Source of the DNA: Erwinia aphidicola
GTDB lineage: Bacteria > Pseudomonadota > Gammaproteobacteria > Enterobacterales > Enterobacteriaceae
Direction: 5' to 3'
DNA length: 64,000 nucleotides
Assembly (NCBI RefSeq): GCF_014773485.1
Contig: NZ_JACXBP010000004.1
Span: forward strand, 62,001-126,000
Position 1 is the first letter of the stretch. Each line of letters begins with the position of its first letter. A model generated the notes under the pieces. It made no database searches. It had not been told where the DNA came from and saw only the letters and a list, made by a program, of their open reading frames with translations. Shown here piece after piece: positions 1 to 64,000 of the stretch. The position numbers were made by a program, and so were the translations under genes.

Positions 1-1
1 G

Positions 2-178
2 CTCGGCTTCGCCATCACCATAATGATGATTGGTAAAAAGAGCCTGCTGCCGTGGTTTATTGGCGGATTCTTCGCGGTGCTGTACCTGAAGGTCGATATC
101 ATGGCGATGGCGATTTTCGGCACCTGCGTCGCGTTCCTGATTAAAGGCCTGGGAAAAACAGAAGGGGCTTCCTCATGA
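2..178 (+). CDS. dgaC: PTS system mannose/sorbose-family IIC component, C-terminal end (partial)
   Basis: The open frame enters from the left edge and ends at TGA 176-178, giving the last 58 residues of a membrane protein. It shows two hydrophobic segments and a short polar tail ending GKTEGASS. Its stop overlaps the ATG of the next gene (ATGA), as is usual for the IIC-IID pair of mannose-family PTS permeases. The downstream genes dgaD, dgaE and dgaF identify the operon as the D-glucosaminate PTS, so this should be its IIC channel subunit. The symbol rests on context, since too little of the protein is visible to name it alone. Confidence 0.8.
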   Translation, partial: LGFAITIMMIGKKSLLPWFIGGFFAVLYLKVDIMAMAIFGTCVAFLIKGLGKTEGASS

Positions 179-1032
179 GCAATACCGCTATTCCACAAGA
201 GCTGCTGGATCGCGCTCGCGCAAGCAAAACGCTGACGCGCCGAGACATCACCAAAGCCTGGTTTATCTACTGGCTGGGTGCGGAGGTTTCAAACTCTTAT
301 GAACGCTTACAGAGCCTGATTTTTTGCGCCTCCATGACGCCGATCATCAAGAAACTCTATCCTGAAAAAGAGGAGCGGGCTGAGGCGTTGAAACGCCATC
401 TGAATTTCTTCAACAGCGAGCAGACCTTCGGCGCGGTGATCCAGGGCGTGGCGATCGCGATGGAAGAGCAGAAAACCCGAGGCGAAGCGATCTCCGATGC
501 CTCAATCACCGGGATCAAGACCGGGTTGATGGGGCCGCTAGCGGGGATCGGCGACTCGGTGATCTGGGCCGCAGTGATGCCGCTGCTGATCGCGATCTTT
601 ATCCCGTTTGCCGCCAACGGCAGCGCGTTCGGCGGCATTATGCCACTGATGCTGTATACCGCCATCACCCTGGCGGTGAGCTATGGGCTGGCACATAAAG
701 GCTATACGCTGGGGCGCGAGTCGATCATCGGGCTGTTGCAGGGGGGCAGGATCAAAGAGCTGATCTACGGTGCCAACGTGCTGGGATTGATCATGATGGG
801 GGCGCTGTCCGCCAGCTACGTGAAGATCACCACGCCGTTTAAGATCGTCGCTCTTGAAGGATCGGAAGTGGTATTTCAGCAGATCCTCGATTCGATCGCC
901 CCGGGCCTGCTGCCACTGGCGGCGGTATTTTCCATCTATTTCTACCTGGTGAAAAAAGGGCCGCGTTACACCACTATTCTGCTGTCGGTGGTGGTGATTA
1001 GCCTGCTCGGCTCACTAACCGGTTTGTTATAA
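175..1032 (+). CDS. dgaD: PTS system D-glucosaminate-specific IID component
   Basis: This 285-residue protein is a mannose/fructose/sorbose-family IID subunit. The N-terminal part carries the family segment around residues 22-45 (ITKAWFIYWLGAEVSNSYER) and the central GIGDSVIWA motif near 124-132. Hydrophobic stretches follow and the last helix lies at the C-terminus. IID forms the inner-membrane channel with IIC and takes phosphate through IIAB. The ATG overlaps the dgaC stop, which indicates translational coupling. Ten bases separate it from dgaE. The substrate is inferred from the dgaEF neighbours, which encode D-glucosaminate-6-phosphate breakdown in Salmonella. In Salmonella this operon depends on sigma-54 and the activator DgaR; neither the promoter nor dgaR lies inside the window. 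Confidence 0.9.
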   Translation: MSNTAIPQELLDRARASKTLTRRDITKAWFIYWLGAEVSNSYERLQSLIFCASMTPIIKKLYPEKEERAEALKRHLNFFNSEQTFGAVIQGVAIAMEEQKTRGEAISDASITGIKTGLMGPLAGIGDSVIWAAVMPLLIAIFIPFAANGSAFGGIMPLMLYTAITLAVSYGLAHKGYTLGRESIIGLLQGGRIKELIYGANVLGLIMMGALSASYVKITTPFKIVALEGSEVVFQQILDSIAPGLLPLAAVFSIYFYLVKKGPRYTTILLSVVVISLLGSLTGLL

Positions 1033-1042
1033 GGAGCGCCTC

Positions 1043-2152
1043 ATGACAGGGAATATCTATCAAAGTCTGGGCCTGAAAAGGGTGATTAACGCCTGCGGAA
1101 AAATGACCATCCTCGGCGTTTCCAGCGTGCCCGCCAGCGTAATGGCGGCGGTGGCGCAGGCCGCAGGCAGCTTTGTTGAAATTGATGCGCTGGTGGATCG
1201 CGTGGGCGAGCGGGTGTCTGAGTTTACCGGCGGGCAGGACAGCTACGTGACCTCCTGCGCCACGGCGGGCATTGCCATTGCCGTCGCGGCGGCGGTCAGC
1301 CGCGGCGAGCCGGATCGCGTGGCGCAGCTGCCGGACAGCAGCGGCATGGCGAATGAGGTTGTGATGCTGCGCGGGCATAACGTTGATTATGGCGCCTCGA
1401 TAATGAGCGCCATCCGCCTGGGGGGCGGGCGCATTGTTGAAGTGGGGCACAGTAATCTGGCCTACCTGTGGCAGCTGGAAAAAGCCGTTACGCCACAGAC
1501 CGCCGCGCTGCTGTATGTGAAGTCGCACCATGCGGTACAGAAAGGGATGCTGACGCTGGAGACCTTCGTTGAGGTGGCGCGCAGCCACCGGCTGCCGCTG
1601 ATTGTCGATGCGGCGGCGGAAGAGGACCTGCGGCGCTACGTAGCGGCCGGGGCTGATATGGTGATCTACAGCGGGGCGAAGGCGTTTAACGCGCCCACCT
1701 CGGGTTTTATTACCGGGGGTAAGCAGGGGATCGGCTGGTGTAAGGCGCAGCATAACGGCATTGCGCGGGCGATGAAGATTGGTAAGGAAAATATGGTCGG
1801 TCTGGTGAAGGCGCTGGAGCTGTATCACCAGGATCAGAATCATGCATCGGCGGATGCGCTGCTGCCGGCAGTGGCGGCAATCAACGCGCTGACGGGCTTT
1901 GCCGCCGATATTGAACAGGATGAGGCCGGGCGTGCTATCTGGCGCATTCGTATCACCGTGGATGCCGTGCTGCTGGGGCTGAATGCACGCGAAGTGGTCG
2001 AACTGCTGCGCCATGGCGACATCGCGATTTACCCACGCTGCTATGCGCTGCATCTGGGCGTTTTCAGCCTCGATCCCCGCACGCTGGCGCAGGGCGAGCT
2101 GAGTCTTATCGTCGATCGGCTGGCAGAGATCGCTAAACAACAGGGAGAGTGA
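1043..2152 (+). CDS. dgaE: D-glucosaminate-6-phosphate ammonia-lyase (PLP-dependent)
   Basis: This 369-residue protein belongs to the SelA-like fold-type I PLP enzymes. The likely Schiff-base lysine is Lys213 in the motif YSGAKAF, and the upstream IVDAAAEEDL segment fits the PLP-ring aspartate region. In Salmonella DgaE converts D-glucosaminate 6-phosphate to 2-keto-3-deoxy-6-phosphogluconate and ammonia. It sits directly between the IID permease gene and dgaF, one base before the latter, so the three act as uptake, deamination and aldol cleavage. Proteins of this kind are often annotated SelA-like. The absence of any tRNA-Sec machinery here and the operon context favour the lyase. Confidence 0.88.
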   Translation: MTGNIYQSLGLKRVINACGKMTILGVSSVPASVMAAVAQAAGSFVEIDALVDRVGERVSEFTGGQDSYVTSCATAGIAIAVAAAVSRGEPDRVAQLPDSSGMANEVVMLRGHNVDYGASIMSAIRLGGGRIVEVGHSNLAYLWQLEKAVTPQTAALLYVKSHHAVQKGMLTLETFVEVARSHRLPLIVDAAAEEDLRRYVAAGADMVIYSGAKAFNAPTSGFITGGKQGIGWCKAQHNGIARAMKIGKENMVGLVKALELYHQDQNHASADALLPAVAAINALTGFAADIEQDEAGRAIWRIRITVDAVLLGLNAREVVELLRHGDIAIYPRCYALHLGVFSLDPRTLAQGELSLIVDRLAEIAKQQGE

Positions 2153-2153
2153 A

Positions 2154-2900
2154 ATGCAACATATTAATTTTTATCGCGGACGCGTGGCGATTAACGTTCT
2201 GGCCTGCGATCTGGTAAACGCACGCGAGGTGTATGACGCGTCTGAAGGCCATGCGGTGATTGGCGTGCTGTCATCGCAGTTTGCGGATGTCGGGCAGGGC
2301 GTGCAGGAAGTGGAGCTATGGACCAGCTTCATTCCGGCGATCTCTGTCGGGCTGGGGGCGGGCGACCCGACGCAGTATGCCAAAGCTGCGCTGATTGCTG
2401 CCGCGACGCGCAGCGCGCACGTCAACCAGACGTTTACCGGGGCGGGGTTCGCTGCCGGGGCGCTGGCGCTGGCGGGCAACGCACATACCTGCATTAATGC
2501 GCTGGTCAGCCCGAGCGGGCAGCCGGGCAGGGTGATTATATCAACCGGAGAACGCAGCGGGCAGCAGCAGCCGGTACTGGCGGATTGCGATAGCGCAGTC
2601 TGCATGATGCTTGATATGGGGGCGCACGCGGCGAAGTTTTTCCCAATGGGCGGTGAGAAATCGCTGGCGGAGTTAAAAGCACTGGCGGAAAGCGCGGTGC
2701 GCCAGGGGATGACGATGATCGAACCGACCGGCGGCATCGATCTGGCAAACTTCAGCGTGATACTGGAAACCTGCCTGCGCGCGGGCGTGCCGAAAGTCAT
2801 GCCGCACATCTACAGTTCGATTATTGATAAGCAGAGCGGCAGAACGCGCCCGGAAGATGTGGCAAATCTGATGCAGCAGGTGAAAGCGCTGCTGTCGTAA
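2154..2900 (+). CDS. dgaF: 2-dehydro-3-deoxy-6-phosphogluconate aldolase (KDGP aldolase family)
   Basis: The protein is 248 residues, the size of Salmonella DgaF, and belongs to a KDGP aldolase family separate from Entner-Doudoroff Eda. Near residues 161-170 it has the segment KFFPMGGEKS, typical of a class I aldolase barrel with phosphate-binding Gly/Ser residues. Further on it has EPTGGIDL, a phosphate-loop-like turn. It would cleave KDPG to pyruvate and glyceraldehyde 3-phosphate, the last step of D-glucosaminate breakdown. ATG 2154 follows the dgaE stop by one base. It is the last gene of the operon, and a hairpin separates it from the convergent npr gene. Confidence 0.88.
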   Translation: MQHINFYRGRVAINVLACDLVNAREVYDASEGHAVIGVLSSQFADVGQGVQEVELWTSFIPAISVGLGAGDPTQYAKAALIAAATRSAHVNQTFTGAGFAAGALALAGNAHTCINALVSPSGQPGRVIISTGERSGQQQPVLADCDSAVCMMLDMGAHAAKFFPMGGEKSLAELKALAESAVRQGMTMIEPTGGIDLANFSVILETCLRAGVPKVMPHIYSSIIDKQSGRTRPEDVANLMQQVKALLS

Positions 2901-2920
2901 TGCCTGCCAGCTAAATAACA

Positions 2921-2940
2921 AGGCCGGTGAATACCGGCCT
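2921..2940. terminator. Bidirectional hairpin terminator between dgaF and npr
   Basis: An 8-bp perfect stem (AGGCCGGT / ACCGGCCT) with a GAAT loop lies between the convergent stops. Read on the minus strand it is followed by TTGTTATTT, so it is the better terminator for the npr-rapZ-ptsN transcript. On the plus strand the downstream T content is poor. Confidence 0.75.
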
Positions 2941-2947
2941 GAGAGGC

Positions 2948-3220
2948 TTAGTCTTCGTCGAACCCGGCGTTAAACAGGTCAATCACCGCCGCCAGCGCTT
3001 CCTCTTCCTGCAGGCCGCTGGCCTCCACTTCAATATGCCCACCCTTGGCGGAGTCGAGCATCAGCAGGGCAATCACGCTGCTGGCTTCTGCTTCCGTGCC
3101 GCTTTCATTGCGCAGCAGCACTTCTGCATCAAAACTCTGTACCAGCTCAAACAGCTTCATCGCCGGGCGGGCGTGCATGCCCAGCTTGTTTTTAATTTCA
3201 ACGGTTTGCTTCACGGTCAT
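2948..3220 (-). CDS. ptsO: Phosphocarrier protein NPr of the nitrogen PTS
   Basis: This 90-residue HPr-like protein has the phosphorylation site in LGMHARPAM, with the active histidine at residue 16. It passes phosphate from EI-Ntr (PtsP) to EIIA-Ntr (PtsN), a regulatory chain linked to nitrogen and potassium status. Its ATG overlaps the rapZ stop by four bases. As in E. coli it closes the rpoN-hpf-ptsN-rapZ-npr cluster. In E. coli the next gene is yrbL; here the neighbour is the dga sugar-PTS operon. The gene is also called npr. Confidence 0.97.
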
Positions 3221-4071
3221 GATTTGCGTTTTTCCAGCGTGCGATGACGGGACTGTACGTTTTTCCCGCGCGAGCGGAAATAATCTGCCAGCTGTTCGGC
3301 TATGTACACCGAGCGGTGTTTACCGCCGGTACAGCCAATCGCCACGGTCAGATAGCTGCGGTTATTGGTTTCCAGCATCGGTAACCACAGCTCAAGGTAG
3401 CTGCGCGTCTGGTAGATAAAATTGTGAACTTCGGTGTGGCGGTCAAGGAAGGCAGCAACCGGGCGGTCGAGGCCGGTCATAGGGCGCAGCTTCGGGTCCC
3501 AGTGCGGATTAGGCAGGAAGCGCACGTCAAACACGTAATCAGCATCAATCGGGATGCCGTGCTTGAAACCAAAGGACTCAAACACCATCGTCAGCTCGCG
3601 CTCGCGCTTGCCCAGCAGTCGGGTACGCAGCATTTCGGCCAGCTCGTGCACTGACATTTCCGAGGTGTCGATAATCAGGTCGGCGCGCGAACGCAGCGGC
3701 TCCAGCAGATCGCTCTCTTCATCGATCGCGCTTTCCAGCGACAGATTCTTGCTGGAGAGCGGATGCAGACGACGGGTATCGCTGTAACGGCGGATCAGCG
3801 TGTTGCGGTCGGCATCCAGGAACAGCAGCTGCGGCGAAAAACAGTCCGGCAGGCTGTTCAGTGCAGTTTCAAACACTTCCGGGGATTCCGGCATGTTACG
3901 CACGTCAATGCTCACCGCGGCGGACATGTTACGCTCAGAAAGTGAGCGAGCCAGGTCTGGCAGCAGTACCACGGGTAAGTTATCCACGCAGTAAAAGCCC
4001 ATATCTTCCAGCGCCCGCAGGGCGACTGATTTACCTGAGCCAGAACGTCCGCTGACGATCATCAGCACCAT
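3217..4071 (-). CDS. rapZ: RNase adapter protein RapZ
   Basis: This 284-residue protein has an N-terminal P-loop (GRSGSGKS, residues 8-15). A C-terminal domain contains the [16 protein letters not shown] segment and ends in the basic tail [10 protein letters not shown]. In E. coli RapZ binds glucosamine-6-phosphate and the sRNA GlmZ, presents GlmZ to RNase E, and so controls glmS expression. Length and all these regions match the family. It lies 41 bases downstream of ptsN and overlaps npr by four bases. The glmM gene of the same amino-sugar pathway is at 34-35 kb in this window. Confidence 0.97.
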
Positions 4072-4112
4072 TAACTCTTCTCCCCGTTTGTCTCAACGCG
4101 ATACAACTGCGT

Positions 4113-4595
4113 TTAGCTCTCTTCGTGATCTTCCGTGATGATCTCATACAGATCTTCATCGGTCTGAGCGGCACGTAAACGGCGCAGCACCGTTTTATCG
4201 GCCAGGCGTTTGGCCACCAGCGACAGCGTGTGCAGATGCGTCTTGCACTGATCTGCCGGAACCAGCAGGGCAAACAGCAGGTCCACCGGCTGATTATCAA
4301 TGGCGTCAAACGCGATAGGCTGGTCAAGGCGGATAAACACGCCAACGGCGCGCAGCGTATCTTCTTCCAGCTTACCGTGCGGGATGGCAATGCCGTTGCC
4401 AATGCCGGTACTGCCCATACGCTCACGCGTCAGGATAGCTTCGAAAATTGTCTGGTGCGGCAGATTTAACTGCTTCGCTGCCAGCTCGCTGATAATTTCC
4501 AGCGCCCGTTTTTTGCTCTGACAGTGCACGCCATTACGGGTACATGCAACGCTCAATACGGAGCCCAGTTCCAGTTTCAGATCATTGTTCATCAT
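4113..4595 (-). CDS. ptsN: PTS nitrogen regulatory protein EIIA-Ntr
   Basis: This 160-residue EIIA domain protein has the phosphorylatable histidine in IAIPHGKL (His73). It is the terminal phosphate acceptor of the PTS-Ntr chain. In E. coli the unphosphorylated form regulates potassium transporters and KdpD. The start is a double ATG; I keep the first because it keeps the usual NNDLKL N-terminus in register with E. coli PtsN. The Shine-Dalgarno region is weak. A hairpin at 4680-4709 separates it from hpf, which may set its level relative to the genes upstream. Confidence 0.97.
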   Translation of the reverse strand: MMNNDLKLELGSVLSVACTRNGVHCQSKKRALEIISELAAKQLNLPHQTIFEAILTRERMGSTGIGNGIAIPHGKLEEDTLRAVGVFIRLDQPIAFDAIDNQPVDLLFALLVPADQCKTHLHTLSLVAKRLADKTVLRRLRAAQTDEDLYEIITEDHEES

Positions 4596-4679
4596 AGTTT
4601 CACTTAGGTATTCACTTGCACAGGGCGATAGCTCGAACCCGACATTCGGATCGCGAGATTAACATGCCGTATTGATTAA

Positions 4680-4709
4680 CGGCTCGTCTTCCCGAAGGAA
4701 CACGAGCCG
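4680..4709 (-). other. Hairpin between hpf and ptsN
   Basis: An 8-bp perfect stem (CGGCTCGT / ACGAGCCG) encloses a smaller inverted repeat, CTTCC..GGAA. On the coding (minus) strand it is not followed by a T-run, so it looks more like an RNA-processing or stabilising stem than a terminator. The 176-base spacer shows no other gene. Confidence 0.5.
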
Positions 4710-4771
4710 AAAACGCTCCCGGCTTAACTGATATTGGGTTCGCCGAAAAAACAATCAATGTACAGTGAAGT

Positions 4772-5059
4772 TTAGTGTTGTTTTAGCTTATCTTTATGTT
4801 TATTTAACTGGCGGGCGAGCTTATCAACCAGCCCGTCAATCGCCGCGTACATATCTTTATCTTCCGAGGTGGCGTGCAGCTCCCCACCGTTCACATGCAG
4901 CGTGGCATCTGCAATCTGTGTCACTTTCTCCACCTTTAACACGATATAGACCTGATTGATGCGGTCAAAGTAGTGTTCCAGTTTGGCAAACTTTTCAGTT
5001 AAAAAATCACGCAGTGGCTGGGTGATTTCAACGTGTTGTCCAGTGATATTGAGCTGCAT
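4772..5059 (-). CDS. hpf: Ribosome hibernation-promoting factor HPF
   Basis: This 95-residue protein is nearly identical in pattern to E. coli HPF (YhbH), including LNITGQHVEIT, the FDRINQVYIVLKVEK strand and the KLARQLNKHKDKLKQH tail. It binds the 30S subunit in stationary phase and promotes 100S ribosome dimers together with RMF. This is the short form without the extra dimerisation domain. It lies 22 bases downstream of rpoN, probably in one transcript with it. A Shine-Dalgarno-like AGAAGGAAG precedes the ATG. Confidence 0.97.
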   Translation of the reverse strand: MQLNITGQHVEITQPLRDFLTEKFAKLEHYFDRINQVYIVLKVEKVTQIADATLHVNGGELHATSEDKDMYAAIDGLVDKLARQLNKHKDKLKQH

Positions 5060-5081
5060 AGTGTCTTCCTTCTCAGTGCTT

Positions 5082-6515
5082 TCAGACCAGCTGTTTGCGC
5101 TGGTTTGATGGTGGGATGGATAAAGACTCTCGGTATTTTGCCACAGTGCGCCGGGCCACCATAATCCCCTGATCGGAAAGAAGGGTGGTGAGCTTGCTGT
5201 CGCTGAGCGGTTTGGCGGGATTCTCCGCCGAGATTAATTTCTTCACCAGCGCACGGATCGCCGTGGAGGAGGCTTCGCCACCACCCTCGGTATTGACGTG
5301 GCTGGAGAAAAAATACTTCAGTTCAAAAATGCCGCGCGGGCTGTGCAGGTATTTCTGTGTGGTCACGCGCGAGATAGTCGACTCGTGCATTTCTACGGCG
5401 CTGGCAATATCGGCCAACACCATCGGACGCATGAACTCTTCACCCTGTTCGAAAAAGGCCTGCTGCTGGTCGACGATACAGCGCGTCACCTTCAGCAGCG
5501 TGTCGTTGCGGCTTTCCAGGCTTTTAATCAGCCACTTTGCTTCCTGCAGATTGCTGCGAATAAACTGCGTGTCGCTGTCGCTGCGCGAGCTGGCGCCGAG
5601 GGAAGCGTAATGCTGGTTGATCTTCAGGCGCGGCACGCTGTCGGCGTTGAGTTCCACCGTCCAGCGATTGCTGGCTTTGCGCACCAGTACGTCCGGAATG
5701 ACGTATTCTGGTTCCTGGGTGTTGATCGACTGGCCCGGGCGCGGGTCGAGGGTCTGGATCAGCTGCATCGCCCCTTTCAGCACCTCTTCCTTCAGGCGGG
5801 TGACGCGCATCAGGCTGCGGAAGTCGTGGTTTGCCAGCAGATCCAGGTGCTCGCCGACGATCAGGCGCGCCTCTTTCAGCAGTGGAAAATCAGTCGGAAA
5901 CTGAGAGAGCTGCACCATCAGGCAGTCGCGCAGATCGCGGGCGCAGACGCCGACCGGGTCAAAACGCTGCACGCGCTTCAGCACCGCTTCAACTTCATCC
6001 ATCGACAGCTCGTCATCACCAATGCTGCCGAGGATTTCATCCAGCGTCACGGTGAGATAGCCTGTATCGTCAACCGCATCAACAATTGAGGTTGCTATCG
6101 CGCGGTCAGTGTCGGTAAACGGCGTCAGCTCAACCTGCCACATCAGGTAATCCTGCAGCGTCTGGGTGGTTTCACCCTGGTAGACCGGCAGTTCATCATC
6201 ATGATAGTCAGTGCCCGTACCGGATGGCGTGCCGGCGGTGTAGATCTCATCCCAGGTGGCATCGAGCGGCAGCTCTTCCGGCATGTCCTTCTGTTCCAGC
6301 GCTTCGCGGGTATCCAGCGCTTCGGTTTCCTGATATTCGCGGGTATCAACTTCTTCGTGAATGTCGGTCTGTTCAAGCAACGGGTTACTTTCCAGCGCCA
6401 GCTGAATTTCCTGCTGTAGTTCAAGCGTAGAGAGTTGCAGCAGGCGAATGGCCTGCTGCAGTTGTGGCGTCATGGCAAGCTGTTGGCTCAGCCTGAGTTG
6501 TAAACCTTGCTTCAT
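5082..6515 (-). CDS. rpoN: RNA polymerase sigma-54 factor
   Basis: The protein is 477 residues, the same as E. coli RpoN. The N-terminal activator-interaction region is Gln/Leu-rich ([23 protein letters not shown]). An acidic linker follows (about 50-110), then the core-binding domain and the HTH region. The invariant RpoN box [10 protein letters not shown] is at residues 454-463 and recognises the -24 element. It lies 48 bases downstream of lptB and 22 bases before hpf, the standard enterobacterial order. The dga operon at the left end depends on sigma-54 in Salmonella, so regulator and possible client are about 2 kb apart. Confidence 0.98.
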
Positions 6516-6563
6516 ATTCAGAATATTAATTCCCCAGAAATCTTACCGAATGTGAACACCTTA

Positions 6564-7289
6564 TCAGAGTCTGAACTCTTCACCCAAATAGACGCGCTTA
6601 ACTTGCTCATCGGCCAGGATCGCTTCCGGGGTGCCATGGGCGATCAGATGCCCCTGGCTGACGATATAGGCTCGTTCGCAGACTGCCAGCGTTTCGCGTA
6701 CGTTATGGTCGGTGATCAACACGCCCAGACCGCTGTCACGCAGGTGCTCAATAATCTTTTTAATATCAATGACGGAGATCGGGTCAACACCGGCAAAGGG
6801 CTCATCCAGCAGGATAAATTTCGGGTTAGCGGCCAGCGCGCGGGCAATCTCGACGCGGCGGCGTTCACCACCGGAAAGCGCCTGACCCAGGCTGTCGCGC
6901 AGGTGCTCAATGTGGAACTCGGCCAGCAGTTCATTCGCGCGGTCGTCGCGCTGCTCGCTGGTCAGGTCATCACGGATCTGCAGGACGGCCATCAGGTTGT
7001 CGTAAACGCTCAGACGACGGAAGATGGAGGCTTCCTGAGGCAGGTAGCCAATACCACGACGCGCACGGGCATGCAGTGGCAGAATACTGATGTCTTCATC
7101 GTCGATCACGATACGGCCCGCATCACGCGGCACAATCCCAACCACCATGTAGAAGGTGGTGGTTTTACCTGCACCGTTCGGGCCCAGCAGGCCGACGATT
7201 TCGCCGGATTTAACTTCCAGGCTGACATCTTCAACCACGCGACGGCCTTTGTAGGCCTTCGCCAGGTTTTCCGCAATTAAGGTTGCCAT
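6564..7289 (-). CDS. lptB: LPS export ABC transporter ATPase LptB
   Basis: This 241-residue ATPase has Walker A GPNGAGKT (36-43), signature [15 protein letters not shown] and Walker [14 protein letters not shown]. As a homodimer with LptFG in the inner membrane it powers extraction of lipopolysaccharide, which is handed to LptC and then LptA. The start is five bases from the lptA stop. It is part of the kdsD-kdsC-lptC-lptA-lptB operon. All motifs are intact and the length is typical. Confidence 0.98.
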
Positions 7290-7294
7290 GTTAG

Positions 7295-7843
7295 TTAGTT
7301 ACTCTTTTTCTGACCGTTTGACTGAGTGCCTTTATCCTGCAACTGCGACGGCACTAACACGGTGGTGACGCGTTTGCCGGTGCTGCCAAAGGCCTGCATT
7401 TTTTGCTCTTTGACCAGATAGGTGATTTTGTCACCTTTCACGTTGCTGTCGAGCTGTTCCAGATAAGCGTTGCCGGTCAGTTCGACCAGGTCTTTTGCGA
7501 GCTCGTAATGCATTTTCTGGGCGTGGCCCTGCACCGGCTTGCCGTTATCCTGCATCTGGTAGAAAGTTGCAGGATTACCATAGGCATCAACAATGGTTTT
7601 ATTGCTGTCGCCGCCCGGACGGGTCACCACCACTTTATCCGCGGTGATTTTGATCGAACCCTGGGTGACGATAACTTTGCCGGTAAAGGTAGCCACGTTG
7701 CCCTGCATATCCAGCGCCTGGTTTTCTGAATCGACGTTAACCGGTTTCTCGGAGTCGCCGGTCAGTGCCAGAGCGGGCAGGCTGGCGGCAAGCAGCAGTG
7801 ATGCCGTCAGAAGTTTAAGGCTGTTGTTCATTTTGAATTTCAT
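7295..7843 (-). CDS. lptA: Periplasmic LPS transport protein LptA
   Basis: From ATG 7843 this gives 182 residues with a signal peptide ([11 protein letters not shown]..., cleavage expected after LALA) and an OstA-type beta-jellyroll domain (about 30-150). I chose this start, not the longer frame from 7864, because MKFK matches the E. coli N-terminus. It also keeps the E. coli arrangement in which lptA begins inside the lptC 3' end, with an overlap of 29 bases. LptA bridges LptC to LptD across the periplasm. The C-terminal tail is polar and Lys/Gln-rich. Confidence 0.95.
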
Positions 7844-8390
7844 AAGATGTTTTGACCTTTTCAATCAACTCGGCAGTTTTCTTCCGTAAATTCCCACGCA
7901 TCTTCATACCTGTAGAGTTAAAGCTGCGGCCATAAAGCGTAACCTGATCGTCTGAAGTGACATCCTGAGTGGTCAGGTTAATTTGAGCGTTATCGGTTTT
8001 AATCCGCTCAAGCTGAGCGTCTTTGGTCAGGCTGTTCACTTCCACATGACCATAGAGATAAAGCATGCGGTCATTAGTGAGCTTGGCTTTGTCCGCCCGC
8101 ACCGACCAGGTTGGAATTTTGTTTTCGTCGTAGGTCGTCATCACCGGGTTATCGAACCAGCTCACCGCTTCGGTCTGGAAGTAGGTGACCTTGTCTGACA
8201 CCAGCTTATAGCTCAGCGCGCCCTCAGGGTTGTACACCACCGTATGAGAATTATCGCTCATGTAGGTCGGTTCCGTGTCGTCACTCCGGGTAGCGTTGCT
8301 ATCGCTGTCGTTTCCGGTCAGGTTCCAGCCGATCAGCACAATGGCGACCAGCGCCAGTATCAGCGTTATCCAGCGTCTTGTTTTGCTCAT
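7815..8390 (-). CDS. lptC: LPS export protein LptC
   Basis: This 191-residue bitopic inner-membrane protein has one N-terminal transmembrane helix (about residues 7-24, WITLILALVAIVLIGWNL) followed by a periplasmic OstA-like domain. It accepts LPS from LptB2FG and passes it to LptA. Its ATG overlaps the kdsC stop by four bases, and its 3' end overlaps lptA. Length and fold pattern match E. coli LptC. Confidence 0.96.
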   Translation of the reverse strand: MSKTRRWITLILALVAIVLIGWNLTGNDSDSNATRSDDTEPTYMSDNSHTVVYNPEGALSYKLVSDKVTYFQTEAVSWFDNPVMTTYDENKIPTWSVRADKAKLTNDRMLYLYGHVEVNSLTKDAQLERIKTDNAQINLTTQDVTSDDQVTLYGRSFNSTGMKMRGNLRKKTAELIEKVKTSYEIQNEQQP

Positions 8391-8953
8391 ACTGACTGCC
8401 CTTTGGCCTCTTCAAACTTACCTTGCGCGATCAAAATAAGATCGCAAATTTCCCTCACGGCACCGCGTCCACCGGCAATTCGGGTCACGTAGTCCGCACG
8501 GGGCAATAAAACAGGGTGTGCATCGGCCACGGTCACACTCAGGCCAACTTCCGCCATGACCGGCCAGTCGATCAGGTCATCACCAATATAGGCAACCTGC
8601 CCGGCACGAAGCGATAGTGTATCCAGAAGTTCACGGAAGGCCAAAAGCTTATCTGTCTGTCCCTGGTAAAGATGGGTAATTCCCAGCGTGGCGCAGCGAT
8701 CTTCCAGCAGTTTGGCTTTACGGCCGGTAATAATCGCCACTTCAATGCCGCTGGTCAGCAGGCAGCGAATGCCATAACCATCGCGCACGTTGAAGGCTTT
8801 GAGCTCTTCACCGTTATTTCCCTGGTAAATCACCCCGTCGGACATCACGCCGTCAACGTCACAAATCAACAGCTTAACTTGCTGTGCCTGCGCCATGACC
8901 TGCTGGCTGACTGCGCCATAACAGGTCTCAATGGTGGCTACTGGATTGCTCAT
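8387..8953 (-). CDS. kdsC: 3-deoxy-D-manno-octulosonate-8-phosphate phosphatase
   Basis: This 188-residue HAD-superfamily phosphatase has the catalytic aspartates Asp32 and Asp34 in ICDVDGVMSDG, and later the IGDDLIDWP metal-binding motif. It dephosphorylates Kdo-8-phosphate to Kdo for the LPS inner core. It lies 17 bases downstream of kdsD and overlaps lptC by four bases, so Kdo synthesis and LPS export are in one operon. Confidence 0.97.
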   Translation of the reverse strand: MSNPVATIETCYGAVSQQVMAQAQQVKLLICDVDGVMSDGVIYQGNNGEELKAFNVRDGYGIRCLLTSGIEVAIITGRKAKLLEDRCATLGITHLYQGQTDKLLAFRELLDTLSLRAGQVAYIGDDLIDWPVMAEVGLSVTVADAHPVLLPRADYVTRIAGGRGAVREICDLILIAQGKFEEAKGQSV

Positions 8954-8970
8954 TATTTTCAGTTCCTGGT

Positions 8971-9957
8971 TTATACAACGCCTGCGCGCAGCATGTCATG
9001 CATGTGAACCACGCCGAGCAGCTGATCGCCATCGGCGACCATTACGCAGGTAATATTTTTATTCTGCATCAGGTTTAACGCATCCACGGCCAGCGTATTC
9101 GGGCGCACGCGCACGCCACCTGGCGTCATCACGCTGGCGATACTGGCATGCTGGATATCAATGCCCATATCGAATACGCGGCGTAAATCACCGTCGGTAA
9201 AGATGCCTTCGATTTTCATCAAGTCATTGCAGATTACCGTCATTCCCATGTTTTTACGGGTGATTTCCAGTAGAGCATCACGCAGAGAAGCATCACGGCT
9301 GACGTGCGGCATCTCGCTGCCGGAGTGCATGATATCATCAACGCGCAGCAGCAGTTTACGGCCCAGCGCCCCGCCAGGGTGAGAGAGCGCAAAATCTTCC
9401 TGGGTAAAACCGCGAGCTTTTAGCAGCGCAACGGCCAGGGCATCACCCATCACTAAGGTTGCGGTGGTGCTGGTGGTCGGGGCGAGGCCCAGCGGGCAGG
9501 CTTCCTGCGGCACTTTAACACACAGGTGGATATCTGCCGCACGTCCCATTGCGCTGTCAGGGCGGCTGGTGAGGCAGATCAGCGAAACATGCAGGCGTTT
9601 TAGCACCGGGATCAGCGCCAGAATTTCGGAGGACTCGCCGGAGTTGGAAATAGCAATCACCACATCGGATGGGCTTACCATACCGAGATCGCCGTGGCTG
9701 GCCTCAGCCGGATGAACAAAAAATGCTGACGTACCGGTGCTGGCAAAGGTCGCCGCCATCTTCTTACCGATATGACCGGATTTGCCCATCCCCATCACCA
9801 CGACTTTGCCACGGCAGCGATAAATCAGCTCGCAGGCCCGGCTAAAGTCGTCGTTAATGTACCGATCGAGCTGTTCCAGCCCTTCACGTTCAATCCGTAA
9901 AACCTCTTTCCCGGCCTGTTGAAAGTCAAAGTCGGGATCGGCCGTGATATGCGCCAT
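8971..9957 (-). CDS. kdsD: D-arabinose 5-phosphate isomerase
   Basis: This 328-residue protein has an N-terminal SIS domain (GMGKSGHIGKKMA; HPAEASHGDLGM with the conserved His/Asp) and two C-terminal CBS domains (about 205-328). It converts ribulose 5-phosphate to arabinose 5-phosphate, the first committed step to Kdo. The gene lies 15 bases downstream of yrbG. The CBS pair is complete. A sugar-alcohol paralogue (GutQ) is a formal alternative, but the kdsC-lpt context decides for KdsD. Confidence 0.97.
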   Translation of the reverse strand: MAHITADPDFDFQQAGKEVLRIEREGLEQLDRYINDDFSRACELIYRCRGKVVVMGMGKSGHIGKKMAATFASTGTSAFFVHPAEASHGDLGMVSPSDVVIAISNSGESSEILALIPVLKRLHVSLICLTSRPDSAMGRAADIHLCVKVPQEACPLGLAPTTSTTATLVMGDALAVALLKARGFTQEDFALSHPGGALGRKLLLRVDDIMHSGSEMPHVSRDASLRDALLEITRKNMGMTVICNDLMKIEGIFTDGDLRRVFDMGIDIQHASIASVMTPGGVRVRPNTLAVDALNLMQNKNITCVMVADGDQLLGVVHMHDMLRAGVV

Positions 9958-9972
9958 AATTCTCCAGTCCTT

Positions 9973-10953
9973 TTACCAGAAGGTCACTGAGGGGAACTGA
10001 TACAGCATTCCCACCCAGACGATAAATCCGCACAGCAACAACGCGCCTGCCAGCCGACCAATGCGGCGACTGCGCTGCAAACAGATCAGTGTAAACAGGG
10101 CACTGACTCCCAGCATCACCCAGTAATCACGGGCGAAAGCGGCGGAGTCGAGTGTGCCTGGGTGAATCAGTGCCGGAATGCCCAGCACAATTGCCATATT
10201 ATAAATGTTAGAGCCGATAAGGTTGCCGATGGCGATATCATCTTCGCCCTTCAGCGCGCCAGCAATCACCGTTGCCAGCTCCGGCAGGCTGGTGCCGACC
10301 GAAATAATTGTCAGGCCTATCACCAGTTCGCTGACGCCGAAATAGTCGGCAATCACCGTGGCGTTGTCGATGACCATGCGTGTCGACATCGGCAGCACAA
10401 TCAGCGCCACTGCCAGCCACAGAAAGGCGACAGTATTGCCGACGTCATCTCGCGGCAGTTCAGCCAGCTGCTCACGCGTGAGCGAGTCGCTGTTTTCGCG
10501 TTCGGCGCGGCGAGCAATCTTGATGATAAACATCAGATAGATAGCGGCAATGGCGATCATCGCCAGTCCATCGTTGCGGCTCAGCTCGTTATCAAACAGC
10601 ATGACGCCGCACAGCAGCGTCACCAGCAGCATCAGCGGCAGCTCACGGCGTACCAGTCTGGAGTGGACGGTGAGCGGGTGCAGCAGCGCGGCGCCGCCAA
10701 GGATCAGTAAAATATTGGTAATATTTGACCCCATCGCGGTGCCAACTGCGATATCCATCTGCCCGTGCGTGGCGGCGGAAAAGGAGACAATCAGCTCCGG
10801 TAATGAGGTGCCAATGCCCACCACCGTCATGCCTATAATCAAGGGTGGAATCCCCAGCGACCGGCACAATATTGCGGCGCTAAACACCAGACGATCGGCT
10901 CCATAAACCAGTAAGACTAAACCGATAATCAATAGTGCTGTAGCTACGAGCAT
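9973..10953 (-). CDS. yrbG: Calcium/sodium antiporter family protein YrbG
   Basis: This 326-residue inner-membrane protein has about ten hydrophobic helices. It has the two internally repeated ion-binding motifs of the Ca2+/cation antiporter family: GIGTSLPEL in the first half and SVGTSLPEL in the second, each followed by an MGSN/IGSN helix. The in vivo substrate of enterobacterial YrbG is not settled. It begins the minus-strand yrbG-kds-lpt run and is divergent from mlaF. The 228-base gap holds promoters for both sides, but I could not fix either convincingly. Confidence 0.95.
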   Translation of the reverse strand: MLVATALLIIGLVLLVYGADRLVFSAAILCRSLGIPPLIIGMTVVGIGTSLPELIVSFSAATHGQMDIAVGTAMGSNITNILLILGGAALLHPLTVHSRLVRRELPLMLLVTLLCGVMLFDNELSRNDGLAMIAIAAIYLMFIIKIARRAERENSDSLTREQLAELPRDDVGNTVAFLWLAVALIVLPMSTRMVIDNATVIADYFGVSELVIGLTIISVGTSLPELATVIAGALKGEDDIAIGNLIGSNIYNMAIVLGIPALIHPGTLDSAAFARDYWVMLGVSALFTLICLQRSRRIGRLAGALLLCGFIVWVGMLYQFPSVTFW

Positions 10954-11181
10954 GAAGTGTCCTTTGGATCGGGTATAATCGTTGGTTACCGTTTGCTTTA
11001 AAGAGTTAAGGCAAAGAAAATTTAATGGCTGTGATTTTGACGGTCTGCGAGTGAAAAGTAAAACTTATGCCAGCTTTAGCTACGTTATTGCGGTAAGTTT
11101 CTGTAAAAGTGTCCGGTCCGATAGGTAATACGTTACCATTGGGGGTAAATTTAACGCCTGAGAATAAGGAATGAGGTAACT

Positions 11182-11994
11182 ATGAGCCAGACGGAGACGA
11201 ATTTGGTGGATGTGCGGGGCGTGAGTTTTTCCCGTGGCAACCGGCCGATTTTCGATAACATCTCGCTTACGGTGCCCAAAGGGAAGGTCACCGCGATAAT
11301 GGGCCCTTCCGGCATAGGCAAAACCACTTTACTGCGTTTAATCGGCGGGCAGATCCCTCCGGACAGCGGTGAAATCTGGTTTAACGGCGAAAATATTCCC
11401 ACGCTGTCGCGCTCACGCCTGTATGAGGCGCGTAAAAAAATGAGCATGCTGTTCCAGTCAGGGGCGTTATTCACCGATCTTAGCGCGTTTGACAACGTGG
11501 CATGGCCGCTGCGTGAACATACCCAGCTGCCAAAAGCGCTGCTGCATAGCACTGTGATGATGAAGCTAGAAGCGGTGGGCCTGCGCGGTGCCGCCAATCT
11601 TAAGCCTTCTGAACTTTCCGGCGGGATGGCGCGCCGTGCGGCACTGGCGCGAGCAATCGCGCTGGAGCCAGATTTGATCATGTTTGACGAACCCTTTGTC
11701 GGCCAGGATCCCATCACCATGGGCGTGCTGGTGAAGCTGATCGACGAACTGAACCACTCGCTGGGCGTCACCTGTATCGTGGTATCGCACGATGTGCCTG
11801 AGGTGCTGAGCATTGCCGATTACGCTTATATTATCGCGGATCAGAAAGTGATCGCTCAGGGGACAGCCCCTGAACTGCGTGATAACGAAGATGCCCGCGT
11901 GCGTCAGTTTATTGACGGCATTGCTGATGGCCCGGTACCTTTCCGTTTCCCGGCAGGGGATTACCTGCAAGATTTAGTCGGCTCAGGGAGTTAA
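11182..11994 (+). CDS. mlaF: Phospholipid ABC transporter ATP-binding protein MlaF
   Basis: This 270-residue ATPase has Walker A GPSGIGKT, signature [15 protein letters not shown] and Walker [14 protein letters not shown]. It powers the MlaFEDB complex that moves phospholipids between the inner membrane and the periplasmic carrier MlaC, maintaining outer-membrane lipid asymmetry. It begins the mlaFEDCB operon, and mlaE follows after seven bases. A good ribosome site (AAGGAATGAGG) precedes the ATG. Confidence 0.98.
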
Positions 11995-12001
11995 CAGACT
12001 G

Positions 12002-12784
12002 ATGTTTCTAAGAGCACTGGCGTCATTAGGGCGTCAGGGAATTAATACCTGTGCCTCGTTTGGCCGCGCCGGACTGATGCTGTTCCATGCGCTGTTTGGC
12101 ATCCCCCGTTTTCGTAAGCACGCTCACCTGCTGGTTAAACAGCTGTACAGCGTCGGCGTGCTTTCACTGCTCATCGTGATCGTATCCGGGCTGTTTATCG
12201 GCATGGTGCTTGGCCTGCAGGGCTACCTGGTGCTGAAAACCTACAGCGCGGAAACCAGCCTGGGGATGATGGTCGCGCTGTCGCTGCTGCGCGAGCTGGG
12301 GCCGGTGGTGACCGCGCTGCTGTTTGCCGGGCGTGCCGGTTCGGCCCTGACGGCAGAGATTGGCCTGATGAAAGCCACCGAGCAGCTCTCCAGCATGGAG
12401 ATGATGGCCGTTGACCCACTGCGCCGCATTATATCGCCGCGTTTCTGGGCGGGCTTTATCAGCATGCCGCTGCTGACGCTGATTTTTGTCGCGGTCGGGG
12501 TGATGGGTGGCGCGCTGGTGGGCGTGGGCTGGAAAGGGATCGACCCTGGCTTCTTCTGGTCAGCGATGCAGAGTGCGGTCGACCTGCGAACAGATATTAT
12601 CAACTGCGTGATCAAGAGCGCCGTATTTGCGGTGACTGTGACCTGGATTGCGCTGTTTAACGGCTATGACGCCATCCCGACTTCTGAAGGGATCAGTCGG
12701 GCAACGACGCGTACCGTGGTACATGCTTCACTGGCAGTACTCGGTCTGGATTTTGTGCTTACGGCACTGATGTTTGGGAACTGA
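12002..12784 (+). CDS. mlaE: Phospholipid ABC transporter permease MlaE
   Basis: This 260-residue polytopic membrane protein of the MlaE/Ttg2B family has the conserved central segment [26 protein letters not shown] around the coupling helix, followed by [14 protein letters not shown] dimer forms the channel on which the MlaD hexamer sits. It ends four bases before the MlaD start chosen here. Confidence 0.97.
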
Positions 12785-12788
12785 TGCA

Positions 12789-13337
12789 ATGCAAACGAAA
12801 AAAAGCGAAATTTGGGTAGGCGCCTTCTTACTTTTAGCGCTGTGCGCGATCATCTTTCTCTGTCTGCGCGTTGCCGACCTGAAATCCCTCGGCAATGAAC
12901 CGACCTGGAAGCTTTATGCTACTTTTGACAATATTGGTGGCCTGAAAACCGGCTCCCCGGTCAAGGTTGGTGGTGTGGTAGTGGGGCGCGTAACCGATAT
13001 CACGCTGGACCCGAAAAACTACTCACCGAAAGTCGCTATGGATATTGAAGACAAATATAACAATATCCCTGACACCAGCTCGCTGGCAGTACGGACTTCC
13101 GGTCTGCTGGGCGAACAGTATCTGGCGTTGAATATCGGTTTTGATGACCCGGAAATGGGCACCGCAACCCTGAAAGACGGCGGCACCATCCAGGACACCA
13201 AGTCAGCGATGGTGCTGGAAGATCTGATAGGCCAGTTCCTCTACAAGAGCGGGAACGGCGACAACAAGAATCCACCTGCCGCGGGCGATGAGGCGGCTCC
13301 GGCCGCAGCAGCGCCTGCTGCGGCGAATAATCCATAA
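12789..13337 (+). CDS. mlaD: Phospholipid transporter MCE-domain subunit MlaD
   Basis: From ATG 12789 it has 182 residues. An N-terminal transmembrane helix (about 8-25) is followed by one MCE domain (about 38-120, including [24 protein letters not shown]), a [10 protein letters not shown] helix region and an Ala/Pro-rich tail. I prefer this start over the frame's earlier codon at 12774, which would overlap mlaE and add GTDA before the conserved MQTKK. The hexamer forms a hydrophobic pore for lipid passage. Confidence 0.96.
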
Positions 13338-13348
13338 GAGGGCAAGTA

Positions 13349-13984
13349 ATGTTTAAACGTTTACTGATGGTCGCGATGCTGGTCATTGCACCCGTAGCGG
13401 CGAATGCCGCAGCCGATCAGACCAATCCTTACAAGCTAATGAATGAGGCGGCGCAGAAGACCTTTGACCGCCTGAAAAACGAACAGCCTAAAATCAAGCA
13501 GGATCCTAACTATCTGCGGCAGATCGTGCGCGAAGAGCTGCTGCCGTATGTGCAGGTGAAATATGCGGGGGCGCTGGTGCTGGGCCGCTACTACAAAGAA
13601 GCCACCCCGGCACAGCGTGAAGCCTATTTTGCGGCTTTCAGCGACTATCTGACCCAGGCATACGGCCAGGCGCTGGCGATGTATAACGGCCAGACTTATC
13701 AGATCGCCCCGGAGCAGCCGCTGGGTGATGCAAACATTATCGCTATCCGCGTCACCATCATCGACCCGAACGGCCGACCACCGGTGCGCCTGGACTTCCA
13801 GTGGCGTAAAAACAGCGTCAGCGGAAACTGGCAGGCGTTTGATATGATCGCTGAAGGCGTGAGTATGATTAGCACCAAGCAGAATGAGTGGAGCGGCGTG
13901 CTGCGTCAGCAGGGCATCGACGGCCTGACCGCGCGCCTGAAGTCGGCAGCAAATGAGCCTATCACGCTGGACAAGAAGCAGTAA
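13349..13984 (+). CDS. mlaC: Periplasmic phospholipid-binding protein MlaC
   Basis: This 211-residue protein has a signal peptide ([18 protein letters not shown], cleavage near 21-22) and a single MlaC/Ttg2D domain. It shuttles phospholipids between the outer-membrane MlaA-porin complex and MlaFEDB. Its stop TAA shares its last base with the mlaB ATG, so the two are translationally coupled. Confidence 0.97.
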
Positions 13985-14280
13985 TGGACGGGCAACTGCG
14001 CTGGCAGGTCGAGGACGACCGGCTAACTCTTGCCGGCGAGCTGGAACGTGAAACGCTGCTGCCGCTTTGGCAGCAGCGTGCTGAGGTGATGGGCCGGGTT
14101 GAGATTATCGACGTTGCGGGCCTGCAGCGCGTTGACTCCGGTGGCCTGGCCCTGCTGGTCCATCTGCGGCAGATCGTGCTAGCGCGTGGCAAAGCGCCGC
14201 GTTTCACCGGTATCACGGATAAACTGCGTTCGCTGATCACCCTCTACAACCTGCAGAAAATTATTGCCGAAGGCGAGTAA
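13984..14280 (+). CDS. mlaB: STAS-domain subunit of the Mla transporter, MlaB
   Basis: This 98-residue STAS domain protein is cytoplasmic and stabilises and activates MlaF. The helix-start motif reads RVDSGGLALL, placing Ser52 where E. coli MlaB has the functionally important Thr52. A hydroxyl side chain is kept. It is the last gene of mlaFEDCB and is followed by a terminator hairpin. Confidence 0.95.
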   Translation: MDGQLRWQVEDDRLTLAGELERETLLPLWQQRAEVMGRVEIIDVAGLQRVDSGGLALLVHLRQIVLARGKAPRFTGITDKLRSLITLYNLQKIIAEGE

Positions 14281-14345
14281 GGCACTGGGCGCGTTAGTCC
14301 GGTAGTAGTAGCCGTGGAACGCGTTGAGTTTACTCGTTTTTACCC

Positions 14346-14375
14346 AAGGGAGCGCATTGTCGCTCCCTTCTTCGT
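14346..14375 (+). terminator. Rho-independent terminator of the mla operon
   Basis: A 9-bp perfect stem AAGGGAGCG / CGCTCCCTT with a six-base loop is followed by CTTCGTT, 66 bases after the mlaB stop. Confidence 0.75.
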
Positions 14376-14507
14376 TACGCGCCGGGAGTGTTATCTGTTC
14401 TCATTTAGGCTTTTTCTCAAAGCGCAGGCATTTTTTGCTTGTTTAAGAGTCGGGCAGATTCCACTAAGATGTGTGCCTGTTTATTATCAAGTGAATTTAA
14501 GAGCATC

Positions 14508-14762
14508 ATGGAAACCAGTGAAATTCAATCCGTGCTGATGAGCGCGCTACCGCTGCAGGAAGTCCACGTAACCGGAGATGGCAGCCATTTCCAGGTGATT
14601 GCCGTGGGTGAACTGTTTGGTGAACTGAGCCGCGTTAAGAAACAGCAGACTGTCTATGCTCCGCTGATGGAGTACATCGCGGATAACCGCATGCATGCGG
14701 TTTCCATCAAGACTTATACCCCTGAAGAGTGGGCGCGTGACCGTAAGTTAAACGGTTTTTAA
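14508..14762 (+). CDS. ibaG: BolA-family protein IbaG
   Basis: From ATG 14508 it has 84 residues, exactly the E. coli IbaG (YrbA) length. The open frame extends further upstream, but [10 protein letters not shown] aligns with the family N-terminus. The BolA fold carries the conserved [13 protein letters not shown] segment with a histidine that can take part in Fe-S binding with monothiol glutaredoxin. In E. coli it is acid-inducible. It lies 76 bases before murA, the usual pairing. Confidence 0.95.
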
Positions 14763-14820
14763 GCTGCCAGAGTTTGCCACGCGTAACGTGGTGAGGCGCT
14801 GGCGGCAGATTTTTAGCTGA

Positions 14821-16107
<1,287 letters not shown>

Positions 16108-16129
16108 TCTTTGCGCGCAGCAAGAAACA

Positions 16130-16160
16130 GGGTCGGTAGATAATACCGGCCCTTTTTTTT
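16130..16160 (+). terminator. Rho-independent terminator of murA
   Basis: A 9-bp stem (GGGTCGGTA / TACCGGCCC, one G-T pair) with a GATAA loop is followed by eight T residues. The T-run overlaps the stop codon of the convergent sfsB gene. Confidence 0.9.
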
Positions 16161-16419
16161 ACTTGCGGATGCGCTGCTTGCGATCGAGCAGCCGGTGGGT
16201 GTGCGGATCATAGTAGCGGCTCGGCCAGATCTCCGATGGATGAATATTCAGCGCATCAGCAATCAACCATTCACCTTTCGGCCACGGGCGGCACAGGGTG
16301 TTGGCGAGTGTCGATGAGCTTAAGCCAGCCTGTCGGGATTGTGCGGCTAGCGTGGTGCCTTTTTTACGCAGCGCGGCAATAATATCGGCGGGGTGCCAGT
16401 CTTGCTGATTGTGTCTCAC
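16159..16419 (-). CDS. sfsB: Ner-like DNA-binding transcriptional regulator SfsB
   Basis: From GTG 16419 the protein has 86 residues. This start is set by a strong AAGGAGGG ribosome site seven bases upstream and by the conserved DWHPADIIAALRKKGTT N-terminus. The longer frame from 16563 has no homologous sequence. It is a winged-helix protein of the Ner/Nlp family (phage Mu Ner relatives), with SRQAGLSSSTLANTL as the recognition region and WPSRYYDP near the end. E. coli SfsB (Nlp) was described as a regulator of maltose genes; its true regulon is poorly known. It is convergent with murA. Confidence 0.9.
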   Translation of the reverse strand: MRHNQQDWHPADIIAALRKKGTTLAAQSRQAGLSSSTLANTLCRPWPKGEWLIADALNIHPSEIWPSRYYDPHTHRLLDRKQRIRK

Positions 16420-16613
16420 GTGCTTACCCTCCTTGGGCACTTTTGGATATAACAGGTGCTTTATAGCAAATAATTTCCATTTATTTCCAGTAAAATGAGC
16501 GGCTAAAACATTTTTTGCGTAGTACTGCGCAAAAGTACAGGTAATGGCGTGAGGTTGTTGCATAAAGATGAGAAGGCGGGCAGAACTGCCGGGCTAAATA
16601 GCCGGATCGTGGA

Positions 16614-16640
16614 GAGAAAAAAAGCGCGGCAGGCCGCGCT
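16614..16640 (-). terminator. Rho-independent terminator of ispB
   Basis: An 8-bp perfect GC-rich stem (AGCGCGGC / GCCGCGCT) has a two-base loop. On the minus strand it is followed by TTTTTTTCTC, 19 bases after the ispB stop. Confidence 0.88.
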
Positions 16641-16658
16641 CTTAAAGCAGAATCGAGA

Positions 16659-17633
16659 TTAGAATTCGCGCTGTACTGACATATGTGCCAACGCTTCCAG
16701 CGCGCTACGCCACGGTGATTCCGGTAATACATTCAGCGCAGCGATCGCCTTATCGGCTTCTTTCTCTGCGGCGTCGCGGGTCCATTCCAGGGAACCACAT
16801 TCACGCATGGTTTCCAGAACGGGTTCCAGTAAATGACGGCCGTTACCCTCTTCAATCGCCGAGCGAATCATCGCAGCCTGCTCCGGGTTACCGTTACGCA
16901 TCGCGTGCAGCAGCGGCAGCGTTGGTTTGCCTTCGCTCAGGTCATCACCGACGTTTTTCCCCAGAGTTTTGCCATCGGCACTGTAATCGAGAAGATCGTC
17001 GATCAGCTGGAAAGCGGTACCGATATAGCGGCCATAATCCTGCAGCGCCTGCTCCTGTGCGGCTGTGGCACCGGCGAGGATTGCCGAAGATTGCGCCGCC
17101 GCTTCGAACAGGCGTGCGGTTTTGCTGTAGATCACCCGCATGTAGCTCTCTTCGGTGATATCCGGGTCGTTACAGTTCATCAGCTGTAACACTTCCCCTT
17201 CCGCAATCACGTTCACCGCTTCCGACATCAGCGCCAGCACCTTCAGTGAACCCAGGCTGGTCATCATCTGGAAAGCGCGGGTATAGATGAAGTCGCCGAC
17301 CAGCACGCTGGCGGCATTGCCAAATGCCGCATTGGCGGTAGCTTTGCCGCGCCGCATATCGGATTCGTCGACGACGTCGTCGTGCAGCAGCGTCGCGGTG
17401 TGAATAAATTCGATCAAAGCTGCCACGGTAATGTGCTGCTTACCGGAGTAATCATTCACCGCGCGTGCAGCCAGCACGGCGATCATTGGGCGGATGCGTT
17501 TCCCTCCGCCGCTGATAATGTAGTAGCCCAGCTGGTTGATAAGGGATACATCGGAGTTCAGCTGGTCGAGTATTGTCGCATTGACGTCCGCCATATCTTG
17601 CGCGGTGAGTTCGTTTATCTGTTCTAAGTTCAT
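16659..17633 (-). CDS. ispB: Octaprenyl diphosphate synthase
   Basis: This 324-residue trans-prenyltransferase has both aspartate motifs: DDVVD starting at residue 85 and DDLLD in the second half (FQLIDDLLDY). It elongates farnesyl diphosphate to the side chain of ubiquinone and menaquinone. It is divergent from rplU across 255 bases, as in E. coli. The product links to the anaerobic ubiquinone genes ubiTUV at 53-56 kb. Confidence 0.97.
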   Translation of the reverse strand: MNLEQINELTAQDMADVNATILDQLNSDVSLINQLGYYIISGGGKRIRPMIAVLAARAVNDYSGKQHITVAALIEFIHTATLLHDDVVDESDMRRGKATANAAFGNAASVLVGDFIYTRAFQMMTSLGSLKVLALMSEAVNVIAEGEVLQLMNCNDPDITEESYMRVIYSKTARLFEAAAQSSAILAGATAAQEQALQDYGRYIGTAFQLIDDLLDYSADGKTLGKNVGDDLSEGKPTLPLLHAMRNGNPEQAAMIRSAIEEGNGRHLLEPVLETMRECGSLEWTRDAAEKEADKAIAALNVLPESPWRSALEALAHMSVQREF

Positions 17634-17789
17634 CAGTCTTTTCAGCTATCGCTCAGTTCGCTGCTATGATAAGCGCCTTAACCCGTGCCTGTGGCATGAA
17701 ATGTATGACAGATTGTACTGCAAAAACGCGGCGGTGAAACGTCTCCATTCATGTTGCGTTTTTTTTCTGCAATACAGCGTAACAGGCAC

Positions 17790-17818
17790 TTGTCTTTAGT
17801 GAGGAAGTTGCGTAGAAT
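17790..17818 (+). promoter_or_regulatory. Candidate sigma-70 promoter of rplU-rpmA
   Basis: The -35 TTGTCT (17790-17795) and -10 TAGAAT (17813-17818) are separated by exactly 17 bases. A GC-rich discriminator (TCGCGCCC) follows, as expected for a growth-rate-regulated ribosomal protein promoter. Confidence 0.7.
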
Positions 17819-17888
17819 TCGCGCCCTATTGTGAATATTTATAGCGCAGCCCGAAATCAAAGAAGGCAAGCGCGAGAGCGGAGTTTAT

Positions 17889-18200
17889 ATGTACGCGGTT
17901 TTCCAAAGTGGTGGTAAACAACACCGAGTAAGCGAAGGTCAGACCGTTCGCCTGGAAAAGCTGGACATCGCAACCGGCGAAGTTGTTGAATTCGACCAGG
18001 TTCTGATGATTGCTAACGGCGAAGACGTTCAGATCGGCGCACCATTAGTTTCTGGTGGCCTGGTTAAAGCGGAAATCGTTGCTCACGGTCGTGGCGACAA
18101 AATCAAGATTGTTAAGTTCCGTCGTCGTAAACATTACCGTAAGCAGCAGGGTCACCGTCAGTGGTTCACTGATGTGAAGATCACTGGCATCAGCGCTTAA
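17889..18200 (+). CDS. rplU: 50S ribosomal protein L21
   Basis: This 103-residue protein matches L21 along its whole length, from [13 protein letters not shown] to the basic [17 protein letters not shown] segment that contacts 23S rRNA. It is the first gene of rplU-rpmA, and rpmA follows after 15 bases. Codon use is strongly biased to preferred codons. Confidence 0.99.
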
Positions 18201-18212
18201 TAGGAGATCTGA

Positions 18213-18473
<261 letters not shown>

Positions 18474-18528
18474 TTAGGTTTTCGTGCCGCAGAGTGGCAA
18501 ATGCCGCTCTATGCGACGACGAAAAGAA

Positions 18529-18557
18529 AAGCCCCGCACTAGACTGCGGGGCTTTTT
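18529..18557 (+). terminator. Rho-independent terminator of rplU-rpmA
   Basis: An 8-bp perfect stem GCCCCGCA / TGCGGGGC flanked by AA and followed by TTTTT. Confidence 0.92.
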
Positions 18558-18578
18558 ACATTCTGCCAGGGAACACCG

Positions 18579-20749
<2,171 letters not shown>

Positions 20750-20761
20750 TCCACGCTAAAA

Positions 20762-20790
20762 AAAACGGGACGCCACTGGCGTCCCGTTTT
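20762..20790. terminator. Bidirectional terminator between obgE and entH
   Basis: A stem with ACGGGACGCC / GGCGTCCCGT has an A-run on its left and TTTT on its right. It can therefore stop both the plus-strand obgE transcript and the minus-strand ent transcript. Confidence 0.88.
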
Positions 20791-20798
20791 ACATGGTG

Positions 20799-21227
20799 CT
20801 AACCGATAATCGCGGTGGTCAGGCGAGAGATGCAGCACAGCCGATCCCGCGGGTCATATATCTCAATTTGCCACACCTGATTCAGTCCGCCGAGGTGCAG
20901 GGCGCGACAGACGCCGCGCACCGATCCGCTGTACAGGGCGCGCAGATGCGTGGCGTTAATATCAATCCCTACCACATTCTGACCCGGCAGCGAGCAGAGC
21001 CAGCCCGCCATTGATCCCAGCGACTCTGCCAGCGCCACCGATGCGCCGCCGTGCAGCAGGCCAAAAGGCTGCCGGGTACGATTATCCATCGGCATGACGG
21101 CTTCCAGCCAGTCTGCTTCCAGCCGGGTAAACACCATCCCTAAGTGGGCAATCAGCGTATCCTGCGCCATCTCGTTTAGCTCGGCCAGAGTGCTTTGCCG
21201 TTTCCACAACCGCTGTACGTCAGGCAC
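20799..21227 (-). CDS. entH: Proofreading thioesterase EntH (hotdog fold)
   Basis: This hotdog-fold thioesterase of the PaaI/YbdB type contains [23 protein letters not shown] with the catalytic region, and [10 protein letters not shown]. In E. coli EntH clears wrongly loaded acyl groups from the EntB carrier domain. There is no ATG at the expected place. I chose GTG 21227, which overlaps the entA stop by eight bases and gives 142 residues. TTG 21209 would give 136 residues and fit the E. coli N-terminus (LWKRQSTL against IWKRHLTL) slightly better. The long frame from 21380 lies inside entA and is not credible. Confidence 0.88.
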
Positions 21228-21978
21228 CGAGGGTCGCCCCACCGTCGATGACGATATCCTGCAGCACGATATGGCTGGCGCTGTCGGAAGCCAGGAACAG
21301 CACCGCGTTAGCGATCTCTTCCGGCTGTGCAATTTTCTGTAACGGAATACCCAGCTTGTACTGCTCCGGATAGCCGGCAATCATCTGCTGCTCATCCTCC
21401 GGCCTGCTCCACAGGCTGCGCTGCATGGCGGTGTCGGTAGAGCCCGGCGAGACAATATTACAGCGTACGCCATACGGTGCCATCTCCAGCCCCACCGTCA
21501 GGCACAGGCTGCGCAGGGCGGCCTTTGAGGCGCCATAAGCGGACATGCCGATGCGCGGGGCATGGGCGGCGTTGGAAGCGACCGTGACAATGGCCCCGGC
21601 GCGCTGCTGACGGAACAGCGGCAGCGTCTGCTGGAAAAGATTGAACGCTCCCCCGGCGTTAACCGCCATGCAGGCCTGCCAGTCTTCTACCGCCAGTTCG
21701 TCGGTGGCCCCGGTGCGCAGGATGCCGGCAGCGTTCACCAGCACGTCCAGACGCTGAGTATCTGACAGCAGGCGCTGGCAGACGCGTTTTACCTGGTCGG
21801 CGTTAGCGATATCTACGATAGCGCGCTGAAACGGGTAATGACTCTGGGAAAACTGCTTATCAAAGCCCACTACCGTGGCCCCTGCGGCGACAAACGCCAG
21901 CGCGCTATGATAGCCAATTCCCTGACCGGCACCGGTCACCCACACCTGTTTTCCACTAAAGTCAAAGCGGCAGGACAT
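21220..21978 (-). CDS. entA: 2,3-dihydro-2,3-dihydroxybenzoate dehydrogenase
   Basis: From ATG 21978, sharing a base with the entB stop, it has 252 residues. It is a short-chain dehydrogenase with the NAD-binding motif VTGAGQGIG near the N-terminus, NAAG, catalytic Ser in TVASNAAH and YGASK. It oxidises 2,3-dihydro-DHB to 2,3-dihydroxybenzoate. The start codon is conserved in position relative to FDFSGK. Fourth gene of entCEBAH. Confidence 0.96.
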
Positions 21979-22832
21979 CAGGCAGGCTCCCTCGACAGCA
22001 GTGACCACCAGCCATCAATGCTGGGATCCTTCGCCAGCGCAACGAAATCGATATCGCTGTGCACCTGGCGCCAGCGGGCGGCCAGCGCCATCATGCGCAC
22101 GGAATCGAGGCCATAGTCGATGAGGTTTTCGCCATCATCCAGATCTTGCGAATCCTCGTCGAGCAGCGGCAGCACCACTGCGCGCAGCTGTGCTTTGCTC
22201 TGCGGGACCGGCAGCAGAGCCTCGGTCATGACCACGCGGCCGCTGCGGCCTGCCGTATAGGTGAGGGACATCATATGCTCTTCGCGGCTGAAGTCCGCCA
22301 GCGCATCGGCAACCATAAACGGCTTAATATTGCGCATAAACGCATCGGTAGCGGTAGTTAGGCAGCCGATATGGGCATACACGCCGCAGATGATGAGCTG
22401 GTCGCGTCCGGTCTCGTTGAGAATCGACTCCAGCGGCGAGCGGTGGAAAGCGCTGTAGCGCCACTTCACCAACACCTGGTCATGTTCATCCGGGGCCAGT
22501 GCGGCCACGACTCTCTGCTGGTCAGGATGCCTGTTCAGGCCCGGTCCCCACATATCATTCAGCAGGGCACGATCTTCGTCGCTCTGCTGGTTCGGCTGCG
22601 CGGTGTAGAAAACCGGAATGCCCTGTGATTTGCAGTAATGGCGCAGCTGGGCAATATTCGCCACCACTTGCTGCACCAGCGGGCTATCTTCACCCCAGAA
22701 GTTGAGGAAATATTCCTGCATATCGTGGATTAATAACGCCGCGCGCGCCGGTTCAAACGCCCAGTTCACTTTATTGGTCGGCAGCTCGGCTGCGGTTGGC
22801 AGCGCGTAAGATTCGAGTTTTGGAATAGCCAT
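21978..22832 (-). CDS. entB: Isochorismatase / aryl carrier protein
   Basis: This 284-residue bifunctional protein has an N-terminal isochorismatase domain (1-about 205, catalytic Asp37 in [10 protein letters not shown]) that makes 2,3-dihydro-DHB. The C-terminal aryl carrier domain (about 215-284) has the phosphopantetheine serine at Ser244 in YGLDSVRMM. The carrier domain is intact, so the protein could present dihydroxybenzoate to a condensing NRPS such as EntF. No NRPS or phosphopantetheinyl transferase is in the window. It lies 15 bases after entE. Confidence 0.97.
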
Positions 22833-22847
22833 GTTATCTCCTGAAAG

Positions 22848-24461
22848 TTATCCGTTTTGCCGGTCGGCGAGCTGCTGGCGCAGGCGTTTTTTATCCACTT
22901 TGCCAACCGGCGTCAGCGGCAGCGAGTCAACGCACTCGATGCGGTCCGGCAGTTTGAATTCCGCCACGCCCAGTTCACGCAGGTGACGGCGCAGTACCAC
23001 CGGCTTCAGCACGCTGCGGGCAATGATAAACGCGCAGCTCTTTTCGCCCATCAGGCTATCCTCCATCGACACCAGCGCGGCGTGGATCACCTCCGGGTGG
23101 CGATGCAGCAGGTTTTCAATCTCTTCGGCGGCGATCTTTTCCCCACCGCGGTTGATCTGATCTTTCTCACGCCCCTGCACGGTGATATAGCCATCTTCGG
23201 CGATGGCGATCAGGTCGCCTGAGCAGTAAAAGCCCTGCGCATCAAAGCTGGCGGCATTGTGCTCCGGGCTGTTGAAGTAGCCGCGGAAGGTGTAAGGGCC
23301 ACGCGTCATCAGACGCCCGGTCTGGCCGGCTGGCAGCGGATTACCCTCTGCATCCGCCACCCACACTTCATCATCTGCCGAGATTGGGCAGCCCTGAGTG
23401 GTGAGGATATGCTGCTGGTCGTCGTCCAGACGGGTGTAATTGACCAGCCCTTCGGCCATGCCAAATACCTGCTGCAGCTGGCAGCCAATTTCTGTCTGGA
23501 TACGTGCCGCCAGCGACTCGCTGAGTTTGGCGCCCCCCACCTGCAGCAGCTGAAGCGAGGCCAGAGCACGGTTGCTGCCCCATTCGGCTATCGCCTGCAA
23601 CCACAGGCTGACGGCCGGGGGCACCAGTGCGGCGACGTTAACCTGATGTTTTTCAATCAGCGGGAAGCAGAGATTGGCGCTGGGATCGTTGGCCAGTACC
23701 ACGCAGCCTGCGCCATAAAAGACCCCAAGGGAGCCCGGGGAGCTCATGGCGTAGTTGTGGGCGGAGGGCAGGGCATTGAGGTAAATCGTCGCCTGATTGA
23801 AGCGGCAAATCTCCACGCTGGCACGAATGCTGTAGTAGTAATCGTTGTGGGTGCGCGGAATGAGCTTTGGCGTGCCGGTGCTGCCGCCGGAAAGCTGGAA
23901 GAAGGCGACTTCATCCGCCGCTGACGGGCTGGCGCAGAAATTCCCGGCGGCTTCATCAATCAATCCGGCCAGCGACAGCGCCGTGCTGTGGTCATTGTGC
24001 AGAGCCACCACGCGCAGCGCCGGCATCGCCTGACGCAGCTGATTAAGGTAGTCATCGTTAGCAAACAGCGCGTGCTGGCGGTCGGCAATCAGCAGCGCGG
24101 GCTGGATTTGCAGCGCGTAGGCATTCAGTTCGCTGCGCTGATGGCTGAACAGCGCGTTAACCGGGGCGACGCCCAGCTTCATCAGGGCAAAAAAAGTGAC
24201 GTAAAATTCGGCGATATTACCCAGCTGCACCAGCGCCGTGTCGCCCATTTTCAGGCCGCGACGCTGCAGTGCGGCAGCAAGACGGTCGGACTGCTGCGCC
24301 AGTTGAGCGTAGCTGTAGCGGTGTTCCCCGTCGATGACAGCGATGGCGCTGTTGTTTTGCTGACGCTGTAAAATATCGGTCAGCGGCAGATCCAGCCAGT
24401 AGCCTTGCTGACGATAGCGGGCGGCCAGATCGTCCGGCCAGCGGGTATAAGGGATAGTCAT
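22848..24461 (-). CDS. entE: 2,3-dihydroxybenzoate-AMP ligase
   Basis: This 537-residue ANL-family adenylation enzyme has the nucleotide-binding loop [16 protein letters not shown], and [20 protein letters not shown] at the hinge to the C-terminal domain. The catalytic lysine is in [12 protein letters not shown]. It activates 2,3-dihydroxybenzoate and loads it on the EntB carrier domain. It lies 11 bases after entC. Length and motifs match E. coli EntE. Confidence 0.97.
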
Positions 24462-24472
24462 TGTGCTGCTTC

Positions 24473-25648
24473 TCAGTTAAGGCCAAAGGCACGGAGCATG
24501 GTGTTAAGTTTGACGCCGGTTTCACGCCATTCAGATTCCGGGCTGGAGGCCGGGACAATCCCGGCACCGGCAAACAGCCGCACGCGGTTGCCGTTGACTT
24601 TGCCGCAGCGGATGGTTACCACCCACTCACCGTTACCCTGCGCATCGCACCAGCCGACAATGCCGCCAAACAGCCCGCGGTTGAACGGTTCCAGCTCGGC
24701 AATCAGCTGCTGGGCGAGCGCGTGCGGAAAGCCGCTCAGGGCGGGGGTGGGATGCAGCAGGCAGGCCAGCGACAGGGCGCTATCAGCCTTATCACTCACT
24801 TCCCCTTCGATGGCGGTGCCGAGATGCCACAGCGTCGAGGTGGTGAGCAGTTCCGGCGTTTCAGGCAGCGTCAGCTGCGCGCTGCGGGGTTGCAGCACGT
24901 CGCGCATGGCGTCGGTTACCAGCTTGTGCTCGTAGCGGTCTTTGCTGGAGTTCATTAACTGCTGCCCGGCTGCACGGTCGCGGGCGTCATCTTTTTCGCG
25001 CCGTGCTGAACCGGCCAGCGGATGGGTAAAGAAACGATCGCCCTGTTTGCGCAGCAGCAGTTCAGGGCTGGCACCCAGCAGGGACCCGCCTTCCGCCAAC
25101 GGTACGTGGAAGTTATAGCTGCCCGGGTTCTGCGCGATCACCCGCGTCATCAGGCTGGCAATATCTATCGGTTGTGCAGTGGCGATCTCCATCAGGCGGG
25201 ACAGGACGACTTTATCCAGCTGCTGCGCTGAGGTGGCGTCCACGGCGCGGCTGACCATCTGCATAAACTCATCCTGCTCCGGCAGCGCGGTGCGGCGAAT
25301 CACCTCCGGCAGCGCAGCCTGGCTGGTCGCCATCTGCTGGCGCCAGGCTCTGCTGTCGAAATACTGGCTGGACTCAGGGATAAACAGCGCAGAGGGCTGG
25401 CTGGCGTCGAAGGGGATGGCACCGACCAGTATTGGGTTGGCAATCCCCTGGCGCTTCGCCTCGGCGAAACGCTGGTGGATCTCCTGCTGAAACTCTCCGT
25501 GCAAAGACTCTCCGCCCAGGGCAGGGGTGCTGATAGTCGTGAAGCACCCCTGTGCTGCCAGGCTACGCCAGGGGGACATGAAGAAGAAGCCGCTGGCGGC
25601 GGCTTTTGTCGCGAACTGCAGCGTGCTTTCTGACGTTAACGATTCCAT
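24473..25648 (-). CDS. entC: Isochorismate synthase EntC
   Basis: This 391-residue chorismate-binding enzyme has the catalytic region [20 protein letters not shown], the loop [23 protein letters not shown] and the C-terminal [21 protein letters not shown]. It converts chorismate to isochorismate. The ATG has an AAGGA ribosome site and a promoter with a Fur box upstream, so this is the first gene of a five-gene iron-regulated operon. A menaquinone MenF role is unlikely given entE and entB next to it. Confidence 0.97.
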
Positions 25649-25679
25649 CGGGCATCCTTTGATAAATGATAAACGTAGT

Positions 25680-25698
25680 AAGAACTATTATCATTTGC
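25680..25698 (-). promoter_or_regulatory. Fur box upstream of entC
   Basis: Read on the minus strand, GCAAATGATAATAGTTCTT matches the 19-bp Fur consensus at 13 of 19 positions, with the central AATGATAAT intact. It lies about 32 bases upstream of the entC start and just downstream of the predicted transcription start, a place where Fe-Fur would block transcription. A second ATGATAA follows at about 25661-25675. Confidence 0.75.
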
Positions 25699-25711
25699 TT
25701 TCAGGTGCAGT

Positions 25712-25740
25712 AAATTACGTCGAATAGGGCATAGTGTCAA
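25712..25740 (-). promoter_or_regulatory. Candidate sigma-70 promoter of the entCEBAH operon
   Basis: On the minus strand a perfect -35 TTGACA (25740-25735) is followed after exactly 17 bases by -10 TAATTT (25717-25712). The start would be near 25705, next to the Fur box. No gene is visible in the rest of the 227-base gap to pmrB. Confidence 0.7.
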
Positions 25741-25875
25741 TAAAGGTAAATTAATTTAATTAGCGTAAAGGGAGGCTTACATTCAGCGCAAATTCCTTGC
25801 CGTTAGCGGTGTTATCGCCAGGTAAGGGGGCGCCATAGGTAAGCGCCGCTGGGGGAAGGCGGGGGAGAGCTGTGA

Positions 25876-26931
25876 TTAACCGAGTTGGTAAGGTAGCCAG
25901 CAGGTGGCGATCAATCCCTGGCGGTCTGTGCGGTTGGCCAGCTCAAAATTGCCATGGTGAATCTGGATAATGCGCTGGACGATATTCAGCCCGAGGCCGC
26001 TGCCACCGTAGCGCTGGTCCATCCGGCGGAAGGCTTTTACCACTTCTCGCACTGCGCTTTCTTCGATGCCGGGGCCTTCATCGCAGACGGTGATTTCACT
26101 GCCATCATTGCTGGCAGTGATATTCAGTGTGACGGTGCTGTGCTGTGGGCTGTAGCGTGAGGCATTTTCCAACAGGTTGCGCAGCATCAAACGCAGCAAT
26201 ACCGCGTCGCCTTGAGCCGTCAGCATCAGATCACCGCTGACGATCAGCTGCTGCTGACGCAGGGCCAGCAGTTCATCAATCTCTTCGCGCAAGGGTTCAA
26301 CGATCTCCTGCCACGATACCGTCTGATAATGCCCGCTGGCCAGCGCGTGGCCAGCACGCGACAGCATCAATAGCTGTTCGATAACGTGCATCAGCTGATC
26401 GATGCGCTCAACCAGCATTGGCCCTTTTTTTACCCCTTCCTGCTCCAGCAGTTCCAGATGCAGACGCAGGCCCGCCAGCGGGGTGCGCAGTTCATGCGCC
26501 GCGTCGGCGGTGAATAATCTCTCCTGCTGCAGCTGATGATCCAGGCGGCCTAGCAGCTGGTTTAGCGCGCCGGTAACCGCGACAATTTCATCCATGTCAG
26601 AATGCAGCGGCAGCGGGGTGAGATTATCGGCAGAGCGGGCGGTGAGGCTTTTTTGCAGCGAACGCAGCGGGCGGATGATCCAGCTGATGGCCCAGAATGA
26701 GAGCAGCAGCGTGAAGCACACCATCACTAAAGAGGGGAGCAGCAGTGAGGCAATCGCCTCGCGGATCTCATTTTCGACGTGCTCATTGCGGGAATGGGCG
26801 GAGAGCGTTTCGTTGACCAGAAAGCTGATCTGCTCACGGCTCTCATGCCACAGCCATAACGCGCTCATCAGCTGGCAGCTGAGCAGGATCAGCGCCAGCA
26901 TGATCAGCAAACGCCGACGCATACTGTTCAT
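25876..26931 (-). CDS. pmrB: Sensor histidine kinase PmrB (BasS)
   Basis: This 351-residue protein has two transmembrane helices (about 8-28 and 62-84) with a short periplasmic loop. The loop holds three ExxE motifs (30-33, 50-53, 55-58), the type used for Fe3+ sensing in Salmonella PmrB. A HAMP domain follows, then the H-box with His146 in AAHELRTPLAG and an ATPase domain with DEGPGI and GGSGLGLNIV. It phosphorylates PmrA. Its ATG overlaps the pmrA stop by four bases. It is the last gene before the ent operon. Confidence 0.95.
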   Translation of the reverse strand: MNSMRRRLLIMLALILLSCQLMSALWLWHESREQISFLVNETLSAHSRNEHVENEIREAIASLLLPSLVMVCFTLLLSFWAISWIIRPLRSLQKSLTARSADNLTPLPLHSDMDEIVAVTGALNQLLGRLDHQLQQERLFTADAAHELRTPLAGLRLHLELLEQEGVKKGPMLVERIDQLMHVIEQLLMLSRAGHALASGHYQTVSWQEIVEPLREEIDELLALRQQQLIVSGDLMLTAQGDAVLLRLMLRNLLENASRYSPQHSTVTLNITASNDGSEITVCDEGPGIEESAVREVVKAFRRMDQRYGGSGLGLNIVQRIIQIHHGNFELANRTDRQGLIATCWLPYQLG

Positions 26932-27590
26932 TCACGCTCTTCCAGGCGATAACCGACGCCGCGTACCGTTTTGATCCGATCCTTACCCAGCTTGCGGCGC
27001 AGATTGTGAATGTGAACCTCAAGGGTGTTGGAGCCGGTATCATCCTGCCAGCTGTAGAGATCCTGCTGTAAGGTTTCGCGATGTACGGTCTGACCGATGC
27101 GCATTAATAGCCGGGTCAGCAGGGCAAACTCTTTCGGGGTGACTTCGACCGGCTTGCCCTCAACCCCCACCTGCTGCGAGGAGAGATTGAGCGTAATGTC
27201 ACCATGCTGCAGCAGGTTATCGCTCTTACCCTGGTAGCGGCGGATCAGTGCACGGGCGCGCGCTTTCAGCTCTACCAGCGCAAACGGCTTGATCAGGTAG
27301 TCATCTGCACCGGCATCCAGCCCCTCCACGCGATCTTCTAACGCATCGCGTGCGGTGAGGATCAGCACCGGCAGGTCTACCTGCTCTTTGCGCCACTGGC
27401 GCAGCAGGTCGGCTCCGTCCCGGTCCGGCAGGCCAAGGTCGAGCACGATTAAACTGTACTGAGCGTTTTGCAGCAAGGCCACCGCTTCGCGGGCGTTGGC
27501 GGCACAGTCAACCGCATATCCCTCACCGGTCAGGGCGAGGGATAATCCTTCCTGCAGCAGCACATCATCTTCAACGATCAGTATTTTCAT
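26928..27590 (-). CDS. pmrA: Response regulator PmrA (BasR)
   Basis: From ATG 27590 it has 220 residues. The receiver domain has the acidic pocket EDD at 7-9, phospho-acceptor Asp51 and the later Lys in LIKPF. An OmpR-type winged-helix domain follows (about 125-218). The longer frame from 27707 runs into dacB and has no homology. In Salmonella it controls lipid A modification genes in response to Fe3+, Al3+ and acid; the targets here cannot be read from the window. The start is four bases from the dacB stop, so dacB-pmrA-pmrB probably form one transcript. Confidence 0.95.
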   Translation of the reverse strand: MKILIVEDDVLLQEGLSLALTGEGYAVDCAANAREAVALLQNAQYSLIVLDLGLPDRDGADLLRQWRKEQVDLPVLILTARDALEDRVEGLDAGADDYLIKPFALVELKARARALIRRYQGKSDNLLQHGDITLNLSSQQVGVEGKPVEVTPKEFALLTRLLMRIGQTVHRETLQQDLYSWQDDTGSNTLEVHIHNLRRKLGKDRIKTVRGVGYRLEERE

Positions 27591-27594
27591 CGGC

Positions 27595-29028
27595 TCAGTT
27601 GTTCTGATAAACGTCTTTATACAGACGGCTTTCGAAGCGCACCAGTGGGATACGGCGCTGACGCTGATCCTCAGGTGGTACGGCGTAACCAGACAGATAC
27701 TGGACAAACGCCACGCGCTGTCCGCTGGCGGTGGTCATAAAGCCGGCCAGGTTGTATACCCCCTGCAACGAACCCGTTTTGGCGGACACTTTGCCATCCA
27801 CGCCGGCTTCATGAAGACCGCCGCGATAGCGTAAGGTTCCGTCATAACCCGCCAGCGGCAGCATAGAAATATAGTTTAGCTGCTGATCGTTCTGCGCAAT
27901 GTACTGCAGCACCTGCATCATTGTCGCAGGGGAAATCAGGTCGTGGCGCGACAGGCCGGAACCGTCGACCTGAATGCTGTTACCGAGATCGATATTGGCT
28001 TTCTGACGCAGGATCTGACGCACGGCATCCGAGCCTGCTCGCCATGTGCCCGGCACGCCGAAGCGCTCATGACCGATGGTGCGGAACACCGTATCGGCGA
28101 TCATATTGTCGGATTTTTTCAGCATGATCTTCAGCAGATCGTGCAGCGGAGCCGACTGCGTCGCGGCCAGTACGGTACCGGGTTGCGTCACCTGCGTCTG
28201 GCGCACCAGATGCCCGGTATAGTCGATACCGGCGCTCTGAAGTTCGGATTTGAGGATAGCACCCGCATAGCTGGCTCCATCCTGTATCGCGAACGCCAGC
28301 GGCAGCGGCTCACTGCGCTGCGTCAGGCAGCCGGTGAGCGTAAAGCGGTTCAGCTCACCGGGGACCACGTCCAGCTCGCAATACTGCGCATCCGGTGACC
28401 CTTTTGCCAGAGTGCGCACTTCGCTGAACATATTGACCGGATACCAGGAGGCGACGCGTATAAAGGCTTTTTCTCCCGGATTCGGCGCGCTGTACAGCGA
28501 CACCGAGAAGCAGTTACGGTCAACGATAGCGGCGCCAGGCGGAGCACTAAAGCACTGGGTCATATCATTCCACGGCCAGCCGGGGGCTTTGTCGTGGCTG
28601 GCGAACACCGAGGTGTCGATCACCAGGTTGCCGTCAATATGCTGCACGCCCTGTTTCTTCAGTGCCGCCACCATATTGCGCAAGTCCTGACGCGTCAGCG
28701 TCGGGTCACCGCCGAAGCGTGCGACCAGATCGCCACGCAGCGTATCGCCGCTCAGGCTGCCTTTGCTTTCGAGCTGGGTGTGAAAACGGTAATCAGGACC
28801 AAGCTGTAACAGTGCCGCCAGCGCGGTAATCACTTTCATGGTACTGGCCGGCAGCGCCATCTGCTGGCTGTGATAATCAATCGAGGGCGACGCAGCGCCA
28901 ATTTTCTGCACAATCAGCGCCAGGTTCGCGCCGTCGGGTAAGTATTGGGTGTAGTCTTCGACGGGGGCTGCCTGCGCTTGCAGCATAAATGCGCAGCTAA
29001 TGCCGGTGACAATTCGTGAAAATCGCAT
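27595..29028 (-). CDS. dacB: D-alanyl-D-alanine carboxypeptidase/endopeptidase DacB (PBP4)
   Basis: From ATG 29028 the protein has 477 residues, exactly the E. coli length. It has a signal peptide (RFSRIVTGISCAFMLQAQA), the catalytic STMK motif (Ser62, Lys65), SDN in KKSDNMIAD and KTG in AKTGSLQG. It is a periplasmic class C low-molecular-weight PBP that trims and opens peptide cross-links. The longer frame from 29136 adds a non-homologous N-terminus without signal character. It is divergent from greA. Confidence 0.96.
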   Translation of the reverse strand: MRFSRIVTGISCAFMLQAQAAPVEDYTQYLPDGANLALIVQKIGAASPSIDYHSQQMALPASTMKVITALAALLQLGPDYRFHTQLESKGSLSGDTLRGDLVARFGGDPTLTRQDLRNMVAALKKQGVQHIDGNLVIDTSVFASHDKAPGWPWNDMTQCFSAPPGAAIVDRNCFSVSLYSAPNPGEKAFIRVASWYPVNMFSEVRTLAKGSPDAQYCELDVVPGELNRFTLTGCLTQRSEPLPLAFAIQDGASYAGAILKSELQSAGIDYTGHLVRQTQVTQPGTVLAATQSAPLHDLLKIMLKKSDNMIADTVFRTIGHERFGVPGTWRAGSDAVRQILRQKANIDLGNSIQVDGSGLSRHDLISPATMMQVLQYIAQNDQQLNYISMLPLAGYDGTLRYRGGLHEAGVDGKVSAKTGSLQGVYNLAGFMTTASGQRVAFVQYLSGYAVPPEDQRQRRIPLVRFESRLYKDVYQNN

Positions 29029-29091
29029 AATCTCGCGGTAACTGACAGGTGATGCTGTCATACTACGGTGCATCGTGGTGGAAAGTAAACG

Positions 29092-29120
29092 ATGACCCTT
29101 GAGGAACTCTGGGGTAAAAT
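29092..29120 (+). promoter_or_regulatory. Candidate promoter of greA and its leader RNA
   Basis: ATGACC (29092-29097, four of six consensus bases) and TAAAAT (29115-29120, five of six) are separated by 17 bases. Transcription would begin about 20 bases before the leader hairpin. Confidence 0.5.
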
Positions 29121-29140
29121 ACGTATCAAATTGCAAAATA

Positions 29141-29184
29141 AGCCAGACCCTGGAAACTGCTCCGGGTCAGGCTTCTTTCGTTTT
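29141..29184 (+). ncRNA. GraL-like attenuator hairpin in the greA leader
   Basis: A stem AGCC-A-GACCC / GGGTC-A-GGCT with one mismatch is followed by TTCTTTCGTTTT, about 95 bases before the greA ATG. In E. coli the greA leader ends early at such a terminator, releasing the short RNA GraL and limiting GreA. Position and structure agree; the sequence itself I could not compare. Confidence 0.55.
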
Positions 29185-29277
29185 AAATCAGTAATAAGCG
29201 CCGCGGGACGCCTTTCCTGCATGCCACCCGTCAGGACGACGACACATTGAACAGGACAGATTTTACGAGGTATTGAG

Positions 29278-29760
29278 ATGAATCAGATTCCGATGACGTT
29301 AAAGGGCGCGGAAAAATTGCGCGAAGAGCTGGAAGAGCTGAAAACCGTAAAACGCCCAAGAATTATTGCCTCAATTGCGGATGCAAGGGAACACGGCGAC
29401 TTAAAAGAAAATGCGGAATACCATGCTGCCCGTGAGGAGCAGGGGTTCTGTGAAGGCCGTATTCAGGAAATCGAAGCCAAGCTTTCCAATGCTCAGGTGA
29501 TCGATGTCACAAAAATGGCCGGCAATGCGAACGGCCGCGTGATTTTTGGCACCACCGTTACCGTGCTGAATGTCGAAACGGACGAAGAGTCGACCTACCG
29601 CATTGTGGGCGATGATGAAGCCGATTTTAAAAAGAACCTGATTTCAGTGAACTCACCGATGGCGCGCGGTTTGATTGGTAAAGTCGTTGATGATGTTACC
29701 ATTGTCAAAACCCCCGGCGGCGATGTCGAATACGAAATCCTGAAAGTAGAGTATCTTTAA
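29278..29760 (+). CDS. greA: Transcription elongation factor GreA
   Basis: This 160-residue protein is two residues longer than E. coli GreA. The N-terminal coiled coil (about 1-75) contains the tip acidic residues in [19 protein letters not shown], which reach into the RNA polymerase secondary channel to stimulate transcript cleavage. The C-terminal FKBP-like domain follows. A good ACGAGG ribosome site precedes the ATG. Confidence 0.98.
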
Positions 29761-29792
29761 TTATTCTCTGAAGGTTTTGTAAAGATAAGAAA

Positions 29793-29815
29793 AAGGCCGC
29801 ATCGCGGCCTTTTAT
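29793..29815 (+). terminator. Rho-independent terminator of greA
   Basis: An 8-bp perfect stem AAGGCCGC / GCGGCCTT with a three-base loop is followed by TTATC, 32 bases after the greA stop. Confidence 0.85.
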
Positions 29816-29890
29816 CAGAATCAGGAGCATGGCACTTTCTCCAGACCTGAGCTTAGTATGGTCGGGCCGTGACGAAAAACGGCCGACTCC

Positions 29891-30184
29891 TCAGCGCGGA
29901 ATGGAGATCTTGCGTTCCTTCGTTGGACGGTACAGCACCAGCGTCTTGCCGATGACCTGCACGTTAACTGCACGTGTTTCGCGCACGATAGCTTCCACTA
30001 CCAGGGCTTTCGTCTCACGATCTTCTGTGGCGATTTTCACCTTGATAAGTTCATGGTGCTCAAGTGCTTGTTCGATCTCGGCCAGCACCCCTTCGGTCAA
30101 ACCATTGTTGCCCAGCATGACAACGGGCTTCAGAGGATGGGCCAGGCCTTTCAGGTGCTGTTTTTGTTTGGTACTCAGATTCAT
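29891..30184 (-). CDS. yhbY: Ribosome-associated RNA-binding protein YhbY
   Basis: This 97-residue single CRS1-YhbY (CRM) domain protein begins LSTKQKQHLKGLAHPLKPVVMLGNNGL and has the conserved GxxG-like loop region. It associates with pre-50S particles in E. coli. Divergent from rlmE with 128 bases between, the conserved enterobacterial arrangement. Confidence 0.95.
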   Translation of the reverse strand: MNLSTKQKQHLKGLAHPLKPVVMLGNNGLTEGVLAEIEQALEHHELIKVKIATEDRETKALVVEAIVRETRAVNVQVIGKTLVLYRPTKERKISIPR

Positions 30185-30312
30185 CGTATTTTTTACTTAC
30201 ATTGGGATTGAAAACGGGTCATTCTACCGCCATCTCTGGTGTATCACCAAATCGGCAGAGCTGATTTGCGCGGTTTATTTATCGCGAACAACGAATCATA
30301 GTTGGAAATTGT

Positions 30313-30942
30313 ATGACTGGTAAAAAGCGTTCGGCCAGTTCCAGCCGCTGGCTACAGGAACACTTTAGCGATAAATATGTGCTTCAGGCACAGAAAAAAG
30401 GGTTGCGCTCGCGCGCCTGGTTTAAACTTGATGAAATACAGCAAGGCGACAAGCTCTTCAAACCTGGTATGACCGTGGTTGACCTCGGCGCGGCGCCAGG
30501 CGGCTGGTCGCAATATGTGGTAACGCAGATTGGGTCAAAGGGTCGCGTCATCGCCTGTGATATCCTGCCAATGGATCCCATCGTTGGTGTCGATTTCCTT
30601 CAGGGCGATTTTCGTGATGAACTGGTATTGAAAGCCCTGCTGGATCGCGTAGGGGATACCAAAGTTCAGGTTGTGATGTCAGATATGGCACCAAACATGA
30701 CGGGTACCCCTGCAGTTGATATTCCCCGCTCGATGTATTTATGTGAGCTGGCGTTAGAGATGTGCCGTGACGTTCTGGCACCTGGCGGCAGTTTTTTAGT
30801 GAAAGTGTTTCAGGGAGATGGCTTTGAAGAATACCTGCGGGAAATTCGCTCCCTGTTTACGAAAGTAAAAATTCGTAAGCCGGACGCTTCACGCTCTCGT
30901 TCGCGTGAAGTGTACATTGTAGCGACAGGGCGCAAACTATAA
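30313..30942 (+). CDS. rlmE: 23S rRNA (uridine-2552-2'-O) methyltransferase RlmE
   Basis: This 209-residue SAM-dependent methyltransferase has motif [16 protein letters not shown]. The K-D-K-E type catalytic residues lie within [19 protein letters not shown] and FLVKVFQG. It modifies U2552 late in 50S assembly. It is followed by ftsH after 93 bases, as in E. coli (rrmJ/ftsJ-ftsH). Confidence 0.98.
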
Positions 30943-30988
30943 CCCTAATAGCCGGGATCACAGCGATTCCAGATATGACGGATATATA
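30938..30988. repeat. Possible ERIC-end remnant between rlmE and ftsH
   Basis: The end TATGACGGATATA is identical to the right end of the short ERIC copy at 33035-33112, and the left side AACCCTAATA resembles the other ERIC end. Almost all of the interior would be missing. The left end touches the rlmE stop codon. The match is short, so this is tentative. Confidence 0.4.
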
Positions 30989-31035
30989 GTACCCTACGCT
31001 GTCTGTTAACACAGTTGTAATATGAGGTTAATCCC

Positions 31036-32979
31036 TTGAGTGACATGGCGAAAAACCTAATTCTTTGGTTAGTCATCGCAGTCGTGCTGATGTCTGTATT
31101 CCAGAGCTTTGGGCCCAGCGAGTCGAATGGCCGTAGGGTTGATTATTCAACCTTCCTGTCTGAAGTGAACCAGGATCAGGTCCGCGAGGCACGTATTAAC
31201 GGGCGTGAGATTAACGTAACCAAAAAAGACAGTAATCGATATACGACCTACATCCCCGTCAACGACCCCAAGTTACTCGATAACCTGTTGACTAAAAATG
31301 TAAAAGTAGTGGGTGAACCACCAGAAGAACCGAGCCTGCTGGCTTCAATCTTCATTTCCTGGTTCCCTATGCTGCTTCTTATCGGTGTCTGGATCTTCTT
31401 TATGCGTCAGATGCAGGGCGGCGGCGGAAAGGGCGCGATGTCCTTCGGCAAGAGCAAGGCCCGCATGCTGACAGAAGATCAAATCAAAACAACCTTTGGC
31501 GATGTTGCCGGTTGTGACGAAGCTAAAGAGGAAGTGAGCGAGCTGGTTGAATACCTGCGCGAGCCAAGCCGCTTCCAGAAACTCGGCGGTAAAATTCCGA
31601 AAGGCGTGCTGATGGTCGGTCCTCCGGGTACCGGTAAAACCCTGCTGGCAAAAGCGATTGCCGGTGAAGCAAAAGTGCCTTTCTTTACCATTTCCGGTTC
31701 TGACTTCGTTGAAATGTTTGTTGGTGTAGGTGCATCTCGTGTGCGCGACATGTTCGAACAGGCTAAGAAAGCCGCACCGTGCATCATCTTTATCGATGAG
31801 ATCGATGCCGTTGGCCGTCAGCGCGGTGCCGGTTTAGGTGGTGGTCACGATGAGCGTGAGCAGACATTGAACCAGATGCTGGTTGAGATGGACGGCTTCG
31901 AAGGCAATGAAGGCATCATCGTTATCGCCGCAACTAACCGTCCTGACGTACTCGACCCTGCGCTGCTGCGTCCGGGCCGTTTTGACCGTCAGGTTGTCGT
32001 TGGTCTGCCGGATGTTCGCGGACGTGAGCAGATCCTGAAAGTGCATATGCGCCGTGTACCGCTGGCGACGGATATCGATGCGGCAATCATTGCGCGCGGT
32101 ACGCCTGGCTTCTCCGGTGCTGACCTGGCTAACCTGGTCAACGAAGCTGCTCTGTTCGCGGCACGTGGTAACAAGCGTGTGGTGTCGATGGTAGAGTTTG
32201 AAAAAGCCAAAGACAAAATCATGATGGGTGCGGAACGTCGCTCCATGGTGATGACCGAAGCACAGAAAGAGTCTACCGCGTATCACGAAGCAGGCCATGC
32301 CATCATCGGCCGTCTGGTTCCTGAGCATGACCCGGTACATAAAGTGACGATTATTCCACGTGGACGCGCTCTGGGTGTGACCTTCTTCCTGCCTGAAGGC
32401 GACGCCATCAGCGCCAGCCGTCAGAAACTGGAAAGTCAGATCTCCACCCTGTACGGCGGCCGTCTGGCGGAAGAGATTATCTACGGTGTGGAACATGTTT
32501 CTACCGGCGCGTCGAACGACATTAAAGTCGCTACTTCGATCGCACGTAACATGGTTACGCAGTGGGGCTTCTCAGAGAAACTCGGTCCGTTGCTGTATGC
32601 AGAAGAAGATGGCGAGGTGTTCCTCGGCCGCTCCGTGGCGAAAGCTAAGCATATGTCTGACGAAACCGCGCGTATCATCGACCAGGAAGTTAAGTCACTG
32701 GTAGAAGTGAACTACAAGCGTGCTCGTGTCCTGCTTGGTGAGAACATGGACATCCTTCACGCGATGAAAGACGCGCTGATGAAGTATGAAACCATTGATG
32801 CTCCACAGATCGACGACCTGATGGCACGCCGCGAAGTGCGTCCGCCAGCGGGTTGGGAAGACTCTGGTAGCAGCAACAGCTCAGACAACAACGGCACGCC
32901 TAAGGCGCCGCGTCCGGTCGATGAACCGCGTACGCCAAACCCAGGTAACACCATGTCAGAGCAGTTCGGCGACAAGTAA
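31036..32979 (+). CDS. ftsH: ATP-dependent zinc metalloprotease FtsH
   Basis: This inner-membrane AAA protease has two N-terminal transmembrane helices flanking a periplasmic domain, then the AAA module (Walker A GPPGTGKT, Walker B IIFIDEID, second region of homology). The zinc site HEAGH and a variable polar C-terminus follow. It degrades LpxC, sigma-32, SecY and others, linking it to the LPS genes in this window. I start at TTG 31036, which has GAGG eight bases upstream and gives 647 residues. ATG 31045 (644 residues, MAKNLIL) is the commonly cited E. coli start and cannot be excluded. Confidence 0.97.
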
Positions 32980-33006
32980 TTTTGCCGCAGTAAGCTGTTA
33001 TAATCG

Positions 33007-33034
33007 AAACCCCGGCGCTGACCGGGGTTTTTTT
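33007..33034 (+). terminator. Rho-independent terminator of ftsH
   Basis: A 9-bp perfect stem AAACCCCGG / CCGGGGTTT with a six-base loop is followed by TTTT. It lies between ftsH and folP, so folP-glmM should also have its own promoter or rely on read-through. Confidence 0.9.
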
Positions 33035-33112
33035 ATATCCCAAATAATTGGAACTGCATCAAGGCGAGCAAACGCAGCCAACACAGATGCAGCTTCAAGT
33101 ATGACGGATATA
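33035..33112. repeat. Short ERIC element (internally deleted)
   Basis: The ends ATATCCCAAATAATTGGA and AAGTATGACGGATATA form the terminal inverted repeat of Enterobacterial Repetitive Intergenic Consensus elements, and AACGCAGCCAAC is an ERIC subterminal motif. The central core of the usual 127-bp element, present at 41172-41210, is missing, leaving 78 bp. It sits directly after the ftsH terminator. Confidence 0.8.
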
Positions 33113-33138
33113 TACTTGTTAACCGGAGACCATTCGTC

Positions 33139-33975
33139 ATGAAGCTGTACGCCAGAGATTCCGTGCTCGACCTTTCTCATCCTCACGTTATGGGGATTCT
33201 GAACGTCACCCCCGACTCTTTTTCTGATGGCGGCAAACATAACGAATTGATTCAGGCACTGACCCATGCCAATGAGATGATCAACGCCGGTGCGACCATT
33301 ATTGATGTGGGAGGGGAATCAACTCGCCCGGGCGCTGCTGACGTTAGCGTGGAGCAGGAGCTGGAGCGTGTTATTCCGGTGGTTGAGGCTATCGCTCAGC
33401 GCTTTGAAGTGTGGATCTCTGTGGATACGTCGAAGCCCGAGGTGATCCGCGAATCGGCGCGCGTTGGCGCCCATATCATCAACGATATCCGCTCCCTGCA
33501 GGAGCCGGGCGCGCTGGCCGCGGCGGCAGAGACCGGGCTGCCGGTGTGCCTGATGCATATGCAGGGTGAGCCGAAAACCATGCAGCAGTCGCCGCATTAC
33601 CACAATGTTCTGCGCGATGTGGATCAGTTCTTTGTTGAACATATCGCCCGTTGCGAAGCGGGCGGGATCAAAAAATCGCAGTTGCTACTCGACCCGGGTT
33701 TCGGTTTCGGTAAGAATCTGTCGCACAACTATCAGTTACTGGCGCATCTGGCCGATTATCATCGCTTTGGGCTGCCGCTGTTAGTCGGCATGTCGCGCAA
33801 AAGTATGATTGGACAGTTACTCAATGTAGGCCCTTCGCAGCGCCTGACCGGCAGCCTGGCCTGCGCGGTGATTGCGGCAATGCAGGGCGCCCATATTTTG
33901 CGCGTACACGATGTGAAAGAAACCGTAGAAGCGATGCGCGTCGTCGAAGCTACACAGTCCGCAAGGGAAGAATAA
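33139..33975 (+). CDS. folP: Dihydropteroate synthase
   Basis: This 278-residue TIM-barrel enzyme has [16 protein letters not shown] (pterin and sulfonamide region), [12 protein letters not shown] (p-aminobenzoate loop) and the C-terminal RVHDVKET. It condenses pterin diphosphate with p-aminobenzoate in folate synthesis and is the sulfonamide target. glmM begins four bases after its stop. Confidence 0.98.
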
Positions 33976-33979
33976 CACT

Positions 33980-35314
33980 ATGAGTAACCGCAAGTATTTT
34001 GGTACCGACGGCATCCGCGGCAAAGTGGGTGAATCGCCAATCACGCCTGATTTTGTGCTGAAATTGGGTTTTGCTGCAGGCAAGGTGCTGGCGCGCCACG
34101 GCTCGAAGAAAATCATCATTGGTAAAGACACGCGTATTTCTGGCTACATGCTGGAGTCCGCGCTGGAAGCAGGCCTTGCCGCAGCCGGACTCTCTGCGGC
34201 ATTTACCGGCCCGATGCCGACCCCTGCGGTTGCTTATCTGACCCGTACTTTCCGTGCTGAGGCTGGGATTGTGATTTCCGCCTCGCATAACCCGTTCGAC
34301 GATAACGGCATTAAATTCTTCTCCACCGAGGGCACCAAGCTGCCGGACGACGTGGAAGAGGCGATTGAAGCCGAGATGGAAAAGCCGATCACCTGCGTCG
34401 AGTCCGCCGCGCTGGGTAGAGCCAGTCGTATTGTCGATGCTGCCGGGCGCTACATTGAGTTCTGCAAAGGAACTTTCCCGAGCGAACTGAGCCTGAACGG
34501 CCTGAAAATTGTGGTCGACTGCGCTAACGGTGCCACCTATCACATCGCCCCTAACGTGCTGCGTGAACTGGGTGCGACGGTGATTGCTATCGGCGTGCAG
34601 CCGGACGGCATGAACATTAACAAAGAGTGCGGTGCGACCGACCTGCGTCTGTTGCAGGAGCGGGTGCTGGCAGAAAAAGCTGACGTGGGTCTGGCCTACG
34701 ACGGTGACGGCGACCGCATCATGATGGTTGACCACCTTGGTCAAAAAGTGGATGGCGACCAGATCCTCTATCTGATCGCGCGCGAAGGTCTGCGTCAGGG
34801 TCAGCTGCGCGGCGGCGTGGTGGGTACGCTGATGAGCAATATGGGCCTGGAGCTGGCGCTGAAGCAGCTTGGTATTCCGTTTGCGCGTGCCAAGGTCGGC
34901 GACCGTTACGTGCTGGAGAAGCTGAAAGAGAAGGGCTGGCGTCTTGGCGCTGAAAATTCCGGGCACGTCATTCTGCTGGACAAAACCACCACCGGTGACG
35001 GTATTGTGGCCGGCCTGCAGGTGCTGACCGCGATGGTGCGTAACCATATGAGCCTGCACGACCTGTGCAGCGGCATGAAACTGCTGCCGCAGATTCTGGT
35101 CAATGTACGCTTCAGCGGTAGCCACGATCCTCTGGAAGATGCCACGGTGAAAGCCGTCACGGCAGAAGTGGAGGCCGAGCTGAAAGGCCGTGGCCGCGTG
35201 CTACTACGTAAATCCGGCACAGAGCCGCTGATCCGCGTGATGGTGGAAGGCGAGGACGAAGCGCAGGTCACCGCGCTGGCGCACCGCATTGCCGATGCGG
35301 TAAAAGCGGTTTAA
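33980..35314 (+). CDS. glmM: Phosphoglucosamine mutase
   Basis: This 444-residue member of the alpha-D-phosphohexomutase family has the phosphoserine Ser102 in [12 protein letters not shown], the metal loop DGDGDR and the C-terminal phosphate loop [12 protein letters not shown]. It interconverts glucosamine 6-phosphate and 1-phosphate for UDP-GlcNAc, the MurA substrate. The pool of its substrate is what RapZ senses. Confidence 0.98.
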
Positions 35315-35335
35315 CGCCGCAACCGATTTACCCAG

Positions 35336-35361
35336 GGGGCGACCTTTTTTCCGGTCGCCCC
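35336..35361 (+). terminator. Hairpin downstream of glmM
   Basis: A 9-bp perfect stem GGGGCGACC / GGTCGCCCC has its T-run in the loop (TTTTTTCC), not after the stem. It may act as a weak terminator or a 3'-end stabiliser. Confidence 0.5.
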
Positions 35362-35582
35362 GTGCTGATGATTTGCACTGTTTCTCCCTCGTTCGAACGT
35401 AAATAGAGCGCTTTGCTGATTTTTTCCGCACTCAGCAGCAGCCTATGAAATTGCTCTTGCACGTGTGGCCGCCTTTGGTTAGTATTCACACCCGCTTCAT
35501 AGGTAGGTTGTTACCTACTTATCAAGACTAACTGGTTTGAAGCTTTTGATGTGCGGTTAACGCGCAAGGAACAAGGTTGATT

Positions 35583-35915
35583 ATGTACGAAGCTCTTTTA
35601 GTTGTTTTCCTTATTGTAGCGCTGGGCCTTGTAGGTCTGATCATGCTGCAGCAAGGTAAAGGCGCTGATATGGGAGCATCATTTGGTGCAGGCGCTTCTG
35701 GTACGCTGTTCGGTTCTAACGGTTCTGGTAACTTCATGACCCGTATGACTGCAGTGCTGGCGACCCTGTTCTTCATTATCAGTCTGGTTCTGGGTAACAT
35801 CAACAGCAACAAAACTCAGAAAGGAAGCGAGTGGGAAAATCTGACCCAGCCAGCGCAGTCCCAACAGACTACGCCAGCTAAACCGGCAGCGCCGGGCAAC
35901 GATATCCCGCAGTAA
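35583..35915 (+). CDS. secG: Protein translocase subunit SecG
   Basis: From ATG 35583 it has 110 residues. Two transmembrane helices (about 3-23 and 54-73) flank the conserved LQQGKGADMGASFGAGASGTLFGS loop, followed by a Gln/Pro/Ala-rich tail. It is part of the SecYEG channel. The frame opens at a TTG two codons earlier, but MYEALLVVFLIVA is the family start. Followed by the leuU tRNA, as in E. coli. The leader carries a small hairpin (GTAGGT..ACCTAC, 35502-35517). Confidence 0.97.
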   Translation: MYEALLVVFLIVALGLVGLIMLQQGKGADMGASFGAGASGTLFGSNGSGNFMTRMTAVLATLFFIISLVLGNINSNKTQKGSEWENLTQPAQSQQTTPAKPAAPGNDIPQ

Positions 35916-35970
35916 GCAGTACGCAGTAACCGTTTCGACGCGACAGAAATAAAAAAGTCGCCTCTTTAGT

Positions 35971-36057
35971 GCCGTGGTGGTGGAATTGGTAGACACGCTA
36001 CCTTGAGGTGGTAGTGCCCGCATGGGCTTACGGGTTCAAGTCCCGTCCTCGGTACCA
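35971..36057 (+). tRNA. leuU: tRNA-Leu (GAG anticodon)
   Basis: This 87-base class II tRNA has the anticodon loop TTGAGGT (GAG), a long variable arm, T-loop TTCAAGT and encoded CCA. It corresponds to E. coli leuU between secG and metY. The acceptor stem reads GCCGTGG against CCTCGGT, which leaves a T5-T68 mismatch where E. coli has A5-T68. Confidence 0.95.
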
Positions 36058-36071
36058 AATCTCAGTTGTGC

Positions 36072-36100
36072 TTGCAATTTATGCAAGTTTTGCGTAGTAT
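36072..36100 (+). promoter_or_regulatory. Candidate promoter of metY-rimP-nusA-infB
   Basis: TTGCAA (36072-36077) and TAGTAT (36095-36100) are separated by 17 bases and end five bases before the mature 5' end of the initiator tRNA. Part of the -35/spacer region is palindromic (CTTGCA..TGCAAG). Confidence 0.65.
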
Positions 36101-36105
36101 TCGGA

Positions 36106-36182
<77 letters not shown>

Positions 36183-36313
36183 CTTTCCCTTAGAGTTCTT
36201 TTTCAAATATACTGTTTGCACTACTTAATGGCGCACTGCAGCGATTTTGAAAAAAATTCTTTTGGACTGTGCCGAGCCGCCTTTGGCGGTTTACAGGGTC
36301 CAGTGACATTAAG

Positions 36314-36337
36314 CCCCGAATTTTCGGGGTTTTTTGT
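36314..36337 (+). terminator. Terminator/attenuator in the rimP leader
   Basis: A stem CCCCGA / TCGGGG with an ATTT loop is followed by TTTTTTGTT. It lies between metY and rimP and would separate tRNA transcription from the nusA operon with partial read-through. A smaller hairpin (GCCGCC..GGCGG) lies upstream at about 36278-36290. Confidence 0.8.
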
Positions 36338-36394
36338 TATCAGGAAGCAGCATCACTGGGCTATAGGCCCTTTTTTTACGTCTTGGGGGTGGGA

Positions 36395-36847
36395 TTGTCC
36401 ACATTAGAGCAAAAATTAACAGAGCTGATCTCAGCACCGGTAGAAGCGCTAGGCTACGAACTGGTTGGTATTGAGTTTGTACGCGGTCGCACATCCACCT
36501 TGCGCATCTATATTGATAGTGAAGATGGCATCAATGTTGATGATTGTGCTGATGTGAGCCACCAGGTCAGTGCGGTATTTGACGTCGAAGACCCGATCAC
36601 CGTGGCTTACAACCTCGAAGTCTCCTCGCCTGGCCTTGACCGTCCAATGTTTACCGCAGAGCATTACGTACGATTTACTGGCGAAGAAGTGAGCCTGGTT
36701 CTGCGTATGGCGGTTCAGAACCGACGCAAATGGCAGGGCATCATCAAATCTGTGGAAGGTGAGATGATCACTGTTGCCGTTGAGGGTAACGACGAAGTGT
36801 TCGCGCTGAGCAACATCCAGAAGGCGAACCTGGTTCCCCACTTTTAA
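36395..36847 (+). CDS. rimP: Ribosome maturation factor RimP
   Basis: From TTG 36395 it has 150 residues, the E. coli length. The start is supported by the purine-rich GGGGGTGGGA just before it and by the conserved [12 protein letters not shown]-terminus. The longer frame from 36269 includes the leader terminator. RimP helps assemble the 30S 3' domain. It forms the first gene of rimP-nusA-infB. Confidence 0.95.
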
Positions 36848-36871
36848 AAGTCCGGATTGAGGCATACCAGG

Positions 36872-38377
36872 ATGAACAAAGAAATCTTAGCTGTTGTAGA
36901 AGCGGTCTCTAATGAGAAGTCCCTCCCACGCGAGAAGATTTTCGAAGCGCTGGAGAGCGCGCTGGCCACAGCCACCAAGAAAAAATACGAGCAGGAAATT
37001 GACGTTCGCGTCAGCATCGATCGCAAAAGTGGCGATTTCGATACCTTCCGCCGTTGGCTGATTGTTGATGAAGTCACCATGCCTACCCGCGAAATTACGC
37101 TGGATGCGGCACAGTTCGAAGATGAAACTCTCGGACTCGGTGGCTTCGTTGAAGATCAGATTGAGTCTGTGACCTTTGACCGTATCACCACGCAAACTGC
37201 CAAGCAGGTTATCGTGCAGAAAGTGCGCGAAGCAGAGCGTGCGATGGTGGTTGATCAGTTCCGTGAGCAGGAAGGCGAAATCATCACCGGCGTGGTGAAG
37301 AAAGTAAACCGCGACAATATCTCGCTTGAAGTGCGTCCAAACGATGGTTCTAACACCAACGCGGAAGCCGTGATCATTCGTGAAGATATGCTGCCACGTG
37401 AAAACTTCCGCCCGGGTGACCGTATCCGTGGCGTACTTTACGCCGTGCGCCCTGAAGCGCGTGGTGCTCAGCTGTTCGTTAGCCGTTCCAAACCGGAAAT
37501 GCTGATCGAACTATTCCGCATTGAAGTGCCGGAAATTGCTGAAGAAGTGTTAGAAATTAAAGCCGCTGCGCGCGATCCAGGCTCCCGAGCTAAGATCGCC
37601 GTGAAAACCAACGACAAGCGTATCGACCCGGTCGGCGCCTGCGTAGGTATGCGTGGTGCGCGTGTTCAGGCGGTATCCAGTGAACTGGGTGGCGAGCGTA
37701 TTGATATCGTGCTGTGGGATGATAATCCTGCGCAGTTCGTGATCAACGCAATGGCCCCTGCGGATGTCGCCTCTATCGTGGTGGATGAAGATAATCACAC
37801 CATGGATATCGCTGTAGAAGCCGGAAATCTGGCTCAGGCGATCGGCCGTAATGGCCAAAACGTGCGTCTGGCTTCTCAGCTGAGTGGCTGGGATCTGAAC
37901 GTGATGACGGTCGACGACCTGCAGGCTAAGCATCAGGCTGAAGCTCATGCTGCCATTGATGTCTTCACCAAACACCTCGATATCGACGAAGACTTTGCTA
38001 CCGTACTGGTAGAAGAGGGCTTCTCCTCTCTCGAAGAGTTGGCTTACGTGCCAATCAACGAGCTGTTGGAAATCGACGGTCTGGATGAAGACACGGTAGA
38101 AGCGTTGCGCGACCGGGCTAAAAACGCGTTGACCACCCTGGCACTGGCAAAAGAAGAGAGCCTCGGCGATACCAAACCGGCGGATGACCTGTTAGGTCTG
38201 GAAGGTCTGGAGCGTGAGATGGCCTTTAAGCTGGCGGCAAAAGGCGTTTGCACGCTGGAAGATCTTGCCGAGCAGGGTGTTGACGACCTGTCAGATATTG
38301 ATGGCCTGAGCGATGAGCGGGCTGGTGAGCTGATTATGGCTGCACGAAATATCTGCTGGTTCGGCGACGACGCGTAA
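36872..38377 (+). CDS. nusA: Transcription termination/antitermination protein NusA
   Basis: From ATG 36872 it has 501 residues. Domains: polymerase-binding NTD (1-about 125), S1 (about 130-200), KH1 and KH2 (about 200-345, [14 protein letters not shown] and [13 protein letters not shown]), and two acidic repeats (about 365-501). E. coli NusA has 495 residues. The difference falls in the S1 domain, where RPNDGSNT stands between SLEV and NAEAV. It modulates pausing, termination and antitermination. Confidence 0.97.
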
Positions 38378-38401
38378 TAAACTGTAGCAGGAAGGAACAG
38401 C

Positions 38402-41095
38402 ATGACGACAGATGTAACCGTAAAATCGCTGGCCGCAGAGATTCAGACACCGGTAGAACGCCTGGTACAGCAATTTGCTGATGCAGGGATCCAAAAGTCT
38501 GAAACCGACTCTGTTACCCAGCACGAGAAAGAGACATTACTTACCCATCTGAATCGCGATCATGGCGGCGGATCTGGTAAGCTGACTTTGCAGCGCAAGA
38601 CGCGCAGCACATTAAGTGTTCCAGGCACCGGGGGCAAAAGTAAGTCGGTGCAAATCGAAGTCCGCAAAAAACGCACTTATGTAAAAGGCGATCCGGCTGA
38701 TGCTGAACAGGCAGAAGCAGAAGCCCAGGCAGAGCGTGAAGCGGAAGAACTGGCTCGTCGCGAGGCTGAAGAACAAGCCCAGCGCGCAGCTCAAGACAAA
38801 GCGAAGCGTGAAGCCGAGGAGCAGGCCAAGCGTGAGGCAGCTGATAAAGCCAAACGTGAAGCAGCGGAAAAAGATAAAGTGAGCAATCAACATACCGACG
38901 ATACCACCCGGGCTTCCCAGTCCGACAAAGCCCGCCGTGAAGCGGAAGCGGCAGAACTGAAGCGTAAAGCTGAAGAAGAAGCGCATCGCAAGATCGAAGA
39001 AGAAGCGAAGCGCGTAGCCGAAGAAGCTCGCAAAATGGCGGCCGAACGAGGTGAAGAGTGGGCGCAAGTTAAAGAGGTTGAAGACACCTCTGATTACCAC
39101 GTCACCACTTCAACTCACGCCCGTGCTGCAGAAGACGAAAACGACGCTCAGGTTGAAGGTGACCGTCGCACTCGCACTGCGGTCCGCCCAGCTAAAGCCC
39201 CGGTTCGCAAGAAAGGCAACAAGCATTCTGAAGCGAAAACTGACCGTGAAGAAGCGCGTGCGCAGGTTCGCGGCGGTAAAGGCGGCAAGCGTAAGCCAAG
39301 CACCCTGCAGCAGAGCTTCAACAAGCCTGTTCAGGCAGTTAACCGTGACGTCATTATCGGCGAAACTGTTACCGTAGCTGAGCTGGCTAACAAGATGGCA
39401 GTCAAAGGTTCCCAGGTCATCAAAGCGATGATGAAAATGGGCGCAATGGCTACCATCAACCAGGTTATCGATCAGGAAACTGCCCAGCTGGTCGCGGAAG
39501 AGATGGGTCACAAAGTGACGCTGCGCCGCGAGAATGAGCTGGAAGAAGCGGTAATGAGCGATCGTGATACCGATGCCGTTCACGAATCCCGTGCGCCGGT
39601 TGTCACCATCATGGGTCACGTTGACCATGGTAAAACCTCTCTGCTGGACTATATCCGTTCGACCAAAGTCGCCTCTGGCGAAGCGGGCGGCATTACTCAG
39701 CACATCGGTGCATACCACGTTGAAACCGACAACGGTATGGTGACCTTCCTGGATACCCCGGGCCACGCAGCGTTTACTTCAATGCGTGCACGTGGTGCTC
39801 AGGCAACGGATATCGTTATCCTGGTTGTTGCAGCAGACGATGGCGTGATGCCACAGACTATTGAAGCTATTCAGCACGCCAAAGCGGCCAAAGTGCCGGT
39901 TGTCGTTGCAGTGAACAAGTGCGATAAGCCAGAAGCCGATCCGGATCGTGTTAAAAACGAACTGACTCAGTACGGGATCATCCCGGAAGAGTGGGGCGGC
40001 GAGAACATGTTCGTCAACGTTTCTGCAAAAGCCGGTACCGGTATCGACGACCTGCTGAACGTTATCCTGCTGCAGGCTGAAGTTCTGGAGCTGAGCGCAG
40101 TTCGTCAGGGTATGGCAAGCGGTGTGGTTATCGAATCCTTCCTGGATAAAGGTCGTGGTCCGGTTGCTACCGTGCTGGTACGTGAAGGTACGCTGAACAA
40201 AGGCGATATCGTACTGTGCGGCTTCGAGTATGGCCGTGTGCGTGCGATGCGTGACGAACTGGGCCGCGAAGTGATGACTGCGGGTCCATCTATCCCGGTT
40301 GAGATCCTCGGCCTGTCCGGTGTTCCGGCAGCGGGTGATGAAGCGACCGTGGTACGTGACGAGAAGAAAGCCCGTGAAGTTGCGCTGTATCGTCAGGGCA
40401 AATTCCGTGAAGTTAAGCTGGCGCGTCAGCAGAAATCTAAGCTGGAAAACATGTTTGCTAACATGACCGAAGGCGAAGTTTCCGAGCTGAACATCGTGCT
40501 GAAAGCTGACGTACAGGGTTCTGTCGAAGCGATCTCCGAGTCCCTGATGAAGCTTTCTACTGATGAAGTGAAAGTGAAAATCATCGGTTCTGGCGTGGGC
40601 GGTATCACTGAAACCGACGCCACTCTGGCTGCTGCGTCTAATGCAATCCTGGTTGGCTTCAACGTTCGTGCCGATGCTTCTGCGCGCCGCGTGATTGATT
40701 CTGAAAGCCTGGATCTGCGTTACTACTCCGTCATCTATAATCTGATTGACGAAGTGAAAGCAGCGATGAGCGGTATGCTGGCACCTGAGTACAAACAGCA
40801 GATCATTGGTCTGGCTGCGGTACGTGATGTGTTCAAATCACCGAAATTTGGTGCTATCGCCGGTTGTATGGTGACTGAAGGTAACATCAAACGTCACAAT
40901 CCAATCCGCGTACTGCGTGACAACGTGGTTATCTACGAAGGCGAGCTGGAATCTCTGCGCCGCTTCAAAGATGACGTTAACGAAGTCCGTAACGGCATGG
41001 AATGTGGTATCGGCGTGAAGAACTACAACGATGTGCGTGTTGGCGATATGATCGAAGTCTTCGAAATTATCGAAATCCAGCGTACCATTGATTAA
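38402..41095 (+). CDS. infB: Translation initiation factor IF-2
   Basis: This 897-residue protein has an N-terminal domain, then a long charged Ala/Glu/Lys/Arg repeat helix (about 100-225) and a conserved second N-terminal domain. The GTPase domain has G1 [16 protein letters not shown] and NKCD. Domains II-IV that bind fMet-tRNA follow. It delivers initiator tRNA to the 30S subunit. The charged repeats give low-complexity DNA but no frameshift. An internal GTG start is annotated separately. It lies 24 bases after nusA. Confidence 0.98.
38879..38881 (+). other. Probable internal start codon for the short IF2 isoform
   Basis: GTG at codon 160 begins [13 protein letters not shown], and GGAAAAAGATAAA precedes it. 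E. coli makes IF2-2 from an in-frame GTG at codon 158 in the same sequence context, so the short isoform is probably made here too. Confidence 0.65.
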
Positions 41096-41106
41096 GAGTC
41101 TGACAG

Positions 41107-41254
41107 ATATCCAATAGATTTCGCGTCCCCTCATGGGGCCTACTTTTGGTGTAGCAAGGCGACAACCGATTGAATCCCCGGGAGCTTACGTCAGTAAGTG
41201 ACTGGGGTGAAAGAGGGAAGTTAACGCAGCTACAGCGTGAAAGATGAAGGATAT
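41107..41254. repeat. ERIC element between infB and rbfA
   Basis: The core GAATCCCCGGGAGCTTAC ... GTAAGTGACTGGGGTGA (41172-41210) is the diagnostic ERIC inverted repeat. AACGCAGCTACAGC and ATGAAGGATAT on the right are ERIC arm sequences, and GATATCC marks the left end. About 25 extra bases with a small palindrome (CCCCTCATGGGG) interrupt the left arm. It lies inside the rimP-nusA-infB-rbfA-truB operon and would be transcribed as a long hairpin. Confidence 0.85.
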
Positions 41255-41265
41255 TAATTGACTGT

Positions 41266-41292
41266 ATTTGGGAGGCTTCTGGCCTCCCAAAT
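41266..41292 (+). other. Hairpin just upstream of rbfA
   Basis: A 10-bp perfect stem ATTTGGGAGG / CCTCCCAAAT with a seven-base loop ends 18 bases before the rbfA ATG. It is followed by TATTTGG, not a T-run. It may be a processing or attenuation site between infB and rbfA. Confidence 0.6.
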
Positions 41293-41310
41293 TATTTGGA
41301 GAGAATAATT

Positions 41311-41724
41311 ATGGCGAAAGAATTCGGTCGCCCGCAGCGTGTATCACAGGAGCTGCAAAAGGAGATCGCAATGATCCTGCAGCGCGAGATTAAAGATCCG
41401 CGCCTCGGCATGATGGTGACGGTTTCTGGCGTTGATGTATCACGCGACCTGGCCTATGCCAAAGTGTTCGTGACCTTCCTCAACGACAAAGATGAAGCGG
41501 CAATCAAAGCTGGCCTGCGTGCGCTGGGCGATGCCTCAGGCTACATCCGTACCCTGCTGGGCAAAGCGATGCGCCTGCGCATCGTGCCAGAGCTGACCTT
41601 CTTCTACGATAACTCGCTGGTTGAAGGGATGCGTATGTCGAACCTGGTGACCAACGTCGTCAGAAACGACGAAGAGCGCCGTGGCCCGGCAGAAGATGAA
41701 GAGCAAGAAGGCAAAGCAGAGTAA
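41311..41724 (+). CDS. rbfA: 30S ribosome-binding factor RbfA
   Basis: From ATG 41311 it has 137 residues. The GGAGAG ribosome site and the conserved [11 protein letters not shown] start decide against the codon at 41296. It is a KH-fold protein needed for 16S 5'-end maturation and cold adaptation. The C-terminus is acidic and Glu-rich. Its stop shares a base with the truB ATG. Confidence 0.97.
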
Positions 41725-42668
41725 TGAGTCGTCCTCGTCGTCGCGGTCGCGATATTCACGGTGTACTGTTGCTGGATAAATCTAGCGGATTGTCCTCCAA
41801 CGACGCGCTGCAGAAAGTCAAACGCCTGTATAACGCCAACCGTGCCGGTCATACCGGTGCGCTGGATCCGCTGGCAACCGGCATGCTGCCGATCTGCCTT
41901 GGGGAAGCGACTAAGTTTTCCCAGTATCTGCTGGAGTCCGACAAGCGTTACCGGGTGATTGCCCGCCTTGGGCAGCGCACGGATACATCTGATGCCGATG
42001 GCATCGTGGTCAGCGAGCGTCCGGTTACCTTCAGCGCTGATATGCTGGAGCAGGCGCTGGAGAGTTTCCGTGGTGAGACCCAGCAGGTGCCGTCGATGTA
42101 TTCGGCCCTGAAGTACCAGGGGCGCAAGCTGTATGAATATGCGCGAGAAGGTATTGAAGTGCCGCGTGAATCACGCCGTATCGTGGTTTACGAGCTGCTG
42201 TTTATCCGCCATGAAGGGGATGAGCTGGAGCTGGAAATTCACGTGTCGAAAGGCACCTACATCCGCACCATTATCGACGATCTCGGCGAGAAGCTGGGCT
42301 GTGGTGCGCACGTGACCTATCTGCGCCGCTTACAGGTTGCCACCTATCCCATTGAAAAGATGGTGACGCTGGAACAGTTGCAGGAGCTGGCGGAAGAGGC
42401 TCATCGTCAGGAGAAAGCCCCGGCGGAGCTGCTGGATGCACTGCTGATGCCGATGGACAGCCCGGCAGCGGAATACCCGGTGGTTAACCTGCTGAGCTCG
42501 GTTGCCGCTTACTTCAAGCAGGGCATGCCGGTTCAGGCAGCAGGCGCGCCGGCCAGCGGGCTGGTTCGCGTGACTGAGGGTGACGAGCACAAGTTCATCG
42601 GCATGGCAGAAATTGCTGACGATGGACGCGTGGCACCGCGCCGCCTGGTTGTAGAATATTCCGACTAG
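41724..42668 (+). CDS. truB: tRNA pseudouridine-55 synthase TruB
   Basis: This 314-residue enzyme has the catalytic Asp48 in [14 protein letters not shown], the YSALKYQG and SKGTYIRT motifs, and a C-terminal PUA-like domain. It makes the universal T-loop pseudouridine. Translationally coupled to rbfA through TAATG. Confidence 0.98.
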
Positions 42669-42672
42669 CCAT

Positions 42673-42701
42673 TTGCGATTAAGTGGCGCGCAGAGTAGAA
42701 T
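42673..42701 (+). promoter_or_regulatory. Candidate sigma-70 promoter of rpsO
   Basis: TTGCGA (42673-42678) and TAGAAT (42696-42701) are separated by exactly 17 bases and followed by a GC-rich discriminator, about 70 bases before the rpsO ATG. Confidence 0.7.
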
Positions 42702-42775
42702 GGCGCGGCTTTACACTGGGTTGCTGAATTAGAGATCGGCGCCTGTACATTTATCTTTTAATTTGGAGTTGTATC

Positions 42776-43045
42776 ATGTCTCTAAGTGTTGAATCTAAAG
42801 CACAAATCGTTGCTGATTTCGGTCGCGGCGCAAACGACAGTGGTTCTACCGAAGTTCAGGTTGCTCTGCTGACCGCACAGATTAACCATCTGCAGGGTCA
42901 CTTCTCTGAGCACAAGAAAGACCACCACAGCCGTCGTGGCCTGCTGCGCATGGTATCTCAGCGTCGTAAGCTGCTGGATTACCTGAAGCGTAAAGACGTT
43001 GCACGCTACACCAGCCTGATCGAGCGTCTGGGTCTGCGTCGCTAA
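42776..43045 (+). CDS. rpsO: 30S ribosomal protein S15
   Basis: This 89-residue protein has the S15 pattern throughout ([46 protein letters not shown]). It binds 16S h20-h22 and is a primary assembly protein. In E. coli it represses its own mRNA through a leader pseudoknot; the 75-base leader here has room for this, but I did not model it. Confidence 0.99.
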
Positions 43046-43128
43046 GTCTTACGGGTTGTCCCGCCACGCTATCAGAGCAATCTGGCAGAAAAGTGGGGAA
43101 ACCGGACAACCTGTGCGAGATTCGCTGG

Positions 43129-43154
43129 AAGGGGCCTTTATGGCCCCTTTTTTC
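43129..43154 (+). terminator. Rho-independent terminator of rpsO
   Basis: An 8-bp perfect stem AAGGGGCC / GGCCCCTT with a TTTAT loop is followed by TTTTTC. In E. coli partial read-through links rpsO to pnp. Confidence 0.9.
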
Positions 43155-43212
43155 ACGCAAGCGGCAGCAATTATGCGCAAACTATTGTATTGTTGCTGGG
43201 TGTGATCTTCAG

Positions 43213-43288
43213 TTGCAGAGGTTCGCGCGGCTAATGAGAGGCTTTGTCCCAGCGGGGATTAGGGTTGTCATTAGTCGCGAGGATGCAA
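43213..43288 (+). promoter_or_regulatory. pnp leader double hairpin (RNase III autoregulatory site)
   Basis: CTAATGA (43231-43237) pairs with TCATTAG (43268-43274), extended by CGCG pairs and by TTGCA near 43213 with GATGC near 43285. This forms a long interrupted stem. In E. coli RNase III cuts such a stem in the pnp leader and PNPase then degrades its own message. The 308-base gap between rpsO and pnp holds this, the rpsO terminator and no gene that I can support. Confidence 0.7.
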
Positions 43289-43353
43289 AAATGAAGATCG
43301 GAAATCCACGGCCGGTATAAAAAACTACCCGCCCTGATGTTAAGGAAATAATT

Positions 43354-45492
43354 TTGCTGAATCCGATCGTTAAAAAATTCCAGTATGGTCAGCATACCGT
43401 CACTATTGAGACCGGTATGATGGCTCGCCAGGCAACAGCTGCTGTCATGGTAAGCATGGACGACACTGCGGTGTTCGTAACTGTTGTAGGCCGTAAAAAT
43501 GCAAAACCAGGTCAGGATTTCTTCCCGCTGACCGTTAACTATCAGGAGCGTACTTACGCTGCTGGTCGTATCCCAGGCAGCTTCTTCCGTCGTGAAGGCC
43601 GCCCAAGCGAAGGCGAGACCCTGACTTCACGTCTGATTGACCGCCCGCTGCGCCCACTGTTCCCGGAAGGTTTCGTCAACGAAGTCCAGGTTATCGCGAC
43701 CGTGGTTTCCGTTAACCCACAGGTTAACCCGGATATCGTTGCCCTGATCGGTGCTTCTGCAGCGCTGGCGCTGTCTGGCCTGCCGTTCAACGGTCCAATC
43801 GGTGCTGCGCGCGTCGGTTACCTGAACGACCAGTACGTGCTGAACCCAACTACCGATGAGCTGAAAGAGAGCAAGCTGGACCTGGTGGTTGCAGGTACTA
43901 AAGCCGCTGTTCTGATGGTGGAATCTGAAGCTGAGCTGTTGAGCGAAGACCAGATGCTGGGCGCAGTGGTGTTTGGCCACGAGCAGCAGCAGATCGTTAT
44001 CGACACCATCAACGAACTGGTAGCCGTTGCCGGTAAACCTCGTTGGGACTGGCAGCCAGAAGCTGTAAATGAAGCTTTACATGGTCGTATCGCTGCACTG
44101 GCGGAATCTCGCCTGAGCGATGCTTACCGCATCACCGAAAAACAGGAGCGTTACGCTCAGGTTGACGTGATCAAATCTGAAACCACCGCTGCGCTGCTGG
44201 CTGAAGACGAAGCGCTGGACGCTGGCGAAATCAGCGACATCCTGCACACGCTGGAAAAAAATGTGGTTCGTAGCCGCATCCTGCGCGGTGAGCCACGCAT
44301 CGACGGTCGCGAAAAAGACATGATCCGTGGTCTGGACGTGCGCACTGGCGTACTGCCACGTACTCACGGCTCTGCGCTGTTCACCCGTGGTGAAACTCAG
44401 GCGCTGGTGACGGCAACTCTGGGTACTGCCCGTGATGCGCAGAACCTTGATGAGCTGATGGGCGAGCGTACCGACAACTTCCTGTTCCACTACAACTTCC
44501 CTCCATACTCTGTCGGCGAAACCGGCATGGTTGGTTCACCGAAGCGTCGTGAAATTGGTCACGGTCGTCTGGCGAAACGCGGCGTGCTGGCAGTGATGCC
44601 TAAAGGCGATGCGTTCCCATACACCGTGCGTGTCGTGTCTGAAATCACTGAATCAAACGGCTCGTCTTCAATGGCGTCTGTTTGCGGTGCTTCTCTGGCA
44701 CTGATGGATGCAGGCGTACCAATCAAAGCTGCCGTAGCCGGTATCGCGATGGGCCTGGTCAAAGACGAAAACAACTTTGTTGTACTGTCAGATATCCTCG
44801 GCGACGAAGATCACCTCGGCGACATGGACTTCAAAGTAGCCGGTAGCCGTGAAGGTATCACCGCGCTGCAGATGGACATCAAAATTGAAGGTATCACCCG
44901 CGAAATCATGCATGAAGCACTGAACCAGGCTAAGGGCGCGCGTCTGCACATCCTCAGCGTGATGGAACAGGCTATCAGCACGCCGCGTGGCGACATCTCT
45001 CAGTTTGCTCCACGCATCCACACCATCAAGATTAGCGTTGATAAGATCAAAGACGTGATCGGTAAAGGTGGCTCGGTTATCCGTGCGCTGACAGAAGAGA
45101 CTGGCACTACCATCGAAATCGAAGATGACGGTACTGTGAAAATCGCAGCAACCGACGGCGACAAAGCGAAGTTCGCGATTCGTCGTATCGAAGAGATCAC
45201 CGCAGAAATCGAAGTGGGCCGTATCTACAACGGTAAAGTGACCCGCATCGTTGACTTCGGTGCCTTCGTTGCAATCGGTGGCGGTAAAGAAGGTCTGGTA
45301 CACATTTCTCAGATCGCTGACAAGCGCGTAGAGAAAGTGACTGACTATCTGGCGATGGGTCAGGAAGTTCCAGTAAAAGTGCTGGAAGTTGACCGTCAGG
45401 GCCGTGTACGCCTGAGCATCAAAGAAGCCAGCGAGCAGGCTCAGCCTGAAGCAGCTCCAGAAGCGTCAGCGGCAACGCCTGAAGCAGAATAA
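43354..45492 (+). CDS. pnp: Polyribonucleotide nucleotidyltransferase (PNPase)
   Basis: This 712-residue protein has two RNase PH domains (about 1-220 and 310-550), with [18 protein letters not shown] and the catalytic core in the second. KH (about 551-610, [18 protein letters not shown]) and S1 (about 620-690) follow, with an Ala/Glu-rich tail. It performs 3'-5' phosphorolysis of RNA and belongs to the degradosome. The start is TTG 43354, with TAAGGA at good spacing and the conserved [12 protein letters not shown]-terminus; E. coli pnp also starts with TTG. A related partner helicase, DeaD, is downstream. Confidence 0.98.
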
Positions 45493-45508
45493 GCGCATTA
45501 CCATTGAG

Positions 45509-45540
45509 TTCCCCGCGCCAGCCGGTGCGGGGAATTGTTT
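45509..45540 (+). terminator. Hairpin terminator between pnp and nlpI
   Basis: A stem TTCCCCGC / GCGGGGAA with a ten-base loop is followed by TTGTTT, 17 bases after the pnp stop. Confidence 0.7.
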
Positions 45541-45621
45541 GAACGCGAGGGCGGGATGGCCTTGTGCATGGCAGGCGGATGACAGGATGTGCATCCCAAT
45601 GTTTGTTTTCAGGAGTGGGAA

Positions 45622-46506
45622 ATGAAGCCATTTTTGCGCTGGTGTATTGTTGCGACAGCTTTAACGCTGGCAGGATGCAGCAACACCGATTGGCGTAAGA
45701 ACGAAGTTTTGGCAGTCCCTTTGCAGCCTACGCTGCAACAGGAAGTCATTCTCGCTCGCATGGAACAAATACTTGCCAGTCGGTCATTGACCGATGATGA
45801 ACGCGCACAGCTGTTATATGAGCGCGGAGTGTTGTATGATAGTTTGGGTTTGAGAGCACTGGCGCGGAATGATTTTTCACAAGCGCTGTCTATCAGACCC
45901 GATATGCCTGAAGTATTCAATTACTTAGGCATTTATTTAACGCAGGCAGGCAATTTTGATGCTGCCTATGAAGCGTTCGATTCTGTACTTGAGCTTGATC
46001 CAACTTACAATTATGCGCATTTAAATCGTGGTATCGCCCTGTATTACGGCGGAAGATTTAAACTGGCGCAAGATGATCTGCTGGCGTTTTATCAAGACGA
46101 TCCTAACGATCCCTTCCGCAGCCTGTGGCTGTATCTCACAGAACGTGAGATCAACGCAGACCAGGCCAAAGTTTCGCTGAAACAGCGTTACGACAAAGCG
46201 GTTAAGGACCAATGGGGATGGAATATTGTCGAGTTCTACCTGGGTGACATCAGTGAAAAAACGCTGATGGAAAGGCTCCAGGCAGACGCAACGGATAACA
46301 CCTCGCTCGCTGAACATCTCAGTGAAACCAACTTCTATTTAGGTAAGTACTACCTAAGTCTGGGGGAGAAGGACAACGCAGAAGCGTTGTTCAAGCTGAC
46401 GGTCGCCAACAACGTTCACAACTTTGTTGAGCATCGATATGCATTGTTGGAGCTGGCGCTACTCGGCCAGACACAAGACGATTTATCAGAATCTGACCAG
46501 CAATAG
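45622..46506 (+). CDS. nlpI: Lipoprotein NlpI
   Basis: From ATG 45622 it has 294 residues, as in E. coli. The type II signal peptide ends at LTLAGC with the lipidated Cys19. TPR repeats follow (about 60-165 and 230-280). The frame's earlier codon at 45589 would bury the signal peptide; AGGAGTGGGA precedes the chosen ATG. It is an outer-membrane adaptor for peptidoglycan hydrolases and for Prc-mediated degradation of MepS. Confidence 0.97.
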
Positions 46507-46610
46507 CTGACGAACTTTTATTGCCCGAATTTTCGAAAAGTCATCATCTTAGCGGATGAGGGCCTTTTTGTTCGTCGAAACCACTAATTTGAGCCGGTTC
46601 ACACTTTTTG

Positions 46611-46691
46611 ATGAAAATGACTGAAAATTTTCACGACGAGTTATGTAGACTGGCCGCCGCAATCTACGAGGCACGTGTACTACATGACTGA
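46611..46691 (+). CDS. yrbN: Small protein YrbN (26 residues), coupled to deaD
   Basis: A 27-codon frame (ATG 46611, TGA 46689-46691) encodes a peptide beginning [17 protein letters not shown] and ending VLHD. It overlaps the first eight bases of deaD in another frame. E. coli has a 26-codon yrbN at the same place between nlpI and deaD, and the length agrees. The spacer otherwise has no reason to stay open. Its translation across the deaD start probably aids deaD initiation. Function unknown. Confidence 0.8.
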
Positions 46692-48597
46692 TATCCAAAC
46701 TACTTTTGCTGACCTTGGCCTGAACGCCGACATCCTTGAATCACTGAACGGTATGGGCTACGTGAAGCCTTCCCCAATCCAGCTTGAGTGTATTCCTCAT
46801 CTGCTGGCGGGCCGTGACGTGCTGGGTATGGCACAGACCGGTAGCGGAAAAACGGCGGCTTTCTCTCTGCCGCTGCTGCATAACATTGACCCAACTGTTA
46901 AAGCACCACAGATTCTGGTGCTGGCACCGACCCGCGAACTGGCGGTTCAGGTTGCTGAAGCCATGACCGAATTCGCGAAACACATGCGCGGCCTGAACGT
47001 GGTTGCCCTGTACGGCGGCCAGCGTTACGACGTGCAGCTGCGCGCACTGCGTCAGGGACCACAGGTTGTTGTGGGTACCCCTGGCCGTCTGCTTGACCAC
47101 CTGAAGCGCGGCACGTTAGATCTGTCTAACCTGCGCGGCCTGGTGCTGGACGAAGCTGATGAAATGCTGCGTATGGGCTTCATCGAAGACGTTGAAACCA
47201 TCATGGCGCAGATCCCAGAAGGTCATCAGACCGCGCTGTTCTCGGCTACCATGCCAGAAGCGATTCGTCGTATTACTAAACGCTTTATGAAAGATCCTCA
47301 GGAAGTGCGTATTCAGTCAAGCATGACGACGCGCCCGGACATCAGCCAGAGCTACTGGACTGCCTACGGCCGTAAAACTGATGCACTGACCCGCTTCCTG
47401 GAAGCTGAAGATTTTGATGCTGCTATCATCTTCGTGCGTACGAAAAACGCCACGCTGGAAGTGGCCGAAGCGCTGGAGCGTAGCGGTTACAACAGTGCTG
47501 CACTGAACGGTGACATGAACCAGGCACTGCGTGAGCAGACGCTGGAGCGCCTGAAAGATGGTCGTCTGGACATCCTGATCGCGACCGACGTTGCGGCGCG
47601 TGGTCTGGACGTTGAGCGTATCAGCCTGGTTGTTAACTACGATATCCCTATGGATGCCGAATCTTACGTGCACCGCATCGGCCGTACCGGTCGTGCTGGT
47701 CGTGCTGGCCGCGCGCTGCTGTTCGTTGAGAACCGCGAGCGTCGTCTGCTGCGTAACATTGAACGCACCATGAAGCTGACTATTCCAGAAGTTGAACTGC
47801 CTAACGCAGAACTGCTGGGTGAGCGTCGTCTGGCTAAGTTCGCCGCTAAAGTTCAGCAGCAGCTGGAAAGCAGCGATCTGGAACAGTACCGCGCACTGCT
47901 GGCTAAAATGCAGCCGGAAGATGAGCTGGATATTGAAACGCTGGCCGCAGCACTGCTGAAAATGGCTCAGGGCGAACGTCCACTGATCGTGCCTGCTGAT
48001 GCGCCACAGCGCCCACGCAGCCAGTTCCGTGACCGTGACGAGCGTCGTGAAGGCGGTCGTGGTGACCGTCCAGAGCGTGGCCCACGTGAACCACGTAGCG
48101 AAGCTGCCGGTGACCGTCCACGCCGTGAACGTCGTGACGTTGGCGATATGGAAGTTTACCGTATTGAAGTTGGCCGTGATGACGGTGTTGAAGTGCGTCA
48201 TATCGTTGGCGCTATCGCTAACGAAGGCGACATCAGCAGCCGCTACATTGGTAACATCAAGCTGTTCGGTACACACTCAACCATCGAGCTGCCGAAAGGC
48301 ATGCCGGGCGATGTGCTGTCGCATTTCACCCGCACGCGTATTCTGAACAAGCCGATGAACATGCAGCTGATTGGTGATGCGGTTCCACGCAGCAACGACC
48401 GTGGCGGCGAACGTCGTCCAGGCGGCCCGGCACGCGGTGGCTTCGGCGCTGGTGCAGGTCGTGAAGGCGGTCGTGGTGCAGAAGGCGGTCGTCGCTTCAG
48501 CAACGAGCGTAGCGGTGAGCGTCGTCCAGGCGGCCCATCACGCGGCCCACGTCGTGAAGACACTGGCGCAGCGCCAACTCGTCGTCGTGATGCATAA
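46684..48597 (+). CDS. deaD: ATP-dependent RNA helicase DeaD (CsdA)
   Basis: From ATG 46684 it has 637 residues. The RecA core has the Q-motif region, [12 protein letters not shown] in [12 protein letters not shown] and [11 protein letters not shown]. The RNA-binding domain is [21 protein letters not shown], with Arg/Gly-rich tracts before it (about 450-495) and a terminal tail with repeated GERRPGGP units. It is a cold-shock helicase for ribosome assembly and mRNA decay. The GTG at 46675 in frame is only three bases from the GAGG, so ATG is preferred. Confidence 0.96.
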
Positions 48598-48613
48598 TCA
48601 CTGACGCAAAATA

Positions 48614-48643
48614 AAAAACCAGCCTTCGGGCTGGTTTTTTTTT
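48614..48643 (+). terminator. Rho-independent terminator of deaD
   Basis: AAAACCAGCC, a TTCG tetraloop and GGCTGGTTTT are followed by more T residues. The A-tract upstream makes it partly bidirectional. Confidence 0.93.
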
Positions 48644-48660
48644 GCCTGCAGTTTACTCAG

Positions 48661-48679
48661 GGTCGAGGCACGCCCGACC
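48661..48679. repeat. REP-like imperfect palindrome
   Basis: GGTCGAGGCACGCCCGACC resembles the perfect palindrome at 53258-53277, differing by one inserted base and one substitution. It lies between the deaD terminator and the convergent yhbW stop. Confidence 0.5.
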
Positions 48680-48686
48680 TCTGATT

Positions 48687-49697
48687 CTACAGCGAGTTAC
48701 GCGCCTGCATCGCCAGCTCGAAAGAGTAGAGCCGCGCCTGGCTGTCAAAGATCTGGCCATTCACCATAATCTCATCCGCCTGCGTTTCGCGCATCAGCGC
48801 CGCAAGGCCGTGACGTACCTTCTCTTTATCACCAACCACCGACATGCTCAATGCCTGCTGAACGCCATACTGTTCGGACGGCGACCACAGGTTATCCATG
48901 TTTTCTACCGGAGCCGGTAGCGGGCCGGGTTTGCCGCGGCGCAGATTGATGAACTGCTGCTGCATGGAGGTAAACAGGAAGCGCGCATCACGCTCGCTGT
49001 CGGCCGCTACCACGTTGACGCATACCATGGCATACGGTTTAGCCAGCCGTTCTGACGGCTTGAAGTTCTCGCGGTAGAGGTGCAGCGCCTGCATCAGCAT
49101 TTCAGGAGCAAAGTGGGAGGCAAAGGCAAACGGCAGCCCCATCTGAGCCGAGAGCTGCGCGCTATACAGGCTGGAGCCGAGCAGCCAGACCGGAATTTTC
49201 AGTCCGGTACCGGGAACGGGCTGCACCGGCGGCGCGGGCTCGTCTTCGTGCGCATCGAACCAGCGGATCAGCTCAGCGACATCGGCCGGAAAATTGTCGA
49301 CGTGGCCGGCCATATGGCGGCGCAGGGCCATCATGGTGCGCTGGTCTGAACCCGGCGCACGGCCAAGCCCCAGATCGATACGGCCGGGATAGAGCGACTC
49401 CAGCGTGCCGAACTGCTCGGCAATCACCAGCGGCGCATGGTTGGGCAGCATCACGCCGCCAGAGCCTAAGCGCAGCGTGTCGGTATTGGCCGCCAGATAA
49501 CCGATCAGTACCGAGGTGGCGGCGCTGGCGATCCCGGTCATATTATGGTGTTCGGCCAGCCAGTAGCGGTGAAAACCGAGTTTCTCTGACTGCTGTGCCA
49601 GCGCGAGTGAAGCGTGGAAGGCATCGCGAGGAGAACGTCCGTGCGGGATCGGGGCAAGGTCGAGTACCGACAACGGTACATTTTTCTTATCAGGCAT
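48687..49697 (-). CDS. yhbW: Luciferase-like monooxygenase family protein YhbW
   Basis: This 336-residue bacterial luciferase-like (LLM) flavin-dependent protein has the N-terminal [19 protein letters not shown]. The central segments LGRAPGSD and [26 protein letters not shown] are typical of the MsnO8/YhbW subgroup. The E. coli protein is 335 residues and its substrate is unknown. In E. coli mtr lies between yhbW and deaD; here it is absent. Confidence 0.92.
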
Positions 49698-49740
49698 AGT
49701 TGCTCACTTTGTCTAACGGCCGGGAGTGCGCCATGTGCAA

Positions 49741-49775
49741 AATTACAGGCTACGGGATCTTCTGCCCCTGTAATT
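49741..49775. promoter_or_regulatory. Inverted repeat in the yhbW / MFP-gene gap
   Basis: AATTACAGG (49741-49749) and CCTGTAATT (49767-49775) form a perfect 9-bp inverted repeat with a 17-base spacer, 45 bases upstream of the yhbW start. Half-site geometry suits a dimeric regulator, or the stem could form in RNA. The rest of the 339-base gap (49698-50036) is AT-rich and holds only the short leader ORF at 49987. Confidence 0.4.
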
Positions 49776-49986
49776 GTCCGTTCGCAGCACTTTTGCTAAA
49801 ACGTTCGGCGATTAATTAGGCTGCTAGTTAAATAAAGTATTACCTAACTGCCAGCATAATTAAACCGCATTATTTACTCGGTTTCCCTCCCCCGGCCGCG
49901 CCGCAAAGTGGTTAAACAACAAAAATCGCCACCGGCGAGCGAGTATATTGCTGATAACCTGGACTTTCTTTGCGAAGGATATTGCA

Positions 49987-50040
49987 ATGCTTTGCCTCAG
50001 TAACGCCACTAAGCGACTGATTTCAGGGGCTTTTCGATGA
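49987..50040 (+). CDS. Putative 17-residue leader peptide coupled to the MFP gene
   Basis: ATG 49987, preceded by GAAGGATATTGCA, opens a 17-codon frame (MLCLSNATKRLISGAFR). Its TGA overlaps the ATG of the next gene (ATGA). The peptide has no runs of a single amino acid that would suggest classical attenuation. The overlap suggests translational coupling. I do not recognise it, and a chance frame is possible. Confidence 0.4.
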   Translation: MLCLSNATKRLISGAFR

Positions 50041-51008
50041 AAAAAAGAGCCTTTTTTACCCTGCTAATTATCATTTCAGGCATCGCTCTGGCCGTCCTTA
50101 TCCGCGCGCATAATCACGACCTGCTGTTGCAGGGAGAAGTCGATGCCACCGAAGTGATCGTCTCCTCAAAAGCGAAAGGGCGCGTGGTGGAGAAGCGGGT
50201 ACGGCGCGGCGACGATGTCAGCGCCGGGCAGTCTCTCATCGTGCTGGATGCCCCCGAACTGATTGCCCAGCTTAAGGCTGCCGAAGCGGCGCGTGACCAG
50301 GCGCAGGCGACGTTAGACCTCTCTCTGAACGGCACCCGTGAAGAAACGGTTCGCAACCTGAAAGCCTTGCTGCAACAGGCTCAGGCGACCTGGCGTGATG
50401 CCCAGTCCACCTGGCAGCGCGATCTGAGCGTGGCGCAGAAGGGCTATATCTCCGCCGAACAGCTGGATAATGCCCGCCAGGCGCGCGACGGTGCCTGGCA
50501 GCAGGTGCAGGCGGCGCGGGCTAATCTCGATCAGGGGGTAAATGGCGATCGCATCGAGCAGCGTGAAGCCTATCTGGCACAGCTGCACCAGGCAGAGCAG
50601 AACCTGCTGGAGATTAAAGCCCAGAGCGATGAACTGGTGGTGCATGCCCCGGTAGCGGGGGAGGTCGGGCCAATCCCGGCTGAGCGCGGGGAATTACTTA
50701 ATGCAGGCAGCCCGCTGCTGACGCTGATCGAGCTGCCCACCGCCTGGTTCACGTTTAATCTGCGCGAGGACATTCTCGCTCACGTGCGCAAGGGCGATAA
50801 AATACGCATTCGCGTCCCGGCGCTGAATAATCGGGTGATCGAGGCGGAGGTGCGCTATATCGCACCGCTCGGCGACTACGCGACCAAACGCGCCACGCGC
50901 GCCACCGGGGATTTTGACCTCAAAACCTTTGAGGTGCGGCTTTACCCACTCACGCCGGTTGAAGGCCTGCGTCAGGGAATGAGTGCCCTGTGGTCTTGGC
51001 AGACGTAA
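50037..51008 (+). CDS. HlyD-family membrane fusion protein
   Basis: This 323-residue periplasmic adaptor has one N-terminal transmembrane helix (about 5-23), a split lipoyl domain (GRVVEKRVRRGDDVSAGQSL and later LVVHAPVAGEV), a coiled-coil hairpin between them (about 75-205) and a beta-barrel domain. It is similar in build to YhiI/YbhG of E. coli. It should link an inner-membrane exporter to TolC. An AGGGG lies eight bases before the ATG. The following gene overlaps its 3' end by 19 bases. Confidence 0.9.
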   Translation: MKKRAFFTLLIIISGIALAVLIRAHNHDLLLQGEVDATEVIVSSKAKGRVVEKRVRRGDDVSAGQSLIVLDAPELIAQLKAAEAARDQAQATLDLSLNGTREETVRNLKALLQQAQATWRDAQSTWQRDLSVAQKGYISAEQLDNARQARDGAWQQVQAARANLDQGVNGDRIEQREAYLAQLHQAEQNLLEIKAQSDELVVHAPVAGEVGPIPAERGELLNAGSPLLTLIELPTAWFTFNLREDILAHVRKGDKIRIRVPALNNRVIEAEVRYIAPLGDYATKRATRATGDFDLKTFEVRLYPLTPVEGLRQGMSALWSWQT

Positions 51009-52144
51009 AAGACGGGCTGTGGGCATTTGGCCATGCCTTCAGTCGTGAAGTCCGCGTTGCCTGGCGTAAACCAGTGTTCCACTGGCTGGGCTGGTGTTTT
51101 CCGCTGCTGCTGTTCGCCCTGATTGCCAGCGATTTCTCCGAGGGATCGCTGATGGATCTGCCGGTGGCGGCGGTCGATCAGGATCACAGCACGCTATCGC
51201 GCACGCTGATACGCAATCTGAATGCAGGCTCGCATGCCGATGTCAGCCAGGATGCCGGCGGTGAGCCGCAAGCGCTGGAGAAATTACGCCAGGCACAGGC
51301 ATATGCTGTGCTGTTGATCCCGCCATTTTTTGAAGCCGATACGCTGGCGGGTCGTCAGCCGCGCGTCACGCTCTACTACAACGCGCTGTTTTATGGCGCG
51401 GGTTTTTACTCGACGCAGGATTTCGCCGGGCTGGTCAGTACGCTGAATGCGCAGTATCAGCCGGTGCTGGCGGCGGCCACCGGGCGGGCAATGCCAGCGC
51501 TACCCCACGCAACGCTGGCTTATGACAGCCTGTTTAACGCCAGCGGCAGCTATATCTACTATCAGCAGTTCGCCGCCAGTATTCATATGGTGCAGCTGTT
51601 CGCCGTCACCTGCATGATCTACGTGCTGGCGCGCAGCCGGCCGCTGATTTACCAACGGCATTTTGCTATGGCGCTGCTTGGTAAGCTGGCCCCTTACACG
51701 CTGTGCTACACGGTGCTGCTGGTGAGCGAAATCGCCCTGCTGGTCGGCGTATTCAGCGCGCGGGTGGTGGGAAACCCCTTCTATATTCTGTGCGTGGCTT
51801 TCTTCTACGTCATGGCGGCGCAAAGCCTCGGCATCCTGCTATTTAGCTTCACCGGGAGTGCGATCACCGCCTATATGATGATGGGGATTATGGTCAGCAT
51901 TGCCCTGACATTTTCCGGCACGGCAATGCCGGAGCTGTCGATGCCGTGGCCGGCTCAGCTGATCTCTAATCTGGAGCCGCTCACCCACGCGCTGTATGCC
52001 ATGTTTGATCTGTTCCTGCGCGACGTTCCGGGAAAACCGGTGGCCAGCGTCTGCCTGCTGCTGCTGGTCTATCCGCTGGCTGTGGCGCTGCTGGTGCGTA
52101 AACGCCTGTTCCGCCGTCTGGCAACGCCGGAGGAGATGCAGTGA
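50990..52144 (+). CDS. ABC-2 family transporter permease (first of pair)
   Basis: This 384-residue protein has an N-terminal helix (about 23-40), a large extracytoplasmic domain (about 45-215) and about five C-terminal helices, the ABC2_membrane_3 layout of YhhJ/YbhS. No Walker A or signature motif is present, so no ATPase is fused. The start is GTG 50990 inside the MFP gene; other in-frame starts are TTG codons nearby. The TGA overlaps the next start (GTGA). The export substrate cannot be inferred. Confidence 0.85.
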   Translation: MVLADVKDGLWAFGHAFSREVRVAWRKPVFHWLGWCFPLLLFALIASDFSEGSLMDLPVAAVDQDHSTLSRTLIRNLNAGSHADVSQDAGGEPQALEKLRQAQAYAVLLIPPFFEADTLAGRQPRVTLYYNALFYGAGFYSTQDFAGLVSTLNAQYQPVLAAATGRAMPALPHATLAYDSLFNASGSYIYYQQFAASIHMVQLFAVTCMIYVLARSRPLIYQRHFAMALLGKLAPYTLCYTVLLVSEIALLVGVFSARVVGNPFYILCVAFFYVMAAQSLGILLFSFTGSAITAYMMMGIMVSIALTFSGTAMPELSMPWPAQLISNLEPLTHALYAMFDLFLRDVPGKPVASVCLLLLVYPLAVALLVRKRLFRRLATPEEMQ

Positions 52145-53253
52145 GGCTGTGGTGGCAGGCCTTCACCACAACGCTCAGCGGGCTACTGCAAAAACCGATG
52201 TGGATGATGCTGCTCTGTTCGCTCTGCCTGATGAGTACGGTGTATCTCAATCACAGCGTCTGGGATCTGCCCGTCGCGGTGATCGATATGGACCACAGCC
52301 CGGCCAGCAGAATGCTGACTCGCCAGCTTGATGCTACGCCGAAAATCACCAATGTGGCCTACAGCAGCCTGCCGCAGGCGCTCAGCGACCTTGGCCTGCG
52401 CAAACTGTTTGCGGTGATTATTCTGCCGCAGGATATGGAACAGAAGATGTTGGCAGGGAAAGAGGTCACGCTGCCGGTCTACGGAGATGCCACCAACCGC
52501 CTGGCGAATGGTCAGATCCAGCAGGATGTCATGGCCGCCGGGCAGCAGGTTTTAGGGCGCTACAATCTCAAGCTGATGATGATGGCGGGTTTTAGCGAAC
52601 GGCAGGCTTCGGTGGTGCTGACGCCATTTATTGGCCAGGCCATCGATGTATTTAACCCGGGGATCAGCTTTGCAGCGATTGTCTTTCCCGGCCTGCTGGT
52701 GATGCTGCTGCAGCACTCGCTGCTGATTGCCGGCGTGCGCGTCAGCATGACGCTGCGCAGCCAGGGGCCCTTACCCCTGCCGGTGACGCTAGACACGCTC
52801 TCCGCGCTGATCCCCATCTGGCTGTTTCTTTCTATCGTGCTGTTTGCCCTGTGGCCATGGGTACTGGGCTATCGGCAAACGGCCAGCATCCCCGAGCTGC
52901 TGATGCTGACGTTCCCGTTCCAGCTGGCGGTGCTGGGCCTGGCGAAGCTGGTGACCGAGTGCCTGCGTGAGGTAGAGCGCATCTACTTTTCGCTGTCGTT
53001 TATTACCACCCCGGTCTACTACCTTTCCGGCACGCTGTGGCCGGTGCAGTCGATGCCAGACTGGGTACGCGGCATTTCGATGATGCTGCCCTCAACCTGG
53101 GGCACGCGGATGATTGCCGGGGTAAATCAGATGGGGCTGCCGCTTAGCGAAGTGAGTCAAGATGTGGTGATGCTGCTGATCATGGCGGTGGTCTATACGG
53201 TACTGGGGATGGTGGTCGGAAAGCTGCGCGACTACCTCGGTCGTCGCCATTGA
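52141..53253 (+). CDS. ABC-2 family transporter permease (second of pair)
   Basis: This 370-residue protein has the same layout as the gene before it: N-terminal helix (about 20-35), an extracytoplasmic domain and a C-terminal block of helices. The start is GTG 52141, overlapping the upstream stop by four bases. In the E. coli ybhGFSR cluster an ATPase gene lies between adaptor and permeases. Here neither the cluster nor its neighbours (yhbW, ubiV) supply one. A repeat pair follows the stop. Confidence 0.85.
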   Translation: MRLWWQAFTTTLSGLLQKPMWMMLLCSLCLMSTVYLNHSVWDLPVAVIDMDHSPASRMLTRQLDATPKITNVAYSSLPQALSDLGLRKLFAVIILPQDMEQKMLAGKEVTLPVYGDATNRLANGQIQQDVMAAGQQVLGRYNLKLMMMAGFSERQASVVLTPFIGQAIDVFNPGISFAAIVFPGLLVMLLQHSLLIAGVRVSMTLRSQGPLPLPVTLDTLSALIPIWLFLSIVLFALWPWVLGYRQTASIPELLMLTFPFQLAVLGLAKLVTECLREVERIYFSLSFITTPVYYLSGTLWPVQSMPDWVRGISMMLPSTWGTRMIAGVNQMGLPLSEVSQDVVMLLIMAVVYTVLGMVVGKLRDYLGRRH

Positions 53254-53257
53254 CGGT

Positions 53258-53316
53258 GGGTCGGGCATGCCCGACCCCTACATGAATATGAGTTGGGGCG
53301 GCGGCATGCCCCGCCC
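53258..53316. repeat. Pair of REP-like palindromes (BIME-like)
   Basis: GGGTCGGGCATGCCCGACCC (53258-53277) is a perfect 20-base palindrome. Seventeen bases later comes GGGGCGGCGGCATGCCCCGCCC (53295-53316), an imperfect palindrome sharing the GGCATGCC centre. They sit between the convergent permease and ubiV genes, the usual place for REP/BIME sequences. Confidence 0.75.
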
Positions 53317-53335
53317 GTACGTACAGACGGCGTAG

Positions 53336-54214
53336 TTACTCCACCAACTCTAGCCCCGCCACCCGCTGCCAGTAGCCGTTGCAGTCGGCCGATCGCGCCA
53401 GGCTCAGCGGCTGCCTGCCGGTTTCATTGGCGCGAAAGCGCTCGATCATTGCCAGCGTGTCATCTCCCTGCGGCGACAGGCGCACAATATCCACCAGCCC
53501 CTGCATCGACAGCAGATCGTTACCCAGGTTGTAGCAGTAGCCGCTCATGGTCTGAATACCGTTCAGCACAAACACCGGCTGATCTTCCTGGGTGCGCACC
53601 TGGCGCCCGTGCGGGTAGTCAATACAGCATGTCTGGCACTCGTCCTTACTGCGGTTTTCAGCGCGGGCGCTAAAACAGCGGGCAGAGTACGCCAGTGGCA
53701 GATAGCCATAGCTCAGCACCTCGACTTCAAACTGGTGGCGGATCCCCAGTTCGTCGCACTGCACCAGCAGCTGCGCCAGCCAGTCTCGCGACAGCTCGAC
53801 CGGCATGCACCAGCGCATCATGCCCATTTTCAGCAGCAGCTGCAGCGTCACCGCGTTATAGATATTCAGCGCAGGACCGGCAACAAAGGGCACGCCCGCG
53901 TCACAGGCCAGGGTAACGGCGCCGACGTCGTTCGCCTCAATCAGAAACTCGCCGTTATCCACATAGCGCTTCAGCTCGGTTAACTCGGAAGGTGACTGCA
54001 CCAGCGCCAGGGTGCTGAGCACCACCTGCTTGCCAGCGGCGGCCAGATCTTTTGCCAGCGCCAGCCAGTCGGCTGCTTTAGTACTGCGGCGCTTGCTGCA
54101 TACCGATTCGCCAAGGTAGATAATCTCGGCCTCACTGTGCGCTGCGGCCTGGTAAAACGCCTGCAGCGTCTCTTTAGGCCAGTACCACAACACCGGCCCG
54201 AGGGAATATTTCAT
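53336..54214 (-). CDS. ubiV: Oxygen-independent ubiquinone hydroxylase subunit UbiV
   Basis: This 292-residue U32-family protein has the four cysteines known to bind the 4Fe-4S cluster at the same numbers as in E. coli: Cys39, Cys180, Cys193 and Cys197. With UbiU it hydroxylates the ubiquinone ring without oxygen. It lies nine bases downstream of ubiU. Formerly YhbV, once called a peptidase. Confidence 0.96.
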   Translation of the reverse strand: MKYSLGPVLWYWPKETLQAFYQAAAHSEAEIIYLGESVCSKRRSTKAADWLALAKDLAAAGKQVVLSTLALVQSPSELTELKRYVDNGEFLIEANDVGAVTLACDAGVPFVAGPALNIYNAVTLQLLLKMGMMRWCMPVELSRDWLAQLLVQCDELGIRHQFEVEVLSYGYLPLAYSARCFSARAENRSKDECQTCCIDYPHGRQVRTQEDQPVFVLNGIQTMSGYCYNLGNDLLSMQGLVDIVRLSPQGDDTLAMIERFRANETGRQPLSLARSADCNGYWQRVAGLELVE

Positions 54215-54223
54215 ACCGTTCTC

Positions 54224-55219
54224 CTACTGCCACTGGCGGTGATAAGCGCCAAGGGTCGTTTGCGTGCCTTCGCTCAGCGCACTGAGTGCTGTCATCCACT
54301 GCGGCTGCGGTGCGTAATTGGCCGGGTCGGCTTTGCAGCGGTCAATGGCCTGGCGCCAGATGCGCGTCACCTGTTCAACGTATGCCGGGCTGCGCTGGCG
54401 ACCTTCAATTTTTACCGAGGCAATATTGGCCGCCAGCAGCGCCGGCAGCAGCGCAAGGGTGTTCAGGCTGGTGGGCTCTTCCAGCGCGTGATAAGGCGTT
54501 TCTGCCACCTTGTAGCGCCCTTTGCACAGCGTAGGATAGCCCGCGTTTTCACCCGCACCATAACGGTCGATCAGCACCTCATTCAGGCGCGACTCCAGCC
54601 CGGCAGGCGTCTGCTGCCAGCGTACAAAGCGCGCAGGGGAGCAGGCGCCAACGGTATTCGGTGACTCGCCGGTGAGATAAGAGGAGAGATAGCAGCGCCC
54701 CTCGGCCATGATGCACAGGCTGCCAAAGGCAAATACTTCCAGCGCAACCTCCGTGTCGCGTGCCAGCTGGCGCACCTGATGCATCGATAGCACGCGCGGT
54801 AATACCACGCGTGCCACATCGAAGTTACGCTGGTAAAAGCGCAACGCGGCGGCATTGGTCGCGGAAGCCTGCACGGAAACGTGACGCTCAATATGGGGAT
54901 ATCGCTCGGCGGCATACGCCAGCATGGCGATATCTGCCAGGATTAAAGCATCGGCTCCGGCGTGGGCGGCCATATCCACAGCGCGCTGCCAGCGGTTGAA
55001 ACCGTCAGGATGGGCAAAGGTATTAATGGCGACGTGCAGCTTACGCCTGCGCTGATGCACATAATTTGCCGCTTCCTGCAGGCGTTTATCGCTGAAGTTC
55101 AGTCCGGCAAAATGACGGGCATTGGTTTCATCTTTCAGACCGATGTAAACCGCATCAGCGCCGTTTTCAATGGCAGCCTTCAGCGCCGGAAGGTTTCCGG
55201 CCGGGCAGAGAAGTTCCAT
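54224..55219 (-). CDS. ubiU: Oxygen-independent ubiquinone hydroxylase subunit UbiU
   Basis: This 331-residue U32-family protein has cluster cysteines Cys169, Cys176, Cys193 and Cys232, all in register with E. coli UbiU. It forms the heterodimer with UbiV. Divergent from ubiT across about 205 bases, in which a possible FNR site lies. Confidence 0.96.
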   Translation of the reverse strand: MELLCPAGNLPALKAAIENGADAVYIGLKDETNARHFAGLNFSDKRLQEAANYVHQRRRKLHVAINTFAHPDGFNRWQRAVDMAAHAGADALILADIAMLAYAAERYPHIERHVSVQASATNAAALRFYQRNFDVARVVLPRVLSMHQVRQLARDTEVALEVFAFGSLCIMAEGRCYLSSYLTGESPNTVGACSPARFVRWQQTPAGLESRLNEVLIDRYGAGENAGYPTLCKGRYKVAETPYHALEEPTSLNTLALLPALLAANIASVKIEGRQRSPAYVEQVTRIWRQAIDRCKADPANYAPQPQWMTALSALSEGTQTTLGAYHRQWQ

Positions 55220-55280
55220 GTAATCGAATCCAACTTATCAGTAGAATCGATGAGTTTAGAGAGGAAGGCTGCGACAAATT

Positions 55281-55294
55281 TTGATTTAAGGCAG
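55281..55294. promoter_or_regulatory. Possible FNR site between ubiU and ubiT
   Basis: TTGATTTAAGGCAG matches the FNR consensus TTGAT-N4-ATCAA at seven of ten positions, with one perfect half-site. It is 62-75 bases upstream of the ubiU start. In E. coli ubiUV expression is FNR-dependent, which supports the reading. Confidence 0.45.
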
Positions 55295-55424
55295 CTATTG
55301 GCGTATTGATGGGGTTCGATTCTCTGGATAAAACCCCTATAGTTCGCGCACTTTGTTGATCCAGCCGTCTGACGCGTTTTGCCAGTATGGCAAAATAGCC
55401 GAAATTTATTCGTAAGGAGTGATA

Positions 55425-55952
55425 ATGGTGTTGAACCCGCTACGCACCCACTGTGTCCGTAAGGGGCCGCAATTGTTGCGTTTCCCGCTGCGGTTTACCC
55501 CGTTCGCATTGAAGAAGCCGCTGCTGCAGTCGCTGTTACGCTGGCAGTTTCAACAGGCACTGGCAGAAGGTGAGCTAGACTTTCTTGAGGGGCGCTGGTT
55601 AGGGATTGAGGTCACTGACCTCGGGCTGCGTTGGTCAGTCACGCTGGAACAGGGGCGACTGCAGGTAGCCGATCGGGAAACGGCAGATGTCTGGTTTCGT
55701 GCTGAAGCCAACGATCTGTTGTTAATCGCCGCCCGCAGGGTGGATCCCGATACGCTGTTTTTCCAGCGTCGCCTGAATATCGAAGGAGATACCGAGCTGG
55801 GTCTGGAAGTGAAAAACCTGATGGATGCGGTTGATCTTGAATCCATGCCGACGCCGTTGCGCATCGGACTTATGCAACTGGCTGATTTTGTTGAAGCCGG
55901 ACTGAACGAGGGCGCGATTTCCCCGGCGGGTCGCGTAGGTGCAACATGTTAA
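55425..55952 (+). CDS. ubiT: Ubiquinone biosynthesis accessory factor UbiT
   Basis: This 175-residue SCP2-domain protein contains the lipid-binding pattern DADDLLLIAARR-like (EANDLLLIAARRVDPDTLFFQRRLNIEGDTELG in full at about 101-133) and the amphipathic C-terminal helix LMQLADFVEAGL. It is the anaerobic counterpart of UbiJ. ATG 55425 has TAAGGAG six bases upstream; GTG 55419 is a weaker alternative. Formerly YhbT. Overlaps yhbS by seven bases. Confidence 0.94.
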   Translation: MVLNPLRTHCVRKGPQLLRFPLRFTPFALKKPLLQSLLRWQFQQALAEGELDFLEGRWLGIEVTDLGLRWSVTLEQGRLQVADRETADVWFRAEANDLLLIAARRVDPDTLFFQRRLNIEGDTELGLEVKNLMDAVDLESMPTPLRIGLMQLADFVEAGLNEGAISPAGRVGATC

Positions 55953-56449
55953 TTCGTACTGAAATTGGAGTGGATGCTGCCAGCATCGACAGCCTGCTGC
56001 GTCGCTGTTTTCCCACCTCAGCGGAAGCTGAACTGGTGCAGCAGCTGCGTGAAGATGGCTTGTTAACGCTCGGCGTTGTCGCCACCGATGATGAAGGCCA
56101 GGTTCTGGGCTATGCGGCCTTCAGCCCGGTAACGCTGGCTGAAGAGGATCGTCAGTGGGTGGGGCTGGCACCGCTGGCGGTGGATGAGAGCGTGCGTAAG
56201 CAGGGGCTGGGCAAGCAGCTGATTTACGAAGGGCTGGATACGCTGAATGAGTTTGGCTATGCCGCGGTGGTGGTGCTGGGCGACCCGGCATACTACGGGC
56301 GTTATGGCTTTGAACCGGCAGCGCGTTACGGCCTGCACAGCAGATGGCAGGAGAGCGAAGCGGCGTTTCAGGTCTATAAGCTGGCGGAGGATGCGTTCAG
56401 CGGTACAGAAGGGCGCATCGAATATTCGGCGCCGTTTAATCGCCTCTGA
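55946..56449 (+). CDS. yhbS: GNAT-family N-acetyltransferase YhbS
   Basis: This 167-residue protein has the GNAT acetyl-CoA loop in [17 protein letters not shown] and the [15 protein letters not shown] motif. Length matches E. coli YhbS, whose substrate is uncertain. The ATG lies within the ubiT 3' end, and its own 3' end overlaps the convergent yhbQ by 14 bases. Confidence 0.93.
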
Positions 56450-56741
56450 GCGTGTTAAGCCATAAAATCAATGACACGGGCTGGTGCTCCACCAGCCTGA
56501 TTTTTTCCTGCCGCTTTAACTGCTTTACCTGATACTCCAGCTTCGACGCCAGCGAACGGTCCCCGGCTTCGCAGTGAAACATCAGCTCAAGCGGACCCTT
56601 GCCGCGCAAGGCTTTCGCCCCTTTGCCGCACTGATGCTGGGCGAAGCGCCGCTGCACGTCATTGGTGATCCCGGTATAGAGCATGCCGCTGGCGGTGCGC
56701 AGGATATAGAGCCGCCAGTCGCCGGATGCCGCAGAGTTCAT
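56436..56741 (-). CDS. yhbQ: GIY-YIG nuclease family protein YhbQ
   Basis: This 101-residue single-domain GIY-YIG protein reads [28 protein letters not shown], with the conserved tyrosines, arginine and histidine, and a later Glu in [11 protein letters not shown]. coli YhbQ is 100 residues and has DNA-damage-linked nuclease activity reported. Convergent overlap with yhbS. Confidence 0.93.
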
Positions 56742-56819
56742 AGGCTGTCTCAGGTAGAAAATCTGCGCGTACTTTAGCGCAGATCGCCCGCGTGTGGGAG
56801 TAGCGGCAAAGCGATGGCG

Positions 56820-56837
56820 GGCCAGCCGCAGCTGGCC
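56820..56837 (-). other. Hairpin downstream of yhbO
   Basis: A 7-bp perfect stem GGCCAGC / GCTGGCC with a CGCA loop lies just after the yhbO stop without a T-run. It could be a weak terminator. Confidence 0.4.
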
Positions 56838-56843
56838 AGCGGA

Positions 56844-57365
56844 TTAGAGTGCGTTGAGAATACGCAGTGATTCACGATTGAAGGCAGGCAGGTCGTCCGG
56901 CGTGCGGCTGGTGACCAGTCGCTCATTGTCGACTACCACCTCTTTATCATAGAAGTCAGCACCGGCATTTTTCAGATCGATAACGATCGCTTTCACTGTG
57001 GTCATCTGGCGCCCGCGTACGGCATTGGCGCTGATCAGCAGCTGAGGTCCGTGGCAGATAGCAAACACCGGTCGGCCCAGCGCCACAAACTCTTTAGTAA
57101 AGGCGACGAAACGGTCATCACCGCGCAGCGTATCCGGGGAGTGACCGCCGGGGAGCAGCAGGGCGTCAAAATCCGCCGGCTGAACGTCATCGATAGATTT
57201 GTCTATCTTCACTTTGGCATCACCCTGTTTGCCGGTGATGGTTTTACCTGCTTCGGTATCAATGGTAATGACCTCGTGACCCGCATCTTGATACGCCTTG
57301 GCCGGGGAGGTGAACTCCGAATCTTCAAATTCATCGGTAATTAACACTGCAATCTTCTTGCTCAT
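56844..57365 (-). CDS. yhbO: DJ-1/PfpI-family protein/nucleic acid deglycase YhbO
   Basis: From ATG 57365 it has 173 residues, with AGGAGAAAAT upstream. The frame's earlier ATG at 57413 lacks this site. The catalytic nucleophile is Cys104 followed by His105 in AICHGPQLL, with the conserved Glu near the N-terminus. In E. coli it protects against stress and glyoxal adducts. E. coli yhbP, next to yhbO, is missing here. Confidence 0.94.
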   Translation of the reverse strand: MSKKIAVLITDEFEDSEFTSPAKAYQDAGHEVITIDTEAGKTITGKQGDAKVKIDKSIDDVQPADFDALLLPGGHSPDTLRGDDRFVAFTKEFVALGRPVFAICHGPQLLISANAVRGRQMTTVKAIVIDLKNAGADFYDKEVVVDNERLVTSRTPDDLPAFNRESLRILNAL

Positions 57366-57542
57366 ATTTTCTCCTGTGAACTTGAGTTGTTGATAGAAAT
57401 AAGTGTGGTTCACATATGCAGAAAATCAACCAGGTCGATTCCGAATGGCATTAAAGGTAAAGAAGACGCAGGCGGCTGGCGTTTGTGAATAGCGCACTTT
57501 ATGATAATTCTTTGGCGCACCTCCATAAATCAGGACGACTCT

Positions 57543-57941
57543 ATGGCTACCTTGTATTTGATCCTTGCTTTCGGCTCCTATTTTCTCACCAGCATCGCGA
57601 TGGTGCTGGTATTTCTGTTTATCTACACGCGAATTACGCCACATAACGAATGGCGGCTAATTAAAGAGAATAATCTGGCGGCAACCTGGGGGTTTATCGG
57701 TGCGCTGCTGGGCTATATTATTCCGCTTGCCAGCGTAGCGATTAACTCCATTAATCTGGTCGATTATCTGGTGTGGGGCGCCGTGGCGCTGGTGATCCAG
57801 CTCATCGTCTTTACCGCCGTGCGCCTGTTTATGCGCGATATCAGTCAACGTATCGAAGACAACAGCGTGGCGGCCGGGTTATTCCTGGGTGGTGTCTCTA
57901 CCGGCGTCGGTATCCTGAACGCGGCCTGTATGACCTATTAA
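57543..57941 (+). CDS. DUF350 family inner-membrane protein (YjfL-like)
   Basis: From ATG 57543, with AGGA upstream, it has 132 residues. Four transmembrane helices in two DUF350 halves are visible, with YTRITPHNEWRLIKENNLAATWGFIGALLGY in the first and a short ending GILNAACMTY. It resembles E. coli YjfL in length and both motifs. Function unknown. The frame from 57501 adds a non-homologous start. Its stop overlaps the convergent nrdG end by four bases. Confidence 0.88.
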   Translation: MATLYLILAFGSYFLTSIAMVLVFLFIYTRITPHNEWRLIKENNLAATWGFIGALLGYIIPLASVAINSINLVDYLVWGAVALVIQLIVFTAVRLFMRDISQRIEDNSVAAGLFLGGVSTGVGILNAACMTY

Positions 57942-58408
57942 TCTGCCCGCAGTTGATGAACAACCTGGTTGCTGCTGCCGCGCCACAGCAGCGCCGGGTC
58001 TTTCAGTGCCTGAATAAATTTACCGTCAATCAGCACATTGACCAGCGCCACCACCCGCTGCTGCTGAGCGCTCAGCTCGTCCAGCCGATAGCCGGTCCAC
58101 AGCCAGATATCTTTTCCCGCGCATTCGCGCCTGACGCGCAGCAGCAGCCGCCCGACATCCGCCAGGTTCGCCGGGTGCAGCGGATCGCCGCCGGACAGCG
58201 ACAGCCCCTGCCGCGGTATGCGCGTATCGTTAAGGTCGGCGATCAGCTGCTCTTCCATCTGCAGAGTAAACGGCACGCCGGAATTCAGCCGCCAGGTGCT
58301 TTGGTTATAGCAGCCCGGGCACTGATGCACGCAGCCGGAAACGAACAGCGTGCAGCGCGTGCCGGGGCCGTTAACGATATCCACCGGATAATACTGATGG
58401 ATATTCAT
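57938..58408 (-). CDS. nrdG: Anaerobic ribonucleotide reductase-activating protein
   Basis: This 156-residue radical-SAM enzyme has the cluster motif CVHQCPGC (Cys26, Cys30, Cys33). It generates the glycyl radical on NrdD with SAM and reduced flavodoxin. Its ATG overlaps the nrdD stop by four bases. Confidence 0.97.
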   Translation of the reverse strand: MNIHQYYPVDIVNGPGTRCTLFVSGCVHQCPGCYNQSTWRLNSGVPFTLQMEEQLIADLNDTRIPRQGLSLSGGDPLHPANLADVGRLLLRVRRECAGKDIWLWTGYRLDELSAQQQRVVALVNVLIDGKFIQALKDPALLWRGSSNQVVHQLRAD

Positions 58409-60543
58409 CCGGGCTGGCCCTGGCGCAGGTGTTTTACCCGGCGCTTAACCTCTTCCTGCTTGCCCGCATTGAACGGCCTGGCGTCCGGGCTGCCGAGATA
58501 GCCGCACACCCGGCGCGTAACGGACACCCGCGTGCTGTCGTGATTGCCGCAGTTCGGGCAGGTGAAGCCTTTGCTGGTGCAGGCGAACTCACCCGTAAAG
58601 CCGCACTCGTAGCATTCATCAATCGGGGTGTTGGTGCCGTAATAGGGCACGCGGCTGTAGCTGTAATCCCAGACGTCCTCCAGTGCCTTCAGGTTATGCT
58701 GGATATTCGGGTACTCGCCGTAGCAGATAAAACCGCCGTTGGCGATCGGCGGATAGCCCGCTTCAAAGTCGATTTTGTCGTACGGATTAACCTTTTTCTC
58801 AACGTCGAGGTGGAAGCTGTTGGTGTAGTAACCTTTGTCGGTGACGCCCGGCACCACGCCAAATTCGGCGGCGTCGAGGCGGCAGAAGCGGTCGCACAGG
58901 TTTTCGCTCGGCGTGCTGTACAGGCTGAAGCCGTAGTCGGTCTCCTCCTTCCACTGATCCACGGCAGCACGCAGGCGGGCGACAATCTCCAGCCCTTTGG
59001 CGCGCAGTGCCGCATCGTCGTAGGGATGAATTGCCGCGCCGCTCAGCGCGTTTAGCGTTTCGTGAATGCCGATGTAGCCCAGCGAGATCGAAGCCCGGCC
59101 GTGCTTAAAGATAGCCGCCACCGGCTCATCGGCCTGCAGGCGCACCCCGCAGGCGCCCTCCATATAGAGGATTGGCGCAACCCGCGCTTTCACGTTCTCC
59201 AGCCGCGCAATGCGCGTCATCAGCGCCTTCTTCGCCAGCAGCAGGCGCCTGTCCAGCAGCGCCCAGAAGCGTGTCTCATCGCCACCCGCTTCCAGGGCAA
59301 TGCGCGGCAGGTTGAGGCTAATCACGCCAATATTATTGCGCCCCTCGTGGATCTGTTCCCCGTTCTCCTGATACACGCCGAGGAAGCTGCGGCAGCCCAT
59401 TGGCGTTTTAAACGAACCGGTGACCTGCACCACCTGGTCATAATTGAGGATATCGGGGTACATGCGTTTACTGGCGCACTCCAGCGCCAGCTGTTTGATA
59501 TCGTAATTTGGCTCGCCGCGACGGTGGTTCAGCCCGGCTTTGATGGCGAACACCAGCTTGGGAAACACGGCAGTTTTGTGATTTTTACCCAGCCCGGCGA
59601 TGCGGTTACGCAGGATCGACTGCTGGATCAGGCGCGCTGCCCAGCTGGTGCCGAGGCCGAAGCCGAAGGTGACAAACGGCGTCTGGCCGTTGGCGGTGTG
59701 CAGCGTATTGACCTCATACTCCAGCGACTGAAAGGCGTCGTAGCACTCTTTTTCGGTGCGCGCGCGGGCATAGGCTTCGGCGTCGGCAATCTGCCATTCG
59801 TCGGCGGTGGCGCGGTGTTTTGCCAGGCTGGCATCCACGAACGGCGCCAGCACTTCATCAATACGGTTAATGGTGGTGCCCCCGTAAATATGGCTGGCGA
59901 CCTGGGCGATGATCTGCGCGGTGACGGCGGTGGCGGTGGAGATCGACTTAGGCGGTTCGATCTCGGCGTTACCCATTTTGAAGCCGTGCGTCAGCATGCC
60001 CCGCAGGTCGATCAGCATGCAGTTAAACATCGGGAAAAACGGCGAGTAGTCGAGATCGTGATAGTGGATCTCGCCGCGCTCATGGGCGCTGACCACATCA
60101 CGCGGCAGCATATGCTGACGGGCGTAGTGTTTGGCGACGATCCCGGCCAGCAGATCGCGCTGAGTGGGGATCACCTTGCTATCCTTATTGGCATTTTCAT
60201 TGAGTAGCGCCGGATTACTCTGTTCGATCAGCCCGCGGATCTCATGGTTAAGGCGCCCGCGCAGTTCACGCGCAACATCGCGGTCGTGGCGATACTCAAT
60301 ATAGCTGCGCGCCAGCTGTGGGTAACGTCCGGCCATCAGCTGGTTTTCCACCGCCTGCTGCACTTCGGCAATATCCACCTGCGGGCGCTGCATCAGCTGG
60401 TGGCTAATCAACCTGGCGACGGAAGTACAGTAATCTTCATCGTTTATCTGTGCTGCCTGCGCGGCCGCGTGGATCGCCGCCGCAATGCGTGCCGGATCGA
60501 AATTTACCCGACATCCGTCGCGTTTAATCACCTGAGTTGCCAC
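58405..60543 (-). CDS. nrdD: Anaerobic ribonucleoside-triphosphate reductase
   Basis: This 712-residue enzyme has an N-terminal ATP-cone (about 1-100) and the catalytic barrel. A C-terminal zinc site has pairs CYECG and CPNC. The radical-bearing glycine is Gly681 in RRVCGYLGS. Length equals E. coli NrdD. The start is GTG 60543, with AGGGGA upstream overlapped by an NrdR box. It reduces NTPs to dNTPs without oxygen, using formate. Confidence 0.98.
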   Translation of the reverse strand: MATQVIKRDGCRVNFDPARIAAAIHAAAQAAQINDEDYCTSVARLISHQLMQRPQVDIAEVQQAVENQLMAGRYPQLARSYIEYRHDRDVARELRGRLNHEIRGLIEQSNPALLNENANKDSKVIPTQRDLLAGIVAKHYARQHMLPRDVVSAHERGEIHYHDLDYSPFFPMFNCMLIDLRGMLTHGFKMGNAEIEPPKSISTATAVTAQIIAQVASHIYGGTTINRIDEVLAPFVDASLAKHRATADEWQIADAEAYARARTEKECYDAFQSLEYEVNTLHTANGQTPFVTFGFGLGTSWAARLIQQSILRNRIAGLGKNHKTAVFPKLVFAIKAGLNHRRGEPNYDIKQLALECASKRMYPDILNYDQVVQVTGSFKTPMGCRSFLGVYQENGEQIHEGRNNIGVISLNLPRIALEAGGDETRFWALLDRRLLLAKKALMTRIARLENVKARVAPILYMEGACGVRLQADEPVAAIFKHGRASISLGYIGIHETLNALSGAAIHPYDDAALRAKGLEIVARLRAAVDQWKEETDYGFSLYSTPSENLCDRFCRLDAAEFGVVPGVTDKGYYTNSFHLDVEKKVNPYDKIDFEAGYPPIANGGFICYGEYPNIQHNLKALEDVWDYSYSRVPYYGTNTPIDECYECGFTGEFACTSKGFTCPNCGNHDSTRVSVTRRVCGYLGSPDARPFNAGKQEEVKRRVKHLRQGQPG

Positions 60544-60550
60544 TGCGCTT

Positions 60551-60598
60551 CCCCTATATGTAGTTTTTCAGGGCTATAGTAAGCGCTATATGTAGTGT
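60551..60598 (-). promoter_or_regulatory. Tandem NrdR boxes upstream of nrdD
   Basis: Two copies of the NrdR-type motif occur 32 bases (three helical turns) apart, at 60551-60566 and 60583-60598. Both share ACTACATATAG on the minus strand. The proximal box overlaps the nrdD ribosome site. Pairs of boxes at this spacing are characteristic of NrdR operators. Confidence 0.85.
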
Positions 60599-60624
60599 TT
60601 TCTCGTGGAATATTGGCCGTTTTA

Positions 60625-60638
60625 TTGATTTGCCACAA
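60625..60638 (-). promoter_or_regulatory. Possible FNR site upstream of nrdD
   Basis: TTGTGGCAAATCAA on the minus strand matches TTGAT-N4-ATCAA at eight of ten positions. It is about 90 bases upstream of the nrdD start, just beyond the NrdR boxes. E. coli nrdDG is FNR-activated. Confidence 0.5.
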
Positions 60639-60714
60639 GGAACCCGTCGGCAGCGATTCTCCTCTGCGAGAGAGCCAAACCCCTGGTTTCGAGCTCCACT
60701 GGCCAACCTTAAAC

Positions 60715-61881
60715 TCAGATCGCCGTTGAGCGCTTCAGGCAAAACAGCGCGGCAATAAACAGCGCACCCGCACCGGCGATAATCGATATTTTCAACGGGT
60801 CGCCCTGACCCTGCAGCAGTCCCGTCATCAGCGGTCCGCACACCTGGCCAATGCCATAGGTAAAGGTCACCAGCGCCATCAGATTGATGCCGGCAGGGAC
60901 CGGCAGTTTTTTCGCCAGCGGCATTACCAGCGCGGTGGTGCCCATAAAGGTGAATCCAAAGCCGAGGCAGCAGAGGATCAGCAGCAGCGGTGAGTGGCCG
61001 TTCAGCGACAGCAGCACGCAGATGGCCTGCAAAATCAGATTGAAAATCAGTGACAGGGTGATGCCAAAGCGGTGCTCCATCAGCAGCCAGAAAAAACAGC
61101 CGGGGATAATCGCCAGCCCGACCAGCGACCACAGATGCTGTGAAATAACACTATTTGCAAGCTGGTGCGAGATCAGCGGCAGGAAGGTGGCGACAATGAT
61201 GTAGCCGAACCCGGCCAGGCCATAAACGATTGCCAGCTGCCACCAGCCCACCACGCTGCTTTTGCGTCTCGGTCTCTGTTGAGATTCAGGGGTGAAGGCG
61301 ATGGCGGTGGGGGATAAAATCACCAGCAGCACCAGCAGGATCAGGCCGATTACGCCCGCGCCAAGCCACAGCGAGGCGGCATGCAGCTGTAGCGCAATCC
61401 CGAAATTGACGTACTCATTGCCCAGCAGAATGCCAACGCCAACGCCGGAAAATAGCGAAGCGGTCACCCAATGATTATTCGTGTGGTGCAGGACGGTGAC
61501 TGAGCCAAAAATCATCAATGCGGCACTGGCCAGCCCCGCCAGAAAGCGCACCACCAGCGCGATATTAACCCGGTCCACCCCTGCCATCGCGAAGAGCAGC
61601 ACGACGGAAAGCACGGAAAAAATAAATACCATATTTTGCGAGCGCGGGCGGTGGAAGCCGCTCCATGAAAATAGCAGGCTGCCCACCAGGTAGCCTCCGT
61701 AGTTAGCGCTTGCCAGCCACGCCAGCTGGGGAAAAGTGAATATTTTCTCCTCCAGCATTTTGGGCAGCATCGGCGTATATAAGAAACGGCTGATGCCAAC
61801 GCCCAGAGCCAGCAGCAGCACGCCATAAGCGGCGGTGCGGATATTGCTACGATTAAGCCGTTCTTTATCGCTATGCGGCAT
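60715..61881 (-). CDS. MFS transporter, YbfB/YjiJ family
   Basis: This 388-residue protein has twelve predicted helices and the YbfB-type first segment LGVGISRFLYTPMLPKML, plus the short loop LASANYGGYLVGSLLFSW. Substrate unknown. Divergent from the flavoprotein gene at 62097 across a 215-base AT-rich gap, which suggests shared control. I see no link to nrdDG, from whose promoter it is 170 bases away. Confidence 0.85.
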   Translation of the reverse strand: MPHSDKERLNRSNIRTAAYGVLLLALGVGISRFLYTPMLPKMLEEKIFTFPQLAWLASANYGGYLVGSLLFSWSGFHRPRSQNMVFIFSVLSVVLLFAMAGVDRVNIALVVRFLAGLASAALMIFGSVTVLHHTNNHWVTASLFSGVGVGILLGNEYVNFGIALQLHAASLWLGAGVIGLILLVLLVILSPTAIAFTPESQQRPRRKSSVVGWWQLAIVYGLAGFGYIIVATFLPLISHQLANSVISQHLWSLVGLAIIPGCFFWLLMEHRFGITLSLIFNLILQAICVLLSLNGHSPLLLILCCLGFGFTFMGTTALVMPLAKKLPVPAGINLMALVTFTYGIGQVCGPLMTGLLQGQGDPLKISIIAGAGALFIAALFCLKRSTAI

Positions 61882-62096
61882 GAATAATATTCCTTTTATC
61901 CATATTGATAGCGAGGAAGGTTAGCATGCGGCGCAATGATAAATACATCACCTTAAGTGTCTTCAGGACGCTATTTCTTTAATTCGCCTGAATGGTTAAT
62001 TTTAGCCTTTTTTGATATTTCATACGGCACGTTGAGCGCAGAATAATCTCAGCTGCTGTTATTTAATTAAAAAAAGCCAGTCACGGGGATCATATT

Positions 62097-63923
62097 ATGA
62101 GTAAAATAAGTATCGCTATTATCGGCGCCGGTTCGAGAGGTCTTAGCCTGCTGGAGAGAATCGTCACGCTTTATCCTGAGTACAGTCCCAACCAGAAAAT
62201 GGAAATATGGCTGATTGATAAAAACGAAGCGGGATTTGGCGTGCACCTGCCGAACCAGCCCGACTACTTTCTGACTAACACCGTCGCCTGTCAAATCACC
62301 CTGTTTGGTGACGATAGCGTCACCGCCCCCGGGAGTATACGTGAGGGCCCGAACTTATATCAGTGGGCGCGTGACCAGGGTTATAAAAAATCAGGGCAGT
62401 TGTACTCCAGACGCCCTCAGGGGGAAGAGATTTCGCCTGACGACTATCTCCCGCGAGCGCTATTAGGGGAATATCTTCACTCAGTCTATTTACGTATTTT
62501 GCACAACCTCCCGCCAGGTATTACGGTGAATGTGATTCGTGGTTTTGCGGTTCAGGTCAGTTCGTTTTCAAACCATACGATTAAGATTAAGTTAGATAAT
62601 GATTTCAAAATAAAGGCCAACTACCTTTTTCTCGCGACCGGCCACGGTGAAAACAGGTCGACGGAAGACGATCTCAGTATTCAACGCTTCGTTTCGGGCA
62701 ACCTGCATAAAAATAAATTACTGCGCTATATTCGGCGCCCCTACGAGCTGCGTAAATATAGTCATATTGCCGGGGGCAGCAATGTGATGATCGGCGGAAT
62801 GGGTTTAACCACTTACGACATTATTGCCAGACTGACCGTCGGCTGCGGGGGGCGATTCTGCGATGCCGGTCATCGTCTGATTTATCACCCATCCGGTGAT
62901 GAACCGCAGATCTACATTTATTCCCGCCAGTCGCTGCCTGCAGGCAGCCGTGGCGTGAATCAGAAGGGGGTCAGCGGGCGCTATCTGGCGCATTTTTTCA
63001 CCCTCGATGCCATCGATCGCTTACGCCAGCGGACAGCGCAGGGAAAAATCGACTTTGTTGCCGACCTGCTACCGCTGCTGATCAAAGAAATGTGCTACGT
63101 CTACAGCTGCGTCGAGCGGGGTGAATGGACGCAGGCTCGGGATTATCAGGCCGGTGCGGCTGAACGTGAGGCAATCAATCAGCTCTTCTATCCGCATCAG
63201 GGGTTAACCTTTTCGACCCTTGAAGAGTGGCGGGCATGGTTTAAAGAGCTGCTGATAAAGGATATTGCTGACGCTGAAAAAGGCAACGTTGACGGCGCAT
63301 TAAAGGCCGCTGCTGATGTCATCAGGGACACGCGCGATATTCTGCGTTATGCCATCAACCACGGTGGGCTGACGCCACAGTCGCACCGTCAGTTTCTGAG
63401 TGAGTTCTGCCCGATATTCAACCGTATTGCGGTGGGGCCGCCCTTAAGACGGAATCAGGAGTTACTGGCGCTGATTGAGAGCGGCGTGGTAGCGCTGGCG
63501 GGTGGGCCCGCAGCCCGATTAGTCTGCCGGTCGGAAAGCGGCCATTTTGCCCTGCACACCTCTTTTGTACAGGAAGAGAGCGTGACGCTGGCTGATATCC
63601 TGATTAAAGCCCGTATAGCGACATTTTCACCCGCCAGCGACAGCTCCAGGCTCTACCATAATCTGCTGGCTGAGGGGGTGATCAGGCCCTATGACAACGA
63701 CGGATTTCCCGCGGGCGGGATAGATATCGACAGGCAGCACCACGTCATCAGCCGTAAGAAAATCAGTCAGAAGAACATCTATGCCCTGGGCACGCCGGTG
63801 GAAGGGCCGAACTACTTCACTTATGTGCTGCCGCGCCCGGCAGTGAACTCAACGGCACTGCAGGAAGCCGCGCTTTGTGTCGTCGACATGTATCAAAATA
63901 TCCGTAAACACGCGGGCAGCTGA
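62097..63923 (+). CDS. FAD/NAD(P)-binding domain protein of unknown function
   Basis: This 608-residue protein has an N-terminal dinucleotide-binding fold (IAIIGAGSRGLSLLERI), a second conserved block GFGVHLPNQPDYFLTNT near 48-64, and YLFLATGHGENRS near 173-185. The C-terminal half ends with NIYALGTPVEGPNYFTYVLPRP. This is the layout of the NAD_binding_9 (FAD-NAD(P)-binding) family, often found in secondary-metabolite or uncharacterised loci. The first third has visibly lower G+C and more AT-rich codons than the neighbours, which suggests transfer. GGGGAT precedes the ATG. No biosynthetic partner is visible before the window ends. Confidence 0.8.
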   Translation: MSKISIAIIGAGSRGLSLLERIVTLYPEYSPNQKMEIWLIDKNEAGFGVHLPNQPDYFLTNTVACQITLFGDDSVTAPGSIREGPNLYQWARDQGYKKSGQLYSRRPQGEEISPDDYLPRALLGEYLHSVYLRILHNLPPGITVNVIRGFAVQVSSFSNHTIKIKLDNDFKIKANYLFLATGHGENRSTEDDLSIQRFVSGNLHKNKLLRYIRRPYELRKYSHIAGGSNVMIGGMGLTTYDIIARLTVGCGGRFCDAGHRLIYHPSGDEPQIYIYSRQSLPAGSRGVNQKGVSGRYLAHFFTLDAIDRLRQRTAQGKIDFVADLLPLLIKEMCYVYSCVERGEWTQARDYQAGAAEREAINQLFYPHQGLTFSTLEEWRAWFKELLIKDIADAEKGNVDGALKAAADVIRDTRDILRYAINHGGLTPQSHRQFLSEFCPIFNRIAVGPPLRRNQELLALIESGVVALAGGPAARLVCRSESGHFALHTSFVQEESVTLADILIKARIATFSPASDSSRLYHNLLAEGVIRPYDNDGFPAGGIDIDRQHHVISRKKISQKNIYALGTPVEGPNYFTYVLPRPAVNSTALQEAALCVVDMYQNIRKHAGS

Positions 63924-64000
63924 TTCGACCTGCAGCCCATCACGCTGCTGCGATATTTTTTGCCGTCCTGAAGTGCCATGGCGGTTGCATTAAACCCTGA

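Follow-up and report, generated by a model that had tools for sequence, protein, structure and literature searches.

How two ABC-2 permeases might export a substrate when no ATPase gene accompanies them is the question raised by positions 49987-53253 (+) of the window, i.e. the whole 64-kb stretch of DNA that was analysed. The locus comprises a 17-codon ORF, a HlyD-type adaptor and the two permeases, all overlapping translationally.

Locus organization

An earlier note on this DNA had described four frames joined by ATGA, 19-base and GTGA overlaps, and every coordinate and overlap could be reproduced. The leader ORF (49987..50040, +; ATG at 49987, TGA at 50038-50040) and the adaptor, which starts at 50037, overlap in the four bases ATGA. 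The adaptor (50037..51008, +), a periplasmic membrane-fusion protein of 323 aa assigned to HlyD_D23 by Pfam, overlaps permease 1 (50990..52144, +; 384 aa) by 19 bases, from the GTG start of the latter at 50990 to the adaptor end at 51008. Permease 2 (52141..53253, +; 370 aa) also begins with GTG, at 52141, within the GTGA that closes with the end of permease 1 at 52144; both permeases match Pfam ABC2_membrane_3. The cassette is bounded on the opposite strand by an upstream (48687..49697, -) and a downstream gene (53336..54214, -), which we take to be yhbW-like and U32-peptidase-like, respectively.

Orthologues of permease 1 with 75-80% identity occurred in 6/35 genus mates and the adaptor was found in 87/392 genomes of the family; the adaptor-permease trio is therefore more than a set of chance ORFs. 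Within the genus, 8 of 37 genomes carried the operon and 29 did not. In the operon-less genomes tested, the flanking genes adjoined each other with no adaptor or permease remnant in between (10/10 of these 29). E. coli gave no blastn match to the operon, and searches of the locus matched neither a sigma-70-type promoter nor an Rfam family.

A leader ORF with conserved position

The leader ORF was present in all 7 genus loci examined and in one further genome of this species. Its start lay at -50 in 7/7 genus loci, and its ribosome-binding site AAGGA (49975..49979, +) fell into a block from about -62 to -47 that is conserved in these loci. Because the position of the ORF is conserved in the genus and the amino acids of the peptide are not, we read it as a putative translational-coupling leader. 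The ribosome-binding site of the adaptor, AGGGG (50025..50029, +), lies inside the leader ORF, in an arm of one of the hairpins that folding of single sequences predicts over this site. A ribosome translating the 17 codons upstream would open the hairpin and the adaptor would then be translated.

Outside the genus the ORF was mostly absent. Leader-type ORFs were counted at 13/80 deduplicated loci, whereas 100 shuffles gave 1.7 on average (maximum 6), and at 28/80 versus 13.3 (maximum 22) when no ribosome-binding site was demanded. The idea of wide conservation beyond the genus led nowhere, as 7 of the 13 positive loci are the genus itself. The check for conservation suggested earlier was thus positive for the genus and mostly negative beyond it. 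Of the two roles once proposed for the tiny ORF, regulatory or coupling peptide, the former is disfavoured by the unconserved amino acids and the narrow distribution.

Homologous loci without an ATPase gene

The earlier claim that no ATPase gene lies within or next to the set held: the only nucleotide-binding ORFs found in the window (6567-7298, -; 11155-11991, +) are ~38-43 kb away. An ORF antisense to 6567-7298 (-) also scores as nucleotide-binding.

Relatives keeping an ATPase gene that was deleted here would have spoken most strongly against the earlier note. They were looked for and did not appear, since none of 156 distinct homologous adaptor-permease loci from Gammaproteobacteria, Alphaproteobacteria and Bacteroidota had an ATPase gene inside the operon. 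The missing gene is not a local deletion. The sample is biased to the class because the searches were seeded with class members, and some stretches were shortened by contig ends. The main independent check on the class came from 20 intermediate-scoring loci (20 of 45 genomes, best match <=132 bits), chosen on score alone and not on their neighbours; an ATPase ORF abutted a permease in 20/20.

A nucleotide-binding ORF was present somewhere in the fetched stretch of 9/156 distinct loci. By best NCBIfam match, seven were typed as MetN-like (L127), GlnQ-like (L306), OppF (L144), 2-aminoethylphosphonate type (L071), MsbA-like (L336), Uup-like (L076) and peptidase-type exporter (L298), of which only OppF and the 2-aminoethylphosphonate type reached the curated cut-off; L166 and L205 stand outside this typing. 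Since the seven share no family, nearby ATPases were rejected as partners.

Fold, docking loop and phylogeny of the permeases

Both permeases had the membrane half of RbbA as best NCBIfam match, within positions 547-903 of 909 and far under the cut-off. Their profile matches included no nucleotide-binding model, in agreement with the earlier claim that neither carries ATPase motifs. A PDB sequence search gave no match below E 0.07. AlphaFold models (mean pLDDT 76.7 and 74.2) matched the membrane halves of ABCH, ABCG and ABCA exporters, for permease 1 with Z 21.9 over 353 residues and an rmsd of 6.5 against 8z01_B, for permease 2 by Foldseek only. The predicted structures thus place both proteins in the ABC-2 (type V) membrane-domain fold, ABCG/ABCA/ABCH-like.

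The motif RE.E.G[TNSA], at the site of the ATPase-docking coupling helix, was absent from the TM2-TM3 loop of permease 1 (residues 215-224, RSRPLIYQRH; 51632..51661, +), which is shortened, and from that of permease 2 (residues 208-222; 52762..52806, +). It occurred in 0/144 and 0/140 distinct class sequences of the two permeases (0/284 in total), versus 40/41 ATPase-linked permeases, namely 10/10 of the defining set and 30/31 tested afterwards. A first, strict expression had caught just 3/11 ATPase-linked permeases; it was loosened with the help of 10 sequences, after YbhR of L180 had been dropped as truncated, and then tested on others. From the count, L055 was dropped (broken frame, five stops) and L052 and L048 were left uncounted as repeats of L079 and L081; ATPase-linked status was checked for L046, L049, L050, L053, L054 and L057. 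Not every ATP-driven ABC-2 permease carries the motif: it was missing from one of the 21 ATPase-linked permeases of intermediate score, and also from the YadH-like permease of the genome (L064), a remote relative with an ATPase next door that is outside the 41. Some motif residues partly persisted in the class, in permease 1 Arg215 (15/38) and Glu216 (22/38), in permease 2 one Glu (14/37) and the Gly (9/37).

In a tree built from the last 400 residues of each sequence, with fused permeases halved at mid-length, the class permeases formed one clade that was split without error from the ATPase-linked ABC-2 permeases (SH 1.0); the split recurred with SH 0.998 once 21 sequences had been added. Permease 1 and permease 2 formed separate groups (SH support 0.27 for the permease-1 group alone) with similar branching by eye, and at four loci both permeases were fused in one ORF. 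Similar branching and fusion fit the expectation that permease 1 and permease 2 would form a heterodimer.

Adaptor type and putative outer-membrane partner

The best NCBIfam match of the adaptor was a HlyD-type secretion protein model. Residues 282-298 (ATKRATRATGDFDLKTF; 50880..50930, +) carry the signature AT-x-RAT...D..TF, found in 124/142 distinct ATPase-less adaptors versus 0/9 ATPase-linked ones; it was composed after inspecting the class, and 18/142 lack it. At the hairpin tip, R128, V132 and S139 fit the spacing R-x3-L/V-x6-S, which we take to be the motif for TolC docking. Over 17 adaptor rows, R128 was kept in 17, L, V or I at position 132 in 16 (Met in one) and S139 in 12. There is no outer-membrane channel gene at the window's locus, and an outer-membrane factor ORF was present in the fetched stretch of 27/156 distinct ATPase-less loci. 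The genome encodes TolC-type proteins (18 OEP matches in 9 ORFs), and one such channel encoded elsewhere may well be the outer-membrane partner.

Possible energy supply of the putative exporter

Taken as a whole, the explanation that we rate somewhat better than even is the following. The two ABC-2-fold permeases would pair as a heterodimer in the inner membrane and, together with the HlyD-type adaptor and a TolC-type channel encoded elsewhere, would constitute a tripartite exporter, with translation coupled through the leader. The heterodimer would descend from ABC exporters and would have permanently lost the ATPase subunit and the docking loop; given such a loss, transport would be ATP-independent and most likely secondary, probably driven by an ion gradient. 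According to reports cited in the excerpted text of PMC7190983, LmrA and MsbA, both of them ABC exporters, are able to use proton-motive force. A candidate coupling residue is Glu279 at the start of TM5 of permease 2 (52975..52977, +), found in 30/37 ATPase-less permease-2 sequences versus 0/18 ATPase-linked ones. Against this explanation stand the lack of an invariant acidic membrane residue, the partial persistence of loop residues, the motif exceptions and, in excerpts of PMC9570263, a predicted ABC ATPase gene in the Helicobacter anseris homologue of the HP1489-HP1486 operon.

Of the two options offered earlier, an ATPase borrowed from another locus or another way of working, the second is favoured by a separate clade without the docking-loop motif. 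Borrowing, by which the YadG-like or another ABC ATPase would be shared with another transporter, appears unlikely to us, although the genome is rich in ABC ATPase domains (148 matches) and, in the excerpted text of PMC9570263, Gibson et al. presume that the Helicobacter pylori system uses an ATPase encoded elsewhere and were testing HP0853. The loop that would meet an ATPase lacks its motif in both permeases clade-wide, and the proposed genome search for an orphan RbbA/YbhF-type ATPase yielded none. The sole high-scoring protein of this subfamily was YadG-like, at 430 bits with a six-sequence profile that includes the protein itself, and it has its own permease next door. All 37 genomes of the genus, including the 29 that lack the operon, encode a YadG-like ATPase. 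In a scan of 58 candidate places in each genome with the six-sequence profile, no second subfamily ATPase above 200 bits occurred among the matches listed for the eight operon-bearing genomes, and the seven genomes that carry a second one all lack the operon.

Rather improbable, too, is a passive conduit or scaffold that would link the inner membrane with TolC, in which a substrate would follow its own gradient or be pushed by synthesis. No acidic or other charged membrane residue was found to be invariant clade-wide, which suits such a role, and a structural role in flagellum stability is among the possibilities named by Gibson et al. for the H. pylori system (PMC9570263, excerpts). Strong conservation of the permease core (in permease 1, N183 and P330 in 38/38, G310 in 37/38) and of the class-specific polar residues of permease 2 (Y27, Y31, Y35, Q192, E279, N329, Q330) nevertheless suggests a working transport path. 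An ordinary YbhGFSR-kind exporter whose ATPase gene was recently lost in this lineage shares its Pfam families and HlyD-type adaptor match with the operon, but was rejected as highly improbable and already refuted by the absence common to distant relatives, the clean clade separation and the bare flanks in 10/10 operon-less relatives.

The ATP-independent exporter may also exemplify a stand-alone class of ion-gradient-driven ABC-2 secondary transporters, crossing phyla, with an obligate permease-1/permease-2 heterodimer and its own adaptor type, arisen by a single early loss of ATPase and docking loop never regained in the sampled loci; to this wider proposal we give somewhat less than an even chance. 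No ATP-independent ABC-2 class was found in the literature searched (open-licence PMC papers). If the ATP-independent reading is true, genes annotated as 'ABC transporter permease' in many Enterobacterales (Serratia, Rahnella, Proteus, Providencia, Photorhabdus and others) and in some Pseudomonas, Acinetobacter, Rhizobiaceae and Bacteroidota would not be ATP-driven. The class would be a natural experiment in which an ABC membrane domain operates without its motor, and loop motif and adaptor signature would serve as simple sequence tests separating both kinds.

Comparison with known systems

With ABCH, ABCG and ABCA transporters (e.g. 8z01, 8i3d, 7w01) the window permeases share the predicted membrane-domain fold; they match only the membrane part of those chains (8z01_B residues 389-788) and have no nucleotide-binding domain. 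E. coli YhiI-RbbA-YhhJ likewise combines an adaptor with ABC-2 membrane domains, but RbbA has fused ATPase domains that the window permeases lack. The RbbA-like loci L078, L046 and L053, with RE-x-E-x-G loops and an ATPase domain, fell on the ATPase-linked side of the tree, in which E. coli RbbA and YhhJ were not included.

E. coli YbhG-YbhF-YbhS-YbhR (L180; PMC7190983, excerpts) also has a HlyD-type adaptor and two ABC-2 permeases; the comparison rests on YbhG and YbhS, which the class profiles recognize, as YbhR is cut at the stretch end. Unlike the window operon it has an ATPase, YbhF; the loop motif is present in YbhS as REWERGT, this permease falls on the opposite side of the tree, and the YbhG C-terminus lacks the signature of the window-class adaptors. 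Of what characterizes ATP-driven DRA-type ABC exporters, the YbhGFSR/RbbA type, the window locus has the adaptor and the ABC2_membrane_3 permeases, and lacks a cognate ATPase gene within or adjoining the operon, the loop motif and a grouping with ATPase-linked permeases. The likeness to ybhGFSR/yhiI-yhhJ seen earlier extends to the protein families; the operon is no YbhGFSR or YhiI-RbbA-YhhJ short of one gene.

Closest among known systems is HP1489-HP1486 of H. pylori (PMC9570263, excerpts), likened here by gene content: an adaptor and two ABC-2 permeases at a locus without an ATPase gene. That operon holds an outer-membrane channel gene, whereas the window locus has none. In the same excerpts, its authors' genome search gave no clear ATPase candidate, and deletion mutants showed reduced motility and aberrant flagellar motors. 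If true, an ATP-independent mode of transport would bear on the missing ATPase of this flagellum-stability system.

Organisation and genomic setting of the operon

The four overlapping frames described in the earlier note, a 17-codon leader ORF, an adaptor and two permeases at 49987-53253 (+), were recovered with identical coordinates and linkage (ATGA, a 19-base overlap and GTGA). The adaptor matched HlyD_D23 and permeases 1 and 2 ABC2_membrane_3 (Pfam), and the top NCBIfam match of both permeases was RbbA, in its membrane half rather than the ATPase half. The nucleotide-binding ORFs found in the window were 38-43 kb from the operon, in line with the reported absence of an ATPase gene within or next to the set. 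Only three ABC2_membrane_3 matches were found in the whole genome, namely the two window permeases and a YadH-like one beside a YadG-like ATPase.

Permease-1 orthologues with 75-80% identity were present in 6 of 35 genus mates, and the adaptor profile placed the system in 8/37 genus genomes, the own genome and another one from the same species among them. The adaptor was detected in 87 of 392 family genomes (40/154 genera; E 1e-60 or better) and in 27 of 299 phylum-sampled genomes (cut-off 1e-50). Carriers among the best 80 loci kept include Serratia, Rahnella, Erwinia, Pantoea coffeiphila, Yersinia pekkanenii, Proteus, Providencia, Photorhabdus, Xenorhabdus, Gilliamella and Pseudomonas. Two 4.1 Mb Proteus mirabilis records (NZ_OL790811.1 and NZ_OL790812.1) are filed as plasmids, their size being chromosome-like. 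Remoter cassettes occurred in records of Acinetobacter, Sphingobium, Agrobacterium, Paracoccus, Rhizobium, Bacteroides, Prevotella and Phocaeicola, several of them preceded by a TolC-family gene. Catalase and peroxidase genes adjoin the alphaproteobacterial ATPase-less cassettes of Paracoccus yeei and Terrarubrum flagellatum (L328 and L330), possibly hinting at substrate or stress.

In the window and in 5/6 fetched genus loci the operon is flanked by yhbW-like and U32-peptidase-like genes; at the remaining locus, L069, only yhbW and deaD were seen, at a distance of about 3 kb and more. These flanking genes adjoin each other in 10/10 operon-less genus genomes tested, and no adaptor or permease remnant was found between them.

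Permeases 1 and 2 are fused as a single ORF in Terrarubrum, on an Enterobacter plasmid and in two further genomes (about 770-850 codons from stop to stop; L306, L307, L330, L334). A second adaptor gene follows the fused ORF at L306, L307 and L330, and the locus on the Enterobacter plasmid, pECL_A, is L334, with transposases around. Split ORFs were seen at four other loci (permease 2 and adaptor at L159, adaptor at L178, permease 2 at L259 and L329), representing either decaying copies or sequencing errors.

Absence of an ATPase gene from homologous operons

Homologous loci likewise lacked the gene: among 179 class records fetched, 156 distinct by permease 1, no nucleotide-binding ORF was found inside the operon span (0/156). 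Elsewhere in the fetched stretch such an ORF occurred at nine of the 156 loci, the nearest 334, 419 and 775 bases off, and for the seven of these ATPases that were typed the nearest kinds were importers, a full exporter, a peptidase-type exporter or Uup. In a first set of 20 loci from the order, no ATPase stood beside the permeases at 13 (6 genus, 7 distant); the 7 with one had the lowest permease scores. A Sphingopyxis operon contains an ATPase gene.

A tree of 93 permease sequences (75 ATPase-less, 18 ATPase-linked) separated the two types with zero errors and an SH support of 1.0. On the ATPase-less side permeases 1 and 2 stood apart (SH 0.998 for the permease-2 group, only 0.27 for the permease-1 group), with branching orders alike by eye. 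To find intermediates, 398 phylum genomes were searched with a permease-2 profile; 83 matched at E 1e-15, of which 38 scored at least 225 bits and the other 45 at most 132 bits. At 20 loci from 20 of these 45 genomes an ATPase ORF abuts the permease in every case, and all 21 intermediate permeases grouped with the ATPase-linked ones (support of the split 0.998).

Absence of the TM2-TM3 loop motif

In ABC exporters, docking on the ATPase is through the coupling helix, which lies in the TM2-TM3 loop. A loop motif, RE.E.G[TNSA], set on 10 ATPase-linked permeases (10/10), recurred in 10/10 further ones with ATPase domains confirmed at their loci (L335, L046 and L053, two each; L049, L050, L054, L057) and in 20/21 intermediate permeases. 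It was found in none of 144 distinct permease-1 and 140 distinct permease-2 class sequences, nor at 11 further class loci (L327-L334, L336-L338). The YadH-like permease also lacks it, and the motif is thus no test for all ABC-2 permeases.

Outside the loop, permease 1 retains residues conserved in ATPase-linked relatives (N183 and P330 38/38, G310 37/38). Within it, Gly (4/38), Leu and Pro (1/38 each), Glu218 (2/38) and Glu227 (0/38) are mostly gone, and Arg215 (15/38) and Glu216 (22/38) partly kept; the window permease 1 has the loop shortened to RSRPLIYQRH. Permease 2 has mostly lost Arg (3/37), the first Glu (1/37), Leu (2/37) and Pro (0/37), and partly keeps the second Glu (14/37) and Gly (9/37).

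The earlier note had named an ATPase borrowed from another locus as one of two options. A subfamily profile of six sequences serving ATPase-linked relatives, the own YadG-like protein included, found one YadG-like protein (406-431 bits) in 37/37 genus genomes and no other member above 200 bits in the eight operon-bearing ones; no orphan RbbA/YbhF-type ATPase was found in the own genome, and second members occurred in seven genus genomes, all operon-less. The permeases could instead be served by the shared YadG or by an unrelated ATPase, against which the absent loop argues. ATPase matches in the own genome were doubled with equal scores on contigs C11/C22 and C21/C22; the assembly has a stated contamination of 9.67, and the doubling looks like a duplicated stretch or a mixed assembly.

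The evidence supports a putative exporter of ABC descent in which ATPase docking would have been lost.

Fold, adaptor and leader ORF

AlphaFold models of permeases 1 and 2 (pLDDT 76.7 and 74.2) match membrane domains of ABCH, ABCG and ABCA exporters; model comparison of permease 1 with 8z01_B gave Z 21.9 over 353 residues (rmsd 6.5). The C-terminal adaptor signature AT..[AS]T...D..[TS]F was present in 124/142 distinct class members, in contrast to 0/9 ATPase-linked adaptors, which suggests that changes in adaptor and permease went together. Adaptor Arg128 is invariant in 17 rows, in the spacing characteristic of TolC docking; nine TolC-type ORFs were found in the own genome.

The tiny ORF, proposed earlier as a regulatory or coupling peptide, is best read as a translational-coupling leader: an ATG with an AAGGA-like site at exactly -50 and a stop overlapping the adaptor start is kept in 7/7 genus loci and the second species genome. 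A peptide with its own function appears improbable, since the amino acids vary, even between the two same-species genomes, and variability is equal over codon positions (entropy 1.08, 1.12, 1.06). Hairpins predicted by folding single sequences take in the adaptor ribosome-binding region in several genus sequences including the window. Conservation of the ORF thus held within the genus but not outside, where 6/73 deduplicated loci have one.

Comparison with known systems

Export would be coupled to an ion gradient, a reading drawn from reports, cited in PMC7190983, that LmrA and MsbA can use proton-motive force, together with class-specific polar membrane residues of permease 2, Glu279 among them. 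A title and abstract search of the open PMC literature found no description of the class as ATP-independent. Unlike the operon studied here, E. coli ybhGFSR has its ATPase in the operon. The closest studied system is H. pylori HP1489-HP1486, where, according to PMC9570263, the ATPase is likewise missing, blastp gave no clear candidate, and the authors presume an ATPase elsewhere, with HP0853 under test. For H. anseris the same authors report that the homologous operon does include a gene for a predicted ABC ATPase, and this speaks against absence of the ATPase as a universal rule.
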